From Erwinia sp. ErVv1 (GTDB lineage Bacteria > Pseudomonadota > Gammaproteobacteria > Enterobacterales > Enterobacteriaceae), in assembly GCF_900068895.1 (NCBI RefSeq), contig NZ_CDPK01000004.1:68222-132221 (forward strand): a stretch of 64,000 nt of DNA, read 5' to 3'. The notes under the pieces are model-generated. The model searched no databases and was not told where the DNA came from. It saw only the letters and a list, made by a program, of their open reading frames with translations. Shown here one piece after another: positions 1 to 64,000 of this stretch; within the stretch, counting starts at the first letter, position 1, and every line of letters starts with the position of its first letter. A program made the translations under genes and the position numbers.

Positions 1-91
1 AGGTCTCGCCTTCACTCACCGTTTTTCTGTGCAATATTGCTGCCATTTGCACGGGTGAAATGGCTATTGATACGCCCTCTTCATCATTCAT
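1..91 (-). CDS. N-terminus of a possible orphan toxin-type protein (runs off window)
   Basis: Only the first 30 codons lie in the window. The ATG at 91 is preceded by an AGGGA ribosome site (minus strand, about 8 bases upstream). The visible start contains the motif SPVQMAAIL followed by KTVSEGET. From memory this resembles the N-terminal signature (SPVQLAAVL...EGETLSNRL) of enterobacterial orphan proteins that carry a C-terminal RNase A-like or other toxin domain; that family link is a recollection, not a search result. The C-terminal domain that would decide the function lies outside the window. A decayed copy of the same sequence is present at 377-435, which fits a locus with duplicated fragments. 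Confidence 0.5.
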   Translation of the reverse strand, partial: MNDEEGVSIAISPVQMAAILHRKTVSEGET

Positions 92-218
92 ATTAATTCC
101 CTTTATCGCTAAGGCTATTCTTCCCGCCTGGTGTGGTCAATGCTCCATCTCTGCAACTAACGCCGTTATAAGAACGTAAAAACCCCGGCAGAAAAAATAA
201 GGTTCACGCTGCCTGACC

Positions 219-375
219 CTACCCCAAAATCCTGCCAGCTTCGACTAATTTCAGTACAGCGATGATCTGGTGTTCAGTGAATCGGATCTTACGCATAGCG
301 ATCTTCTTAGGGGACGTAATCAGTATGTCGGAAGCTCTCTAAAAGTGAATGGACCATTTTAGCGGGACGCTTACA
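219..375 (-). mobile_element. Truncated IS3-family insertion sequence (left end plus start of orfA)
   Basis: Read on the minus strand, a transposase orfA starts at 296 (MRKIRFTEHQII then AVLKLVEAGR) and stops after 25 codons at 219. The first 22 residues match the characteristic start of IS407-group IS3 OrfA proteins, so the element is cut about a quarter of the way into orfA. About 80 bases of non-coding sequence up to 375 (minus strand start tgtaagcgtcccgc) probably represent the left terminal end. No orfB is present. It is a dead remnant that lies between the two copies of the SPVQ-type gene start. Confidence 0.7.
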
Positions 376-376
376 C

Positions 377-435
377 TGCCTGAGTAGACAGCCGGTTATT
401 CAAGGTCTCGCCTTAACTTACCGTTTTCCTGTGCA
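377..435 (-). pseudogene. Decayed paralogue fragment of the gene at the left edge
   Basis: Bases 403-435 match bases 1-33 with only three differences. Translated on the minus strand the fragment reads HRKTVS, a stop, then GETLNNRL. It therefore continues the EGETL motif of the left-edge gene beyond the window edge and extends the homology by several residues. The in-frame stop and the lost upstream part show that it is a remnant. It ends at the border of the IS3 remnant. Confidence 0.6.
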
Positions 436-728
436 GGTTAGTCGTATAACCGTTCACCTGATTTTGCTGAAAAAATTAATATACCAACGGTGAAATCTGC
501 AACAGGTACAGATTTAGTTTTCTTAAGCGAATTCCATGAAAAGGACTCATCAATAATGATGCATGATGTGATCCTGCTATATAGCAAAATTTCGATTTGT
601 ATCAGAGATCTCTTTTTATATCGGGACAGGGTGTTTTCAGAGCCGCCGTTATGTGGCATTGTAAAATCAAGCATTAAACATACTCCAGAAAATCTGGGGT
701 TTTAATAATACTCATGGAGCCATTCATT
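436..728. other. AT-rich stretch with an unassigned open frame
   Basis: On the plus strand an open frame without ATG runs from about 442 to 705 (a GTG is available at 490, giving 71 residues). I see no recognisable domain and no good ribosome site, and the base composition is more AT-rich than the flanking backbone. It may be the tail of a gene lost when the neighbouring copies decayed. Bases 706-728 carry the ribosome site (GGAG, 716-719) of the next small gene. Confidence 0.25.
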
Positions 729-872
729 ATGACCAAAAAAATCAAACCCCAGGACAACTCATCCAATATCCCCAACCCCAACAAAGGATCTGACGGGACA
801 AATAAACAACATGACCAGGCTCAGGGAAATAGAGGAAAACAAATGAATCCAAACCAGCAGAATAAGAAATAA
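729..872 (+). CDS. Small hydrophilic Asn/Gln-rich protein (47 aa), unknown function
   Basis: The ATG at 729 has a GGAG ribosome site nine bases upstream and the frame ends at 872, directly followed by a strong intrinsic terminator at 871-901. The 47-residue product is almost free of hydrophobic residues and rich in Asn, Gln, Lys and Gly (for example NIPNPNKGS and GNRGKQMNPNQQ), so it should be disordered and soluble. I recall similar short proteins in Erwiniaceae but know no function. The ribosome site, the terminator and the compact unit argue for a genuine gene. Confidence 0.6.
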   Translation: MTKKIKPQDNSSNIPNPNKGSDGTNKQHDQAQGNRGKQMNPNQQNKK

Positions 873-901
873 AAAAAGCTGCATCGAAAGATGCGGCTTT
901 T
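871..901 (+). terminator. Intrinsic terminator after the 47-aa gene
   Basis: Stem aagctgcatc / gatgcggctt with a GAAA tetraloop (876-899) and a short T run. The preceding A run makes it potentially bidirectional. Confidence 0.75.
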
Positions 902-1110
902 CTGCTAAACGATCATGCTGACAACCAATGAAACCCGCTCTCACAGGCTCTCATCATCCTCACCCTATCCTCCATCACGCCTGCGCCCGCATTGTCCCCT
1001 GGCCGCACCAAAGCCTTTACCCCGCTCCAGCGCACGTGCACAATCACTTCTGACTGTCATCACGGCGATAATACCTTAACCTGCCACCCCGTCCTTAAGT
1101 GAGAAACTCG

Positions 1111-1551
1111 ATGAACGCTAAGATTATAACTTTGCTAATTTCTGCCTTAAGCATCAGTACCGCGATGTCAGCAACGGTCGAGGATATGGATCACCGGCTG
1201 GACTCTCTGTTCGGGGCGCATCAGCCTTATCACGCCTTTTTCGATCGGTTGCAGACATCCGTGGCGCATAAGGATAAAGACAGGCTTGCCTCTATGGTGT
1301 CTTATCCTATTACCGTTTCCGTTAAAGGTAAGAAAACGCGTATCCGCACGGCCAGCGATTTTAAAAAGCATTACGACGTTATTTTCACGCCGGTTTATTC
1401 CCGGGCGATAACCCGCCAGAAATATGAGGATCTCTTCGCCCGGGATCTCGGCGTTATGGTTGGGGATGGGGGCCAGCTGTGGTTTAGCGGCGTGTGCCCG
1501 GACAGTGCCTGTAAAACCACCAGGGTGCTGATCACCGGTATCAATAACTAA
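1111..1551 (+). CDS. Exported protein of unknown function (146 aa)
   Basis: The ATG at 1111 was chosen over a GTG at 1099 because it opens directly on a typical signal peptide (MNAKIITLLISALSIS then TAMSA) with predicted cleavage near residue 20. The mature part, about 125 residues, contains the pattern SVAHKDKDRLASMVSYPITV followed by a Lys/Arg-rich strand, similar in layout to NTF2-like periplasmic proteins. Two cysteines near the C-terminus (in VCPDSACK) could form a disulfide. The gene stands alone. I cannot assign a function; the NTF2-like fold is a weak inference. Confidence 0.65.
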   Translation: MNAKIITLLISALSISTAMSATVEDMDHRLDSLFGAHQPYHAFFDRLQTSVAHKDKDRLASMVSYPITVSVKGKKTRIRTASDFKKHYDVIFTPVYSRAITRQKYEDLFARDLGVMVGDGGQLWFSGVCPDSACKTTRVLITGINN

Positions 1552-1892
1552 GCGGAGATCGTCCGGCCGGTGATGCCACTAAGCGTAACGCCCTTCAGGT
1601 TTCAGCGAAGAACCTGATGGGCAAGAAGCAGGTAAAAGACTTTCCCGCAAACCCTGAACAAAAACCGCCCTAATAGTTAAACTAAACTCGAATTAACCAC
1701 GGGCAAATAATCCCGACCCGCAACAAAAAACCCAACTTACCCCCATCGCCATTGCATAAAAAAACCTATTTATCATCATCTTAATCGATACGGGCATATT
1801 TTCTCATTTCTTCTATTCTTAAATGGCACTTATTTTTAATGGCTACCCACTTCGCCAATCATTGATTTTTTTTGATAATCTGAGGATGAAAT
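1552..1892. other. Intergenic region, no gene seen
   Basis: 341 bases between the exported protein and the esterase gene. The second half is very AT-rich (from about 1740) and probably holds the esterase promoter. I find no RNA gene, repeat or convincing open frame. Confidence 0.4.
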
Positions 1893-2918
1893 ATGAAACC
1901 ACTGGCTCGTTATTTACTTAGCGGCAGTTTAATACTTTCGATGGGCTCTGCTTACGCTGCTTCACAAACCGACCCGCATCTGGATAAGGGTGTCCAGACC
2001 TTTGTTAACGCACTGAACAGCGGCAACGGAAAACCTATCGAACAGCTCTCGCCTAAGGATGCACGTGCGGTGCTGTCCGGCGCACAGTCGGGCGTTAAGG
2101 TGGATTTGTCCGGGGTGACGGTATCGAACAAGACCATTCAGGTCGATGGAAAACCTCTTGAATTAACCATCGTCCGGCCGGAAAACGTTAAAGGTACGCT
2201 ACCGGCGTTTATGTTCTTCCACGGCGGTGGCTGGGTGCTGGGTGACTACCCCACTCATCAGCGTATGGTCAGAGATCTGGTCGTCTCTTCAGGTGCCGTT
2301 GCGGTGTTCGTTAACTACACGCCAAGCCCGGAAGCACACTATCCGGTTGCCATCAATCAGGCTTACGCGGCGACAAAATGGGTTGCTGAACAGGGTGCCG
2401 ATATCGACGTAGACGGCAGCCGCCTGGCCGTTGCCGGTAATAGCGTTGGCGGTAATATGGCGACGGTGGTCAGCTTGATGGCTAAAGATAAAGGTACGCC
2501 GAAGCTGCGCTACCAGGTGCTGTTCTGGCCGGTTACGGATGCTAAATTTGATACCGCCTCCTACAAGCAGTTCGCTGAAGGCCGCTTCCTGACCCGCAAT
2601 ATGATGAAATGGTTCTGGGATAACTACACCACCAGCGCCAGCCAGCGCGCAGAGATTTACGCTTCGCCGCTGCGGGCCTCTGATGACCAGCTTAAGGGGC
2701 TGCCTCCGGCACTGGTTCAGACGGCTGAAAATGATGTTCTACGCGATGAAGGTGAAGCCTACGCCCGCAAGCTGAATGCTGCCGGTGTGGATGTGGTGCA
2801 GGTTCGCTATAACGGTATGATCCATGATTACGGCCTGCTGAACGCCGTGGCTACCGTGCCAGAGGTTCAGGTCGCGCTGGATCAGGCGGGTTTACTGCTT
2901 AAGGAACATCTTAAGTAA
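1893..2918 (+). CDS. Exported alpha/beta hydrolase, HSL-type carboxylesterase
   Basis: A 341-residue protein with a signal peptide ending near AYA|AS (residues 21-23), so it acts in the periplasm or outside the cell. The hormone-sensitive-lipase family signatures are complete: oxyanion HGGGW at 110-114, nucleophile GNSVGG with Ser184, acid Asp in the AENDVLRDEG segment (about 281) and His311 in MIHDYG. The family hydrolyses short-chain acyl or aryl esters. The ATG at 1893 has a GAGGA ribosome site and the gene is monocistronic. Export is unusual compared with the cytoplasmic Aes-type relatives in enterobacteria. The substrate cannot be read from the sequence. Confidence 0.8.
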   Translation: MKPLARYLLSGSLILSMGSAYAASQTDPHLDKGVQTFVNALNSGNGKPIEQLSPKDARAVLSGAQSGVKVDLSGVTVSNKTIQVDGKPLELTIVRPENVKGTLPAFMFFHGGGWVLGDYPTHQRMVRDLVVSSGAVAVFVNYTPSPEAHYPVAINQAYAATKWVAEQGADIDVDGSRLAVAGNSVGGNMATVVSLMAKDKGTPKLRYQVLFWPVTDAKFDTASYKQFAEGRFLTRNMMKWFWDNYTTSASQRAEIYASPLRASDDQLKGLPPALVQTAENDVLRDEGEAYARKLNAAGVDVVQVRYNGMIHDYGLLNAVATVPEVQVALDQAGLLLKEHLK

Positions 2919-2949
2919 GCGTTAGCTGGCGATACCCTCGCCTTAATAC

Positions 2950-2979
2950 GCCACTGCCGATTGTTGATTCGGCAGTGGC
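2950..2979. terminator. Convergent terminator hairpin
   Basis: An 11-bp perfect stem (gccactgccga / tcggcagtggc) with an 8-base loop lies between the convergent esterase and PerM-type genes. There is no strong T run on either side, so termination is inferred from position and stem strength. Confidence 0.6.
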
Positions 2980-3003
2980 TCATCCGACGACATTATCCGG
3001 ACG

Positions 3004-4128
3004 TTACTTCGCTTCTTCCGCCGCATCGGCGTGATTCTGACCTTCTTCGATGAAATCTTCATCGATCTCATCGCTATTCGCCTGATTATCGCGACCGGAA
3101 AGCAGGTTCCAGCAGGCAATAAACATCGCGGCGATAAGCGGGCCAATGACGAAGCCATTGATGCCGTAAACTTCCATCCCGCCCAGCGTGGCGATCAGAA
3201 TCAGGTAGTCCGGCATTTTGGTATCCTTGCCGACCAGCAGCGGGCGAAGAATATTATCAACCAGCCCAATCACCACCACAAAGAATCCGACCAGGAAAAG
3301 GCCCTGCCAGAGCATGCCGGAGGCAAAGAAATAGACGGCGGCAGGCACCCAGATTATTGCTGAACCCACGGCCGGTATCAGTGAAAGCAGCGCAATAAGC
3401 GCGCCCCACAGCAGGCTGCCTTCAATGCCGGTAAAGTAGAATGCCAGGCCACCCAGCGCCCCCTGCACGACGGCTACCACCACGGTACCCTTTACCGTCG
3501 CGCGCGATACGGCAGCAAATTTCATAAACAGATGATGCTTCGCATACTTCGAAAGCGGCAGCGCTTCGAGGATCAGGTTCACCAGATAGGAACCATCCTT
3601 TAGCAGGAAAAACAGCAGATAGAGCATGATGCCGAAGCCTATCGTAAAGCCGAAGGTGCTCTTGCCTATCAGGAAAACGCTTCCCGCCAGATACTGGCTC
3701 CCCTGCAGCGCAAACTGCGAAAGCTTCTGCTGGATGCTGGCCGCCGTATCCAGATGATGTTCCGACAGGAAATTACCTGCCCAGGCGGGAAGATGCTGCA
3801 TGATATCCGCAAGAACGGTCGGCAGCTGCGTGTTGTTGTGCTGAAGTTTGGTATAGACCACGTTGAATTCAATCGCCATGGAGGACGCGAGAACTACCAG
3901 CGGGGTGAAAACGATTAAACAGATAATCAACAGGGTTAAGAATGAGGCCAGCCCATTCTTCTCACCGATAAGCTTACGCAACCGGGTTTTCAACGGATGG
4001 AAAATAATCGCCAGAATGGCCGCCCATAATACGGATGAGTAGTAAGGCCCCAGGATATCCAGAAACGCTACCGTCACAATAAAAAGAATTACAATAAAAA
4101 ATCCTTTCGTCAGGCCTTTAAATCTCAT
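3004..4128 (-). CDS. AI-2E/PerM family membrane transporter (YdiK-like)
   Basis: The open frame extends to 4200, but the ATG at 4128 has a clear AGAGGG ribosome site and begins with MRFKGLTKG directly before the first membrane segment, giving 374 residues. The protein shows the family layout: paired N-terminal helices, a soluble stretch (about 85-165), then about five helices with the conserved segments LLSLIPAVGSAIIWVP and VDNILRPLLVGKDTKMP. The C-terminus is acidic and hydrophilic. The family was named for proposed autoinducer-2 export; some members are cation/proton exchangers. Which applies here is unknown. It is a single gene, convergent with the esterase. Confidence 0.85.
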   Translation of the reverse strand: MRFKGLTKGFFIVILFIVTVAFLDILGPYYSSVLWAAILAIIFHPLKTRLRKLIGEKNGLASFLTLLIICLIVFTPLVVLASSMAIEFNVVYTKLQHNNTQLPTVLADIMQHLPAWAGNFLSEHHLDTAASIQQKLSQFALQGSQYLAGSVFLIGKSTFGFTIGFGIMLYLLFFLLKDGSYLVNLILEALPLSKYAKHHLFMKFAAVSRATVKGTVVVAVVQGALGGLAFYFTGIEGSLLWGALIALLSLIPAVGSAIIWVPAAVYFFASGMLWQGLFLVGFFVVVIGLVDNILRPLLVGKDTKMPDYLILIATLGGMEVYGINGFVIGPLIAAMFIACWNLLSGRDNQANSDEIDEDFIEEGQNHADAAEEAK

Positions 4129-4263
4129 AACAATCCCTCTGAAGCGCAATTTTGCCCCCGAATCATAGAACGGCAGCCTGCTTTTGCAACAGCGTAACAA
4201 AACTAATTTATGGTATCGTAACGATATCTGACGCCACGTCGCGACGCCCCTTTAGCGCCCACT

Positions 4264-5229
4264 ATGCAAAATCGCCTGACCATAAAAGATATCGCGCGCC
4301 TGAGCGGCGTCGGTAAATCGACCGTTTCCCGCGTAATTAATAATGAAAGCGGCGTGAATCCTGATACGCGCGCCAGAATTCTCCAGGTGATTGAACAGCA
4401 TAACTTTCATCCGTCGAAATCCGCACGATCGCTGCGTAGCCTGAGCGATAAGGTCGTCGCGATTATCGTTTCAAGGCTGGACTCCCCGTCTGAAAATCAG
4501 GCGGTCAGATCGATGCTACCGCTGTTTTATCAGCAGGGGTACGACCCTATCGTGCTGGAAAGCCAGTTCAACCCGGCCCGGGTTGAGGAGCATCTTCAGG
4601 TGCTGGCGCAGCGTAATATTGATGGCGTCGTGCTGTTTGGCTTTACCGGATTGGGAAGTGAAATGTTGACGCCATGGCAGGACAAGCTGGTGATGATGGC
4701 CCGCCCAATGCCTGGCCTGTCATCCGTTTGCTACGACGATGCCGGCGCCGTGGCTCTGCTGATGGACGAACTGATCAAGAGACAGCTGCGCCATATCAGC
4801 TTTATTGGCGTGACGCCCGAGGACACCACCACCGGCAAACAGCGGTCCGACGCCTACCGTGCAGTGTGCCAGGCGCATAAGCTGCTGCCTTCGCTGGCGC
4901 TGGGTGATTTGGGCTATCAAAGCGGTTACGACCTGTTACCCCAGGTACTCACCCCACAGACGCAGGCGGTGATTTGCGCGTCCGATACCATCACTCTGGG
5001 CGTGCAAAAATATCTGCAACAGGTGCAGCCCAACGCCGTACAGGTGTGCTGCATCGGCACCAATCCCCTTTTACACTTCCTTTATCCCGCCACCCTGTTT
5101 GTTAGCCTGGGCTACAGCAGCAGCGGAGAAGCCGCGGCAAAACAGCTGATTGCGCAGCTGTCGGGCAGCGGGCCGCATCAGCAGATCACCCTGCCGGCCA
5201 GGCTTATTTCTGCCCCACTCGTCCCCTGA
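4264..5229 (+). CDS. treR: Trehalose operon repressor
   Basis: A 321-residue LacI-family regulator. The N-terminal helix-turn-helix (TIKDIARLSGVGKSTVSRV, about residues 6-24) is followed by the hinge and a periplasmic-binding-protein-like sensor domain; E. coli TreR binds trehalose-6-phosphate there as inducer. It lies directly upstream of treB-treC on the same strand, 178 bases away, with the palindromic operator in between. The identification rests on the sequence pattern and on this context. The length matches E. coli TreR (315). Confidence 0.9.
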   Translation: MQNRLTIKDIARLSGVGKSTVSRVINNESGVNPDTRARILQVIEQHNFHPSKSARSLRSLSDKVVAIIVSRLDSPSENQAVRSMLPLFYQQGYDPIVLESQFNPARVEEHLQVLAQRNIDGVVLFGFTGLGSEMLTPWQDKLVMMARPMPGLSSVCYDDAGAVALLMDELIKRQLRHISFIGVTPEDTTTGKQRSDAYRAVCQAHKLLPSLALGDLGYQSGYDLLPQVLTPQTQAVICASDTITLGVQKYLQQVQPNAVQVCCIGTNPLLHFLYPATLFVSLGYSSSGEAAAKQLIAQLSGSGPHQQITLPARLISAPLVP

Positions 5230-5299
5230 CCGCTCTACCGGCGCGTTAAGCGTCCCTCTTTGGCAGGCTTATAAGAAATTTTGCGAGATGCTGCACAGA

Positions 5300-5317
5300 T
5301 ATGGGAACGTTCCCATA
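5300..5317. promoter_or_regulatory. TreR operator upstream of treB
   Basis: A perfect 18-bp palindrome, TATGGGAACGTTCCCATA, about 90 bases before the treB start. It has the LacI-family form with a central CG and resembles the E. coli TreR box. It is expected to shut off the treBC-porin unit without trehalose-6-phosphate. Confidence 0.85.
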
Positions 5318-5407
5318 CAAATCCCGACTATCCCGTTATTCTCTGCACACCTCAGCGGAGCGACGGTTTGCGTACCGCTGATTGACCTTTTTCTGTAAGG
5401 ACACAAC

Positions 5408-6850
5408 ATGAGCATGGAATTGCATAAGGACGTAGAGCGCCTGATCGCGCTGGTCGGCGGAGCCAGCAATATTGCTAAGGTAAGCCACTGTATTACCCGT
5501 TTACGTTTCGTTCTTCACGACCCGATGAAGGCGGAACCCACAAAGATTGAACAGTTGAGTATGGTCAAGGGCTGCTTTACCTCCGCAGGCCAGTTCCAGG
5601 TGGTGATCGGTACCGAGGTGGGCGACTACTATGCGGCTTTGATTACCCAGGCGGAAAAAAACGAGGGGAGTAAAGAAGAGACGAAAAATGCCGCCCGCCA
5701 GAATATGACCGCCCTTGAGCGGGGGATCTCCCACTTTGCCGAGATCTTCTTCCCGCTGCTCCCCGCCCTCATCAGCGGTGGCCTGATACTTGGCTTCCGT
5801 AACATCATAGGCGATATCCCGCTGTCAGACGGCAAAACGCTGGCGCAGATCTCCCCCTTCTGGCAGGCGATGTACGATCTTCTGTGGCTGCCGGGCGAGG
5901 CGATATTTATGTTCCTGCCGGTTGCCGTATGCTGGTCAACGGTGAAAAAGATGGGCGGCACAGAAATCCTCGGGATCGTGCTGGGCATTACCCTGGTTTC
6001 CCCCCAGCTAATGAACTCCTACGGGCTGGGCCAGCAGATCCCTGACGTCTGGCATCTGGGCTGGTTCACCATCGAAAAGGTCGGCTACCAGGCCCAGGTT
6101 ATTCCTTCTATGCTGGCCGGTATCGCGCTGGCGCTGATTGAAAATCGTCTTAAGAAGCTGATCCCGGCTTACCTCTATCTGGTCTTTGTCCCGGTGATTT
6201 CGCTGATACTGGCGGTGTTCCTGGCGCACTCTCTGATTGGCCCCTTTGGCCGAATGATCGGCGATGGCGTGGCCTGGGCAGTGAAGGGCGTAATGACCGG
6301 CAGCTTTGCACCCGTCGGCGCAGCCCTGTTTGGCTTCCTCTACGCGCCGCTGGTGATCACTGGCGTACATCAGACCACGCTGGCGATTGATATGCAGATG
6401 ATCCAAAGCACCGGCGGTACGCCGCTCTGGCCGCTTATCGCCCTCTCCAATATTGCTCAGGGTGCCGCCGTCGTGGGCATCATCCTGGTCGGTAAAAAGA
6501 AAAGTGAACGGGAAGTCTCAGTGCCTGCCGCCATCTCCGCCTTCCTCGGGGTGACCGAACCTGCGATGTATGGCATCAATATGAAATATCGCTTTCCCAT
6601 GCTCTCCGCCATGATTGGCTCTGCGCTTGCCGCGCTGATTTGCGGGCTGTATGGCGTGACGGCCAACGGCATTGGCGTCGGGGGCCTGCCGGGAATCCTC
6701 TCTATTAAGCCGCAATTCTGGCCCGTCTTTTCACTCGCCATGCTGGTTGCCCTGGTGGTCCCTGTCCTGCTGACCCTGCTGTTGCATAAACGACAGGTTA
6801 TTAAGGCCAGGATGCCGTTGGAAGATAACGAGCAACCTTCGACTCTCTAA
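5408..6850 (+). CDS. treB: PTS trehalose-specific EIIBC component
   Basis: This inner-membrane permease takes up and phosphorylates trehalose to trehalose-6-phosphate. The 480 residues show an N-terminal EIIB domain (about 1-85) with the phosphorylated cysteine Cys28 in the motif KVSHCITRLRF, a linker, and a ten-helix glucose-type EIIC domain (about 105-465) with the signature GVTEPAMYGIN. There is no EIIA domain, as in E. coli, where Crr (IIA-Glc) supplies the phosphate. The gene is followed after 36 bases by treC and is under the TreR operator. Confidence 0.95.
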   Translation: MSMELHKDVERLIALVGGASNIAKVSHCITRLRFVLHDPMKAEPTKIEQLSMVKGCFTSAGQFQVVIGTEVGDYYAALITQAEKNEGSKEETKNAARQNMTALERGISHFAEIFFPLLPALISGGLILGFRNIIGDIPLSDGKTLAQISPFWQAMYDLLWLPGEAIFMFLPVAVCWSTVKKMGGTEILGIVLGITLVSPQLMNSYGLGQQIPDVWHLGWFTIEKVGYQAQVIPSMLAGIALALIENRLKKLIPAYLYLVFVPVISLILAVFLAHSLIGPFGRMIGDGVAWAVKGVMTGSFAPVGAALFGFLYAPLVITGVHQTTLAIDMQMIQSTGGTPLWPLIALSNIAQGAAVVGIILVGKKKSEREVSVPAAISAFLGVTEPAMYGINMKYRFPMLSAMIGSALAALICGLYGVTANGIGVGGLPGILSIKPQFWPVFSLAMLVALVVPVLLTLLLHKRQVIKARMPLEDNEQPSTL

Positions 6851-6886
6851 AAATAAGCATTTCTCGACTGTTTAAGGATAAACAGC

Positions 6887-9837
<2,951 letters not shown>

Positions 9838-9926
9838 CGAGCTAAGCGCAGGCGATCGGTCTGATGAAGGTATTACGCGAAGCCAGAGCGTTCTTCTGGA
9901 TACTGGGTGATAAGTCTATGGTGCTG

Positions 9927-9958
9927 CTGGTATTCCCTGCTAAAGCAGGGAATACCAG
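9927..9958. terminator. Strong convergent terminator hairpin
   Basis: Perfect 14-bp stem (ctggtattccctgc / gcagggaataccag) with a TAAA loop between the porin gene and the convergent SulP gene. A short T run follows shortly after on the plus strand. Confidence 0.75.
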
Positions 9959-9998
9959 CCAGTCTTTTAAGTGGTTATGCGGTTACGCAGTTACGTAA

Positions 9999-11477
9999 CT
10001 ACGCCAGCGTGACCGGCCACTGATTCAGGACGATCCCCCGCTTTGGGGCCTCCTCGCCGAAATCCTGTAGCACGGCCTTTACGTCCGGATCCAGGTACTC
10101 GGCATTATCATGATCGACGATCACCACGCTGTTTTCCGGGATCTGCGCCAGCAGCCCCTTGAGGCGTGGGTTATGCATAAACGTCAGGTTCTGCTGAAAG
10201 TGCAGCACGAAATGGTCGTCATAGCGGGTGAGCTGCATCGCGTTGTGATGACTCTTATAAATGCTGAACAGGATCTGGGTGGCCAGACCAATACCAATCC
10301 CGGCCAGCATACCAAAGACCAGGATACCGCCAATGGTCGCCAGAAAAGGGACATACTGCTGGGCGCCCTGACGGAACTGCTCCACAAACAGCCGTGGGGT
10401 GGCAAGCTTGTAACCGGTATAAAGCAGCACGGCGGCCAGGCTGGCCAGTGGAATGGCATTCAGCAGATCGCTGAAATAGAGGCCGCATACCAGCAGCAAC
10501 GCCCCGTGGATCAGGATGGATATCTTGCTCTGCGCCCCGGCGCTAACATTAACCGAGCTGCGAACAATAACGGCAGTGATGGGCAGTCCACCTAGCAGGC
10601 CGCTAAGCAGGTTACCCACCCCCTGCGCGCGCATCTCTTTATCCGGCGAGGGCGGTGGATTTTGTGGGCGAAGCTTTTTCAGTGCCTCCTGGCTGAGCAG
10701 CGTTTCCAGACTGGCGACAATCGCCAGCGTCACCGCAATCATATAGACCATCGGATTCTGCCAGACGGACCAGTCCGGGCGCTGGAGCTCGCCGGTAAGC
10801 GCCTGGATACTGTCAAAAGCAGGCAGCGAGATACGCGGCAGATTGCTGATAATCTCGGGGAACAGCCTGCCACCGATCAGGGTTGCCAGACAGCCGAACA
10901 GGACTGCTACCAGCGGACCGGGCATCCAGCTCAGCGCCTTAATGTTCTTAAGGGTACGCGTCGACCAAAACCACAGAATAAGCAGCCCAATACCGGATAC
11001 GACAATGGCCGGAATTGAGACGCTGAACGCACCGCCGGTGACCAGCGTACTGAGTTTGCTCTCTTCGGCTGCCCCCAGCGCGACCGGTATCTGTTGAATA
11101 ATTAGCAAAATACCGATTGCGGCCAGCATACCTTTGATCACCGTACCCGGCACCAGCGTAATAAATCGCCCGGCCCGCAGCACGCCGAACAAAAACTGCA
11201 ATACACCGGCGACGATGAGCGCAAACAGCAGGGCTGAAAAGGAACCAAGAGTTTCGATTGCACCGGTGACGATAGTGACAAGACCGGCAGCCGGCCCGCT
11301 TACGGCAAACTTTGACGGGCTAAAGGTGGTGACCACCAGACCACCAATCACGCCGGTCAGCAGTCCGACAAAGGGCGGAAGACCACTGGCCTGCGCAATC
11401 CCCAGACAGAGCGGTAGCGCGACCAGAAAAACGACCAGGCCTGCCGGAATATCCTGACGAAGCGTTTTCAGGTTCAT
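9999..11477 (-). CDS. SulP family anion transporter (probable bicarbonate uptake)
   Basis: 492 residues with about ten to twelve transmembrane segments in the SLC26/SulP arrangement, beginning DIPAGLVVFLVALPLCLGIA, and a short C-terminal STAS-like domain (from about 425, with VVIVDHDNAEYLDPD). Its start codon overlaps the stop of the carbonic anhydrase gene (ATGA overlap). Such SulP/beta-carbonic-anhydrase pairs are usually read as bicarbonate import plus CO2/HCO3- equilibration. Sulfate transport is less likely given this partner. The substrate is inferred from context only. Confidence 0.85.
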   Translation of the reverse strand: MNLKTLRQDIPAGLVVFLVALPLCLGIAQASGLPPFVGLLTGVIGGLVVTTFSPSKFAVSGPAAGLVTIVTGAIETLGSFSALLFALIVAGVLQFLFGVLRAGRFITLVPGTVIKGMLAAIGILLIIQQIPVALGAAEESKLSTLVTGGAFSVSIPAIVVSGIGLLILWFWSTRTLKNIKALSWMPGPLVAVLFGCLATLIGGRLFPEIISNLPRISLPAFDSIQALTGELQRPDWSVWQNPMVYMIAVTLAIVASLETLLSQEALKKLRPQNPPPSPDKEMRAQGVGNLLSGLLGGLPITAVIVRSSVNVSAGAQSKISILIHGALLLVCGLYFSDLLNAIPLASLAAVLLYTGYKLATPRLFVEQFRQGAQQYVPFLATIGGILVFGMLAGIGIGLATQILFSIYKSHHNAMQLTRYDDHFVLHFQQNLTFMHNPRLKGLLAQIPENSVVIVDHDNAEYLDPDVKAVLQDFGEEAPKRGIVLNQWPVTLA

Positions 11478-12100
11478 AGCATTTTATCCTCTGCATTTTG
11501 CTGAATAAGCTCTTTCAAATGGCCGGAGCGCAGATCGTATACGCAGCCAAACACGTCCAGCGCCGCTCCGGCCCGCCAGACGGCCCTTACCGGCTCTGCC
11601 GCCACCAGGTGCCTGAACTGAGCCAGGACGTTGACCTCCACCAGCGCATTCAGTCGTTCGCTTTCGTCGTCATCTTCGCTGGTCTCTGCCAGGCCAGGCG
11701 CAATGGCGGCGCGCAGCTGGGTGATCCGGCGGGCAAGTGGGGAATTTTCATCGCCCAGCGGAATGTCCGGCAGTGAAATCGCCGCCTGTACGCCGCCGCA
11801 ACCGTAGTGGCCACAGAGCACAATGCGCGAGACCTTGAGGTATTCAAGCGCGTATTGCAGAACGCTCATAAAATTATCGTCGCCGTTAACCACCATATTG
11901 GCGATATTACGGTGAACAAAAAGCTCTCCCGGATGCGCACCCGTTAATACCTCTGCGGGGACCCGGCTGTCTGAACAGCCAATCCATAACGAATGTGGCG
12001 TTTGGGAATGAACATTTTGCCGAAAATAGTGAGGATTGCGTTGGCGGCGCTGTAAGGCCCAACTGCGGTTTTTCGCTAACAGGGGTTTTAGAGTCGTCAA
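11474..12100 (-). CDS. Beta-class carbonic anhydrase
   Basis: Catalyses CO2 + H2O to bicarbonate. The 208-residue protein has the zinc ligands and catalytic dyad of the beta class: Cys42, Asp44 and Arg46 in GCSDSRVP, and His98/Cys101 in CGHYGCGG. Length and motifs match the E. coli Can/CynT type. It is the first gene of a two-gene operon with the SulP transporter. It is not embedded in a cyn operon, so I do not use the symbol cynT. Confidence 0.9.
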   Translation of the reverse strand: MTTLKPLLAKNRSWALQRRQRNPHYFRQNVHSQTPHSLWIGCSDSRVPAEVLTGAHPGELFVHRNIANMVVNGDDNFMSVLQYALEYLKVSRIVLCGHYGCGGVQAAISLPDIPLGDENSPLARRITQLRAAIAPGLAETSEDDDESERLNALVEVNVLAQFRHLVAAEPVRAVWRAGAALDVFGCVYDLRSGHLKELIQQNAEDKML

Positions 12101-13299
12101 AATAAAGCCTCTCTTTCAGGACGGCAGGAATAAACCTGAACGGCAAATAAGCCGGTTAAATACCTGAGGAGTAACTCAGGCATTGCTTCACAGCTTTCGG
12201 TGAAATAAGTTCTAACACTTAATGCTTAATTCATTCATTAAGAATAGTCCTGGTTAAATAATTAATATCGTTTTGTAATTTTATTTAAATAACCTTTATT
12301 TCCATTACGTTATTTGCATAACAGCCCGGTAAAATATAAGTTCTTCATATGCCTGCCATCATAGTTAACAGTAAATTATATATAAAACAGCTGGTTGGGA
12401 AATAAGACAGGGGTATTATATATGGGGTTAATGGGGTTAATGGGGTTAACAGCGCTAACGACAGCAAATGTAAAGCAGGTCGAAGGCAGGTTGAGGGCAG
12501 ATGGAAGGCTGATTACAGGCAGGTGAGAATCGAATAACAAGCGAATAATAAGACTGCTATGTAATAAACTTTATGGCATCAAAAATAATTAGATTTATCC
12601 ATGGCGTCAGCAGGGATTATTTCGATGTGATAATAACGATTCCCACCGCGCGCATAAGTGGAAAGCCCTCCAGGATTACCGTTTATTTTATATATTAGTG
12701 TCAGAACCTCTGGAGGAATATTTAAGTTAATTTACATCCCTTGCGGGTTAACTATGCTCCCTGCTGGAGATTCTAAGTCGGTGTTCAGCTGGAAAACGGG
12801 ACATATCCTGGCCTAAGAGAAAAATCTACACTGTCACCGCTCTCACAGACCCTTTAGAGCATTCTGTGTCACTGCTGCCGTATTAAAGGTGTTTCAGCCA
12901 TTTCCCCCCCCTGTTCTCCTCGCTCCAAACTCGCTTTTACCTGTTTCATACTGCAAGAGCGCTTTCGGCTGCTGAGTTCTCCCCTGCCGGGCGCGTTGCG
13001 GCTCACAGCCTGAGAAGCCCGCATCGTTAAGGCCGGGATTTCAGGCCCGCGGCTGATTGTGCCCCGCAAATGATAAACAAAAATCATGGCTCTTTAATCA
13101 TTTTATGGCAGACAAAACGCTCTCCTCACCCTAAGTTGGTATTGGCATATTAGCCCTACTGATATATAAACGATTGTTTTAAAAATAAAAATAAAGACAA
13201 ATCATCCGATGCGCTCCGCGACGACAGAGCCATTGCCGCCGTTATACAGGCATTTTCTTACCCGATTACGGATTAGCAAAAAAACAGAGAGCATACCCT
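12101..13299. other. 1.2-kb intergenic region without a convincing gene
   Basis: This stretch separates the carbonic anhydrase start from the gallate transporter. The first 700 bases are AT-rich with short G-rich runs, a three-copy 9-bp repeat (12422-12448) and a patch of loosely repeated gcaggt/gaagg words (about 12474-12530). The open frames here have no ribosome site or domain. The final 150 bases probably hold the promoter of the gallate genes. No RNA gene is recognised. Confidence 0.4.
12422..12448. repeat. Three-copy 9-bp tandem repeat
   Basis: Unit atggggtta repeated three times without error, between the carbonic anhydrase gene and the gallate region. It is non-coding. Confidence 0.8.
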
Positions 13300-14679
13300 A
13301 TGAGCAATCGTGACATGGTCAACGTAAAGGAGTGGATAGACAGCCGCTCAATTTCCGGGAGGCAGTGGCTAATCCTGGCGCTGTGCTTCTTTATTATCAC
13401 CTTCGATGGCTACGATGCTGCCGTAATGGGTTTTATCGCCCCCGCCCTGATTGAAGACTGGGGCATTGCCCGCTCGGAAATGGGTCCCATCCTCGGCGCG
13501 GCGATGTTAGGTGTTGCTCTCGGCGCGCTGTTTGTCGGGCCGTGGTCCGATCGCTTTGGCCGTAAACGCGTTTTGCTGATTTCCGTCGCCGGTTTTGCCT
13601 GCTTCAGCCTGGCCAGCGCCTTTGCCCGCTCGCCACTGGAGATGGCGCTGCTGCGCTTTATCACCGGCCTGGGGCTGGGAGCGGTGATGCCGAACTGCGT
13701 CACCCTGGTAGCCGAATATATGCCCGAACGCCGACGGGGCCTGATGATCTCCCTGATGTATAGCGGCTTTAATATCGGGTCGGGCCTCGGCGGCTTTATT
13801 GCGGCCGGGATGATCCCGCGTTTTGGCTGGCAGTCAGTGCTGCTGTTTGGCGGCGGTATTCCCCTGCTGATGCTGCCGCTGCTGATATGGGTGCTGCCCG
13901 AATCCGCTCTGTATATGGTCGTCCGCAAAGTCAGTCAGCATAAGATCGCGGCGGTGCTCAATCGCCTGGGCGGCCAGTTTAACAGCGGCGTGACCTTTGT
14001 GCTGAATACGCCGGTAGTGCCCAAAAAGTCACAGGTGCTGCAACTCTTCTCACCGGGCTATACCGTCGGCACCCTCTCTCTCTGGCTGACCTATTTTATG
14101 GGCCTTTTCGTTATTTATCTGCTTAACGGCTGGCTGCCAACCATTATGCGATCAGGCGGCGTTACCATTGAGCGTGCGGCGATTGTTGCCGGGCTTTTTC
14201 AGCTGGGTGGCACGCTTGGCGGGCTGCTGGTGGGTGGGCTGATGGACCGCCTGAAAGCCAAATACGTGATCGCCAGTTTCTATCTGCTGGGCTGCTTCTG
14301 CCTGCTTGCGCAGGGCGTCTGGGGATTTGGCCCCACTATGCTTGCGGTGCTGGTATTTATCAGCGGTGCCTGTATCAACGGTGCACAGACCGGTTTGCAG
14401 GCCTTTTCTCCTGCCTTTTATCCGACGGAAATGCGCGCGACCGGCGTCTGCTGGATGCACGGTATAGGCCGAACCGGTGCCATCCTCAGCTCCTCGCTCG
14501 GTGGCGTGCTGCTGGGCGTCTTTCCCGGACAAACCAGTATTTTCATCGTGTTGTCACTTCCTGCCCTGCTGGCAGCACTCGCCATTACCCAACACAGAGA
14601 TGCGCATGGCGTAAGGACGCTCAAAGGTGCCGAACCGGAGGCGATCCCTGGCCTGACGCGCACAATTAATAACCGATAA
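13300..14679 (+). CDS. galT: MFS aromatic acid/H+ symporter, probable gallate transporter
   Basis: 459 residues with twelve predicted membrane helices. The first helix carries the aromatic-acid:H+ symporter (AAHS) signature FDGYDAAVMGFIAPAL, and loop 2-3 has the MFS motif GPWSDRFGRKRV (about 80-91). AAHS members (PcaK, BenK, GalT) import benzoate-type acids. It heads a run whose next gene is gallate dioxygenase, as in the Pseudomonas putida gal cluster, so gallate or a related phenolic acid is the likely substrate. The assignment to gallate is from context. The ribosome site AGAGAG precedes the ATG. Confidence 0.8.
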   Translation: MSNRDMVNVKEWIDSRSISGRQWLILALCFFIITFDGYDAAVMGFIAPALIEDWGIARSEMGPILGAAMLGVALGALFVGPWSDRFGRKRVLLISVAGFACFSLASAFARSPLEMALLRFITGLGLGAVMPNCVTLVAEYMPERRRGLMISLMYSGFNIGSGLGGFIAAGMIPRFGWQSVLLFGGGIPLLMLPLLIWVLPESALYMVVRKVSQHKIAAVLNRLGGQFNSGVTFVLNTPVVPKKSQVLQLFSPGYTVGTLSLWLTYFMGLFVIYLLNGWLPTIMRSGGVTIERAAIVAGLFQLGGTLGGLLVGGLMDRLKAKYVIASFYLLGCFCLLAQGVWGFGPTMLAVLVFISGACINGAQTGLQAFSPAFYPTEMRATGVCWMHGIGRTGAILSSSLGGVLLGVFPGQTSIFIVLSLPALLAALAITQHRDAHGVRTLKGAEPEAIPGLTRTINNR

Positions 14680-14698
14680 GTGAAGAAAGAGGATCATT

Positions 14699-15958
14699 AT
14701 GGCTAAAATTATCGGCGGTCTGGCGGTTTCACATACGCCAACAATCGGCTTCGCAGTTGACCATAACAAACAGAAAGAAGAGCCCTGGGTACCCATCTTT
14801 GATGGCTTCGCGCCCATGCAGCGCTGGCTGGAAGAGAAAAAACCCGATGTGCTGCTCTACGTCTTTAACGATCACGTCACCTCATTTTTCTTTGATCACT
14901 ACTCGGCTTTTGTTCTGGGGATTGATGACCAGTACGCGGTAGCAGATGAAGGGGGTGGCCCGCGTGATTTACCCCCGGTGCGGGGTCATGCCGCACTGTC
15001 GCAGCATATTGGGGCCAGCCTGATGGCCGATGAGTTTGATATGTCTTTTTTCCAGGATAAGCCGCTGGATCACGGCCTGTTCTCCCCGCTGTCGGCCCTG
15101 CTTCCCTTTGATAACGACTGGCCGGTGCAGATTGTCCCGCTCCAGGTAGGCGTGCTGCAGTTCCCTATTCCCAGCGCCAGACGCTGTTATAAACTTGGCC
15201 AGGCCCTGCGTCGCGCGGTAGAAAGCTACCCGGAAGATCTCAAGGTCGCCATTGTCGCGACCGGAGGCGTATCGCACCAGGTTCACGGCGAACGCTGCGG
15301 CTTTAACAACCCGGACTGGGATGCACAGTTTGTTGATATGCTGGTCAACGATCCTGAACGCCTGACCGAAATTACCCTCGCGGAGTATGCCTCCTTGGGC
15401 GGCCTGGAGGGTGCAGAAGTCATTATGTGGCTGGTTATGCGCGGGGCGCTGTCGGCCAACGTTGAGAAGCTACATCAGGCCTATTACCTGCCCTCCATGA
15501 CCGGTATTGCTACGCTTATCCTGGAAAATCAGGCCCGTGAGGCACCCGCTGACGTTCATCAGCGCCAGCGTGACAAAATTGAGCTACAGCTCAAAGGCGT
15601 CGAAAAGCTGCCCGGTACCTATCCCTTCACCCAGGCGCGCAGCCTGAAGGCGCTGCGGATTAACCGCTTCCTGCATAAAATGATCCAGCCCGCCTGGCGC
15701 GAGCGCTTTAAGCGCGACCCTCAGGGGCTTTACGCCGAGGCAAAGCTGACCGACGAGGAGCAGACGCTGCTGACCCAGCTCGACTGGCGCGGCATGATCC
15801 ACTACGGCGTAAGCTTCTTTCTGCTGGAAAAACTGGGCGCGGTGGTCGGCGTCTCCAATCTGCATATCTACTCTGCCATGCGCGGGGAAACGCTGGAAGA
15901 GTTCCAGAAAACCCGTAATCAGCAGGTGCTCTATTCGGTGGCAGGAAAAAAAGCATGA
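14699..15958 (+). CDS. galA: Gallate dioxygenase
   Basis: An extradiol ring-cleaving enzyme that opens gallate to 4-oxalomesaconate. The 419 residues have the LigB-type catalytic domain at the N-terminus with candidate iron ligands His12 (SHTPTIG) and His59 (FNDHVTSFF), the GGVSHQVHGER segment near 193-203, and the LigA-like helical domain fused at the C-terminus (from about 290). This fused architecture and length are those of GalA/DesB gallate dioxygenases rather than two-subunit protocatechuate 4,5-dioxygenase. It is followed, with stop/start overlap, by a lactonase-type hydrolase. Confidence 0.85.
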   Translation: MAKIIGGLAVSHTPTIGFAVDHNKQKEEPWVPIFDGFAPMQRWLEEKKPDVLLYVFNDHVTSFFFDHYSAFVLGIDDQYAVADEGGGPRDLPPVRGHAALSQHIGASLMADEFDMSFFQDKPLDHGLFSPLSALLPFDNDWPVQIVPLQVGVLQFPIPSARRCYKLGQALRRAVESYPEDLKVAIVATGGVSHQVHGERCGFNNPDWDAQFVDMLVNDPERLTEITLAEYASLGGLEGAEVIMWLVMRGALSANVEKLHQAYYLPSMTGIATLILENQAREAPADVHQRQRDKIELQLKGVEKLPGTYPFTQARSLKALRINRFLHKMIQPAWRERFKRDPQGLYAEAKLTDEEQTLLTQLDWRGMIHYGVSFFLLEKLGAVVGVSNLHIYSAMRGETLEEFQKTRNQQVLYSVAGKKA

Positions 15959-16782
15959 TGACGCCGCAACCCATTATTGACTGCCATCATCACGTCTTTG
16001 ATCCGGTGCGCTTCCCCTACGATCCGGCCAGTACCTACCGTCCTGAGGGACATGAGCTGGGAACACCCGATAATTATCAGACGGTGATGGCGGCGTATAA
16101 CATTCGCCATTCGCTGATCGTCGGCCCCACATCGGCCTACAACACCGATAACCGCTGCCTGCTCGATACCATTAAGCGCGGTGAGGGCAAGTTTAAAGGG
16201 ATTGCCGTTACCCCGCGCGACGCGGACAGCGCATCGCTCAGCGACCTGCGCGATCGGGGCGTGGTGGGCATTGCCCTTAACGTCGCGATGCTCGGCACCG
16301 AGCCCTTTCTGAAACTGGACGCCCTGATGGAAAGGCTGGCCGCGTTAGAGATGTATGCGCAGATCCAGGTGCAAAACGATCAGCTGCTGGCGCTGATGCC
16401 GCTGCTGAAGCGTACCCGAACCCGGCTGCTGATTGATCACGCCGGCAGGCCGGACGTCAGTGCAGGCCTCGATCAGCCGGCCTTTCAGGCGCTGCTGTCG
16501 CTGGCAGAAAACGGGCGTACCTTCGTCAAACTCTCGGGGCTGTCGCAGTTCTCAAAGCAGGGTTATCCCTGGGCCGACGGCCACGCTTTTCAGCTGGCGC
16601 TGCTGGAGCGTTTCGGGGCCGAAAACTGTATGTGGGGATCGGACTGGCCGTTTTTGCGGGCCAAAAGCCGGATGGATATAGGCGCATTGTTACTGCTGCT
16701 TGAGCAGCTGATCCCGGACGACGCGACGCGGCGTCAGATCCTGTGGCATACGCCAAAACGCCTGTTTGGCTTCGGCGAATAA
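15955..16782 (+). CDS. Amidohydrolase, LigI-like 2-pyrone-4,6-dicarboxylate lactonase
   Basis: A 275-residue TIM-barrel hydrolase of the amidohydrolase superfamily: HHHVFDP at residues 10-16 supplies the metal/first-strand histidines, [10 protein letters not shown] around 160 a further histidine, and GSDWPFLR near 231 the catalytic aspartate. This is the COG3618/LigI pattern. LigI opens 2-pyrone-4,6-dicarboxylate to 4-oxalomesaconate. Gallate dioxygenases form this pyrone as a side product, so the gene probably returns it to the pathway. Its ATG overlaps the galA stop. Substrate is inferred from family and context; it could act on another aromatic lactone. Confidence 0.7.
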
Positions 16783-16792
16783 GGAGAAATTT

Positions 16793-17227
16793 ATGCAGAC
16801 CGTTTATATCCTCAATGGCCCCAACCTTAACCTGCTGGGCACCCGCGAACCGGCCACCTATGGCACCGATACGCTGGCTTCGATTGAGGCATTATGCCGC
16901 GCCACGGCGGCAGAACTGAATATCGCCGTCGAGTTTCGCCAGACCAACCATGAAGGAGAGATGATCGACTGGATCCAGGAGGCGCGCCACCATGCTCAGG
17001 CGCTGGTGATTAATCCTGCGGCCTGGACGCACACCTCGGTGGCAATCCGCGATGCGGTGACGGCGGTCGCCCTGCCGCTCTATGAGGTGCATATCACTAA
17101 CGTGCATAAGCGCGAACCCTTTCGCCATCACTCGTATCTCTCGGACGTGGCGCAGGGGGTGATTTGCGGCTACGGACTGCGCGGCTACCGCTACGCCCTG
17201 ATCGAAGCGGCCAGGCAGCACGGCTAA
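16793..17227 (+). CDS. aroQ: Type II 3-dehydroquinate dehydratase
   Basis: Interconverts 3-dehydroquinate and 3-dehydroshikimate. The 144 residues begin [20 protein letters not shown], the classical AroQ start with the substrate-lid region, and retain [11 protein letters not shown] (about 74-84) and the [15 protein letters not shown] segment. The start at 16793 follows GGAG; an earlier in-frame start would overlap the lactonase. In the gal operon the enzyme may be catabolic, feeding quinate-derived dehydroquinate to dehydroshikimate, rather than biosynthetic. E. coli uses the unrelated type I AroD for the biosynthetic step. Confidence 0.9.
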
Positions 17228-17284
17228 GCATTAGCGCTCCATCAGGCAGTACGGCTAAGCATTAGCGCTCCATCAGGCAGCACG
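17213..17284. repeat. 31-bp tandem duplication across the aroQ stop codon
   Basis: Two 31-bp copies (17213-17243 and 17244-17274) differ at one base and are followed by a partial third copy (17275-17284). The first copy contains the last aroQ codons and the stop. It looks like a replication-slippage duplication. Confidence 0.85.
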
Positions 17285-17311
17285 GTCAGAATAGCGCCCG
17301 CTCATTCGGCG

Positions 17312-18547
17312 CTATGCGTCTAACGGATAGTCCCCGCAGACGTCACGCAGGCAGCTAATTAACGCATCGGCGGCGGGCGAATGCAGGCAGCCGGTACGGT
17401 AGCAGAGGCCGATAGCCCTGCCGGTAGCCGGTAGCGCTATCGGCAGCACGGCCAGCTCGCCCGAGGCCAGCTCTACTTCCAGCTGGTGGGCGGAAACCGC
17501 CGCCAGCATATCGGAGTCGCGCAGCAGCCCGCGCACCAGCGCCAGATCGCCGCTTTCCACCACCGGGTCGGGCGCCGGGATCCCCATACGGTGAAAACAG
17601 GTATCCAGCAGTCGCCGGGCAGGCGTATGCGAACGCGGCAGCACCCAGCGCGCCTCGCGTAGCGCACGTCTGTCGCAGGGATGCTGGCTCAGCGGATGAT
17701 CGGGCCTGGCCACCAGCACCATCTCCTCATCAAACAGCGTTTCGCTGGTCATATCCTGCTGCTCTTCACTGTTGCGCAGCGCACCGAAAATAAAGTCGAT
17801 TTCACCGGCGCGCATCTCTGCGGCCAGCATTCCCCAGGCGCTTTCGCTGGTGACGACCTTAATACCGGGATAGCGCGAGGTCAGCCGGATAATCGCCTGG
17901 GGGAGCAGGCGGGTGCGTCCGAGCGGCAGGGCGCCAACCCGCACCGTGCCGACCAGATTGCCCTTGCGCGCGGCAATATCGGCGGGAATATGCCGCAGCT
18001 CATTCAGCGCGCGGCGAATATTGGGCTCAATCTCACGCCCCGCCAGCGAAGGCACCATACCATGAGGCGTTCTTTCCAGCAGGGGAATACCCGCGCCGTT
18101 CTCCAGCACCTTTAGCGCCGCGCTGACGGCGGGCTGGCTCAGACCCAGCTGATGCGCCACCGACTGCATATGATTGGTCTGACACAGGGTGATAAAAATT
18201 TGCAGCCGGCGGACGTTGAATAGCCACAGCGGTTCAGACTCATTGCGGCTGCTTCTGCTCAGCAGTTTCGCCAGTCGGCGCGGCAGAGAATGGAGTTCCT
18301 CAATCGCCCGGCGCGCGCGCGGCAGGATGCACTTACCAAAGTCAGTCAGCATCATACCGCCGGAATGGCGCTCGAACAGCGGTACCGCAAGCCGCTGCTC
18401 CAGATCGTGAATGGATCGCGTGACCGCCGACTGGGTGCGAAATAACTCATCGGCCGCGCGCGAAACGCTCCCCTGGGCAACAACCTGACAAAACGCTCTG
18501 ATTTGCATCAGATTTACTGGCTCATTCCCGGTTATATTTGGCGCCAT
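17312..18547 (-). CDS. galR: LysR-type regulator with two N-terminal helix-turn-helix segments, probable gal regulator
   Basis: The start at 18547 (AGGG ribosome site) gives 411 residues, about 100 longer than ordinary LysR proteins. A first winged helix lies at about 13-72 (MQIRAFCQVVAQGSVSRAADEL) and a second at about 113-172 (NVRRLQIFITLCQTNHMQSVAHQLG), each with the LysR pattern S.PAVS or TQSAVTRSIH DLE. A normal effector domain follows. It sits divergently from galB and convergently with aroQ, so it very likely controls both gallate gene runs. The symbol follows the P. putida pathway regulator by context only; it is unrelated to the E. coli galactose repressor. Confidence 0.75.
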   Translation of the reverse strand: MAPNITGNEPVNLMQIRAFCQVVAQGSVSRAADELFRTQSAVTRSIHDLEQRLAVPLFERHSGGMMLTDFGKCILPRARRAIEELHSLPRRLAKLLSRSSRNESEPLWLFNVRRLQIFITLCQTNHMQSVAHQLGLSQPAVSAALKVLENGAGIPLLERTPHGMVPSLAGREIEPNIRRALNELRHIPADIAARKGNLVGTVRVGALPLGRTRLLPQAIIRLTSRYPGIKVVTSESAWGMLAAEMRAGEIDFIFGALRNSEEQQDMTSETLFDEEMVLVARPDHPLSQHPCDRRALREARWVLPRSHTPARRLLDTCFHRMGIPAPDPVVESGDLALVRGLLRDSDMLAAVSAHQLEVELASGELAVLPIALPATGRAIGLCYRTGCLHSPAADALISCLRDVCGDYPLDA

Positions 18548-18671
18548 ACCCTGCCCTCTTTTGCCCGGATGAATGGGGCCACTATAAATAAAACGCATAC
18601 CTGCTGCAATCAAATGAATTATCCCGTCCCCGCCCAGAGTGACAGCATTAAAAAAAACGTAAAGGAACCCG

Positions 18672-19415
18672 ATGATGACTGAACTCACTTCTCCTAAAAC
18701 GGCTCTGGTCGTTAGCGCACACTCTGCCGACTTCGTCTGGCGCTCAGGCGGGGCCATCGCCCTGCATCAGCAGCAGGGTTATCAGGTACACGTGGTCTGC
18801 CTGTCGTTTGGCGAACGTGGCGAATCCGCGAAGCTGTGGCGTAAAGGCAACATGACCGAAGAGAAAGTTAAAACGGCCCGCCGCGCCGAAGCGCTGGCCG
18901 CCGCAGACATTCTCGGTGCGAGCATAGAATTTTTTGATATGGGTGATTATCCGCTGCGTGCGGATAAAGAGGCCCTGTTCCGCCTGGCAGACGTTTACCG
19001 TCGGGTACAGCCGCACTTTGTTCTGACCCATTCCCTGCTCGATCCCTATAACTATGACCATCCACTGGCCAACAACCTGGCGCAGGAGGCACGCATCATC
19101 GCCCAGGCAGAGGGATATCGCCCCGGCGAAAAAATTATCGGTGCGCCACCGGTCTACTGCTTTGAACCTCATCAGCCAGAGCAGTGCAGCTGGAAGCCGG
19201 ATGTGCTGCTGGATATCACCAGCGTCTGGGATAAAAAATATGCCGCTATCCAGTGTATGGCCGGGCAGGAACACCTGTGGGAATACTACACCCGCGTGGC
19301 GCAGCAGCGCGGCGTGCAGGCGAAACGCAACGTTGGCATCACCTCAACCCGCGATATTATCTACGGCGAAGGCTACCAGAGTATTTTCCCTCGCGTGACG
19401 GAGGATCTGGCATGA
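18672..19415 (+). CDS. galB: 4-oxalomesaconate hydratase (PIG-L/LmbE family)
   Basis: Adds water to the enol form of 4-oxalomesaconate to give 4-carboxy-4-hydroxy-2-oxoadipate. The 247 residues belong to the PIG-L deacetylase fold: [16 protein letters not shown] (about 13-28) replaces the family's HPDD zinc motif, and [15 protein letters not shown] carries the further histidine ligands. P. putida GalB is a zinc-dependent hydratase of exactly this fold, unrelated to LigJ. The stop overlaps the galC start. It is the first gene of a tight run transcribed away from galR. Confidence 0.85.
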
Positions 19416-20125
19416 GTGCGATCGGTAAGAAAGGGGTGGTGGTGCGTCATATCGAGCGGGCGGCCGGGCGTGATATCGCCGCGCTGGCCGGATATGGCGT
19501 CGCGACGGTACATGAAGCGCAGGGCCGCAAAGGGCTGCTGGACCCGGCTATCCGCCCGATTCAGCAGAATAAAGGCATTGCGGGCAGCGCCGTTACCGTC
19601 CTGCTGGCACCCGGCGACAACTGGATGTTTCACGTGGCGGTCGAGCAGTGCCAGCCGGGAGATATTCTGGTGGCCGTGCCAACCTCCCCCTGCGTTGACG
19701 GTTACTTTGGCGATCTGCTCGCCACCTCCCTGCAATCGCGCGGCGTACAGGGCCTGATTGCCGACCACGGTATCCGAGACAGCAAAACGCTGCGTGAGAT
19801 GGGCTTTGCCGTCTGGTCCCGCGCTATTTACGCTCAGGGCACGGTAAAAGAGACGCTGGGATCGGTCAACGTGCCGGTAGTCTGCGCCGGCCAGCTGGTC
19901 TGGCCCGGTGATGTGATCGTCGCCGACGACGACGGTGTGGTGGTGGTGCGCCGGGCAGAGGCCGCCAGCACCGCAGAAAGCGCCGCTAAGCGGGAAGCGC
20001 TGGAGGAGAGCAAGCGCGCGCGCATGGCCTCCGGCGAGCTGGGGCTGGATATCTATCAAATGCGCCCACGCCTGGCCGAAAAAGGCCTGCGCTATGTGGA
20101 CACCCTGGACGATCTGGAGAACTGA
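19412..20125 (+). CDS. galC: 4-carboxy-4-hydroxy-2-oxoadipate aldolase (RraA-like)
   Basis: Splits 4-carboxy-4-hydroxy-2-oxoadipate to pyruvate and oxaloacetate. The start at 19412 (after GGAGG, overlapping the galB stop by ATGA) gives 237 residues with the class II HMG/CHA aldolase segments: [20 protein letters not shown], the loop around [11 protein letters not shown], and [22 protein letters not shown], which in this family carries the metal-site aspartate and catalytic arginine. RraA itself lacks aldolase activity, but the gal context supports the enzyme assignment. Confidence 0.9.
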
Positions 20126-20126
20126 T

Positions 20127-21227
20127 ATGCGCCAGCGCCGCCTGCCCTGCCTGCTAATACGGGGGGGCACCTCTAAAGCCGCCTGTTTTCTTGCCGACGA
20201 TCTGCCGGAAGAGCGGGATCTTCGCGATCGCGTACTGCTGGCGGTGATGGGATCGCCGGATATCAGGCAGATCGACGGGCTGGGCGGCGGCGATCCGCTG
20301 ACCAGCAAAGTCGCCATCGTACGTGCTTCCCAGCGGGAAGATGCCGACGTGGATTATCTTTTTGCCCAGGTTAACGTCGATCGCGCCAGCGTCGATTACG
20401 GGCAGAACTGCGGCAATGTGCTGGCGGCTATTGGCCCCTTTGCGCTGGAGCGGGGGCTGGTGAAAGCGGCTGGCGAGACCACCGGCGTGCGGATTTTTAT
20501 GGAAAATACCGGCCAGATAGCAACGGCGCAGGTCGCCACGCCGGACGGTGAAGTCTGCTACGACGGCACGCTGAAAATTGACGGCGTGCCGGGAACGGCG
20601 GCAGAAATTGTGCTGAACTTCAGTGATATTGCAGGCTCCAGCTGTGGCGCGCTGCTCCCCACCGGCAACGTGCGCGACACTGTTGAGGGTGTTGATATCA
20701 CCTGCATTGATAACGGCATGCCGGTGGTGATCCTGCGTGCGGCGGATTTCGGCCTGAGCGGCTATGAATCACGCGAGCAGCTCGACGCAGACCAGACGCT
20801 TAAGCGCCGTCTGGAATCGATTCGCCTGCAGGCCGGTCCACTGATGAATCTGGGCGATGTGAGCCAGCGAACCGTGCCCAAAATGAGCCTGCTGGCCGAG
20901 CCGCGCGAGGGCGGCGCAATTTGCAGCCGGACCTTTATTCCTCACCGCTGCCATGCCTCGGTCGGGGTGCTGGGCGCGGTCAGTATTGCCAGCGCCTGCC
21001 TGCTGCCGGGCAGCGTGGCCGAGGGTCTGGCGCGTATCAGCGATGCACGCGATCAGCGCCTGAGCGTTGAGCATCCCAGCGGGGAATTTAGCGTTATTTT
21101 GCAGCGTGACGAGCAGATGACGCTGACGGGCGCAGGGTTACTGCGCACGGCCAGGTCGATCTTTGACGGCGAAGTGCTGATCCCGGACGCGGTCTGGCCA
21201 GCGACAACCACTCACGGAGCGCCATGA
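20127..21227 (+). CDS. galD: 4-oxalomesaconate tautomerase (PrpF family)
   Basis: Converts the keto form of 4-oxalomesaconate to the enol form used by GalB. The start at 20127 lies one base after the galC stop and gives 366 residues. The N-terminus RLPCLLIRGGTSKAACF and the segment VDYGQNCGNVLAAIGPFAL are the PrpF/GalD double-fold hallmarks with active-site cysteines. A second conserved region near 268-300 includes VPKMSLLAEP. The position between galC and the dehydrogenase gene supports the assignment. Confidence 0.88.
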   Translation: MRQRRLPCLLIRGGTSKAACFLADDLPEERDLRDRVLLAVMGSPDIRQIDGLGGGDPLTSKVAIVRASQREDADVDYLFAQVNVDRASVDYGQNCGNVLAAIGPFALERGLVKAAGETTGVRIFMENTGQIATAQVATPDGEVCYDGTLKIDGVPGTAAEIVLNFSDIAGSSCGALLPTGNVRDTVEGVDITCIDNGMPVVILRAADFGLSGYESREQLDADQTLKRRLESIRLQAGPLMNLGDVSQRTVPKMSLLAEPREGGAICSRTFIPHRCHASVGVLGAVSIASACLLPGSVAEGLARISDARDQRLSVEHPSGEFSVILQRDEQMTLTGAGLLRTARSIFDGEVLIPDAVWPATTTHGAP

Positions 21228-22135
21228 TGATCAATATTACCTTTATCGGCTTTGGCGAGGCCGGGGGCATTTTCGCAGCGGATCTGGCCGATCGTGCCGT
21301 AGTCACCGTTTGGGATCGTAAGTTTATCACTCCGTCCGCACAGGCCGAATCGCTGGCGGACGAGCAGGCCAGGCTCCGACAAAAAGCGGCCGGGGCGGGC
21401 GTGCGGGTGGCGGGATCGCTGGCGGAGGCGCTGGACAATGCCACGCTGATATTCTCCACCGTTACCGCCTCCCAGGCGCTGGCGGTCGCCACCGAAGCCG
21501 CCGCGCTGCTGAAGCCTGGACAGGTATTTCTCGATCTGAACTCTGTTTCCCCGGCGACCAAACAGGCCGCTGCCGCACAGGTACAGGCCAGCGGTGCCGA
21601 TTATATTGATGTGGCCGTGATGTCACCCGTCCCCCCTAAGCGCCTGGCAACACCGCTGCTGATCGGAGGACTGGAGGCCGAGGCAATAGCCCGTAAACTG
21701 GAGACGCTCGGGCTGAACAGTCGCTTTCAGAGTCAGCAGGTGGGCGAAGCCTCGGCAATAAAGATGTGCCGCAGCGTGATGATTAAAGGCCTCGAGGCGC
21801 TGACCACCGAGTGTCTGAGCGCCGCCCGTCGATATGGCGTTGAACAGCCGGTGCTGGCATCCCTGCACGCCAGCTTTCCTTCGCTGGGCTGGAACGATGC
21901 GCTGCCGGACTACCTGATTAGCCGCGTCGCCGAGCACGGCCAGCGCAGAGCAGAGGAGATGCGGGAAGTGGTAAAAACGCTGGAAGATGTCGGTGTGGAT
22001 GCCGCCATGAGTCAGGGGATTGTCACCACGCAACAGGGCCTGGTGGATGCCCTGCGCCAGCGTCAGCTGACTTATCAGCAGCTTACGCCCTTCAACTGGC
22101 AGCACACCCTGGATACATTATTTAAGGACAGATGA
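21224..22135 (+). CDS. NAD(P)-dependent dehydrogenase with DUF1932 domain
   Basis: A 303-residue beta-hydroxyacid-dehydrogenase-like protein. The N-terminal Rossmann motif ITFIGFGEAGGIFA (about 4-17) binds NAD(P), and the C-terminal DUF1932 domain follows from about 190, with the lysine-containing motif EASAIKMCRSVMIKG near 175-190. It overlaps the galD stop by four bases, so it is cotranscribed. No reaction of the known gallate route needs it; it may reduce a keto or tartronate-like intermediate, or deal with a different substrate of the cluster. Function is open. Confidence 0.8.
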   Translation: MMINITFIGFGEAGGIFAADLADRAVVTVWDRKFITPSAQAESLADEQARLRQKAAGAGVRVAGSLAEALDNATLIFSTVTASQALAVATEAAALLKPGQVFLDLNSVSPATKQAAAAQVQASGADYIDVAVMSPVPPKRLATPLLIGGLEAEAIARKLETLGLNSRFQSQQVGEASAIKMCRSVMIKGLEALTTECLSAARRYGVEQPVLASLHASFPSLGWNDALPDYLISRVAEHGQRRAEEMREVVKTLEDVGVDAAMSQGIVTTQQGLVDALRQRQLTYQQLTPFNWQHTLDTLFKDR

Positions 22136-22136
22136 G

Positions 22137-22595
22137 ATGAAAAAGCATTTACTTGCCGCCATCCTGCTGATGGCAGCAGCGGGCGGTAGTCAGGCAGCCT
22201 CCGCACCGGATCTTAATGCAGACCGGGCCTGGCAGGTGATCGCACAGGTGAAATCCACGCTGGCAGCGGCGCACAGTACCGGCTGTGTCGCCGTGGTTGA
22301 TGGCGATGGCCTGCTGCTGGCCTTTCAGCGGCTCGATGGCGCACCGCCCGGCTGCGTTGAAGCCTCGCTGGGCAAGGCGCGCACCTCGGCCCTTTATCAC
22401 ACGCCGTCGCTGAAAATGATGCAGCGTCTGCAAAAAGGGGAAACCACCGTGCTGGCGATCCCGCAGGCGGTGGCGCTTGGCGGCGGTTACCCCCTCTCTC
22501 TTAAAGGTGATGTTGTCGGCGCCGTTGGCGTCAGTACACCCCAACAGGAACTGGATAATCAGGCGTCGGAATCCGCAGCCCGTTCGCTGCACTGA
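22137..22595 (+). CDS. Exported HbpS/GlcG family protein
   Basis: 152 residues with a signal peptide (MKKHLLAAILLMAAAGGSQA|AS). The mature part shows the HbpS/GlcG fold: CVAVVDGDGLLLAFQRLDGAPPG, KARTSALYHTPS and the C-terminal GGGYPLSLKGDVVGAVGVS. HbpS of Streptomyces binds haem outside the cell; many GlcG-like proteins lie next to redox enzymes of organic-acid breakdown with unknown roles. Here it starts two bases after the DUF1932 gene and precedes a haem/flavin dehydrogenase, so a role in haem handling or as a periplasmic sensor for that complex is possible. Confidence 0.8.
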   Translation: MKKHLLAAILLMAAAGGSQAASAPDLNADRAWQVIAQVKSTLAAAHSTGCVAVVDGDGLLLAFQRLDGAPPGCVEASLGKARTSALYHTPSLKMMQRLQKGETTVLAIPQAVALGGGYPLSLKGDVVGAVGVSTPQQELDNQASESAARSLH

Positions 22596-22626
22596 CCCGG
22601 ACAACATGTACTTAAGGACTCATCCC

Positions 22627-23238
22627 ATGCCCCTTACACGTCGTCGACTTCTGGCCAGCTCAGCGGGACTGCTGGCTGCCGGTGTCCTGACCCGGTGGTT
22701 ACCGGGCGGCGCCGTTAACGCTGCTGCCCCGCAGGCGCAGGCCTTTCTGTTACCGGATAATTTTCTCCTGCTTTCCCGGCAGCTAACCGGGACCACCAGC
22801 CCCGACCCGCTGCTGGCGCAGCGGCTTCACCGCTGGCTACATACCACGGTTGAAGACCTTGACTACAACGTTGACCGCCTCACCGCGCTGCTGGCGAAGG
22901 AGCACGGGCAGACGCTACCCGCGTCTCTTCCCCCTGACCTTCAGGCACTGGCCCATATGATTATCTCCGGCTGGTATCTCGGCGTGGTCGGGAGTGAGCA
23001 CCCTCGCTGCATCGGCTTTGAAAATATAGTCAGCTATCAGCTGGTCAGGGACACCCTTCTTCCGCCCAGCTATGCCCCGGGCGCGCCCAATTTCTGGACG
23101 CAGCCCCCGGCAGAAGGAAGCCAGGTGGGCGGACTGCCCCTCGCCGCGAATGCTAATACGCCCGCGCAGGCGATCGTCGCCGATAAAGGTTACCCGGCTG
23201 CCCGTCAGCACATGACAAAGGAGAGTCTGCATGGCTGA
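22627..23238 (+). CDS. Small (Tat-exported) subunit of a membrane sugar/acid dehydrogenase
   Basis: The start at 22627 gives 203 residues opening with a twin-arginine signal (TRRRLLASSAGLLAAGVL), which is needed to export the cofactor-loaded flavoprotein subunit by hitch-hiking. The rest matches the small gamma subunit of FAD-dependent gluconate/sorbitol/glucose dehydrogenases in layout: a helical domain with SGWYLGVVGSEHPRCIGFEN. It overlaps the large subunit start by eight bases. The sequence gives no catalytic motif of its own. Confidence 0.8.
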   Translation: MPLTRRRLLASSAGLLAAGVLTRWLPGGAVNAAAPQAQAFLLPDNFLLLSRQLTGTTSPDPLLAQRLHRWLHTTVEDLDYNVDRLTALLAKEHGQTLPASLPPDLQALAHMIISGWYLGVVGSEHPRCIGFENIVSYQLVRDTLLPPSYAPGAPNFWTQPPAEGSQVGGLPLAANANTPAQAIVADKGYPAARQHMTKESLHG

Positions 23239-24844
23239 ATCATTAAGCGCAGATGTGGTCGTGATTGGTGCCGGTATAGCGGGTTCGCTGGCGGCGCTGA
23301 AAATGGTGAAGGCGGGTGCTTCGGTGCTGATGCTGGAGTCCGGCCCTGAGATCAAAAGGGATCAGGCGGTGGAGTACTTCCGCAACTCCCCGTTTAAAGG
23401 CGACTTTACCGAGCCTTATCCGCCCGAGCCCTGGGCGCCGCAGCCCAAGTTTATCCCGGTGGATAATGAGTATCTGATCCAGAAAGGCCCTGATCCCTAT
23501 CGCGCGCAGTATCTGCGCGGGATCGGCGGCACCACCTGGCACTGGGCCGGACAGGCGTTTCGCCTGCTGCCGAACGACATGCGCCTGCACTCGCTGTACG
23601 GCGTGGGCCGCGACTGGCCCATCAGCTATCAGCAGCTCGAGCCCTGGTACTGCGAGGCCGAATATCAGATGGGCGTCTCCGGTGACGCAGATCTCTCCTC
23701 GCCGCGCTCCCGCCCCTACCCGCTGCCCGGCATCCCGCTGCCCTACGGCTTTGAGCGGCTCAAACAGCGTCTTGCTCCGTTGGGCTATGAGGTGGGTATT
23801 GGCCCGCAGGCCCGCAACAGTCAGCCTTATGATGGCCGCCCCGCCTGCTGCGGTAATAACAACTGTATGCCCATCTGCCCGATTGATGCGCAGTACCACG
23901 GCGGCATCTCGGCGCGCAAAGCCCTTGATGCGGGCGTGCGGGTCGTTGCCAACGCGGTGGTGTACCGCATCGAATCCGATCCGCAGGGGCGGATCCAGGC
24001 GGTGCATTATCTCGACCGCAACCGGGAGAGCCACCGCGTCACCGGCCGGTGCTTTGTGCTGACCGCTAACGGCCTGGAAAGCCCGAAAATTCTGCTGCTC
24101 TCCACCAGCTCGCACCATCCGCAGGGTATTGCTAATCGCTCTGGCATGGTCGGACGCAACCTGATGGATCACCCCGGATCGTCGGTGGAGTTCTATGCTG
24201 ATGAACCGGTCTGGTTTGGCCGCGGCCCGATGCGACCGGGGAGTATCAATAACCTGCGCGAAGGCGCGTTTCGCCGCACGCGATCGGCAGTGCGCATTGA
24301 CTTTGCGAACACCTCGCCGGTGCGCTATCTGACCGAGCGTCTGGTGCGTCAGGGCTTCTATGGTAAAGCCCTGAACGAGAAGCTGCGCTGGCAGGCAGAG
24401 CGCTTCGTCCTGCTGAAGTCGCTGCTGGAAATGCTGCCGGAGCCGGACAACCGCGTCACGCTCAGTCAAACGAAGAAAGATGCCTGGGGCATTCCAAAGC
24501 TGGAGGTTTACTACCGCTTTCCGCAGTACGTGCATCGCGGCTATGACCAGGCCGCCGCTGATTTTAAACGCATCGTGGCGCAGATGGGTGGCCGCGACGC
24601 CGCATTCAGTCCGCGCGGCGTGTACGACAACAACCAGCATATTACCGGCACGATGATCATGGGCAACGATCCTGAGAACTCGGTGGTCAATGCGGAGTGT
24701 CGTGCGCACGATCATCCCAACCTGTTTATTGCCGGTACCGGGATCATGCCCTCCTGCGCCACGGTCAACTCTACCCTGACCGGCACCGCGCTGGCGCTTA
24801 TGATGGCGGACAACGTGTTGAAAACGCTCAGAGGTGCCGGATGA
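23231..24844 (+). CDS. GMC flavoprotein large subunit with 3Fe-4S cysteine cluster
   Basis: The 537-residue catalytic subunit oxidises a polyol or sugar acid in the periplasm. The N-terminal FAD-binding Rossmann motif VVVIGAGIAGSLAAL lies at 9-23. Cys206, Cys207, Cys212 and Cys216 (CCGNNNCMPIC) form the 3Fe-4S site known from FAD-glucose dehydrogenase, passing electrons to the cytochrome subunit. The C-terminal GMC segment contains the catalytic region around NQHITGTMIMG and NLFIAGTGIMPSCATVNSTLT. It forms an operon with the small subunit and the tri-haem cytochrome. Gluconate (2-keto-forming) is a candidate substrate because a GntP permease is adjacent; a cyclic acid such as quinate is also possible. 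Confidence 0.85.
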   Translation: MAESLSADVVVIGAGIAGSLAALKMVKAGASVLMLESGPEIKRDQAVEYFRNSPFKGDFTEPYPPEPWAPQPKFIPVDNEYLIQKGPDPYRAQYLRGIGGTTWHWAGQAFRLLPNDMRLHSLYGVGRDWPISYQQLEPWYCEAEYQMGVSGDADLSSPRSRPYPLPGIPLPYGFERLKQRLAPLGYEVGIGPQARNSQPYDGRPACCGNNNCMPICPIDAQYHGGISARKALDAGVRVVANAVVYRIESDPQGRIQAVHYLDRNRESHRVTGRCFVLTANGLESPKILLLSTSSHHPQGIANRSGMVGRNLMDHPGSSVEFYADEPVWFGRGPMRPGSINNLREGAFRRTRSAVRIDFANTSPVRYLTERLVRQGFYGKALNEKLRWQAERFVLLKSLLEMLPEPDNRVTLSQTKKDAWGIPKLEVYYRFPQYVHRGYDQAAADFKRIVAQMGGRDAAFSPRGVYDNNQHITGTMIMGNDPENSVVNAECRAHDHPNLFIAGTGIMPSCATVNSTLTGTALALMMADNVLKTLRGAG

Positions 24845-26166
24845 GATTGCCCTTTTTACCTCTCCTTATGCTTTTCTCCCTGCTGTTAAGCCTTCAGGCG
24901 CAGGCGGACGAGGCGCAAATTGCGCGCGGGGCGTACCTGGCCACCGCATCTGACTGCCTGGCCTGCCATACCGCGACCCACGGCAAGCCGCTGGGTGGCG
25001 GCTTTGCGGTGAGTACGCCGTTTGGGCAGATTTACGGCAGCAATATCTCCTCAGACCCGGAGTACGGCATTGGCGGCTGGAGCGAAGATCAGTTTGTCGC
25101 GGCGGTCCGCGAGGGCGTGGCGCCAAACGGCCGACAGCTGTATCCGGCCATGCCCTATGATGCATTCCGTAAAATGCGCCGCGAGGATGTGCTGGCGATC
25201 CGCGCCTGGATCCTCTCGCAGCCCGGCGTTCACCAGCCCTCACCGCAAACGCATCTGCCCTTTCCCTTTAATCAGCGCTGGGGACTGCGCGTCTGGAAGT
25301 GGTTTAACCTCGATCGCGGTGAATTGCAGCCGGATCCGACGCGGAGCGCAGCGTGGAATAATGGCCGCTATCTGGTGGAGGCGCTGGCACACTGCGGCAC
25401 CTGTCACACCCCGCGAACGCTCACCTTAGGCATGGATAACGATCGTCCGCTGGCGGGCGGCGATCTCGGCGGCTGGATCGCCTGGAATATTACGCCGGAT
25501 CGCAATGCGGGCATCGGTGACTGGACGGAGGATCAGCTGGTTCAGTATCTCAAAACCGGCTATGTGGCCGGCCGCGCCAGCGCATCTGGCCCGATGGCCG
25601 AGGCGATCGAGCACAGTATGCAGCATCTGCCGGAGCAGGATCTGCGCGATATCGCTGACTATCTGCGCTCGGTAAAACCGGAGGGGGATAAGACGCAAAC
25701 CCGGCCACGCAGCGAGTGGGGACAGCCCGACTGGCAGGTGATGGGGCTGCGCGGGGCCAGCGAGCAGCAGCGCCTGGCGCAGCCGGGCGCGGTGCTGTAT
25801 GCCGGTAACTGCGCCAGCTGCCACGGCGCGCAGGGCAGCGGTTCGGGCAGCGGCTTTGGAGCCTACCCTTCGCTTTATCACCATACCACCACCGGCGCGT
25901 CCGACAGCCGGAATGTCGTATCGGTGATCTTAAATGGCGTGCGGCGGCATACGTCACAGGGTGAGATCCTGATGCCCGCCTTTGCCTCTGAGCTGAGCGA
26001 TCGGCAGATAGCGGATATCAGTAACTACGTCAGCCTGCGCTTCGGCAATCCGGCAGCGGCAAAGGTCAGCGAAAAGCAGGTCGCCGCCTGCCGTAAGGGA
26101 TCAAAACTGCCCGCGCCGCCGGTTTACAGTGAGGGTACTCTGATTAACCGTAGCCAACGACCTTAA
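24841..26166 (+). CDS. Tri-haem cytochrome c subunit of the GMC dehydrogenase
   Basis: The start at 24841 overlaps the flavoprotein stop (ATGA) and gives 441 residues with a signal peptide ending near QAQA|DE. Three covalent haem motifs are visible: CLACH at 39-43, CGTCH at 185-189 and CASCH at 324-328, each in its own cytochrome c domain with later methionines as candidate axial ligands. Such subunits take electrons from the FAD/3Fe-4S subunit and deliver them to ubiquinone at the inner membrane. It is the last gene of the long plus-strand run beginning at galB and ends overlapping a small minus-strand frame. Confidence 0.88.
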   Translation: MRLPFLPLLMLFSLLLSLQAQADEAQIARGAYLATASDCLACHTATHGKPLGGGFAVSTPFGQIYGSNISSDPEYGIGGWSEDQFVAAVREGVAPNGRQLYPAMPYDAFRKMRREDVLAIRAWILSQPGVHQPSPQTHLPFPFNQRWGLRVWKWFNLDRGELQPDPTRSAAWNNGRYLVEALAHCGTCHTPRTLTLGMDNDRPLAGGDLGGWIAWNITPDRNAGIGDWTEDQLVQYLKTGYVAGRASASGPMAEAIEHSMQHLPEQDLRDIADYLRSVKPEGDKTQTRPRSEWGQPDWQVMGLRGASEQQRLAQPGAVLYAGNCASCHGAQGSGSGSGFGAYPSLYHHTTTGASDSRNVVSVILNGVRRHTSQGEILMPAFASELSDRQIADISNYVSLRFGNPAAAKVSEKQVAACRKGSKLPAPPVYSEGTLINRSQRP

Positions 26167-26398
26167 AGCCCTCGTCTGTGCCCGGCTCAGTGAAATAACG
26201 CATTATCAGGTTGAACTGCTCATCCGCTGCTGGATAATCAGGCAAGGCCGCCGCATCAGAGGCGTGCAGGCGGGATTGCCAGACTTCATCAGGAACGTTG
26301 AGTGCGAAGTTAATCATCGTGAAGCCATCATCCATATGCACGATCTGCTGGAGAATGCCGGGCGTTGTGCGATATAGGGCATTAATGAACAATCGCAT
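26144..26398 (-). CDS. Small protein (84 aa) downstream of the GntP permease, unknown
   Basis: The ATG lies inside the last codons of the permease gene (overlap 17 bases), which suggests translational coupling, and the frame stays open for 84 residues to 26144. The product MRLFINALYRTTPGILQQIV... is a balanced soluble protein with an amphipathic start and an acidic middle, and I recognise no domain. Its 3' end overlaps the convergent cytochrome gene by 23 bases. Coupling and composition favour a real gene, but no family is recognised. Confidence 0.45.
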   Translation of the reverse strand: MRLFINALYRTTPGILQQIVHMDDGFTMINFALNVPDEVWQSRLHASDAAALPDYPAADEQFNLIMRYFTEPGTDEGFKVVGYG

Positions 26399-27701
26399 TA
26401 ATAATCAGTACGCCGGCCAAACCCAGGAAGGAGATCAATGTTTCCATCACCGTCCAGGTTTTTAGCGTTTCGACCAGGGTAAGATTGAAATAGCCCTTAA
26501 ACAGCCAGAAGCCCGGATCGTTGACGTGAGAGGCAATCACGCTGCCGGATCCCACCGCCAGCACCATCAGCGCCGGATCGGTGTGGGTGATCGCCACGAT
26601 CGGCGTAACGATACCGGCGGTGGTGATCGCCGCGACCGTCGCCGACCCCAGCGCCACGCGTAGCATCGCCGCGACCGTCCAGCACATCAGCAGCGGCGAC
26701 AGCGACGACCCCTTCATCAGGTTGGCAATGTAGTCGCCTACGCCGCTGTCCACCAGCACCTGCTTAAAGGCCCCGCCCCCGGCGATAATGAACACGATCA
26801 TGGCGATGGCCGCGATCGAACTGCCGCAGATATCCATCACCTCCTCCATTTTACGACCGTTGCGCAGCCCCAGCGTCAGCACGGCGACCACCACCGAGAT
26901 AAACAGCGCCACCGCCGGATTACCGACAAACTCAAAGAACTGCCGCAGCGCATTCTCTTTCGGCATCGTCAGCTCGCAAATAGCCGCCAGCGCCATCAGG
27001 ATCACCGGGATCACCGCCGCAAAAATGCTGGTCCAGAAGCCCGGCATTTCATGCTCTTCAAAGATTTTCGGGTTAAACAGCCCTTCCGGCGGGCTGTGCT
27101 CAAAGCTTTTAAGAAAGCGTGAGAAGAGCGGCCCGGCAATAATCACCGTCGGCAGCGTAATGATCAGCCCGTACAGCAGCGTGGTGCCGATGTTGGCACC
27201 AAATATCGTGGCGATAGCCGTGGGGCCGGGATGCGGCGGCAGAAAGCAGTGGGTGACCGAAAGCGCCGCCACCATCGGCACGCCAACGTAGAGCAGCGGC
27301 AGCTGGGCCGCCGCCACAATGGTAAACACCAGCGGCAGCAGCAGCACAAATCCCACCTCATAAAACATCGCCAGCCCGACGATCAGCCCGGTGACCACCA
27401 GCGCCCACTGCAGGCGCGCTTTGCCGAAGGCTGCAATCAGCGTAGTGGCCACGCGCTGTGCGGCACCGGTGTCCGATACCAGCCTGCCGAGCATGGCACC
27501 GAACCCCAGTATTAATGCCAGGCTGCCGAGCGTGCCCCCGACGCCTTTCTGGATCGAAGCGATGACCGCCAGCGGCGTCATGCCCTCCGCCACCCCGACC
27601 ACGGCAGAAACAAAAATGAGTGCAATAAAGCCATTCACTTTGAAGACGATCATCAGTACCAGCAGCAGGATCACACCAAGCACAATAAAAGTAATGGGCA
27701 T
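26382..27701 (-). CDS. GntP family gluconate/sugar-acid permease
   Basis: A 439-residue inner-membrane H+ symporter with about twelve to fourteen hydrophobic segments. Family landmarks include GFGAMLGRLVSDTGAAQRVA, the PPHPGPTAIA motif (about 153-162), and SHVNDPGFWLFKGYF near the C-terminus (about 392-406), all typical for GntT/GntU/GntP. The start at 27701 follows CAGGGA. It is convergent with the dehydrogenase operon, so it may take up gluconate or the keto-acid formed in the periplasm. There is no gluconokinase gene nearby. Confidence 0.88.
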   Translation of the reverse strand: MPITFIVLGVILLLVLMIVFKVNGFIALIFVSAVVGVAEGMTPLAVIASIQKGVGGTLGSLALILGFGAMLGRLVSDTGAAQRVATTLIAAFGKARLQWALVVTGLIVGLAMFYEVGFVLLLPLVFTIVAAAQLPLLYVGVPMVAALSVTHCFLPPHPGPTAIATIFGANIGTTLLYGLIITLPTVIIAGPLFSRFLKSFEHSPPEGLFNPKIFEEHEMPGFWTSIFAAVIPVILMALAAICELTMPKENALRQFFEFVGNPAVALFISVVVAVLTLGLRNGRKMEEVMDICGSSIAAIAMIVFIIAGGGAFKQVLVDSGVGDYIANLMKGSSLSPLLMCWTVAAMLRVALGSATVAAITTAGIVTPIVAITHTDPALMVLAVGSGSVIASHVNDPGFWLFKGYFNLTLVETLKTWTVMETLISFLGLAGVLIINAIVH

Positions 27702-27809
27702 CGTAGTTCCCTGAAAGAGTTAGCATTGGATAGTTAAGGTGTAGTCTCCTGCGGCTTCGTCTGCCCTCTTCCATGTTGAATTGTTGGGCGCGCATCACAC
27801 TCCGGTTAA

Positions 27810-29888
<2,079 letters not shown>

Positions 29889-29896
29889 TCGGTCGA

Positions 29897-29940
29897 GGTT
29901 GAGTTTACCGGGGGGTGAGGCTGAGTATACCGGTGGGTGA
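29897..29940. repeat. 22-bp imperfect direct repeat after fadH
   Basis: Two adjacent 22-bp copies (29897-29918 and 29919-29940) differ at three positions and lie in the gap between fadH and the convergent phosphatase gene. Confidence 0.7.
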
Positions 29941-29971
29941 TAAAGCCCGGACGCGGCCCGGGCCCTCTCTT

Positions 29972-30790
29972 TTATTTCCCGCTCCACGCCTTGAGGTTCG
30001 CGTCGCGCGTTTGCAGCTTTTGCTGCGGCGTCAGTTGGTTATAACCCTGCCCCAGCCCGCTTTCCCAGTCGCCGTAAAGCGGGTTCGGCAGAATAATAAA
30101 CTGGGTGCCAAACAGGCGATGGTTTTGATTCACAAAGGCGCGGCGCTGGGCGTTACCCTGGTGGTAAGTGGCGGCGCCGTAGTCGTTAAGGTTATCGCCG
30201 ATATAAAGCACCACGTTGTAACCTTCCGCCCGGATGGCGTCAAACCGCGCCTGCTTGTTGGAGCTGTCGGTTTTCAGCCTTAGCGTTTTGTCATTTACGC
30301 CGGTAAAGCCCAGCCGCTTCAGATTATCTGCCGTGGCAGCGGCGTCCTGACCGTCGCGGTTTGAGACGTAAAACATGGTGCCGCCGTGGCTGTTAACGTA
30401 GTTGGCAAACGCTACCGCGCCCGGTATCGCCGTCGCCTGACGCGCCTGAGTCCACGCAGACCAGGTTTTATCGCTAAACGGCTGGTTGGCCTTTACCTGC
30501 CAGGCGCTGTAGGCGCTGTTATCAATCATCGTTTCATCCAGATCGACGATTACCGCTTTTGGCTTACCGGTCAGTGAAGCGGAATGGTCAAAGGCGAGCG
30601 TGGCAAAGTTAAACGCCTGCCAGGCCAGCGCCTGGTACTCTCCCGACTGCTGGAACCAGTTCAAAGCCATCACCGACTGCTGATTAAGTTGATTGGCGGC
30701 ATCCTGCTGGTGGCTGGCGCAGCCGGACAGCGTCAGGGCGACCAGCACGGCGGCCCCGGTTAAACCTGTTCTGTTAATCTTCATTCTCAC
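29972..30790 (-). CDS. Lipoprotein acid phosphatase, e(P4)/class C family
   Basis: An outer-membrane or periplasmic lipoprotein phosphatase that removes phosphate from nucleotides and related esters. The lipobox LTLSGC places the lipidated cysteine at residue 24. The HAD motif IVDLDETMIDN (nucleophile Asp83, Asp85) and the later YIGDNLNDYG are the class C/5'-nucleotidase lipoprotein e(P4) signatures. Length (272) is normal. A GTG start at 30790 is spaced well from GGGA; an ATG two codons later is the alternative. It is divergent from the laccase-domain gene. Confidence 0.88.
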   Translation of the reverse strand: MRMKINRTGLTGAAVLVALTLSGCASHQQDAANQLNQQSVMALNWFQQSGEYQALAWQAFNFATLAFDHSASLTGKPKAVIVDLDETMIDNSAYSAWQVKANQPFSDKTWSAWTQARQATAIPGAVAFANYVNSHGGTMFYVSNRDGQDAAATADNLKRLGFTGVNDKTLRLKTDSSNKQARFDAIRAEGYNVVLYIGDNLNDYGAATYHQGNAQRRAFVNQNHRLFGTQFIILPNPLYGDWESGLGQGYNQLTPQQKLQTRDANLKAWSGK

Positions 30791-30907
30791 TGGCGTTTCC
30801 CTGTCTGAAAGTTTTAGAAGGAGGGGTGAAATAACGCCTTAAAATGTCGCATTTCCCGCATAATGTGAAGAGATTGTTCTCCTGCTGGCTACCGATAAGG
30901 AAACCCT

Positions 30908-31627
30908 ATGACCCCTGTCTGGCACTCACCGCTGCTGTCGTCCTTCGACTGGCTCGATCACGCCTTCCTGCCCGCCGGAGAGCGGCCTCGCGCGGATGCC
31001 ATCTACAATCACCAGCGTCATACCGCCGTGGTGGTGCCCGACAGCGACGCGCTGCCGGTAAAAAGCCGCGAAGCGGATGCGCTGATCGCCACCGGAGCGC
31101 GTCCGGTCGCCGTTTACACCGCCGACTGCCTGCCCATTCTGATTGCCGATACCCGCCAGCGCCAGGTTGCCGCCGTACACGCGGGTCTGAATGGCGCGCT
31201 AAAGGGCGTGCTGATCAACACTCTTCGTCGCCTGTGTGAACAGGGCGCCACGCCGGAAAGTCTGTTTATAGCGATTGGCCCGGCCATCGGCCCCTGCTGC
31301 TATGAGCTGGGAGAAGACCTGATTGCCCGCACGGCGGAGGAAAACCCGCACGGGCTTGCACCGCTGCTGCCCTTCTCCCCTCAGCAGCCCACCAACCCCC
31401 ACGCGCGGCGCGCTCAGGCCGCAGGGACCACCCAGGGGGTCTGGTTTGACCTGCCGCTGCTGGCAAAACGTATGGCGATGCGCGAAGGCGTGCCGGAAGC
31501 GCAGATCGAGACAAGTCGGATCTGCACCTACTGTATGGCGGAAGAGCAGGCGAGCTATCGCCGCAATAGCCACTTTAATCATGGCTATGAGCAGCGATTT
31601 TCGTGGATCTCACGGCGTCAGGCGTAA
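30908..31627 (+). CDS. YfiH/PgeF-type laccase-domain protein (paralogue)
   Basis: 239 residues of the DUF152 family, with the zinc/copper-type site residues in TADCLPILIAD (about 75-85), AVHAGLNGALKG (about 98-109) and GPCCYELG. E. coli PgeF/YfiH is a cytoplasmic protein proposed to correct a wrongly made UDP-MurNAc-L-Ser precursor; other members act on purine nucleosides. The usual gene sits beside rluD and clpB, so this copy next to rlmG is probably a second paralogue (inferred, since the rest of the genome is not visible). It contains a Pro/His/Arg-rich insert around 155-175. Confidence 0.8.
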   Translation: MTPVWHSPLLSSFDWLDHAFLPAGERPRADAIYNHQRHTAVVVPDSDALPVKSREADALIATGARPVAVYTADCLPILIADTRQRQVAAVHAGLNGALKGVLINTLRRLCEQGATPESLFIAIGPAIGPCCYELGEDLIARTAEENPHGLAPLLPFSPQQPTNPHARRAQAAGTTQGVWFDLPLLAKRMAMREGVPEAQIETSRICTYCMAEEQASYRRNSHFNHGYEQRFSWISRRQA

Positions 31628-31640
31628 GGAAACGCCGGAT

Positions 31641-32768
31641 TTAGCGAAGCTTAACCGAACGCAGTATGACGAATTTCTGATGTGAGGCGACGGTGGTGCA
31701 GTTGCCGAACAGCTTTTTCATCTTGCGGTAGTAGTCCAGGTGACGATTACCGACCACGCGCAGTTCACCGCCGTACTGCAGGCAGCGACGGGCGTCGCGA
31801 AACATCTGCCAGGCAATATGATCGGTCAGGGTGTTCTGCTGGTGAAACGGCGGATTGCACAGCACCGCATGCAGACGGTCGGAGGGGAATCCGGCCAGCG
31901 CATTATTGACGGCAAAATGGCTGCGGGCCAGGTCGTCCGGGCGGTTGGTGGCGACGTTCAGCTGACTTGAGGCAACTGCCATATAGGATTCATCAATAAA
32001 ATGCATCTCAGCCGCCGGATTCTGCGCCAGCGCCGTCAGGCCAATGACACCATTACCGCAGCCGAGGTCAACCATCTCACCCTCAACGTTTTCCGGCAAA
32101 TGCGCCATAAAGAAACGCGCACCCACGTCCAGGCCGCTGCGGGCAAAGACGTTAGCGTGGTTGTGAATCTGATAGTCGGTGCCCTCCAGCGGCCATACGT
32201 AGGTTGCGGGCCCTTCGGCCAGCGTCGGCAGGTCTGGCGTACAGAAGACCAGCCGCGCTTTTTTTACTGCCAGCGAGGTGGTGGTTGGCCCCAGCACGCG
32301 CTCAAACAGCTGTAGGGTCGAGGTATGAATATCCTTCGCTCTGGCTGCGGCAATCACCTGCGTGTCAGGGGTGACCACGCTGCGCAGGGCGCGTAGCTGC
32401 TGCTCCAGCAGGGCCAGCGTCCTGGGGATTTTAATCAGCACGCGGGCGGGCGCGGCAGGCAGGGGGGACAGACTGTCCAGCAGGCGCACTTCGCCTTCGT
32501 CCATCCCGTTCAGCGAGAGATTTTGCCGCGTCGCCTGCTGGCTGATATAAGAATCGCTGACGCTGTACAGGTCTTCGCCCTGCAGGGCGCAGGCCAGCGT
32601 TCCGAAGGTATCGTTAAACAGGATGGTGGGGCCACCGATCGCTGAGTTTTCAAGGTGTTTCAGCAGATATTCATCTGCGGCGTCCCAGGCCTGCAGCGGA
32701 CTCTCTTCGCGCATCTGGGGAAAACGATGCAGCGTCAGCGTGCGGTGGCTCAGTTCGAGTTGGCTCAT
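31641..32768 (-). CDS. rlmG: 23S rRNA (guanine1835-N2)-methyltransferase
   Basis: Methylates G1835 of 23S rRNA. 375 residues: an N-terminal degenerate methyltransferase domain and a C-terminal SAM-binding domain with [19 protein letters not shown] (about 233-251) and the catalytic NPPFHQ (about 307). Sequence, length and position between fadH and ygjP match E. coli RlmG/YgjO. It is transcribed divergently from ygjP. Confidence 0.93.
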
Positions 32769-32849
32769 GGGATCTCCGGCGTGGTAAAATTCCCGCGATT
32801 TATCCCCTAAAACGGGCCGACAGTAAACGTTTTTCTTGCAGGAGCAGGC

Positions 32850-33350
32850 ATGTCATTGATTTATCTTCAGGGGTATCCCGAGTCGCTGCTGGCACAGGTT
32901 CGCCAGCTGATCGATGAGCAGCGGCTGGGTGACGTGCTGCGCAAGCGCTATCCTGAGGGGCACAATATCACCAGCGATCGCGCACTCTATGACTATGCGC
33001 TGACGCTAAAAACGCAGGCACTACGTAACGCGCCCCCGCTCAATAAGGTGATTTACGACAGTAAAATAAAGGTGATGAAGCATGCGCTTGGGCTGCATAC
33101 CGCCATTTCACGGGTTCAGGGCGGGAAGTTAAAGGCTAAGGCCGAGATTCGCGTCGCCACCATCTTTAAGCAGGCACCCGAGGCTTTCCTGCGAATGATC
33201 GTGGTTCACGAGCTGGCACATATAAAAGAGAAGGATCATAACAAGAGTTTCTACCAGCTCTGCTGTCATATGGAGCCGCAGTATCACCAGCTGGAGTTTG
33301 ACACGCGGCTATGGCTGACCGAACAGGCGCTGCGTGGCCGGGAGAGCTAA
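32850..33350 (+). CDS. ygjP: YgjP-type M48-like metalloprotein
   Basis: 166 residues with the zinc motif [11 protein letters not shown] (His120, Glu121, His124 and His130 as candidate metal/catalytic residues) near the C-terminus, as in the WLM/YgjP (DUF45) family. In E. coli it is a single backbone gene beside rlmG, with the same arrangement here. The biological substrate is unknown. Confidence 0.88.
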
Positions 33351-33926
33351 ATAGCTGTTCTAAAGAGTGCTACAGGTGGAGCCATGCAGCTAAGCAGACC
33401 GTCGGGCGCATGGCTGCGCGAGCCGAGGCTTCATGGACGGATTCAGGCTTTCGGCGTTGTGCAGGGTGCAACCGGGGTACACTACAGCGTTGATCGAAAT
33501 TGCGTGCTGCTATTTTTCAAGGGCGCGCTACCCGGATCGTCGATAATCCTGGATTTAAGCCATCCCGCGACGCGATAACTCTTATATTATATGGTACTAC
33601 CAGGCTCATAAATAAAGCCGAATTTCGCCCTATAATCCGCTTAAGCACTTTATCAACTAACCTTAAATAAATTTTTTCATAATTATCTTTGGGACATTAA
33701 TTTATCAGAATCATTCAGTTAGGCGACATAAAATAAGAGCATTCCTAAGCGATGCGCTAATTTAATACCAATTACAAGTTGTTACATTTGAAAGACCAAT
33801 TAAACTCGCGCCATGCGCATTACTTGCTAAAGTTAAAAGCGTGCAGGACGTTATACCGAAGCGGTGAATTAAATACGCGTTCAGCCCGATGGCAAATTTT
33901 TAAATATTCTCACTAAGGTTAACCAT
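33351..33926. other. Intergenic region, no clear gene
   Basis: 576 bases between ygjP and the first YsnF-domain gene. The first 200 bases can be translated (33384-33578) but show no domain or ribosome site and look like decayed sequence. From 33580 the DNA turns AT-rich and presumably contains the stress-gene promoter. Confidence 0.4.
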
Positions 33927-34334
33927 ATGGGAAATAAAAACGAGCCGCTGGATGAATACGCTGAAGGCGTAGATAAAATGCAGCTGGCTGAAGAGCAGGT
34001 TAACATCTCTAAAGAACGCAGCGTCGACGCGAGGTACCGCATACATCGCACGACACACGTCAATGAAGAGTTACTTGAAGCCGAGCTGTCTCACGATGAA
34101 GTCGACATTCGACATGTTGCCATTAATCAGGTGCTGGGTGAAAACGATTCACCGCAGGTTCGTCAGGATGGGGATGTGCTTATTATTCCCGTCATTGAGG
34201 AACAGGTAGAAATTGTCCGTCGAAACGTGCTTAAGGAAGAAATTCATATCCACAAGCGCAGCAAAACCGAAAATTTCAGGCAGAGCATTACTCTGCGTAA
34301 TCAGGAAGTCACTATCGAGAAAGAAGAAACCTGA
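33927..34334 (+). CDS. YsnF/AvaK domain (DUF2382) stress protein
   Basis: 135 residues built almost wholly of the DUF2382 pattern: LAEEQVNISKERSVDARYRIHR followed by strands of alternating charge and hydrophobic residues ending IPVIEEQVEIVRRNVLKEEIHI. Such proteins are highly charged, soluble and induced by stress in many bacteria, and their molecular role is not known. The next gene, 26 bases on, encodes a longer protein with the same domain, so the pair is probably one operon and a duplication. Confidence 0.85.
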   Translation: MGNKNEPLDEYAEGVDKMQLAEEQVNISKERSVDARYRIHRTTHVNEELLEAELSHDEVDIRHVAINQVLGENDSPQVRQDGDVLIIPVIEEQVEIVRRNVLKEEIHIHKRSKTENFRQSITLRNQEVTIEKEET

Positions 34335-34360
34335 TTTAATTAATCTACGAGGATCCATTT

Positions 34361-35209
34361 ATGTCACATGAAAAAATCGTAACCGCATTCAACCAACTTC
34401 AACAGGCAGAAGCGGCGAAAGAAAAATTGATCGTCGAAGGTATTGCTGAAAAAAATATCGATATTATTTCAGGTAAAAGATTACAGGTCGAAGACAAAGA
34501 GATTCGCCACCCAAGCTTCTGGCAGCGTCTGTTCGGTACCGATGTCGATGATAACTATGCCACCGAGTACAGCAAAGCGCTGCGTTCCGGCGGCGTTCTG
34601 CTTACGGTAAAAGTCCCTAAAGACCAGGCCGACCATATTGAACATGAACTGAGCGCCTTTGCAGCCGACTACTCTTCGCTGTCCACCCACCGTGGCGCGC
34701 TGACCGGCGGCGAATTTGCCGGAGAGACCAATGACCTTGGTACGACCCCAGGCTCGCTCTCTTCCACTGCTCAGCCCCCTGTCGCCACGCCAGCAGGTAA
34801 AGGTCTTGAAACCGACCGCGATGCGCTGAAGCTTGCGGAAGAAGAAGTGGCAATTGGTAAGCGTCAGGTCAGCGATGGTTCCGTTCGCCTTCGCCGTTAC
34901 ACGGTAGAAGATGAAGTGGCAGAAGACGTTTCACTGTACGATCAGCACGCTGAAGTTTTCCGTCGCGCAGTCGATGAACCTGCCTACCTGAACGACGTTG
35001 ACTGGTCCGATAAAACCATCGAGGTTGAAGAGTCTCATGAGATCCCAACCATCGAGAAGACCACGCGTGTGAAAGAGGAAGTCGGTCTTCGCGGTGAAGA
35101 AACTGCCCGTACCGAAACCGTTAAGGACAGCGTGCGTCGTCAGGAAGTGGAAGTTGAGCACGATAAAGAAACGCGTCTTAACACCCCGCCCGTTGATAAG
35201 AAGTTCTAA
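34361..35209 (+). CDS. General-stress N-domain plus YsnF/AvaK (DUF2382) protein
   Basis: 282 residues in three parts: an N-terminal 17-kDa general-stress-type domain (about 1-95; EKIVTAFNQLQQAEAAKEKL), a Ser/Thr/Pro linker (about 105-150), and a C-terminal DUF2382 domain (about 152-265; LKLAEEEVAIGKRQVSDGSVRLRRY) with IPVIEE-like strands changed to IPTIEKTTRVKEEVGL. It ends in a charged tail. The architecture is that of bacterial YsnF proteins linked to desiccation and oxidative stress. It is cotranscribed with the shorter DUF2382 gene upstream. Confidence 0.85.
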   Translation: MSHEKIVTAFNQLQQAEAAKEKLIVEGIAEKNIDIISGKRLQVEDKEIRHPSFWQRLFGTDVDDNYATEYSKALRSGGVLLTVKVPKDQADHIEHELSAFAADYSSLSTHRGALTGGEFAGETNDLGTTPGSLSSTAQPPVATPAGKGLETDRDALKLAEEEVAIGKRQVSDGSVRLRRYTVEDEVAEDVSLYDQHAEVFRRAVDEPAYLNDVDWSDKTIEVEESHEIPTIEKTTRVKEEVGLRGEETARTETVKDSVRRQEVEVEHDKETRLNTPPVDKKF

Positions 35210-35344
35210 GCAGCCTCTCCCCGCGTCCGTTGCGGGGAAGTGAAGACTTATGAACGCGGTGCGCAGCTTCCGTCTGGGAGCGCGCACCGTTACGCATTAT
35301 ACTCCCCTCCCACTCTCCTTGCTTCCGCGGGCGTTCCCTGCCCA

Positions 35345-35450
35345 CAACCTGCCCTGCCTTTATAAAGCCGCAGCAAAATTTCAACATGCGTTTTGCCAGC
35401 TCCTGTGGCTTCTGGGTGGGAATAAGGTGTCCGGCCCCTTCTGTCTCTTC
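35345..35450 (-). pseudogene. Relic of an alpha/beta hydrolase C-terminus
   Basis: Minus-strand translation gives EGAGHLIPTQKPQELAKRML with a following hydrophobic patch, the usual C-terminal GHLIP...PEE segment (catalytic His) of small alpha/beta hydrolases. There is no intact gene upstream. The call rests on this short motif only. Confidence 0.35.
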
Positions 35451-35529
35451 CTGACGACCTGCTTCAGGCCATGCACGCCAGGGCCCGTATGCTCTGGTCA
35501 GGATGTTCTGTCATAGAATTAACAGCGTA

Positions 35530-35682
35530 GCCGGTGATGGTGGCTTTCTTCCCGGCCAGCAGGCCAGAGCCTTTGTAAGACTCTTCACCATGGTCGGGCC
35601 GGGGCTGCATCTTGTTTGTACTGCCAGGCCATGACTGCTGCTGTTCTGGTAGAGGGGTTGAGGGCGATCTGTTCCAGACATA
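35530..35682 (-). pseudogene. Relic of a YghA-type short-chain dehydrogenase N-terminus
   Basis: Minus-strand translation from 35682 gives PLPEQQQSWPGSTNKMQPRP followed by DHGEESYKGSGLLAGKKATITG. This is the characteristic N-terminus of YghA-like general-stress SDR proteins up to the start of the TGGDSGIG cofactor motif, where homology stops abruptly. An in-frame remnant continues to a stop. No start codon or ribosome site is kept in frame. YsnF and DUF892 genes often accompany such SDRs, so this is probably a lost member of the stress patch. Confidence 0.65.
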
Positions 35683-36219
35683 CTTTTCTCCTCTGCAACC
35701 GGCATAGTGCCAGTCTTTAATAAACCACTGAACGATATTTTCGTTTAATTCATCATCACGCTGTGAATAACTCCTGTTTTCAGGGAGTCATACGGACTTT
35801 TTGTATTCACAGCGGAAAATGATCGTAGTAAAAAATAGCGAAGCGGTGCCGTTCCTGTTTATATTCAGCAGAATTCAAACCTTTACTTACAATTCGTTGT
35901 AGCCGGAGGCCACGTCACGCATACAGGGTATAAATTTATCCCTTCGCCTCGCTACGTGCAGCCACGTGTGCGACGGTCTGCATAACACATGGCTCGAATC
36001 TGTAGCGCTATTTAGAAGCACGGTTACCCCTGTTGTTGACTCACGCCGACAGAAGTCGTCTCAATATCGCATTTATTTTTATTTCTTCCCTGCACGCTCC
36101 AGTTATGGCCTACCCTTTAAATAGATATTTAAAGTCGTTTTTCTCTGAAAGGTTTTTTTTAAAACGCATCTATGGCAATCGTACGTTCTGGCGCGCCATG
36201 ACACATTAAGAGGTCCAAG

Positions 36220-36726
36220 ATGACACATCAGGAAAACTACCTGGCCTGGGTTAAAGACGCCCATGCAATGGAAAAGCAGGCAGAAAGCATGCTTGAAAAA
36301 ATGGCCGGACGACTGGAGCACTACCCGGATTTAAAGGCACGCATTAAACAGCATATTGAGGAGACGCGGCAGCAGCAGGTGCTGGTGCAGTCGGTTATTG
36401 ATCGCTTTGACACCTCCCACTCGACGCTTAAGGATGCGGTCGGGAAGCTGTCGGCATTCGGCCAGGCAATGGGCGGCATGCTGGCCGATGATGAAGTGGT
36501 AAAGGGCGCGATCAGCGGCTATGTTTTTGAAAATCTTGAGATAGCCAGCTATACCTCGCTCATTGCGGCGGCCGAACTGGTTGGCGATCGCGAAGGCGCA
36601 CGTATTTTTGCACAAATTCGCGAGGAAGAAGTCGCCATGGCCGACTGGGCACTTAAGCATCTGCCGGACGTGACCGAACAGTTTATGGTTCGCTCAGCCG
36701 CACCGGGCGTTGAAGCTAAAAAATAA
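36220..36726 (+). CDS. YciE/DUF892 ferritin-like stress protein
   Basis: 168 residues, almost all helical, with the four-helix ferritin-like DUF892 pattern: WVKDAHAMEKQAESMLEKMA at the start, IEETRQQ (about 46-52), then EIASYTSLIAAAE and a final EEEVAMADWA, which together place the glutamates for a di-iron or similar site. E. coli YciE/YciF are stress-induced and of unknown role. The gene stands alone next to the YsnF-type pair, which fits an osmotic/desiccation stress set. Confidence 0.85.
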   Translation: MTHQENYLAWVKDAHAMEKQAESMLEKMAGRLEHYPDLKARIKQHIEETRQQQVLVQSVIDRFDTSHSTLKDAVGKLSAFGQAMGGMLADDEVVKGAISGYVFENLEIASYTSLIAAAELVGDREGARIFAQIREEEVAMADWALKHLPDVTEQFMVRSAAPGVEAKK

Positions 36727-36836
36727 GCCGCTGTATGGACGCAGGGCCTTTGCCTGGCATCGGCCCTGATTCGATAAAGCAGGCGTAAGCATTAAGCCTG
36801 CCGCAACGGATATGCATCGTTATGCGTCCGAACGGC

Positions 36837-37610
36837 TTATTCTTTATATAAATCATGCTCTCTCAACAGTTTACGGTGGAAGTGCTGCAGTGTCATTCCG
36901 CCAGGCTCAGAGTAGCCAACAATGTTGCGAATCGCTTTGTTAAGGGCACGCATCTCATCGTTGATCACTGACCTCCTGTTTTGCTCGAGATAGCGCATCT
37001 CCTCAGGTTTTTTGCTCATGGCAGTGGTGAGGCCAATATGCTGAGGAAGCACCTTACGAAACAGACAGTGCGCGCGCGGAGCATGATAACAAGAGGTCAC
37101 AACCAGAACAGAGTGGCTGTGGTCTGCGAAGATATCCGCGGAGAAGATCGCATTGCCCAGGGTATCTCTCGCCCTGCTTTCCGCGACGATGAGTGAGGGT
37201 GAAATACCTCTTTCCAGAAGTTTTTCTTCCATATAGCCACTCTCTGAAAAGCTGCCGTTAAACCCACCGGTAATCACTATCCGTGAGAACTTATTATTTT
37301 CGGCATATTCCATGGCCGTATTAAGCCTTGAGTCGAGACGTGATTTTAGCGTGCCTAATATCACCATAGTATCGTAATGAGGCGCTGATTGCCGACCGCC
37401 TATTTCATTATGATTTTCGATAAAGTCATTAAACAGCGTTTCCATTTCCGATATTTTATTTTTACAGTATCCGATTTTTTCCTGCAGGAATTTCTTTCTC
37501 ATTTCTGTTAAATCGGGAGAATGGCACAGTTCATATCCCCGTTGTGAATAAAGCGCATTGGCATAGCCAACCGCCAGAGTGCCGTCATAAACACAATCAA
37601 AACCGCCCAT
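36837..37610 (-). CDS. YdcF-like DUF218 family protein
   Basis: A 257-residue protein whose C-terminal half holds the DUF218 core: MVILGTLKS, RIVITGGFNG, ESRARDTLGNAIFSA and VLVVTSCYHAPRAHCLFRKVL. E. coli YdcF binds S-adenosyl-methionine in crystals, while the related ElyC/SanA proteins act on envelope polymers. There is no membrane segment here, so the YdcF type is more likely. It is a single gene. An acidic N-terminal extension is present. Confidence 0.75.
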   Translation of the reverse strand: MGGFDCVYDGTLAVGYANALYSQRGYELCHSPDLTEMRKKFLQEKIGYCKNKISEMETLFNDFIENHNEIGGRQSAPHYDTMVILGTLKSRLDSRLNTAMEYAENNKFSRIVITGGFNGSFSESGYMEEKLLERGISPSLIVAESRARDTLGNAIFSADIFADHSHSVLVVTSCYHAPRAHCLFRKVLPQHIGLTTAMSKKPEEMRYLEQNRRSVINDEMRALNKAIRNIVGYSEPGGMTLQHFHRKLLREHDLYKE

Positions 37611-37856
37611 AAGAAGAGCCTCTTTTTATAGCGATGCAGGAAACGGCGGAGCGTACAGGAGTGATGTATCCTTCAACTGCTTATGAAGTAACGATAAAAA
37701 TTCACCTCCCGAAAGAGAGCGCGATCATTCTTTTCAGCAAAGTTTAGCCTGTTTCACGGATGTGCGAGAACCCTGTTGATTGTTTAAGCAATAAAAAGGA
37801 GCCAAATTCCCTGTGACAGCCCACAGCGATCCCCTGCCCGCCGGTTATCAGCAGGC

Positions 37857-39572
37857 CTAAAGAAACGCCTCAGCCTTCTGGATCAGGCTGGTTTTGGTCA
37901 GCGCACCGAGGTATTTCCGTTCCTGTGGATTATTCAGCACCGGCAGCCGTTCCAGCGTCACTCTGGCAAACGCCTCCCATCCCTGGGTAATGGTCTGGTT
38001 TTCATAAACGGTAGGAAAGCTGGCATCCACTACGCAGCTAACCGGTGACTCCAGCGTGATCTCTTTATCCAGAACCTTATGGGAAATATCGTGAATAGAG
38101 ACGGCCCCCATAAATTGCCCGCTGTCATTGATAACATAGACAAATCGCTCACGCTTTAGCGTGCTGACTGCCAGCGCTTTGCCCACCGAATCTCCAGGCT
38201 TTAGCGCCGCGCCGGAGACGATAAACTGCGAGATAATCCCGTTGTCGAAATCGAACTTCGCATCCGAACGGCTGAAGTGGTTCTTAACCACCGGATAGGT
38301 GCTATTAACCTGTAGCCGGTAAGCCGTCATGGTCGCCAGCACACAGGCGATCATCGTCGGGAACAGCAGGCTGCTGTTGAGGGTCATCTCCAGCACCATC
38401 AGCATCGCCATCAGAGGAGCCTGACTCACTGAGGCCAGCACCGCCCCCATGCCGACGGCGGCAAAGACCACCGGATCGCTGACCGGAAAACCCGCCAGAC
38501 GCGCCAGCATCGCCACCAGCACGCCAAGCACCGCGCCCGTTAACAGCGACGGGGTAAACAGACCGCCCACGGCGTTAGACCCGACCGATATGGCAGTTGC
38601 GAGCATCTTCAGCACCAGCAAAATCACCAGCCCCTTGATCATAAAGCCACCGGCCATGATCGCCACAATCACTTCATAGCCATTACCGAGAATGGCCGGG
38701 GTGGCTATCGCCATCGCCCCAACAATCAGCCCGCCCAGCCCCAGCCGCAGCGGCAGGCTTGTCACACGACTGAAGCGCTGTCGACTCTGCTGGATGAGCC
38801 AGATCATCCCGCCGCCCACCAGCCCGGCCAGCAAGCCTACCGCGACGGTCAGCAGCATATTCCCCGGCGTCAGGTCAAACTGAGCGTGGGAGAAAGGATA
38901 GATGGCGGAGCGATAGCCCAGCGCCCAGAGCGTGAGTACCGCCACGCCTGAGGAGATGATCAGCGGGATAAGCCGCTGTAGCGCCGAGATGCCAAACGCG
39001 ATCTCCGCCACGAAAATAGCCGACGCCAGCGGCGCATGATAAACCGAAGAGAGGCCAGCGGCGGCGGCCATCGCCACAACGTCACTGTTTCTTAACGCCA
39101 GACGCGGAAAGCAGAAGCGCCCCATCAGGCTGCCAATAAGCGCCGAGAGCTGGACCATCGGCCCCTCTTTACCGATGGAGGCGCCGCTGCCGATGCTGGC
39201 TATCGAGGAGAGCGCGCGGAACAGCGACGTTTTCGTGGGTACGGCATCCAGCCTGGCATTGATCACTTCCAGGTAATCGGTGCGCACCGTTTCTTTTTTC
39301 TCAATGGCCGTGGCGTAGCGCAGGAAGAACCCGGCTATCAGGCCGCCGCCGCCCACAATCAGCGGCCAGAAGTAAGCCGGATACACGGCAATCGCCTGGG
39401 TGACATCCTGTTTACTGCCAAACAGCAGCGAGTTAATGATTTCAATGACCAGCCTGAAGCCCAGCGTCACCAGCGTGGCGGCAAAACCCACCGGGATGGC
39501 GACCAGAATACTGGTCCAGTTCAGAGCGTGTCTGTTGCCCGTCTTAAGTGCATGTCTGCTGCCCGTCGTCAT
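37857..39572 (-). CDS. ClC-type chloride channel/transporter with CBS domains
   Basis: 571 residues. The membrane part (about 20-435) has the ClC signatures GSGASIGKEGPMVQL (about 131-145, including the gating glutamate) and GLFTPSLLTGAVLG, and a C-terminal pair of CBS domains (about 450-565) that should sense nucleotides. E. coli ClcA lacks CBS domains, so this is a different subclass (ClcB-like). The first 20 residues contain a short duplicated segment (RHALKTGNRHALN). It occupies the place of E. coli ygjQ/ygjR between ygjP and alx. Confidence 0.85.
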   Translation of the reverse strand: MTTGSRHALKTGNRHALNWTSILVAIPVGFAATLVTLGFRLVIEIINSLLFGSKQDVTQAIAVYPAYFWPLIVGGGGLIAGFFLRYATAIEKKETVRTDYLEVINARLDAVPTKTSLFRALSSIASIGSGASIGKEGPMVQLSALIGSLMGRFCFPRLALRNSDVVAMAAAAGLSSVYHAPLASAIFVAEIAFGISALQRLIPLIISSGVAVLTLWALGYRSAIYPFSHAQFDLTPGNMLLTVAVGLLAGLVGGGMIWLIQQSRQRFSRVTSLPLRLGLGGLIVGAMAIATPAILGNGYEVIVAIMAGGFMIKGLVILLVLKMLATAISVGSNAVGGLFTPSLLTGAVLGVLVAMLARLAGFPVSDPVVFAAVGMGAVLASVSQAPLMAMLMVLEMTLNSSLLFPTMIACVLATMTAYRLQVNSTYPVVKNHFSRSDAKFDFDNGIISQFIVSGAALKPGDSVGKALAVSTLKRERFVYVINDSGQFMGAVSIHDISHKVLDKEITLESPVSCVVDASFPTVYENQTITQGWEAFARVTLERLPVLNNPQERKYLGALTKTSLIQKAEAFL

Positions 39573-39743
39573 GAGTCTCGTTTATCCCCGGCTCCGCTTT
39601 CAGCCCTTATCGTGGGAGAGGTGGCGGCAAAAATCAAACTCTCATCGGATCGCTGCGCCTGCCAGCGCCGCCGTTGGCTCTGTAAATATGTCTAAATATG
39701 ACTGAAGAGTATTGACCTTTCGGTCGCGCTTCCTTATCGTCTG

Positions 39744-39870
39744 CCTCAGCAAAGGGGAGTAACTTCATTGCCGGCTAATCGTCAATACGGTGCGTAAGCA
39801 CCCGGTTACCGGGCATCCAGGATCCCATCCTGTGTTGTAAGTGAGACCTTGCCGTAAGGCGAGGTTTGCA
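39744..39870 (+). promoter_or_regulatory. yybP-ykoY-type (Mn2+/pH-responsive) leader of alx
   Basis: The leader contains AAAGGGGAGTAAC (39751-39763) followed by gccgg and, about 80 bases on, gagaccttgccgtaaggcgagg. These are the conserved halves of the yybP-ykoY riboswitch, known upstream of E. coli alx as the pH-responsive element and as a Mn2+ sensor. It lies 70-190 bases upstream of the alx start. The exact boundaries are approximate. Confidence 0.75.
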
Positions 39871-39938
39871 TACAGCAAAAATACTGTGGCTGACGTCGTC
39901 CAACGTTGGCCATTTTATTTTGTACAGGATACCGCGCT

Positions 39939-40904
39939 ATGCACACCACGGGTACACCGCTTCTCTGGGGCTGCTTTGCCGCCATCGTATTGATTATGCT
40001 TGCCATCGACCTGTTCCTCCAGGGCCGACGCGGCGCACAAACCATGACCTTCAAACAGGCAGCCGTCTGGTCACTTATCTGGGTGACCGTATCGCTGTTA
40101 TTCAGCGCTGCGCTTTGGGCCTACCTGCAGGCCACCGCAGGACCTGAGGTGGCACATCGCCAGACCCTGGCTTTTCTCACCGGCTACGTGCTGGAAAAAG
40201 CGCTGGCCGTGGATAACGTCTTCGTCTGGCTGATGCTTTTCAGCTATTTCGCCATTCCCCCCGCATTGCAGCGGCGAGTGTTGATTTACGGGGTGCTTGG
40301 CGCGATCGTCCTGCGCACCCTGCTGATTTTCGCCGGAAGCTGGCTGGTGACCGAGTTTAGCTGGGTGCTTTATCTCTTCGGCGTCTTCCTGCTGTTTACC
40401 GGGGTTAAGATGGCTATTCCGGGGGGAGAGGACGAAAAACCGGCGGGAGACAAGCCGCTGATTCGCTGGCTGCGTGGCCACCTGCGCATGACGGAGGGGC
40501 TGGAGGGCGAGAAGTTCTTTATTCGTCGCAATGGATTACTGTTTGCCACACCGCTGCTGCTGGCATTAATCATGGTTGAGATTAGCGATGTGATCTTCGC
40601 CGCAGACAGCATTCCGGCCATTTTCGCGGTCACCACCGACCCCTTTATCGTGCTGACCTCCAACCTTTTCGCCATTCTGGGCCTCCGCGCTATGTATTTC
40701 CTGCTCGCAAGCGTGGCGGAGCGCTTTTCCATGCTGAAGTATGGCCTGGCGGTGGTGCTGATATTTATCGGTATCAAAATGCTGATCGTCGATTTCTACC
40801 ACATTCCGGTGGCGGCCTCGCTGGCGACGGTTGGCGGGATTCTGGCGGTGACGCTGCTGATCAACGCCTGGGTTAACCAGCGCAACCGTCGCAAAGCTGG
40901 ATAA
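39939..40904 (+). CDS. alx: TerC family membrane protein Alx
   Basis: A 321-residue inner-membrane protein with about nine helices and the TerC motif [13 protein letters not shown] (about 88-100) and [14 protein letters not shown] (about 218-231), whose acidic residues lie in the membrane and probably bind Mn2+. The start at 39939 ([11 protein letters not shown]) matches the E. coli protein; an upstream in-frame start would add 11 residues. E. coli Alx is induced at high pH and by Mn2+ and is linked to Mn2+ export. The leader element described above controls it. Confidence 0.92.
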
Positions 40905-41049
40905 TCACCCGGCGTGGCAGGATCACTTTTCACTTCCCCTGCCATGACATTTCCTTATACTCCTCAGCGCAAACACGAGAATGCCGCTATGTTCAGCGCA
41001 GACGACGCTGACGCGCATCAGGATCACACTACTAAGCTGGTTGTTGAAT

Positions 41050-42291
41050 ATGAATATGGGAAAAGAACGCGCGGGGTTACTCCAGCGCCTGATGCAGGGA
41101 AGCCTGGTTACACAGATTATGATTGGCCTGTTCGCTGGAATGGCGCTGGCGTGGTTTTCGAAGGAGAATGCGCTGGCCGTGGGTCTGTTTGGCGAGCTGT
41201 TCGTTAGCGCACTCAAGGCCGTCGCCCCCATCCTGGTGATGGTGCTGGTGATCGCCTCGATTGCGAACCATCAGCAGGGGCAAAAAACCAATATCCGCCC
41301 CATTATTGTGCTTTATCTGCTGAGCACTTTCTTCGCCGCCGTCGTGGCGGTCGTCTTTAGCCATCTGTTTCCACAGACGCTCACGCTGGCTGACCAGGGA
41401 CAGACCATCGCCCCGCCTTCCGGCATTCTTGCCGTGCTGCACAGCCTGCTGATGAGCATGGTGGCTAATCCCATTGATGCACTTATGCACGCTAACTATA
41501 TCGGCATTCTGGTCTGGGCCATCGGTCTGGGCTTTGCCTTTCGCCACAGCAGCGATACCACGCGCGCCTTTCTTAACGATGCGTCAGAAGCGGTTACCGG
41601 GCTGGTACGTATCGTTATCCGTTTTGCGCCGCTGGGGATTTTTGGCCTGGTGGCCTCAATCCTTGCCTCGACCGGCTTTGCCGCACTGTGGGATTATGCC
41701 CACCTGCTGGCGCTGCTGTTGGGCTGTATGGTACTGATGGCGCTGGTGTTTAATCCGCTCCTGGTATGGTGGAAAATCCGGCGCAATCCTTATCCTCTGG
41801 TATTTACCTGCCTGCGCGAAAGCGGGGTGACCGCATTCTTCACCCGCAGCTCGGCGGCCAATATTCCGGTGAATATGGCCCTGGCGAAAAGGCTACAGCT
41901 GGATGAGGACACCTATTCCGTTTCTATTCCCATAGGGGCGAATATCAGCATGGCTGGCGCCTCCATCACCATTACCGTGCTGACGCTGGCAGCGGTCCAT
42001 ACGCTGGGGATCCACGTTGATAGCGGAACGGCCATTCTGCTTAGCCTGGTCGCGTCGATTTGTGCCTGTGGCGCATCTGGCGTGGCGGGGGGGTCTCTGC
42101 TGCTGATCCCGGTGGCCTGCAATATGTTCGGTATTCCTAATGATGTCGCCATGCAGGTGGTGGCCGTTGGCTTCATTATTGGCGTGCTACAGGATTCTGC
42201 CGAAACGGCGCTGAACTCCTCCGCCGATATTCTGTTTACCGCCGCCGCCTGTATGGCAGAAGATCGTCGGGAACAGCAAAAGAGCCTTTAA
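41050..42291 (+). CDS. sstT: Serine/threonine:Na+ symporter
   Basis: 413 residues of the DAACS (SLC1-like) family with eight helices and two re-entrant loops. Landmarks are [40 protein letters not shown] (re-entrant loop), and the C-terminal [20 protein letters not shown] and [20 protein letters not shown]. It closely follows E. coli SstT. Start 41050 or 41056 are both possible; the ribosome site is weak. Its position next to alx is as in E. coli. Confidence 0.92.
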
Positions 42292-42648
42292 TCTCGCCAG
42301 CGCGGTCGGGTATCTGTCCCGACCGCTTCACCTCTTTCGCGTCAACGTAGCAGCAGCCACGTAAGAGACTCTTCTTAAGTGTCAGTCTGTGTAAAGCGCC
42401 TTTCCGCTCACCGCCCACCCCTGTAAAACATTCTGGCAGAGAGTTTCTGCTGTCTCACCTGTCGGGATTTTGTTACATTTAGCGGCATTTTCTTACCGTC
42501 AGGCAGGAACGCAATACCTCATCCCCTTGCCAGATTTCGGAGATTAACGCCTTTGTTCAGCGCAGTTCTGCACTCAATATTATAATAATAAACTCGTTGT
42601 GACGGACACCGCCCGAACACGGCTAACAATGATGTTCAGGAATACCTT
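42292..42648. other. sstT-yqjA intergenic region
   Basis: After the sstT terminator, no gene or repeat is visible. In E. coli the ygjV-uxaCA-exuTR genes lie here; none of them remains. The last 100 bases probably hold the yqjA-mzrA promoter. Confidence 0.5.
42302..42326 (+). terminator. Hairpin after sstT
   Basis: 9-bp stem gcggtcggg / cccgaccgc with a 7-base loop, nine bases after the sstT stop. There is no T run, so it may need help from Rho or act as an mRNA stabiliser. Confidence 0.5.
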
Positions 42649-43320
42649 ATGGATATTTTTAAAGCACTGATACAGGCTCTCTGGCAGCAGGATTATGATT
42701 CCCTGGCCGATCCGACGCTGGTATGGGCGATTTACGCCGTGCTGTTTATGATTTTATTCCTCGAAAATGGTCTGCTCCCCGCGGCATTCCTGCCGGGCGA
42801 CAGCCTGCTGATTCTGGTCGGGGTGCTGATCGCCAAGGGCACCATGACCTTCCCCATGACGCTGTTTATTCTGACCACTGCCGCCAGTCTGGGGTGCTGG
42901 GTAAGCTATATTCAGGGCCGGTGGCTGGGCAATACGGCGACCGTACAAAAGTGGCTGTCGCATCTTCCCGCTCAGTACCATCAGCGCGCGCACAGCCTGT
43001 TTCATCGCCACGGTCTTTCCGCGCTGCTGGTGGGTCGCTTTATTGCCTTTGTCCGTACGCTGCTGCCCACCATTGCCGGCCTGTCCGGCCTGAGCAATGC
43101 GCGCTTTCAGTTATTTAACTGGATGAGCGGGCTGCTATGGGTCTTAATCCTCACCGTTATGGGCTTCGCGCTCGGCAAAACGCCACTTTTTCTCAAATAC
43201 GAAGATCAGCTGATGTTCTGTCTGATGCTGCTGCCCCTGGTGCTGCTGGTTTTCGGACTGGCGGGATCGCTGTACGTACTGTGGCGGAAAAAAAATAGCT
43301 CTGATGCTAATAAGGGATAA
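42649..43320 (+). CDS. yqjA: DedA-family membrane protein YqjA
   Basis: A 223-residue inner-membrane protein of the DedA (SNARE-assoc/VTT) family with [22 protein letters not shown] (about 41-62) and the [20 protein letters not shown] motif (about 124-143) with its conserved arginine. E. coli YqjA supports proton-motive-force homeostasis, alkaline pH tolerance and drug resistance. It is cotranscribed with mzrA, five bases downstream, as in E. coli, where CpxR controls the pair. Confidence 0.92.
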
Positions 43321-43325
43321 TCCGG

Positions 43326-43712
43326 ATGCGCAAATTTCTCAGGTCCTGCGCTACTACGCGGATATTTTCGATACTATTACTGGGCGCGGCTGCGCTGGTG
43401 GCGATCTTTTTTCTGCCCACGCTGTTTCACAGCGAAAGTGCGCTGCAAATTCGCGCTTCACGCCAGGGCATCTCGCTGCCCGATGGTTTCTACGTTTATC
43501 AACGGCTCAATGCGGAGGGCATACATATCAAAAGTATTACCCCGGATAACAACGCGTTATTGATAAAGTTTGACTCCGTTGAGCAGAGCAACGCTGCGGA
43601 AAAGGTGCTTCATGAGCTGTTACCCTATGGTTTCAGTATTGGCCGACCAGACGTGCCAGGCACGATTGAGTGGATGCACCGCCTCAGCCAGAATAAACAG
43701 GCCGTTGGCTAA
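43326..43712 (+). CDS. mzrA: EnvZ/OmpR modulator MzrA
   Basis: 128 residues: one N-terminal membrane helix (about 11-33) and a small periplasmic domain. In E. coli MzrA binds the sensor kinase EnvZ and raises OmpR phosphorylation, linking the Cpx and EnvZ/OmpR systems. Position directly behind yqjA and size support the name; the sequence itself has no strong motif. Confidence 0.85.
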   Translation: MRKFLRSCATTRIFSILLLGAAALVAIFFLPTLFHSESALQIRASRQGISLPDGFYVYQRLNAEGIHIKSITPDNNALLIKFDSVEQSNAAEKVLHELLPYGFSIGRPDVPGTIEWMHRLSQNKQAVG

Positions 43713-43883
43713 CATTTACGCCCTGTCTCCGGCAATTTTTGCAGGCTATCTCTAAGAATATTCTCTCTTTTTGAGCTTTTCAGGATTTCTGACTATGCTT
43801 AGTAAGCCAGACTAACCCGGATAGCCATGACAGGATCATGGGTGTCGTTCCTGCGGCCCCAAAATTAGAAAGGAAAATCTGAT

Positions 43884-44258
43884 ATGAAATACCGCACGAT
43901 TCTCGGCTTAAGCCTGTTAACTCTGACCACTTTCTCCCATGCGGCTGCTTCCCTTTGCCAGCAAAAAGAGCAGGCCATTCAGCATGAGATCGATCTGGCC
44001 CGCCAGCATGACAATCAACGTCGCGTTAACGGACTGGAACGGGCTCTGACTGAAGCCCGCGCTGGCTGCACGGATGAGAAACTGAAATCGCTCCATCAGG
44101 AGAAGATCAAAGAACATCAGCAGAAAGTGGAAGAGCGGCAGAAAGAGCTGGATAAGGAAAAGGCGGATGGCGATGACCGTAAAAAAATCACCCGGCGTGA
44201 ACAGAAACTGGCAGAAGCAAAGCGCGAATTAAAGGAAGTTCAGGCGGCTCGCTATTAA
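43884..44258 (+). CDS. yqjC: DUF1090 exported protein YqjC
   Basis: 124 residues with a signal peptide (MKYRTILGLSLLTLTTFSHA|AA) and a mature part that is nearly one long charged coiled coil, with two cysteines (near CQQKEQAIQHEIDLA and AGCTDEKL) as in all DUF1090 proteins. E. coli YqjC is a periplasmic protein of unknown function linked to acid and other stress. It is the first gene of the yqjCDEK run. Confidence 0.9.
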   Translation: MKYRTILGLSLLTLTTFSHAAASLCQQKEQAIQHEIDLARQHDNQRRVNGLERALTEARAGCTDEKLKSLHQEKIKEHQQKVEERQKELDKEKADGDDRKKITRREQKLAEAKRELKEVQAARY

Positions 44259-44299
44259 GCGCTGCATGACTCTCACAACAAAATTTAAAGGAGTTTGTT

Positions 44300-44605
44300 A
44301 TGTCTAAAGACACCACATCTGAGCATCTGCGTGCGGAACTGAAAACCCTGGCGGATACGCTGGAAGAAGTCCTGAGCCACACTGGCGAAAAATCAAAATC
44401 CGAACTGGATAAGCTTCGCAGCAAAGCGCAGAGCGCGCTAAAAGATACGCGTGCACGTCTTGGCGACTCCGGCGAGCGTATTGCACAAACCTCACGTGAA
44501 GTAGCCGACCAGGCCGACGTTTACGTGCGTGAAAATCCATGGACCAGCGTGGGTATCGGTGCCGCAATTGGTGTGGTACTCGGTGTCCTGCTGACGCGTC
44601 GTTAA
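44300..44605 (+). CDS. yqjD: Membrane-anchored ribosome-binding protein YqjD (DUF883)
   Basis: 101 residues: an amphipathic helical N-terminal part and a C-terminal membrane helix ENPWTSVGIGAAIGVVLGVLL with glycine repeats, ending in RR. E. coli YqjD and its paralogues ElaB and YgaM are anchored by this tail and bind ribosomes in stationary phase; they are RpoS-dependent. It is one base before yqjE. Confidence 0.9.
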   Translation: MSKDTTSEHLRAELKTLADTLEEVLSHTGEKSKSELDKLRSKAQSALKDTRARLGDSGERIAQTSREVADQADVYVRENPWTSVGIGAAIGVVLGVLLTRR

Positions 44606-44606
44606 G

Positions 44607-45002
44607 ATGGCGAATCTTCAGCAAAGCCAGGGCCCCGGCAAAGGGGTCATTAACATTGGCCAGCGTCTGGTCACCACGCTGGTAGGCCTCGTAGAAACGC
44701 GCGTCCGGCTGGCGGTCGTCGAGCTTGAAGAAGAGAAAGCGAATCTCATTCAAATGCTCCTGATGACCGGCCTGACCATGCTTTTTACCGCATTTGGCCT
44801 GATGAGCCTGATGATCCTCATTATCTGGGCGGTGAGCCCGCAGTATCGACTGATGGCTGTGGCGATCACCACTGGCGTGCTATTTGGACTGGCGGTTATT
44901 TTCGGCCTGTGGACGCTGGCCAAATCACGCCGCTCGACACTGCTGAATGCCACTCGTAAAGAGCTGAAATCCGATCGTAAGCTGCTGGAGGAAGAAAAAT
45001 GA
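44607..45002 (+). CDS. yqjE: Phage-holin-type membrane protein YqjE
   Basis: 131 residues, with an N-terminal cytoplasmic amphipathic stretch (VETRVRLAVVELEEEKANLI) and two membrane helices (about 50-72 and 84-104) in the Actinobacterial holin-X/YqjE pattern. The role is unknown. It starts one base after yqjD and overlaps yqjK by four bases, so the three are translated together. Confidence 0.88.
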   Translation: MANLQQSQGPGKGVINIGQRLVTTLVGLVETRVRLAVVELEEEKANLIQMLLMTGLTMLFTAFGLMSLMILIIWAVSPQYRLMAVAITTGVLFGLAVIFGLWTLAKSRRSTLLNATRKELKSDRKLLEEEK

Positions 45003-45286
45003 GCAGCAGCCGGGAACGTGCCGAACATAAAGCGGAGCTGCTGCGTCTGGTACAGCAACAGCGGCTCGATTTAAGCGCTGAAAAAAAGCTGTTTCTGGAA
45101 GCCACCGCTCGCTACGACCGTGGCTGGCTTAAGCTGGTCAGCCTGCGTCGCTTTGCCGTAGTCGGCAGTGGCCTGATGGCCATCTGGTCCGTACGCCATC
45201 CCCGCCGCATTACCCGCTGGGCAAAGCGCGGCCTGGGCTTATGGAGCACCTGGCGCGTCGTACGCAATTATCTTCCTAATCGCTGA
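44999..45286 (+). CDS. yqjK: YqjK-like protein
   Basis: 95 residues, basic, with the helical start SSRERAEHKAELLRLVQQQR and a weak hydrophobic stretch in the middle (about 52-66). It belongs to the YqjK family by gene order and size. It is the last gene of the yqjCDEK run, and its function is unknown. Confidence 0.85.
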   Translation: MSSSRERAEHKAELLRLVQQQRLDLSAEKKLFLEATARYDRGWLKLVSLRRFAVVGSGLMAIWSVRHPRRITRWAKRGLGLWSTWRVVRNYLPNR

Positions 45287-45523
45287 GTCTGCGCTTTCAA
45301 CCTGATTCATCCTGCCGTTTTGACGTCTGTGGCCCAGTAATCACTGGGCCTGCGTCACATTCAATTTTACTGATAAACTCCGACAATTTATCTCGCTTAC
45401 AATAGTTTCGCCTGGCGAATATTATCTTCAGTGACAAAGGTGGGTCAGGGCTAATCTCCTGACAGGCCTGAACTTAATGCGGCGAACCGGTGTTCGTTGA
45501 GATAATTCCTGTTGGGGTGATTG

Positions 45524-45916
45524 ATGAAAAAATTAGAAGACTTTGGCTTTCTGCTGGCACGGATCCTGATGCCAGTGCTGTTTATCGTGGCGGGCTGGGG
45601 CAAAATTAACGGCTACTCCGCCACGCAGCAATATATGGAACATATGCACGTACCCGGCTTTCTGCTGCCGCTCACTATCCTTCTGGAGTTCGGGGGTGGC
45701 CTGGCCATTCTGTTTGGTTTCCTGACCCGTTTTACCGCAATCATTACCGCCATCTTCGCGATTATTACCGCGCTGATTTTCCATAGCGATGCGTCAGTGG
45801 CGGGCAGTTCTATCAACTTTATGAAAAACCTGTCTATATCCGGCGGCTATCTGCTGCTGTTTATTACCGGTCCGGGCGCGTACAGCCTCGATCGTCTGCT
45901 CAACAAAAAGTGGTAA
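45524..45916 (+). CDS. yqjF: DoxX family membrane protein YqjF
   Basis: 130 residues, four helices. Conserved DoxX motifs: LARILMPVLFIVAGWGKI at the start and PLTILLEFGGGLAILFGFLTR (about 46-66). The ATG at 45524 has GGGGTGA upstream; a TTG one codon earlier is less likely. E. coli YqjF is associated with oxidative stress and quinone handling, and the next gene is the hydroquinone reductase yqjG. Confidence 0.9.
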   Translation: MKKLEDFGFLLARILMPVLFIVAGWGKINGYSATQQYMEHMHVPGFLLPLTILLEFGGGLAILFGFLTRFTAIITAIFAIITALIFHSDASVAGSSINFMKNLSISGGYLLLFITGPGAYSLDRLLNKKW

Positions 45917-46018
45917 AAACGTTGTCTGCCTCTGACGCCCGAGTGCAGGGGCAGATAACGATCCGACACGCAGTAAGGCGCTATACTCTTAGGCATTTAC
46001 AGCAAGGGGGATGACACG

Positions 46019-47005
46019 ATGGGCCAACTGATAGATGGCGTCTGGCACGATAACTGGTATGACACGGCATCCACAGGCGGTCGTTTTCGCCGCTCTGAGT
46101 CTGCCTTTCGCAACTGGGTGACCGCCAGCGGTGACGCCGGGCCAACCGGGAAGGGAGGATTTCGCGCCGAAGCGGGCCGCTATCATCTCTATGTTTCCCT
46201 TGCCTGCCCCTGGGCGCACCGCACCCTGATTATGCGTAAGCTGAAAGGCCTGGAGTCGCTGATTTCCGTCTCTGTTGTTCACCCTCTGATGCTGGAGAAC
46301 GGCTGGACCTTTGATAAGTCCTTTCCGGGTGCCACGGGCGATGATCTTTACCAGCACGACTATCTCTACCAGCTTTATCTCCAGGCCGATCAATCCTACA
46401 CCGGACGAGTCACCGTCCCGGTTCTGTGGGACAAACAGCAAAACACCCTGGTCAGCAATGAGTCAGCCGATATTCTGCGGATGTTAAACAGCGCTTTTGA
46501 CGCCGCTGGTGCACGGGCGGGAGACTATTATCCAGCGGATCTGCGGGATAAAATTAACCAGGTTAACGGCTGGATTTACGACACGGTCAATAATGGCGTT
46601 TATAAATCTGGCTTCGCCACCACGCAGGACGCCTATGACGAAGCCGTAACGGCTCTGTTTAATTCCCTCGAGAGGCTTGAACAGATGCTGGGGCAGCACC
46701 GTTATCTGACGGGCGAGCGCCTGACCGAGGCCGATCTGCGCCTGTGGACCACCCTGGTGCGCTTCGATCCCGTCTATGTTACCCATTTCAAATGCGATAA
46801 GTATCGCATCAGCGACTATCTGAATCTGAATGGGTTCCTGCGTGAGATCTATCAGATGCCCGGCCTGGACGAGACGGTAGACCTGGCGCACATTCGTCAT
46901 CATTACTATTGCAGCCACAAGACCATCAACCCCAGCGGGATCATTTCACTGGGGCCGGCATTTGACTGGGATGAACCGCACGGACGTGATGAGCGCTTTC
47001 GTTAA
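46019..47005 (+). CDS. yqjG: Glutathionyl-hydroquinone reductase YqjG
   Basis: Removes glutathione from glutathionyl-hydroquinones. 328 residues in the Xi-class GST layout: thioredoxin domain with catalytic Cys63 in SLACPWAHRT, then the C-terminal helical domain (from about 175) with RFDPVYVTHFKCD and the SGIISLGP tail. Length equals E. coli YqjG. It follows yqjF. Confidence 0.93.
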   Translation: MGQLIDGVWHDNWYDTASTGGRFRRSESAFRNWVTASGDAGPTGKGGFRAEAGRYHLYVSLACPWAHRTLIMRKLKGLESLISVSVVHPLMLENGWTFDKSFPGATGDDLYQHDYLYQLYLQADQSYTGRVTVPVLWDKQQNTLVSNESADILRMLNSAFDAAGARAGDYYPADLRDKINQVNGWIYDTVNNGVYKSGFATTQDAYDEAVTALFNSLERLEQMLGQHRYLTGERLTEADLRLWTTLVRFDPVYVTHFKCDKYRISDYLNLNGFLREIYQMPGLDETVDLAHIRHHYYCSHKTINPSGIISLGPAFDWDEPHGRDERFR

Positions 47006-47034
47006 TCGCTAACATGCGCAGCTCCCCAGACCAG

Positions 47035-47937
47035 TTATCCCTGCCGCTTCGCCAGCAGCTTAGGGATTTCCCGCAGGCACCAGGCTTTTGCTTCGCCCAT
47101 GCTGTCGCGACGCCATGCCATAATAATGTCCACCTCCCGGGTATATTCCGGGCTGACCACCCGCAGGCGTCCTTCGGCAATATCCTTTTCCACCAGGGGA
47201 TAAGGCATTGAAGCCACGCCCAGCCCGGCCAGCAGCGCCCGGTGTTTATCCGCAATTGAGCTGACGGTCAGCCGCTGCTGCTTGTCCAGCAGCTGTACGG
47301 TGAGCACCGGACGCTCGCGGGCAGTATCCGCCACGGCGATACCGCGATACTTCACCCGCGTCACCTCAGAGAGCGGTTCAGGCTCGTCATGAATAGGGTG
47401 GTCGGGACTGGCAACAATCACGCTAATCATGCTGTACAGTTTGCGGGTATTAATTTCCGACGAGGCACGAAAGTGCATATCCGGCGCGATGACGATGTCT
47501 GCCCTGCCCTGCTCCAGCCGCTCCCAGGCCCCCGCCAGCACTTCTGTTATCAGCGATATTTGGGTATTCGCTTTCGCGGCGAGCTTATCGATCAGGGGAA
47601 AGAGTGATTCACAGGGAACCAGCGCCTCATTGACAATAGTCAGATGCGTTTCCCACCCTCGCGCCAGCGCCTCTGCATCGGTGGTAAGCTTATCGGCCGC
47701 CTCCAGCAAGACCCGCCCTCGTTCCAGCAGCATGCGGCCAACGTTGGTGAATTTTGTGCGGTGTCCGGAGCGGTCAAACAGGACCACGTCCAGCTCCTCC
47801 TCCAGCTTTTGCATGGTGTAGCTGAGCGCAGAAGGCACCCGGCCCAGCTCATCCGCCGCCGCCGCAAAACTGCCCCGGCGATCGATAGCATCCATGACTC
47901 GTAACGCTTCCAGCGTCAGAGCGCGATCTTTAGCCAT
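47035..47937 (-). CDS. yhaJ: LysR-type regulator YhaJ
   Basis: 300 residues with an N-terminal winged helix (ALRVMDAIDRRGSFAAAADELG, about 8-29) and a LysR effector domain. E. coli YhaJ responds to aromatic compounds such as dinitrotoluene metabolites and activates yqjF. It lies convergent with yqjG and divergent from yhaK, as in E. coli. Bound effector here is unknown. Confidence 0.9.
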   Translation of the reverse strand: MAKDRALTLEALRVMDAIDRRGSFAAAADELGRVPSALSYTMQKLEEELDVVLFDRSGHRTKFTNVGRMLLERGRVLLEAADKLTTDAEALARGWETHLTIVNEALVPCESLFPLIDKLAAKANTQISLITEVLAGAWERLEQGRADIVIAPDMHFRASSEINTRKLYSMISVIVASPDHPIHDEPEPLSEVTRVKYRGIAVADTARERPVLTVQLLDKQQRLTVSSIADKHRALLAGLGVASMPYPLVEKDIAEGRLRVVSPEYTREVDIIMAWRRDSMGEAKAWCLREIPKLLAKRQG

Positions 47938-48058
47938 CTCAATTCTCTGTCAGGAATTTTGAATGTAGTAAGCAGATTAACTGGCTAACAATCCGGCGTC
48001 CAGAAACTTACCATAGCAGCATTGTCGGGGCAGCAGACCGACTGTTGAGGAGAGTCAC

Positions 48059-48763
48059 ATGATTACCCGTCGCATAGCGAAAGCCTGTGGCAAAGCAGAT
48101 TACGGTTGGCTACAGGCGCGCTACAGCTTTTCTTTTGGTCACTACTTCGATCCTGATCTGCTGGGATACGCATCGCTACGCGTGCTTAATCAGGAGGTGC
48201 TGACGCCCGGGGCCGCTTTTCAGCCCAGAACCTATCCGAAAGTCGATGTTTTAAACCTGATCCTACAGGGTGAAGCGGAATATCGTGATAGCGAGGGGAA
48301 TCATCATCGCGCGCGAGCGGGGGAAGCCTTACTGCTCGCGACCCAGCCTCATATCAGCTACAGCGAACATAACGTCAGTAAAGAGGCGGCGCTGACGCGC
48401 ATGCAGCTCTGGCTGGATGCCTGCCCGTCCCGGGAGATTTCGCCGATTCAGCGCCTAAGCCTCTCCGACGGTGACTGCACGCAGCTGCTTGCCTCACCGG
48501 ACGGCGCTGAGGGCAGTCTTCAGCTTCGTCAGCAGGTCTGGATACATCATCTGGATCTGGCACCGGGTGAAACGCACACCGTCCGGCTTAATGGTCCCCG
48601 CGCCTATTTGCAGTCCATTCACGGCGCGCTGCATGCCGATACGGGCTCGCGGGCCAGAGAAGACCTGGTTTGTGGCGATGGTGCCTTTATACATCAGGAA
48701 GGGAGCGTGACGCTTACCGCCGCCACGCCGCTGCGGGCGCTGGTCATTGATCTACCGGTCTGA
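48059..48763 (+). CDS. yhaK: Pirin family protein YhaK
   Basis: A 234-residue bicupin. The N-terminal domain shows FGHYFDPDLLGYASLRVLNQE and the RTYPKVDVLNLILQGEAEYRDSEG segment. As in E. coli YhaK the metal ligands of true pirins are partly lost, and E. coli YhaK is described as a redox-responsive protein. Divergent from yhaJ, which probably regulates it. Confidence 0.9.
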   Translation: MITRRIAKACGKADYGWLQARYSFSFGHYFDPDLLGYASLRVLNQEVLTPGAAFQPRTYPKVDVLNLILQGEAEYRDSEGNHHRARAGEALLLATQPHISYSEHNVSKEAALTRMQLWLDACPSREISPIQRLSLSDGDCTQLLASPDGAEGSLQLRQQVWIHHLDLAPGETHTVRLNGPRAYLQSIHGALHADTGSRAREDLVCGDGAFIHQEGSVTLTAATPLRALVIDLPV

Positions 48764-48792
48764 ACCGGGCACAGGGCCCGGAACGGAACAGG

Positions 48793-49368
48793 TTAGTGTA
48801 ATGTGTCCGTTCGCTGTGCAAACCAGTATTGAAAAAGACGAAGCGCAGCGGGACCGATGGCAGCCTGACTGTGGTCATACGCCTCCTGCGTCATCTGCTC
48901 CAGTACCGAAAGATTATCGTCCTCACCGTGCAGGGCAATGGCGTCCAGCGCGGGTTGCAGGCTTTCAGGCAGTGCGGACCAGTCACCCAGCGCGACTCCA
49001 CGCAGATAGCCGATACACCACTCCTCCACAACGAGATACTCCTTCCCCTCAATTTCATTGAAGCCAAACAGGGGATCGAACTGCTCGGGCGCATGGCGCA
49101 GCCGCTCTCCAATGTCGTTCATATGCTGGAAAGTTAGCTCGGTAAAGCGCGTGAACTCCTGTTCAGACGCCCACTCGGGAAGGTGTTCCTTACCGCCCCA
49201 TATCATTGGCATCCATTGGGAAGGCATGATGACATCAGGGCCGGAAAGAAGGGCCGTCGTCATGCCGTCCAGTTCAGAGACGTCCAATACAGAGGCGTCA
49301 TTGCCATACTTAAGCAGGATATCATCCAGCCATTCCAGATCGTCTTCTGAGAGCGGTCCGTTTTCCAT
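48793..49368 (-). CDS. YecA/YgfB (UPF0149) family protein
   Basis: The ATG at 49368 has an AGGAG ribosome site eight bases upstream and opens on MENGPLSEDDLEWLDDILLK, the usual family start, giving 191 residues. The open frame continues upstream through the 7-bp repeat tract to 49638, but that part has no family similarity. The body (SELDGMTTALLSGPDVIMPSQWMPMIWGG) matches YecA, but the C-terminal zinc (SEC-C) tail of E. coli YecA is missing. Function is unknown. It is convergent with yhaK. Confidence 0.85.
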   Translation of the reverse strand: MENGPLSEDDLEWLDDILLKYGNDASVLDVSELDGMTTALLSGPDVIMPSQWMPMIWGGKEHLPEWASEQEFTRFTELTFQHMNDIGERLRHAPEQFDPLFGFNEIEGKEYLVVEEWCIGYLRGVALGDWSALPESLQPALDAIALHGEDDNLSVLEQMTQEAYDHSQAAIGPAALRLFQYWFAQRTDTLH

Positions 49369-49533
49369 GCTGCGGTCTCCTGTGGCATGTAGCAAAATCA
49401 TCAAGCTATATCTTAGCGCGTTTAAAAATGAAAAACCCAGGGGTTCAGCACAGATGCTGGCGACAGTGCCTGCTGGCTGGATGTCATGCCGACGACTGAC
49501 TGTGCCATACCAACTGGTTAGCCCACTGGCGTG

Positions 49534-49610
49534 CGTCTGGCGTCTGGCGTCTGGCGTCTGGCGTCTGGCGTCTGGCGTCTGGCGTCTGGCGTCTGGCGTC
49601 TGGCGTCTGG
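49534..49610. repeat. Perfect 7-bp tandem repeat, 11 copies
   Basis: Unit CGTCTGG repeated 11 times without a single error over 77 bases, about 165-240 bases upstream of the YecA-type gene. On the minus strand the tract is readable as a protein repeat (RRQTPDA) in the upstream extension of that gene. With a 7-base unit, each change in copy number would shift the frame. Confidence 0.97.
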
Positions 49611-50420
49611 CGGGCGTATCTTCGTCATCCGCTTGCAAAATTCAATTGTGAATAATCACGCACCTTATATTGTGGCATATCGTCATCACCGCGATACTGA
49701 TAATATTCACATGGCATTAAAAACAGTATTGACTCTTATTTTATAATGCGTAAAGTGGATTTCAACGGCACGAGAGAAGTTCTCGCCCGTTAAGTTGAAA
49801 GAGTTAATAAGTTGGATTTTTGAATATATTGCGATAAAGGCCACGAAGTTTGTTGTATGGGTTAGTCGCTGTGGACATTTGTTTTTCATTCACAGGACAA
49901 TGCTTTCAGGCCATGCAGTGAGCATCACCAATCGCAACGGGTGTAAATAAGCGCGATGATGTAAGGCTATGATTTACCAAGTAAATATCTTTGCTAACAG
50001 TGTTTTATCTTTACCTGTTTTGCAATGAAAGTACAGCCACGCATCAAAGAGTCTATATCGCGAGGGGAGTGTACTTGTTTAACCTGCCGTGACTCATGGT
50101 TCAAAAGGTTAGCAGGCTATTATTAACCGGTAAATATATGGGAGGTTCCACTGGATTTCTTAATCCCTAATATTATCTTTAATAAACATGTGCATTTAGA
50201 GTAGTACCAATAGCAGTAAAAACGTAATTAAGCCCATTAATGTTAAAGTTTGATTCTGTAGTACCTTAAAAGCCCTGACCGTTTCTGTCAGGGCTTTTAT
50301 CATTGTGGCGTACCTGACCCGGCCGTTGCGCGACCCGATCGTTTTCCTCCCTTTATAGCTACCTTTATAGCAACCTTCCGTTACGTGCTTTCCCGCTCGA
50401 AAAATAAAAAAAATTAACCC
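49611..50420. other. AT-rich intergenic region before the cspA-like gene
   Basis: 810 bases with no convincing protein gene. A strong free-standing terminator lies at 50268-50298 (listed). The part from 49750 to 50260 is AT-rich and could encode a small RNA ending at that hairpin, but no known RNA is recognised. Confidence 0.45.
50268..50298. terminator. Orphan intrinsic terminator
   Basis: A 12-bp perfect stem (aaaagccctgac / gtcagggctttt) with a 7-base loop and A/T runs on both sides, so it can work in either direction. No protein gene ends here on either strand. Confidence 0.75.
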
Positions 50421-50631
50421 TTGCTTAATCAACCCGATTGGGGCTAGTATCTGGTCATCGGTTTGGTACACAGACCTTATGAAAGCAGTTTTAGTAAAGC
50501 AGTCCTCAGTTCAAGTGTTATCTTAGATACCCTTCATCGTGAGCCTCCTCCTAAGTGCCCAATAAGTTTAATTCTGCTAAGCAGACCATCTTCGCCACAG
50601 TAAGTGGCTCAAAAAATGATAGGAAATATCT
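50421..50631 (+). promoter_or_regulatory. cspA-type promoter and long cold-shock leader
   Basis: A -35 TTGCTT (50421-50426) and -10 TAGTAT (50445-50450, 18-base spacing) precede a leader of about 170 bases. The leader begins cggtttggtacacagacc, closely similar to the E. coli cspA cold-box start, and contains gatacccttcatcgtg as in E. coli. In E. coli this RNA refolds on cooling to expose the ribosome site. Confidence 0.8.
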
Positions 50632-50844
50632 ATGTCTAACAAAATGACTGGTTTAGTAAAATGGTTTAACGCTGATAAAGGTTTCGGCTTCATCTCTCCA
50701 GAAGATGGCAGCAAAGATGTATTCGTACATTTCTCTGCAATCCAGAGCAGCGATTTCAAAACCTTAGATGAAGGCCAGAAAGTTGAGTTCTCTATCGAGA
50801 ACGGCGCTAAAGGTCCATCAGCTGTAAACGTTGTCGCGTTATAA
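50632..50844 (+). CDS. cspA: Major cold-shock protein, CspA type
   Basis: 70 residues of the cold-shock domain with RNA-binding motifs KGFGFISP (RNP1, about 15-22) and VFVHFSAI (RNP2, about 29-36). The start [17 protein letters not shown] and the long leader are those of the cold-induced CspA/CspB/CspG group rather than of constitutive CspE/CspC. It acts as an RNA chaperone. The symbol is by similarity; several paralogues are usual in these genomes. Confidence 0.88.
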
Positions 50845-50912
50845 TTCGCGAAACACACTAAAAATTACGATAGCGATGACGGCATCTGCCTGAGCAGTTG
50901 AAATTTAGTGAT

Positions 50913-50940
50913 AAAAAAACCGCCCTGTGCGGTTTTTTTT
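50913..50940 (+). terminator. Intrinsic terminator of cspA-like gene
   Basis: Stem accgc / gcggt flanked by seven A and eight T residues: a short but classical intrinsic terminator about 70 bases after the stop codon. Confidence 0.85.
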
Positions 50941-51173
50941 TGCCTGAAATTTGAGTAAAAGATCGCCTCCCCTGCATTTGTCATAACTGACGCCTGAATC
51001 ACCCCCGCTCCAGCCATCCACAGCGTTGACTGCTCTTCCAGTCTCCGCCTACGCTATCCGTTACTTTCTCAATGGCTTTGCCAAAGCGTGGGGAGCAAAA
51101 CCCGAGTGAATAAAGCGTATTGAACGTGTGGAGCGTTGGAGGGTAAAGCGTGATGCCCCGAGTGCCAGCCGAT

Positions 51174-51268
51174 GTGGCTATCGCAAGTCGAGGTGGCTAA
51201 CGTAAGCGGAAGTGGCTATCGCAAGTCGAGGTGGCTGTCTTAAGTCGAAGTGGCTAACGTAAAGCGAT
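51174..51268. repeat. Five degenerate 19-bp tandem repeats beside rnpB
   Basis: Five consecutive 19-base units of the form GTGGCTAtCGcAAGTCGAg at 51174, 51193, 51212, 51231 and 51250. Units 1 and 3 are identical; units 2 and 5 share GTGGCTAACGTAA. They lie about 100 bases beyond the 3' end of the RNase P RNA gene. No open frame uses them convincingly. Confidence 0.85.
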
Positions 51269-51363
51269 GTGCGGAAGTAAAAGACAGCCGCTGATGCATC
51301 CCGTCACCAGCCTCACATTTAATGTGAGCGACGGAAATACACCAGCGCCTTGTTTCTGAATGA

Positions 51364-51790
<427 letters not shown>

Positions 51791-51822
51791 GGCGCGGATA
51801 ATAGGGCATTCGGCGCGGTTTG

Positions 51823-52686
51823 TCACCCCTCTTGCTGATCCAGTGCGTACTTATAGAGCGCATTCTTTTTAACACCGTGAATTTCGGCGGTCAGCTGCGC
51901 GGCTTTTTTCAGCGGCAGCTCTTTTTGCAGCAGGCCCAGCGTGCGGAGCGCTTCAGGCGGTAGCGCATCCTCTTCAGCGTGAAAACCTTCCACGATCAGC
52001 ACCATCTCGCCCTTACGCCGGTTCTCATCCTCGCGCACCCACGCCAGCAGTTCTCCTACCGGCGCGCCGTGAATGCTTTCCCATGTTTTAGTAATTTCAC
52101 GGGCCAGCACCACATAGCGATCCATTCCCCATACCGTCACCATATCCTGTAGACTCTCCAGCAGGCGGTGGGTGGATTCGTAAAAAATCAGCGTGCGCGG
52201 CTCCTGCTCAAGAGCACGAAGCGTATCGCAGCGCCCTTTGCTTTTGGCGGGCAGAAACCCCTCGTAACAGAATCGATCGGACGGAAGTCCGGCCGCGCTT
52301 AATGCTGTAATGGCTGCGCAGGCACCCGGCAGGGGTACAACACGAATGCCTGCTTCACGGCACAGGCGAACCAGGTGATAACCCGGATCGTTGATGAGTG
52401 GCGTACCCGCGTCGGAAACCAGCGCAATGCTCTGCCCTTCCCGCAGCTTAGCCAGCAGCGATTCTGCTTTGTGCTGTTCATTATGATCGTGCAATGCGAA
52501 CAGGCGCGCATTGATGGCGAAATGTTGTAGCAACAGCCCGGTATGACGTGTATCTTCCGCTGCGATCAGATCGACGCCCGCGAGTACCATCAGGGCACGC
52601 TGGGTAATGTCACCCAGGTTACCGATCGGTGTGGGAACAATATAGAGCGTGCTGGCAGAAATATCTGCCCGATCGTGTTGTTTCAT
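51823..52686 (-). CDS. rsmI: 16S rRNA (cytidine1402-2'-O)-methyltransferase
   Basis: Methylates the ribose of C1402 in the ribosomal P site. 287 residues of the tetrapyrrole-methylase fold: [19 protein letters not shown] at the start, [16 protein letters not shown] (about 92-107) for SAM binding, and FYEGFLP. It is divergent from lpoA, as in E. coli (yraL). Confidence 0.93.
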
Positions 52687-52748
52687 TGTGAGATCCGAAT
52701 TGCCGATTTAATATTGAGCATCTTGAAAAAAACATCACTGGATACAGT

Positions 52749-54869
52749 ATGCTTCCTTCGAAAGTCATTCATAACAAAGCAGGACGCTGCATGCCTGTTC
52801 TGCTGGCCGCCCTGATTTTTGCCGGATGTACCGGTCAGGCGCCGCAATCACCGACGGCAAACGTGCAGGGCAGCGCCCAGGGCACGTCCGACTACTACCT
52901 TCAGCAGATGCAGCAAAGCTCAGATGATAACAAGGTTGACTGGCAATTACTCGCAATCAGGGCGTTGTTGAAAGAAGGGAAGCTGCCCCAGGCTAAGGAC
53001 CAGATTGGCCAGCTGCCGCAAAAGCTCAGCGATAAGCAGCGTCAGGAGAGCCTGCTGCTTCAGGCAGAACTGCAAATAACCCAGCAGGACGCCAACGGCG
53101 CCAGCGCGCTGCTGAAGCAGATTGACGCGGGCTCATTGTCAAAAGACCAGCAGGTTCGCTACTACCAACTGCAAATTGCCGCGGCCCAGGGGCATCCATC
53201 GCTGGATCTGCTGCGCGCCTTAATCGCGCAGGAGCCGCTGCTGACAAATGCCGACAGGCAAAAAAATATTGATGCAACCTGGCAGGCGCTGGTTCAGCTC
53301 ACGCCAGAACAGCTCAGCAACATGGTGATCAATGCTAACGAAAATATCCTTCAGGGGTGGTTGGATCTGCTGAGCGTCTACCGGACTAACGGCAGCAACC
53401 CGGATATGCTCAAAGCGGGTATCAGCGACTGGCAGAAGCGCTACCCCTATAACCCGGCGGCTAAAATGCTACCATCGCCCCTGAGCCAGGTGCAGAATTT
53501 CCAGCAGTCGTCTACCGGTAAAATCGCCCTGCTCCTGCCGCTGAGCGGGCAGGCACAGGTGTTCGCTAATGCCATTCAGCGCGGCTTTAACGACGCGAAA
53601 AATGGTGTACTGTCGCAGTCACAGGCACCTGCTCAATCCTCAGCGCAGCCAGCGGCACCGTCAGCCTCCTCTGCGCCAGCCAATACCCCTGCCGTACAGA
53701 CAGCCGCAGGTACATCAGCGCCAGCCAATCAGGCTGCTGTCAGTACTTCTGCCGCTCAGGCTAATCAGCCAGCCGCCAACCCGTCGGGTGCGTCGGTTCA
53801 GACGCCAGCCGGAAATGCAGACAATGCTGCTGCTCAGGGCCAGCCTGCTCAGCAGAGCAGCCTTGCCGCACAGACCGCTCCGCCTTCCAGCGCGACGCAG
53901 GTTCAGGTTTACGACACCAGTTCTCAGCCCATTGACCAGGTGCTGGCAAAAGCCCAGCAGGATGGCGCAACGCTGGTGGTCGGTCCGCTGCTGAAAAGCA
54001 ACGTAGAGCAGTTAGCTAACGTGCAGACTCCACTGAACATTCTCGCCCTGAACGAACCTGAGTCTGTCCAGAACCATCCGAATCTCTGTTACTTTGCGCT
54101 TTCTCCTGAAGACGAAGCCCGCGATGCCGCCCATCATATGTGGGACCAGGGCAAACGTGCTCCGCTATTGATGGTGCCACGCAGCTCGCTGGGTGACCGC
54201 GTAAGCAAAGCCTTCGCAACTGAATGGCAGAAGCTGGGCGGGAACACCGTTCTGCAACAGCAATTTGGTTCAACGGGAGAACTGAAGCAGGGCATTAACA
54301 GCGGAGCAGGCCTGCGCCTGAGCGGTACGCCGATTACGACTCAGCCGCAGCAGCCGCAGGGCGTGACCATTGCCGGTCTGACCATTCCCGCCCCGGTGCA
54401 GGATACTTCGCCCTCTTCTGCCGACGGCGGCAGCGTAGACTCGGTATATATCGTCGCGACGCAGGGGGAGATGGCGCTGATCAAGCCGATGATTTCAATG
54501 CGCACCAGCAGCCGCAGCATGGTACAGCTCTATGCCAGCTCACGCAGCAACCAGGCCGGTGCCGGTCCGGACTATCGTCTTGAAATGGAGGGTGTGCAGT
54601 TTAGCGACGCGCCGCTGCTTTCAGGCAGCAATCCGGCGCTAATGCAGCAGGCAGCGAAAACATTTAACAATGACTACTCGCTGGTTCGCCTGTATGCCAT
54701 GGGCGTTGATGCCTGGACGCTGGCTAACCATTTTAATGAGATGCGTCAGCTGCCCGGCTTCCAGATCAAAGGAGAAACCGGTAGCCTGAACGCGTCACAG
54801 GACTGCGTGATCAACAGGAAGTTGATATGGAACCAGTATCGCCAGGGGCAAATCGTTCCGGCATCCTGA
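52749..54869 (+). CDS. lpoA: Penicillin-binding protein 1A activator lipoprotein
   Basis: An outer-membrane lipoprotein that reaches through the periplasm to stimulate PBP1A in peptidoglycan synthesis. 706 residues: lipobox IFAGC with lipidated Cys27, an N-terminal TPR-like helical domain (about 30-255), and a C-terminal periplasmic-binding-protein-like domain (from about 257, [20 protein letters not shown]) that is interrupted by a long Ala/Gln/Pro/Ser-rich linker (about 285-385). A second loop rich in Gln and Pro lies near 530. The linker is longer than in E. coli LpoA (678 aa). Confidence 0.93.
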
Positions 54870-55219
54870 GTCGCCAGCAGACAGGGGCGGGCTTTGAACA
54901 ACAGGCCCGCCGCCTGCTGGAGAATGCAGGATTAACGTTTGTTTCAGCCAACGTTCGCTTTCGCTGCGGGGAAATTGACCTGATCATGCGGGATGCGCAT
55001 ACGTGGGTTTTTGTGGAAGTACGCTACCGTCGCAACGCGCTGTATGGCGGCGCAGCGGCAAGCGTGACGCGAAGCAAACAGCAAAAGCTGCTGCGCACTG
55101 CCGCGCTGTGGCTACGCGGGCATGGAGCCAGCCTCGATACCACTGACTGCCGCTTTGACGTGGTGGCGATGACCGGGACACAGGTCGAGTGGTTGCCCAA
55201 TGCATTTACGGCAGCGTAG
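54827..55219 (+). CDS. yraN: YraN (UPF0102) nuclease-like protein
   Basis: 130 residues of the UPF0102 family with a PD-(D/E)xK-type core: [11 protein letters not shown] (Glu49, Asp51) and VFVEVRYRR (Glu64). The start overlaps the lpoA end by 43 bases. The role is unproven; a link to recombination or cell separation has been proposed in other bacteria. Confidence 0.9.
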
Positions 55220-55249
55220 CTGTCCGCCAATACGAGCCAGGTGAAAGAA

Positions 55250-55840
55250 GTGCTGGAAAGAATAAAAGTCTGTTTTACCGAGAGTATTCAAACACAGATT
55301 GCTGCAGCAGAAGCGCTGCCGGATGCGATCTCCCACGCGGCTATGGCTATCGTTCAGTCGCTGTTAAATGGCAACAAAATTTTGAGCTGCGGCAATGGCA
55401 CCTCAAGCGCAAACGCCCAGCACTTTGCCGCCAGCATGATTAACCGTTTTGAAACCGAACGTCCAAGCCTGCCTGCGATTGCACTCAGTGCTGATAATAT
55501 CCTGCTGACGGCTATCGGTAACGATCGTCTGCACGATGAAGTTTACGCCAAGCAGGTTCGGGCGTTGGGCCACACTGGCGATATCCTGCTGGCTATTTCA
55601 ACGCGCGGCAACGGCCGTGATATTGTGAAAGCCGTAGAGGCCGCCGTCACGCGGGATATGACAATAGTGGCGCTTACCGGCTATGACGGCGGCGAGCTGG
55701 CCGGATTACTGGGGCCACAGGATGTAGAAATTCGTATTCCCTCGCACAGAAGCGCGAGGATCCAGGAAATGCATATGTTAACCGTAAATTGCCTGTGTGA
55801 TTTAATCGATAACACGCTTTTTCCCCAGCAGGACGTTTAA
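55250..55840 (+). CDS. diaA: DnaA initiator-associating protein DiaA
   Basis: A 196-residue SIS-domain tetramer that binds DnaA and promotes its assembly at oriC. It retains [21 protein letters not shown] and [20 protein letters not shown]. The GTG at 55250 was chosen: AGGTGA lies six bases upstream and the start then aligns with E. coli MQERIK. An earlier in-frame GTG at 55241 would bury this ribosome site. Confidence 0.9.
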
Positions 55841-55850
55841 AGGAGCTTAA

Positions 55851-56423
55851 ATGAAGGCATTCTCTGCACTTGCCATTATTCTTACCGCGCTGATGCTTCA
55901 GGGCTGCGTGGCCGCCGTAGTAGGCAGCGCAGCGGTTGCAACTAAAACCGCAACCGATCCCCGCACCGTGGGCACCCAGGTGGATGACGGCACCTTAGAG
56001 TTGCGCGTAAGCAACGCGCTGTCCAAAGATCAGCAGATCAAAAACGATGCGCATATTTCCGCTACCGCATACCAGGGCAAGGTTCTCCTCAGCGGGCAGG
56101 CACCCACTGCTGACGTTGCCAGCCGAGCCAAACAGATCGCCATGGGCGTAGATGGAGCAACGGAGGTCTATAATGAGATCCGTACCGGCGATAAAGCCAC
56201 CTTCGGCACCGCCTCTTCGGATACGTGGATAACCACCAAAGTGCGTTCGCAGCTGCTGTCGAGCGATCAGGTGAAGTCTTCTAACGTTAAGGTGACCACC
56301 GAAAATGGCGAAGTTTTCCTGCTGGGTCTGGTAACAGAGAGTGAAGCCAAAGCGGCAGCAGATATTGCCAGCCGCGTTGGCGGCGTGAAACACGTCACGA
56401 CGGCTTTTACAATTCTTAAATAG
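55851..56423 (+). CDS. dolP: Outer-membrane lipoprotein with two BON domains, DolP
   Basis: 190 residues: lipobox LMLQGC (Cys19), then two BON domains (about 45-113 and 122-190) that bind anionic phospholipids at the division site in E. coli. It supports outer-membrane integrity and BAM function. Ten bases after diaA, so it ends the lpoA-yraN-diaA-dolP unit. Confidence 0.93.
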   Translation: MKAFSALAIILTALMLQGCVAAVVGSAAVATKTATDPRTVGTQVDDGTLELRVSNALSKDQQIKNDAHISATAYQGKVLLSGQAPTADVASRAKQIAMGVDGATEVYNEIRTGDKATFGTASSDTWITTKVRSQLLSSDQVKSSNVKVTTENGEVFLLGLVTESEAKAAADIASRVGGVKHVTTAFTILK

Positions 56424-56430
56424 CCTGACA

Positions 56431-56460
56431 GCCGCCCGTGTAGCGTTTTACACGGGCGGC
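56431..56460. terminator. Convergent terminator between dolP and the PRD regulator
   Basis: Perfect 12-bp stem (gccgcccgtgta / tacacgggcggc) with a six-base loop in the gap between two convergent genes; it can serve both. Confidence 0.75.
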
Positions 56461-56477
56461 CACGCTGCCGCTGCGCT

Positions 56478-58388
56478 TTATAACCGACTCAAACAGTCCA
56501 TTGCCACCGCCTTGAAACTGTCAAAATCCGTGCTGTCCCGCAGCCGCACCATCGCCCTTTCGCGCATAAACGTCACAAACAGATCGTATATGGCCATCGC
56601 CTCTTCATATTCCGTCTTGCTGATCGCCAGCAGAAAAATGACGCAGGCCGTTTCATCCCCCCAGCTAATTCCCTGCGGAGCCAGCACGGTGTAAACCACC
56701 GTTTTCTTGGCTAACAGTCCTAACGCGTGCGGCAGGGCGATCCCCTCGCCCAGCATGGTGCTGACGATGGCCTCACGCTCCTCCACCGAGGGGAAGAACG
56801 CTGCATCCACCACGCCTTCCTGTTCCAGCTCATCGCAGAGCGTTCTGAACAGTTCGGACTGGGTCATGGGTCTGTCGATGATGCGGAAGTGGCTGGCGTC
56901 AAAAAACTTCTCCAGCATATAAGGCCGGGTGCGATCGACCAGCACCAGCTTGCCAATCTGCTCCAGCTGATAGTCGGTGGGAAAAGGCGACATCACCACG
57001 ACGGGCTTGTCCTTTTCGCTCAGGCGGGCTGTGGAGATAACAAAATCCTCCTCAACGCTACCCTGCTGCTCATACTGTCGAAGCGAAACAATATTACTGA
57101 CCACGATCTGCGGATATTTCCGCATCAGCATGGCCTGGATCATCCGCACGGTGGAGTTACCCGTATCGCATACCAGCAAAACCTGCGGATGCCGCTGATA
57201 GCCTACGTTGTAATGCCGTTCCAGCCCCACGCCGATATGCAGAACCAGAAAGCCAATTTCGTTTTCGCTAATCACATAGGGGGTGTATTTCCCCCAGCTT
57301 GATACCGCCGCCAGCGTCACGTCGTACGCCAGCGGGTAGTGCTGCTTGATATTGGTCAGCAACGGATTAGGAATATTAATCTGGTAGCGCATCCGCGTAA
57401 TCATCGTTTTGATATGCGTCAGCAGGTCTGCACGAAGCTGTGGATCGTTTTGCAGATTGAAATTGTACTGGGTATTGATATAGCTAAGAATGTAGTTAAC
57501 CAGCGATTCGCCATCGTCCGGGCTGATGGCGCTGGGAGCAATCTCCTCAATTCGCCTTGCGGCAATGTTCACCCGCAGATAAGCCTCCTCGGAGGGCGAG
57601 ATATCCTTACCGGTAACAGGCCGCAGCAGGTTGACGATATGGCGGGCCGCATCCCGTACGTCTTCATCCACATCTTCCGCGCTAAAGTCAGAGAGCGGGT
57701 GACCTTCGCTGATGCGCCTTACCGCTACCGCACAGTAGAGGCGCAGATAAAACTCGCTGTCGTCAGTCATACGAATATGGAAGCGGCTGAAGCACTGCTG
57801 TAATAAAGGCTGTAGCTGGTCGAGAATACCGCTGTTCAGCGCCTCGATATTGAGCAGCGGGTTATCGCTGTCTTCCAGCGCAATCTGGTAGAGCAAATCG
57901 GTCAGACAGGTGCGAATCGCCACTTCACTGCCGAACAGCTTCATTCCATAGCGCGGCTTGGTTTCAACCGACAGTTTGTAGCGTCCCAGCCACTCTCTTA
58001 CCTCAGCCATATCGCTCTGTAGCGTGGCGCGGCTGACAAACCATTCGTCCGCCAGGTCCTCCAGCTTAAGGGAAAAAGCAGAGGTGAGAAAACGGGTCAG
58101 CAGGTAGTGTACCCGTGCGGCAGAGGTACGCGGAACCCGCAGATGGGAAGGAGACTGCTGCTGTAGCAGGCTATAGCGGACGGCATCGTCGATCTTAAGC
58201 TGATAGCCTTCTCCGCGATTCAGTACAAAGCGCGCGCCGTGATCCACCAGCATCCCGTTGAGGGCTGTCACATCGGTGCGCACGGTGCGCGTCGAAACGT
58301 TGAAGCGGCGTGCCAGTTCATCCTGAGGCAACGTCTCGTTTTGGAGCAGGTCATACAGCTGAGCAAGGCGTTGGTTAGGAAATCTCAC
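56478..58388 (-). CDS. PRD-containing, PTS-controlled transcription regulator with EIIB- and EIIA-like domains
   Basis: 636 residues of the MtlR/LicR activator type. Two helix-turn-helix regions (QDELARRFNVSTRTVRTDV near 22-40 and LADEWFVSRATLQSD near 112-126), PRD1 (about 185-290), PRD2 (about 295-400) with His325 and His384, a EIIB-like domain with Cys407 (VCDTGNST), and a fructose/mannitol-type EIIA domain with His554 (IALPHA). PRD1 seems to lack both usual histidines. PTS phosphate should thus switch it through PRD2, EIIB and EIIA. It is transcribed in the same direction as the upstream lactonase and sugar-acid operon, and is the probable activator of that operon. Confidence 0.88.
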   Translation of the reverse strand: MRFPNQRLAQLYDLLQNETLPQDELARRFNVSTRTVRTDVTALNGMLVDHGARFVLNRGEGYQLKIDDAVRYSLLQQQSPSHLRVPRTSAARVHYLLTRFLTSAFSLKLEDLADEWFVSRATLQSDMAEVREWLGRYKLSVETKPRYGMKLFGSEVAIRTCLTDLLYQIALEDSDNPLLNIEALNSGILDQLQPLLQQCFSRFHIRMTDDSEFYLRLYCAVAVRRISEGHPLSDFSAEDVDEDVRDAARHIVNLLRPVTGKDISPSEEAYLRVNIAARRIEEIAPSAISPDDGESLVNYILSYINTQYNFNLQNDPQLRADLLTHIKTMITRMRYQINIPNPLLTNIKQHYPLAYDVTLAAVSSWGKYTPYVISENEIGFLVLHIGVGLERHYNVGYQRHPQVLLVCDTGNSTVRMIQAMLMRKYPQIVVSNIVSLRQYEQQGSVEEDFVISTARLSEKDKPVVVMSPFPTDYQLEQIGKLVLVDRTRPYMLEKFFDASHFRIIDRPMTQSELFRTLCDELEQEGVVDAAFFPSVEEREAIVSTMLGEGIALPHALGLLAKKTVVYTVLAPQGISWGDETACVIFLLAISKTEYEEAMAIYDLFVTFMRERAMVRLRDSTDFDSFKAVAMDCLSRL

Positions 58389-58443
58389 GATTTCTCCCGT
58401 CTTTATTGAGCCGGTCAGCGCGTCCGACTCGGGTTACAAAATG

Positions 58444-59586
58444 CTAAGGCGTGAGCACCAGCTGTGAGGGTGCGCCAACGGCCGTATAGTCCTGGGTAAA
58501 AGAGAGCGCGCCGCTGCTATCCACCCGGAAGCGCGTGATGTTATCGCTGCGCTGATTGATGGCGTAAAGCGTCTTACCATCGTGAGAGAGCGTAAGGGTG
58601 CGCGTGTAGTCACCTCGCGTCCAGACGTCATCTTTATGGCTCAGCGCACCACTGGTTCCAATAGCAAAATGCGCAATGCTATTGTGCAGCCGGTTCGCCA
58701 CGTAGAGATTCTTACCCGCTTTATCAATGACCAGCCCGGCGGCAAAGCTGGTGCCTTTATAGCCGTCGGGCAATGCAGAAACCGTAGCCCCCTCAGTCAG
58801 GACGCCGGTTTTCGCGTTAAGCCGATAGCGAGTTAACGTTGAAGCCTCTTCATTGATCAGATACAGCGCGCTGCCGTCCGGTTGGAAAACGAAATGCCGT
58901 GGGCCTGCGCCCGCAGAAGATGCCGGGATCCATGCGGGCGTATTAGGCTGTAGCTGGCCCGCGTTGTTCAGGCGATACTGATAGATGCGATCCAGCCCCA
59001 AATCGGTCGAGAAGACAAATTTTCCGCTGGGATCGCTGGCGATCATATGCGCATGCGGACCGTTATGGTCGCTTGCCGCAAAACTCCCTTCGACCGCCGC
59101 CGCTGGGTGGCTGGCACCGGCTGGCCCACTGTCCTGCTGCGTATCGCTGGCTTCTCCCAGGCGGCCATCGGCCTGCACCGGCAGAACCGCTTTACTCCCA
59201 CTAACGTAGTTAGCAACCAGCAAATACCTGCCGTCCGGGGTCAGAGAAAGGTATACCGGTCCGGCCCCCTGCGAACTGACCTCATTCAGCTTTGTCAGGC
59301 TGCCATCCCCATTGATGGTATAGGCAGCCACCGTCCCTTTCTCGCTCTCACTGGCAACGTAGAGCGTTTTCCCTTTGGCATCAAGGGTAAGCTGCGCCGC
59401 ATTTGCCTGATGACTTACCAGCGTTTTATCACTCAGTGCGCCATCGTGCGGGCTAACCTGGAAGCGGTAGACGCCCTCACCGTTGGGATTATAAGTACCG
59501 ACATAAGCATACTGTGCATGGGCCGCCAGCGAAGTGGCGGCTATCAGGGATAATGAGAGGACGGTAATTAACGGGCCGTTGCGCAT
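58444..59586 (-). CDS. Exported beta-propeller lactonase (YbhE/Pgl-like)
   Basis: 380 residues from the ATG at 59586, which has AGGA nicely spaced; an upstream ATG adds four residues. A signal peptide (MRNGPLITVLSLSLIAATSL then AAHA|QY) sends it to the periplasm, unlike cytoplasmic E. coli Pgl. The seven-bladed propeller repeats are visible (for example YVGTYNPNGEGVYRF, NGPHAHMIASDPSGKFVFST, GAGPRHFVFQPDGSALYLIN). The family opens sugar lactones such as 6-phosphogluconolactone. Export suggests a non-phosphorylated aldonolactone, perhaps giving the sugar acid used by the adjacent operon. Confidence 0.85.
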   Translation of the reverse strand: MRNGPLITVLSLSLIAATSLAAHAQYAYVGTYNPNGEGVYRFQVSPHDGALSDKTLVSHQANAAQLTLDAKGKTLYVASESEKGTVAAYTINGDGSLTKLNEVSSQGAGPVYLSLTPDGRYLLVANYVSGSKAVLPVQADGRLGEASDTQQDSGPAGASHPAAAVEGSFAASDHNGPHAHMIASDPSGKFVFSTDLGLDRIYQYRLNNAGQLQPNTPAWIPASSAGAGPRHFVFQPDGSALYLINEEASTLTRYRLNAKTGVLTEGATVSALPDGYKGTSFAAGLVIDKAGKNLYVANRLHNSIAHFAIGTSGALSHKDDVWTRGDYTRTLTLSHDGKTLYAINQRSDNITRFRVDSSGALSFTQDYTAVGAPSQLVLTP

Positions 59587-59645
59587 GGTGATCCTCATTC
59601 AGAAAAGAGGCCGACCAGCCTCGGTCTCAGGCTGGTCGGGCGGGC

Positions 59646-60386
59646 TTATTTAACCCATTTTTTGGTCATTGCCAGCAGCGCACTGACATCGGCAGGGCGC
59701 GTATTACCCGAGGCTTTATCAATGATGGAGCTGTAGATATGCGGGATGATTTTGCTTACGCCAGCATCCAGCGCAATTCGCAGAATCGCCTCATAGTTTT
59801 CCAGATCGATTCCGCCGGTTGGCTCAAGCCAGAAGTCCTGCTCCGCACAGGCCTTCGCCACGGCGGTGAACTCATCAATGGCTTTCAGACCGCCCATTGG
59901 GAAATACTTCACCGAACTGCCACCCATATCTTTCAGCATAGCAATAGCGGTTGCTACCGGCACAATGGCATCAGCTGCCCTTGAGCTCAACGGGCCGGTG
60001 GAGATTTTTACCAGGCCGGGCGTGCCGGTAGGCGAAATCAGACCGTTTACGACGGTTTGGTTCTGCCCCAGCAGCGCACGGCTGGTTGCCACGCCGGTAA
60101 AGACCTGATTAACGTGCTGCGGCTGAATTTCAGCGGAGATGGCGCTCACCATCGCCGACTGGTTAGGGTCGCCTGCGCCAAGGCCGACGGAGAGCGCATT
60201 GTCGATAAGCGCAGCGTATTCACGCATGTCGGCAACGGCGCTCGCTACGCTATCATAGTTTTTCGACAGGACGCCCACCAGCACATGGCCTTCAGCGGCC
60301 TGCCAGATCTCACGGGCATTCTCTTTTGAGCCAGCCAGCACGTTGAGACACACGCGGTCTTGATAAAATTTAGGGTTCAGCATCAT
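59646..60386 (-). CDS. dgaF: DgaF-like 2-keto-3-deoxy-6-phosphogluconate aldolase
   Basis: 246 residues of the KDGP-aldolase family (DgaF type): the Schiff-base lysine is probably Lys160 in SSVKYFPMGGLKAI, with further family segments LVGVLSKNYDSVASAVADM and WLEPTGGIDLENYEAIL. Salmonella DgaF splits KDPG formed from D-glucosaminate-6-phosphate to pyruvate and glyceraldehyde-3-phosphate. Its start overlaps the dgaE stop, so the two are cotranslated. The symbol is by family; the substrate in this operon may differ. Confidence 0.85.
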   Translation of the reverse strand: MMLNPKFYQDRVCLNVLAGSKENAREIWQAAEGHVLVGVLSKNYDSVASAVADMREYAALIDNALSVGLGAGDPNQSAMVSAISAEIQPQHVNQVFTGVATSRALLGQNQTVVNGLISPTGTPGLVKISTGPLSSRAADAIVPVATAIAMLKDMGGSSVKYFPMGGLKAIDEFTAVAKACAEQDFWLEPTGGIDLENYEAILRIALDAGVSKIIPHIYSSIIDKASGNTRPADVSALLAMTKKWVK

Positions 60387-61504
60387 GCTTTTTTCTCTCC
60401 TGCTAACAACGCGTTAATACATGCATAGATGGTATCTAACTGCCCGACCGACACGCTGCGCACGTCGACCTCAATAATACTTTCGTTAGCTTTATAGCCG
60501 CGGAAGTAGATGGCGATTTCACCGGTTTTCAGCGCCTGCACCACATCGCCGGTGGTATAACCTATTGCCGTTTCATCCAGCTTTATCTCGGCTCGCGCAA
60601 TGTCGCGCCCCGCCGAGTCCCACACCACGCGGGCGGTAATGCCATTCAGGCCGTTCAGATTGCTGATAAACGGAGTCATTTTTTCAACCATCTGCACGCC
60701 AGTGACCTTCTCCTGGGTCAGATAGCTTTCAATCGCCTGGGTCAGCCCCAGAATGCCCTCTTTGCCCACTTTCATGGCGCGACCAATACCCATTGACTGC
60801 CGCTTTACCCACTCAACAGGCTGCCTGCGTCCCATGACCAGGCCACTGGTAGGGCCTTCCAGCGCTTTGGCACCGCTGTAAATCACCAGGTCTGCGCCGT
60901 ACTGGTAGTAGCACTTAAGATCTTCTTCTGCGGCGGCATCCACGATCAGCGGGACACCGTGTTTGCGGGCTACCGTGGCCGCCTGCTCAACGTTGAGGTG
61001 GCTTTTCTGTACGCAGTGGTGCGATTTAATATAGAGAATGGCCGCGGTCTGCGGCGTGATAGCCGCGGAGAGCTGATCGGCTGAGCACTCGTTAGCGTAG
61101 CCCGCTTCTACCAGACGTCCTCCGCCCAGGGCGACCATCGTTCCGACCGGCGCGCCGTAATTCACGTTATGGCCTTTAGGGACAACAATATCGTGTGGCA
61201 CGGTTAGCGGCGCGGCGTGGAGGTTTTCCAGCAGCCAGTCGTTATCCTTCACAATCACCCCGGCTACGGCCTGAGCGATACCCGCAGACGCGCAGGAGAC
61301 CACCACCGCATCTTCCGCCCCGAGCAGCCCGGCGATATACGCACCGGTCTTATTAACCAGGTCTTTCATCTCAAAGTAGTGATTCAGCCCGTATTTGACC
61401 GTATCAACCACCTCTTCACCCGGCGTCGATACGCCCAGAATGGTCATGCGGCCTGAGGCGTTAATGACCTGCTTCAGGCCATATTTTTCATAAATTGACG
61501 ACAT
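60383..61504 (-). CDS. dgaE: DgaE-like PLP-dependent ammonia-lyase/dehydratase
   Basis: A 373-residue SelA-like PLP enzyme. The internal-aldimine lysine is probably Lys213 in VIYSGAKALEGPTSG; other family segments are VVSCASAGIAQAVAG and IVDAAAEEDLKCYY. In Salmonella DgaE converts D-glucosaminate-6-phosphate to KDPG with loss of ammonia. The ATG at 61504 lies within the end of the amidohydrolase gene (17-base overlap). Here no DgaABCD mannose-type PTS is seen; instead amidohydrolase and DUF4310/4311 proteins are present, so the substrate is probably another amino-sugar acid. Confidence 0.82.
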   Translation of the reverse strand: MSSIYEKYGLKQVINASGRMTILGVSTPGEEVVDTVKYGLNHYFEMKDLVNKTGAYIAGLLGAEDAVVVSCASAGIAQAVAGVIVKDNDWLLENLHAAPLTVPHDIVVPKGHNVNYGAPVGTMVALGGGRLVEAGYANECSADQLSAAITPQTAAILYIKSHHCVQKSHLNVEQAATVARKHGVPLIVDAAAEEDLKCYYQYGADLVIYSGAKALEGPTSGLVMGRRQPVEWVKRQSMGIGRAMKVGKEGILGLTQAIESYLTQEKVTGVQMVEKMTPFISNLNGLNGITARVVWDSAGRDIARAEIKLDETAIGYTTGDVVQALKTGEIAIYFRGYKANESIIEVDVRSVSVGQLDTIYACINALLAGEKKA

Positions 61505-62621
61505 GATGCTTTTTCCCTTCATCGGTAATAAACCACTCGCCACCCACAACGGCGGCCAGAGGTATCAGCTGTTTCTCACCGGCAACCGACTGCCCTTCGG
61601 AGTCGATAAACAGGCAGGGTTCTTCTTTGAGATCAAAAAGGGTCAGGTCGGCGTCAAGTCCCACTTCAAGCCGTCCTCTGTCGTGCAAACGCAGGCCCTG
61701 GGCAGCGTGAAGCGTCACACAGTCAATAATCTGCGGCAGCGTCATACCCACACTGAAGAATTTCGACATTACGTGAGCCAGCGAATGTACCGGGCCGTTA
61801 ATGCGGTTGCGGCAGTAGATATCTGAACTGATGGTGTGCGGCAGAATGCCCTGTGCGATGGCCACGCGGGCGACCTCAAAGCTAAAGCTGGCGCTGCCGT
61901 GCCCCACATCCAGGCGTACCCCACGATCCAGGGCCCGTTTAACCGAGGCGCGAAGCTCTCCGGCGGGCGTCAGAATACGGTTAGGCTTACCGTTATAGCA
62001 GTGAGTAATGATATCGCCGCTGCCGAGCAGGTCGGTGATTTCGTCAAGGTCCGGCGGATTATTACCGATATGCACCATCAGCGGCAGATTGCCATTTTCC
62101 TGCTGGATCTCTTTGGCTCGCACCAGCGGCTGAATGCCGTTTGCACCCACCACGCTGCTGCTCATTCGCGCCTTAATACCGAGAATAAAACCTGGTAGCC
62201 GCTTAATGGCATCGCGAATGCCCACCCTGTCGATCTGACTCATATCCGCCAGCTCGTTTTGCGTCACGATGCCGGTGCGGGCAATATTGAGCAGAGCATG
62301 AACCCGCGTATCTGCCTCGCGGGTGATCTGATAAAAATCGTCGATATCGTCCGCGCCGGTACTGCCTGCATCCACGACGGTGGTGACGCCCGTTGCCACG
62401 CCGATACGATCGGCCTCATCATGATAGATGGGCGATTTGGGGTAGCAATGGACGTGCGAATCGATCCAGCCCGCGCTAAGCCAGCACTGCCCGGCAAGAT
62501 CCTTCTCAGTGGCCGCTTCCCCGCGCACTTCGCCGAGTGCAGCAATTTTACCGTCGCTTATGGCGATGTCGGTCAGGCTGCCATCAGGCAGACGCGCACG
62601 GCGGATAACAAGATCAAACAT
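61488..62621 (-). CDS. Amidohydrolase/deacetylase, COG3964 type
   Basis: A 377-residue metallo-hydrolase. Metal ligands: His56 and His58 (DSHVHCY), probable carbamylated Lys150 (FILGIKARM), His184 (MVHIGN), His207 (ITHCYN) and Asp267 (SSDIYC). This is the binuclear zinc site of the amidohydrolase superfamily and the subgroup containing EF_0837-like proteins. Some relatives remove acetyl groups. Here it could deacetylate an N-acetylated sugar acid before DgaE removes ammonia. The start at 62621 was chosen for the family start MFDLVIRRARLPDGS. Confidence 0.82.
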   Translation of the reverse strand: MFDLVIRRARLPDGSLTDIAISDGKIAALGEVRGEAATEKDLAGQCWLSAGWIDSHVHCYPKSPIYHDEADRIGVATGVTTVVDAGSTGADDIDDFYQITREADTRVHALLNIARTGIVTQNELADMSQIDRVGIRDAIKRLPGFILGIKARMSSSVVGANGIQPLVRAKEIQQENGNLPLMVHIGNNPPDLDEITDLLGSGDIITHCYNGKPNRILTPAGELRASVKRALDRGVRLDVGHGSASFSFEVARVAIAQGILPHTISSDIYCRNRINGPVHSLAHVMSKFFSVGMTLPQIIDCVTLHAAQGLRLHDRGRLEVGLDADLTLFDLKEEPCLFIDSEGQSVAGEKQLIPLAAVVGGEWFITDEGKKHHVVNL

Positions 62622-62695
62622 GACTGACTCCTTTAATACCGGATGCCGCAGCATCCACAACGCGGTTTGCCCATTCCAGGCAAACCGTCGTGACA

Positions 62696-63340
62696 TCAGA
62701 GGGCTACCGGGAAAATCGCCCCCAGTAACATCGCCCCCAGAATGGCTCCGCCGGTAATGGGCTTATTCCACATATAGAACAGCAGCGACCCCAGCAGCGA
62801 GCCTAAGCCAATCGGTATTGAAGCCGTCATCGCAGAGAGAATAATCAACGGCCCCAGAAAGCGACCAGATGTGTTCCCTGCCCCCATCATCACGTCTGCA
62901 CCGTAGGTGGAGTCGCTGTTATTGATGGTGAACCTGCGCGCCAGAATAATCACGTAACCCACCGCAACCCCCAGCACCAGTCCGGTCACCAGCGAGGCCG
63001 CAAAGTTCGCCACCGGGTAGATAATTCCGGCCCCCAGCAGCAGCGCCGGTACGCCCAGCCCGATACCGGTCTGAATCGCGCCGCCAATATCCAGGATACC
63101 GACCAGTGAGCCTTCAATGATGCGGGCAAACAGAAAGCTGGCGCCAAAGGCTGCAACCGCGCCGTAGACGCCGGTTTCCATTCCCGACCGCAGCATGGAG
63201 ACAAAGGCGACTTCATTGAATGCGCCGAGCCCGTAGACGTAGTACATGTGCGTCCCGGCGAATACTCCGGCAGACAGCAGGCCGACAAAAATCGGAAAGG
63301 ACCAGTCTGCATACCAGAAACCGTTTTTTGACTCTTCCAT
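62696..63340 (-). CDS. DUF4310 family membrane protein (putative permease subunit)
   Basis: 214 residues from the second ATG (63340), which has AGAGG at nine bases; an ATG two codons upstream is the alternative. It shows five or six hydrophobic segments and Gly-rich motifs (FGASFLFARIIEGSLVGILD and IQTGIGLGVPALLLGAGIIYP). DUF4310 proteins always occur with DUF4311, DUF4312 and a small SFCGS glycine-rich protein plus the amidohydrolase/DgaE/DgaF enzymes, and are thought to be parts of an uncharacterised transporter. No transport has been shown to my knowledge. Confidence 0.8.
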   Translation of the reverse strand: MEESKNGFWYADWSFPIFVGLLSAGVFAGTHMYYVYGLGAFNEVAFVSMLRSGMETGVYGAVAAFGASFLFARIIEGSLVGILDIGGAIQTGIGLGVPALLLGAGIIYPVANFAASLVTGLVLGVAVGYVIILARRFTINNSDSTYGADVMMGAGNTSGRFLGPLIILSAMTASIPIGLGSLLGSLLFYMWNKPITGGAILGAMLLGAIFPVAL

Positions 63341-63353
63341 CGTCATCGTCCTC

Positions 63354-64000
63354 TTATTTACCGCTCATGGCGTTATGGATCATTTCCAGCCAGCCCGGCA
63401 CGCCCAGCTGGAAGGATTGCAGCATTTTCATGTCAAAACCGCGGAAGAAGCCGCTGAGCACGAAAAGCAGAACGATGGCAGCCATCATCACCTTAGTGAC
63501 TTTATTCCAGCCGCTCTCTTCAACGCCTTTACCAATCAGGATGCCCAGCACCAGACCCGGTACGGCATTCCCCATCATCAGTTGCGCAAGACCGCCGAAA
63601 ATCGTGGCCCAGAATCCTGACTTCTTACCGGCATCAATCGCAGCCAGCCAGAAGATCACCGGCATCACGGTATTCACCAGCAGATTCGCAGCAGGCACCA
63701 GTACCTTAACGGCGGTGACCTGTAGCGCAGCCGGAACGGCGGAGGCGGTTGAATTAAGGAAGGCAACCACGATCATGCCGATGATGCCGCAGGCAATCGC
63801 CATTTTTTTCGGATCGTGGAGGGTTTCAGCGACGTTACGGTTTTTCACCATCAGCGCAGCGGCACCCCAGTGGGGAATAATGCGGTGATCGACATCCTGA
63901 GTGAAGGAACCGGCCGCCACGGAAGAGGCCCAGGCATTAAAGAAAAAACCCAGACCAAAAGAGAAGTGAGAGGCCGGATCGCCTTCACAGGAGTTAAGTT
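63354..64000 (-). CDS. DUF4311 family membrane protein (5' end beyond window)
   Basis: The frame is open from 64000 to the stop at 63354. Translation starts inside the gene (LNSCEGDPASHFSFGLGFFF...) and continues through AAGSFTQDVDHRIIPHWGAA, so the true start is outside the window. At least five membrane helices are visible, with the motif GLAQLMMGNAVPGLVLGILIGK. It lies 13 bases before the DUF4310 gene. The pair probably forms the membrane channel of the sugar-acid uptake system; DUF4312 and the SFCGS protein would be expected just outside the window. Confidence 0.82.
   Translation of the reverse strand, partial: LNSCEGDPASHFSFGLGFFFNAWASSVAAGSFTQDVDHRIIPHWGAAALMVKNRNVAETLHDPKKMAIACGIIGMIVVAFLNSTASAVPAALQVTAVKVLVPAANLLVNTVMPVIFWLAAIDAGKKSGFWATIFGGLAQLMMGNAVPGLVLGILIGKGVEESGWNKVTKVMMAAIVLLFVLSGFFRGFDMKMLQSFQLGVPGWLEMIHNAMSGK

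Follow-up and report, generated by a model that had tools for sequence, protein, structure and literature searches.

A conserved operon of Erwinia sp. ErVv1 with DgaE- and DgaF-type enzymes: a possible PTS-type route for an N-acylated amino sugar acid

The Salmonella dga operon, which serves D-glucosaminate-6-phosphate catabolism, encodes a mannose-family PTS (DgaABCD) together with DgaE and DgaF. In marine bacteria, the ong pathway (OngIT, OngB, OngC and KdgK) leads through deacetylation and deamination to a keto-deoxy acid (PMC9537276), and the E. coli yhf operon encodes the PRD protein YhfY, the DUF2620 protein YhfU, the membrane protein YhfT, Php and YhfS, with its gene products labelled putative or uncharacterised in the MG1655 record. 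A further gene cluster, EF_0829-EF_0839 (AHA_3910-3917), is described by families TIGR03577-TIGR03583, which are typed 'hypoth_equivalog' at NCBI and carry no stated transport mechanism. Our literature search, in which some papers were judged by title, returned no work on this cluster, its transporter or its substrate, and the transporter is not treated in the accessible parts of PMC4070546, PMC11000858, PMC10746210, PMC7396535, PMC4784465, PMC10882544, PMC9015054 and PMC9019972.

Here we analysed a 64,000-nucleotide window of contig NZ_CDPK01000004.1 from Erwinia sp. ErVv1, and positions above 64000 are given in extended coordinates. The initial annotation of the window had named an aldolase, a DgaE-like enzyme, an amidohydrolase, DUF4310 and DUF4311 as closely spaced or overlapping genes on one strand, and had guessed that DUF4312 and SFCGS genes would follow beyond its end. 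Table 1 shows that all five genes were found on the minus strand, each product exceeding its curated NCBIfam cut-off, and that both guessed genes appeared when the extended DNA was read. Two gene pairs in the cluster overlap by 17 and 4 bases, and the remaining gaps are 3 to 110 bases. The stem after the aldolase gene is the longest of 11 terminator-consensus matches, of which shuffled sequence yields 10.3. Seven proteins of Erwinia sp. ErVv1 exceed the cut-offs of TIGR03577-TIGR03583; judged by these family matches, the Erwinia operon is the EF_0829-EF_0839 cluster.

Table 1. Features of the Erwinia sp. ErVv1 operon and its flanks
Feature	Position	Strand	Evidence or remark
PRD protein, 115 aa	64972-65319, outside window	-	over TIGR03582 cut-off
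SFCGS protein (RpiB fold predicted)	64499-64861, outside window	-	
DUF4312 protein	64199-64495, outside window	-	
DUF4311 membrane protein	63354-64130 (whole gene); 63354..64000 in window	-	PF14188 E 9e-121; TIGR03580
DUF4310 membrane protein	62696-63346	-	PF14187 E 7e-104; TIGR03579
EF_0837-type amidohydrolase/deacetylase	61488-62621	-	TIGR03583 E 2e-166
DgaE-like PLP enzyme	60383-61504	-	TIGR01437 E 9e-174
DgaF-like KDGP aldolase	59646-60386	-	PF07071 E 4e-107
Terminator-like stem	59611..59639	-	11 pairs, 8 G-C, then T-rich tail; directly 3' of dgaF
Lactonase-like 7-blade propeller	58444..59598	-	PF10282; export signal judged by eye
BglG/MtlR-type regulator	56478..58388	-	HTH, PRDs, EIIB-like Cys407, EIIA_2 His554

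The gene set is strongly conserved. The genes for the PRD protein, SFCGS, DUF4312, DUF4311 and DUF4310, which we refer to as the module, were present in 80/80 loci (one DUF4312 reads in two frames), and the amidohydrolase, DgaE, DgaF and regulator genes in 78/80, the remaining two contigs ending early. The lactonase-like propeller gene was found in 27 of the 80. DUF4311 was present in 96 of 198 sampled genomes of Erwinia's bacterial family, and DUF4311 and the KDGP aldolase co-occurred in the same 95/198 genomes after two weak matches (G496 and G545) were dropped, lying on the same strand 3.4-3.9 kb apart in all 95. The universal module gene set and this strict co-occurrence are newly described here. 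DUF4311 was also found in Klebsiella, Enterococcus, Aeromonas and Bartonella records. There were no matches in 385 genomes of one further class (probably Alphaproteobacteria), no relatives in the viral contigs searched, and no blastn matches to 2,901 bases in an E. coli collection, a search that DNA under roughly 65-70% identity would escape. Several genomes had a second, weak DUF4311 match, and the one case inspected was DjlA-like, named by eye.

The amidohydrolase belongs to the EF_0837 family, which we take to be COG3964. A full metal site had been noted for this enzyme, and indeed the residues assigned by motif were almost invariant: His56, His58, Lys150, His207 and Asp267 were kept in 82/82 aligned relatives and His184 in 81/82. 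From the family of the enzyme, an N-acyl substrate is plausible. The DgaE-type ammonia-lyase and the DgaF-type KDGP aldolase are common to the Erwinia and Salmonella dga operons, together with their catalytic and phosphate-site residues (PMC9529869). The residues named for the reference DgaE-type enzyme, the phosphate-site arginines R304, R335 and R349 with His163 and Lys213, were conserved in 80/80 relatives including that of E. faecalis, and His162 in 79/80; in the reference enzyme the position of the phosphate comes from manual docking (PMC9529869). The Erwinia DgaE-like enzyme scored under the NCBI DgaE equivalog cut-off (371.8 vs 600 bits), and the aldolase, the only KDGP aldolase in the genome, scored over the NF047796 cut-off (389.8 vs 300 bits). 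Because the phosphate-site arginines are kept throughout the DgaE relatives, the substrate is probably phosphorylated, in line with the initial annotation.

Unlike the Salmonella dga operon, the Erwinia operon has no mannose-type EII and instead carries the five unrelated module proteins and the amidohydrolase. The sole EIID gene of the genome is on contig C2 and the operon on C4, which bears out the earlier view that a dedicated mannose-type PTS is absent. In profile searches, no module protein matched the EIIA, EIIB, EIIC or EIID families. Comparison of the module with known PTS subunits (SrlA, SrlE, SrlB, UlaA/B/C, ManX, ManY, part of ManZ, GatA and GatB) produced no convincing pair among 31 after counting tests, the lowest values being 0/200 shuffles for SFCGS-UlaC, 7/200 for DUF4311-ManZ and 8/200 for PRD-GatB. 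The initial annotation had also suggested that DUF4310 and DUF4311 may be a PTS-like permease. We still infer such a role for them. No EIIC/EIID similarity was recognisable in either protein, and from 23 DUF4311 sequences, which shared 84-98% identity with the first of them, AlphaFold2 gave no usable fold (pLDDT 38). Across 17 DUF4312 sequences, neither a His nor a Cys was conserved.

These observations would also suit an ion-coupled or other non-PTS permease made of DUF4310/4311, with the PRD and SFCGS proteins having only sensing or regulatory functions. The substrate would then enter unphosphorylated and be deacetylated and deaminated, with KDG phosphorylated by a KDG kinase encoded elsewhere. 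The Pseudoalteromonas N-acetylglucosaminate pathway has this layout, with an SSS transporter, deacetylation, deamination and only afterwards KdgK (PMC9537276). Two genes of the E. faecalis cluster, one KDG-kinase-like and the other for a separate EIIC of the lactose/cellobiose type, would likewise be compatible with an unphosphorylated route. On the other hand, the phosphate-site arginines persist even in the E. faecalis enzyme, Bartonella operons carry an HPr-Enzyme I gene (see below), and scans of the ten genes of the Erwinia operon and of the annotated copies from Klebsiella and Bartonella, the only ones covered, found no kinase gene. We consider a non-PTS permease somewhat unlikely.

To learn more about the SFCGS protein, we modelled a Xenophilus protein that is 75% identical to the Erwinia SFCGS, using an alignment of 14 sequences (best pLDDT 89.1). 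The best 28 Foldseek rows were all RpiB or LacAB structures (best E 1.7e-5), and the best 22 rows of the VIA comparison were RpiB/LacAB as well, with Z from 13.3 to 8.8 and the next fold at 8.0. The SFCGS protein is thus predicted to have the ribose-5-phosphate isomerase B (RpiB) fold. In the RpiB/LacAB family, the loop cysteine and His99 have roles. The SFCGS protein shares the loop cysteine: Cys63, invariant in 20/20 proteins, lies in a glycine-rich loop and aligns with RpiB Cys66. In contrast, the His99 position is Asn in 18/20 SFCGS proteins, the chain is shorter, and the score is below the Pfam cut-off for the RpiB/LacAB family (14.1 vs 24.7 bits). To our knowledge, the RpiB fold is not among the known EIIB folds.

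The SFCGS protein is also related to E. coli YhfU. When five YhfU sequences were compared with SFCGS, their ranks among 1501 background ORFs were 0, 0, 1, 9 and 0, and shuffles scored at or above the observed value in 3, 1, 3, 15 and 0 of 1000. Taken by itself, the profile comparison gave a weak result (E 0.026, probability 1.9%), as did the comparison of a pair of enzymes from one known superfamily (0.6%). On these sequence comparisons, SFCGS is related to YhfU, which sits in a parallel operon: both operons encode a small PRD protein, a YhfU/SFCGS-like protein and a polytopic membrane protein, and the match of YhfY to the EF_0829 PRD family, though under the cut-off of that family, has E 1.6e-6. 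The yhf operon differs in its other enzymes, in having one 434-aa membrane protein and in having no DUF4312 in the annotated copies. We do not claim that YhfT is a fusion of DUF4311 and DUF4310. DUF4311-YhfT scores were within the background of 20 unrelated membrane ORFs (best YhfT 48.0, background maximum 66.2), and DUF4310 beat all 20 with one of six YhfT proteins only (70.0 vs 62.5), the best alignments being out of register and 7 to 124 of 300 local shuffles scoring at least as high. A YhfT search of 299 Pseudomonadota genomes gave 3 matches.

The predicted fold and a cysteine that occupies the position of the RpiB loop cysteine could also mean that SFCGS is a catabolic enzyme, such as an RpiB-like isomerase or epimerase, with transport left to DUF4310/4311 with or without DUF4312. 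However, the SFCGS-like gene keeps its small PRD and membrane protein partners in two types of operon with different enzymes (amidohydrolase, DgaE and DgaF in Erwinia; PTE-like, YhfS, YhfX and YhfW in yhf), and Asn replaces His99 in most SFCGS proteins. An enzymatic SFCGS therefore seems quite improbable to us.

The small PRD protein scored under the Pfam PRD cut-off (12.3 vs 23 bits), and its His50 was present in all 16 small PRD proteins compared, among them E. coli YhfY. In the regulator, the EIIB-like Cys407, EIIA His554 and PRD His325, His384 and His392 were conserved in 80/80, a set without E. faecalis. In the E. faecalis regulator no EIIA domain was found, which excludes the regulator as the general donor of phosphate. 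On two closely related Bartonella plasmids that have the operon, an HPr-Enzyme I fusion gene directly follows the regulator gene, an arrangement that is newly described here and counts as one case because the plasmids are near-identical at that place (99.7%). This HPr-Enzyme I could serve the PRD regulator alone. Upstream of the PRD gene, CRP-like sites with at most 1/10 mismatches were found in 32/122 loci compared with 1/122 shuffled, counts that are not independent because the loci are related. With PRD proteins at both cluster ends, the membrane module could be a sensing complex for PRD regulators while the substrate enters via another transporter. However, neither the ten genes of the Erwinia cluster nor the copies annotated in Klebsiella and Bartonella include another transporter; E. 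faecalis, with its extra EIIC, is an exception. We regard such a complex as very improbable.

Taken together, we propose that the operon may serve to take up, by a PTS-type mechanism, and degrade an N-acylated 2-amino-2-deoxy-aldonic acid, a reading to which we give an even chance, with N-acetyl-D-glucosaminate as the simplest candidate substrate. The PRD protein, SFCGS, DUF4312, DUF4311 and DUF4310 would form the transport system. Phosphate would most likely be handed on as in a PTS, with PEP as its source and Enzyme I and then HPr as intermediates, to module components, with SFCGS and its Cys63 as the best candidate for an IIB-like phosphocarrier or substrate handler, and the substrate would be 6-phosphorylated on reaching the cytoplasm. 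There the amidohydrolase would remove the acyl group, elimination of ammonia by the DgaE-type enzyme would yield 2-keto-3-deoxygluconate-6-phosphate, and the DgaF-type aldolase would cleave this to pyruvate and glyceraldehyde-3-phosphate. We favour the PTS-type reading because of the universal module, the phosphate-site arginines without an operon kinase, the PRD His50, the Bartonella HPr-Enzyme I, the Cys and His residues of the regulator, the predicted SFCGS fold and the CRP-like sites; against it stand the missing EII matches, a fold outside the known EIIB folds, DUF4312 without conserved His or Cys, and the E. faecalis regulator, kinase-like gene and extra EIIC. A bolder proposal, which we find unlikely, is that PEP-dependent group translocators include a new class with no relation to the known EIIC/EIID families, with an RpiB-fold protein and its invariant cysteine in the role of EIIB, a stand-alone PRD in the phosphate relay, and two branches, DUF4310/4311/4312 for the Erwinia operon and YhfT/YhfU/YhfY for the E. 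coli yhf operon.

The route proposed for the Erwinia operon resembles the ong pathway in deacetylation, deamination and the keto-deoxy acid; it differs in its transporter, and in the ong pathway deamination precedes the kinase step. The ten-gene cluster contained no OngB-type deacetylase, SSS transporter or KdgK, and the amidohydrolase matched PpOngB over residues 17-87 only (E 4e-5). We also considered N-acetylglucosaminate released from oxidised chitin by LPMOs. Erwinia sp. ErVv1 has two LPMO matches in its genome. LPMO genes were rarer with DUF4311, in 22/96 genomes compared with 14/27 genomes without DUF4311 (Fisher p 0.007), the 27 being those of about 3 Mb or more among the matches listed, with one 2.2-Mb LPMO genome left out. 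An LPMO-derived substrate is therefore unsupported, because operon genomes carry no more LPMO genes and the association runs in the wrong direction. Apart from this link, N-acetylglucosaminate is kept as a candidate substrate.

The predicted SFCGS fold and the YhfU relatedness are newly described here, and the cluster is common, being present in about half of the sampled family genomes, yet we found no published work on its transporter or substrate. For two Aeromonas strains, the accessible part of PMC11653859 states that clear OngB and OngC were not found and leaves other deacetylases and deaminases possible. In organisms without the known ong genes, the operon could provide a route for N-acetylglucosaminate. 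Were the module phosphate-driven, it would represent an additional mechanism of uptake, in which the phosphocarrier has a new fold, and would offer a first handle on the yhf genes of E. coli.

The initial annotation had placed five genes on one strand at the end of the window, and all five were found there (Table). Reading past position 64000 showed genes for DUF4312 and an SFCGS protein, as that annotation had correctly supposed, and for a 115-aa PRD protein, the first gene of the operon. Intergenic distances are small, and two gene pairs overlap. The 3' end of dgaF is followed by a terminator-like stem of 11 pairs (in a scan whose total of such stems was not above that of shuffled sequence), a lactonase-like propeller gene with an export signal apparent by eye, and a regulator with an HTH, PRDs, an EIIB-like cysteine and an EIIA_2 domain. 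Upstream in this 4.7-Mb genome are cytochrome b562-, pmbA-, yjgA-, mpl- and fbp-like genes, as judged by eye and from the annotated Klebsiella counterpart. Across 122 loci, CRP-like sites are common 5' of the PRD gene (in the window genome, upstream of 11541 in locus L002, which is 65320 onward in extended coordinates), and an ATTTCCA stretch near the start is repeated in many of 16 aligned upstream regions.

Positions of the operon genes in the window contig and of the HPr-Enzyme I genes on Bartonella plasmids
Feature	Position	Strand	Remark
DgaF-like aldolase	59646-60386	minus	
DgaE-like PLP enzyme	60383-61504	minus	
Amidohydrolase	61488-62621	minus	
DUF4310	62696-63346	minus	
DUF4311	63354-64130	minus	extends past window edge
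HPr-Enzyme I fusion gene	L044 15405-17420; L142 8047-10062		Bartonella plasmids; adjoins operon regulator

Since seven proteins scored above the cut-offs of NCBI families EF_0829, EF_0830, EF_0831, EF_0832, EF_0833, EF_0837 and EF_0839, the cluster is an already known conserved set, annotated as hypothetical. Searches of open-licence full text for DUF4310, DUF4311, DUF4312 and SFCGS found no literature on this transporter (subscription papers may exist); the matches, by their titles, had SFCGS as an abbreviation for something unrelated. Locus and enzyme names likewise led to none among open-licence texts judged from passages or by title. A COG3964 amidohydrolase was reportedly the subject of a 2013 study by Ornelas and others. 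A Rahnella table places a DgaE-family ammonia lyase among its selenium metabolism genes with the name selA; a gene of the present kind has probably been misannotated there (PMC9015054).

A public genome scan gave at least 499 DUF4311 relatives, and the best 80 of these (by record title, 79 Enterobacterales and one Xenophilus) were used. The five module genes (PRD protein, SFCGS, DUF4312, DUF4311 and DUF4310) were present at 80/80 loci, with DUF4312 split over two frames at one locus (L053); the amidohydrolase, DgaE, DgaF and regulator were present at 78, the contigs of the remaining two ending early, and the propeller gene at 27. In a set of 198 genomes from the window's family, DUF4311 exceeded the cut-off in 96 and the KDGP aldolase in 95. 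With G496 (a 28-bit DUF4311 fragment) and G545 (an aldolase match below the cut-off) left out, the two occurred in the identical 95 genomes, in every one on the same strand and 3.4-3.9 kb apart; a second aldolase, found in 18 genomes, was confined to those 95. This distribution shows that the module and the pathway do not part, and much of the co-occurrence is accounted for by inheritance of a single operon from a common ancestor. In a wider phylum sample the DUF4311 family occurred in 12 of 398 genomes, every one from the window's own family.

Two further copies lie in 'plasmid' records, E. faecalis L043 (NZ_CP143580.1) and Aeromonas caviae L045 (NZ_AP026896.1), that seem chromosomal or mislabelled: one carries murF and D-alanine--D-alanine ligase, and the other is 4.9 Mb. 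At L045 10786-11334 a stretch of a few hundred bases holds the beginning of DUF4310 and then the end of dgaF; with neither an amidohydrolase nor a DgaE match found, the operon has probably suffered an internal deletion. The dgaF match at L043 18573-19297 consists of two overlapping pieces where no gene is listed.

The window's DgaE-like protein has R304, R335, R349, R226 and H163 at the positions named for the reference DgaE-type enzyme, in which the phosphate position was set by manual docking (PMC9529869); that paper's Lys217 corresponds to Lys213 in the chain alignment, the numbering being different. No substitution was seen among 80 relatives at His163, the PLP lysine or any of the three phosphate-site arginines; His162 was present in 79, and at position 226 Arg was found in 42 relatives and Lys in the other 38. 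From these residues, the pathway substrate is probably phosphorylated. Neither the window's operon nor its annotated counterparts in Klebsiella and Bartonella contained a kinase gene, so the phosphate must arrive with uptake or from elsewhere. The window genome has a single mannose-type EIID gene, on a different contig from the operon.

The amidohydrolase falls in the EF_0837 group, with 8wzy, 2ics and 2ogj as solved relatives; N-acetylated D-amino acids are the presumed substrates of the group's members. N-acetyl-D-glucosaminate fits as a candidate substrate of the pathway, and its degradation would proceed by acyl removal, ammonia elimination and aldol cleavage. The apparently exported lactonase-like protein of 27 of the 80 loci would fit an aldonolactone as the source of the acid. 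Among possible origins of N-acetyl-D-glucosaminate are chitin-active LPMOs; across genomes, LPMO genes were not enriched with operon presence. Marine bacteria use another, unphosphorylated N-acetyl-D-glucosaminate route (PMC9537276, PMC12017989). Additional genes of the E. faecalis cluster encode a lactose/cellobiose-type EIIC, a MupG-like 6-phospho-glycosidase and a product resembling KDG kinase; these would suit a disaccharide that has the same acid at its end. Between its EIIC and MupG-like genes, L043 14959-15258 encodes a 99-aa protein that matched no Pfam family and that, judged by eye, is hydrophobic. A table from a regulator study in Lactiplantibacillus plantarum lists PTS IIC, DUF871 (MupG-like) and DgaE-family genes under near-consecutive tags (LP_RS01000-LP_RS01020) that rise jointly (PMC9019972), possibly a cousin of the E. 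faecalis cluster.

With an E of 0.43, the best solved-structure match of the SFCGS profile, RpiB, was only a hint. We then considered an AlphaFold2 model of the Xenophilus SFCGS protein (75% identical to that of the window genome), built from 14 sequences, which reached pLDDT 89.1 and pTM 0.85 (four other models, 65.5 to 82.0). RpiB or LacAB structures filled the top 28 Foldseek rows (best E 1.7e-5), and VIA-align gave RpiB a Z of 13.3 and the first different fold 8.0. As modelled, SFCGS has the RpiB fold. Its Cys63, aligned to RpiB Cys66, was present in 20/20 proteins, and the position of RpiB His99, the residue mutated in the matched PDB entry, was Asn in 18 of the 20.

A parallel system, the E. 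coli yhf operon, encodes a small PRD protein (YhfY), YhfU (117 aa), a 434-aa membrane protein (YhfT), a phosphotriesterase-like hydrolase (Php) and PLP enzymes. The Cetobacterium order of PRD, YhfU, YhfT and enzymes matches that of PRD, SFCGS and membrane proteins here. Five YhfU sequences were aligned with six SFCGS sequences; against 1501 unrelated stop-to-stop ORFs their mean scores took ranks 0, 0, 1, 9 and 0, and 3, 1, 3, 15 and 0 of 1000 shuffles scored at least as high. Cetobacterium YhfU matched the Pfam SFCGS model below the cut-off (E 0.09), and three of six solved-structure matches of YhfU, all weak, were RpiB-type (E 0.15, 0.79 and 0.95). Profile-profile comparison of YhfU and SFCGS, from low-diversity alignments, gave E 0.026 and a probability of only 1.9%, which counts against kinship; the same method gave 0.6% for the amidohydrolase and Php, which we take to be members of one superfamily. 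YhfY matched the EF_0829 PRD family below its cut-off (E 1.6e-6), and sequence comparison established no kinship of YhfT to DUF4311 or DUF4310.

Several features bear on PTS coupling. The first histidine of the PRD protein is present in 16/16 aligned proteins, including YhfY, and the second in the 14 EF_0829-type members and neither of the two yhf-type members. In the regulator, the EIIB-like cysteine and the histidines of EIIA and the PRDs are conserved in 80/80 loci of a sample without E. faecalis, in whose regulator no EIIA domain was found. Bartonella plasmids HY761 and HY406 carry a 671-aa HPr and Enzyme I gene directly 3' of the regulator; being 99.7% identical, the two count as one case. 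Among the plasmid matches listed, the next were about 54% identical, in Caballeronia and Paraburkholderia. In a set of 31 comparisons of module proteins with known PTS subunits, none was convincing once the number of tests was counted; one of these pairs, SFCGS (L002 10721-11101) against UlaC, an EIIA (L139 3209-3673), scored above all 200 local shuffles.

Taken together, the operon stands as initially observed, and its interpretation is a good lead. The module likely takes up a sugar acid. Coupling to the PTS has roughly equal chances either way, and a new class of PTS whose IIB has the RpiB fold would be a minority possibility.
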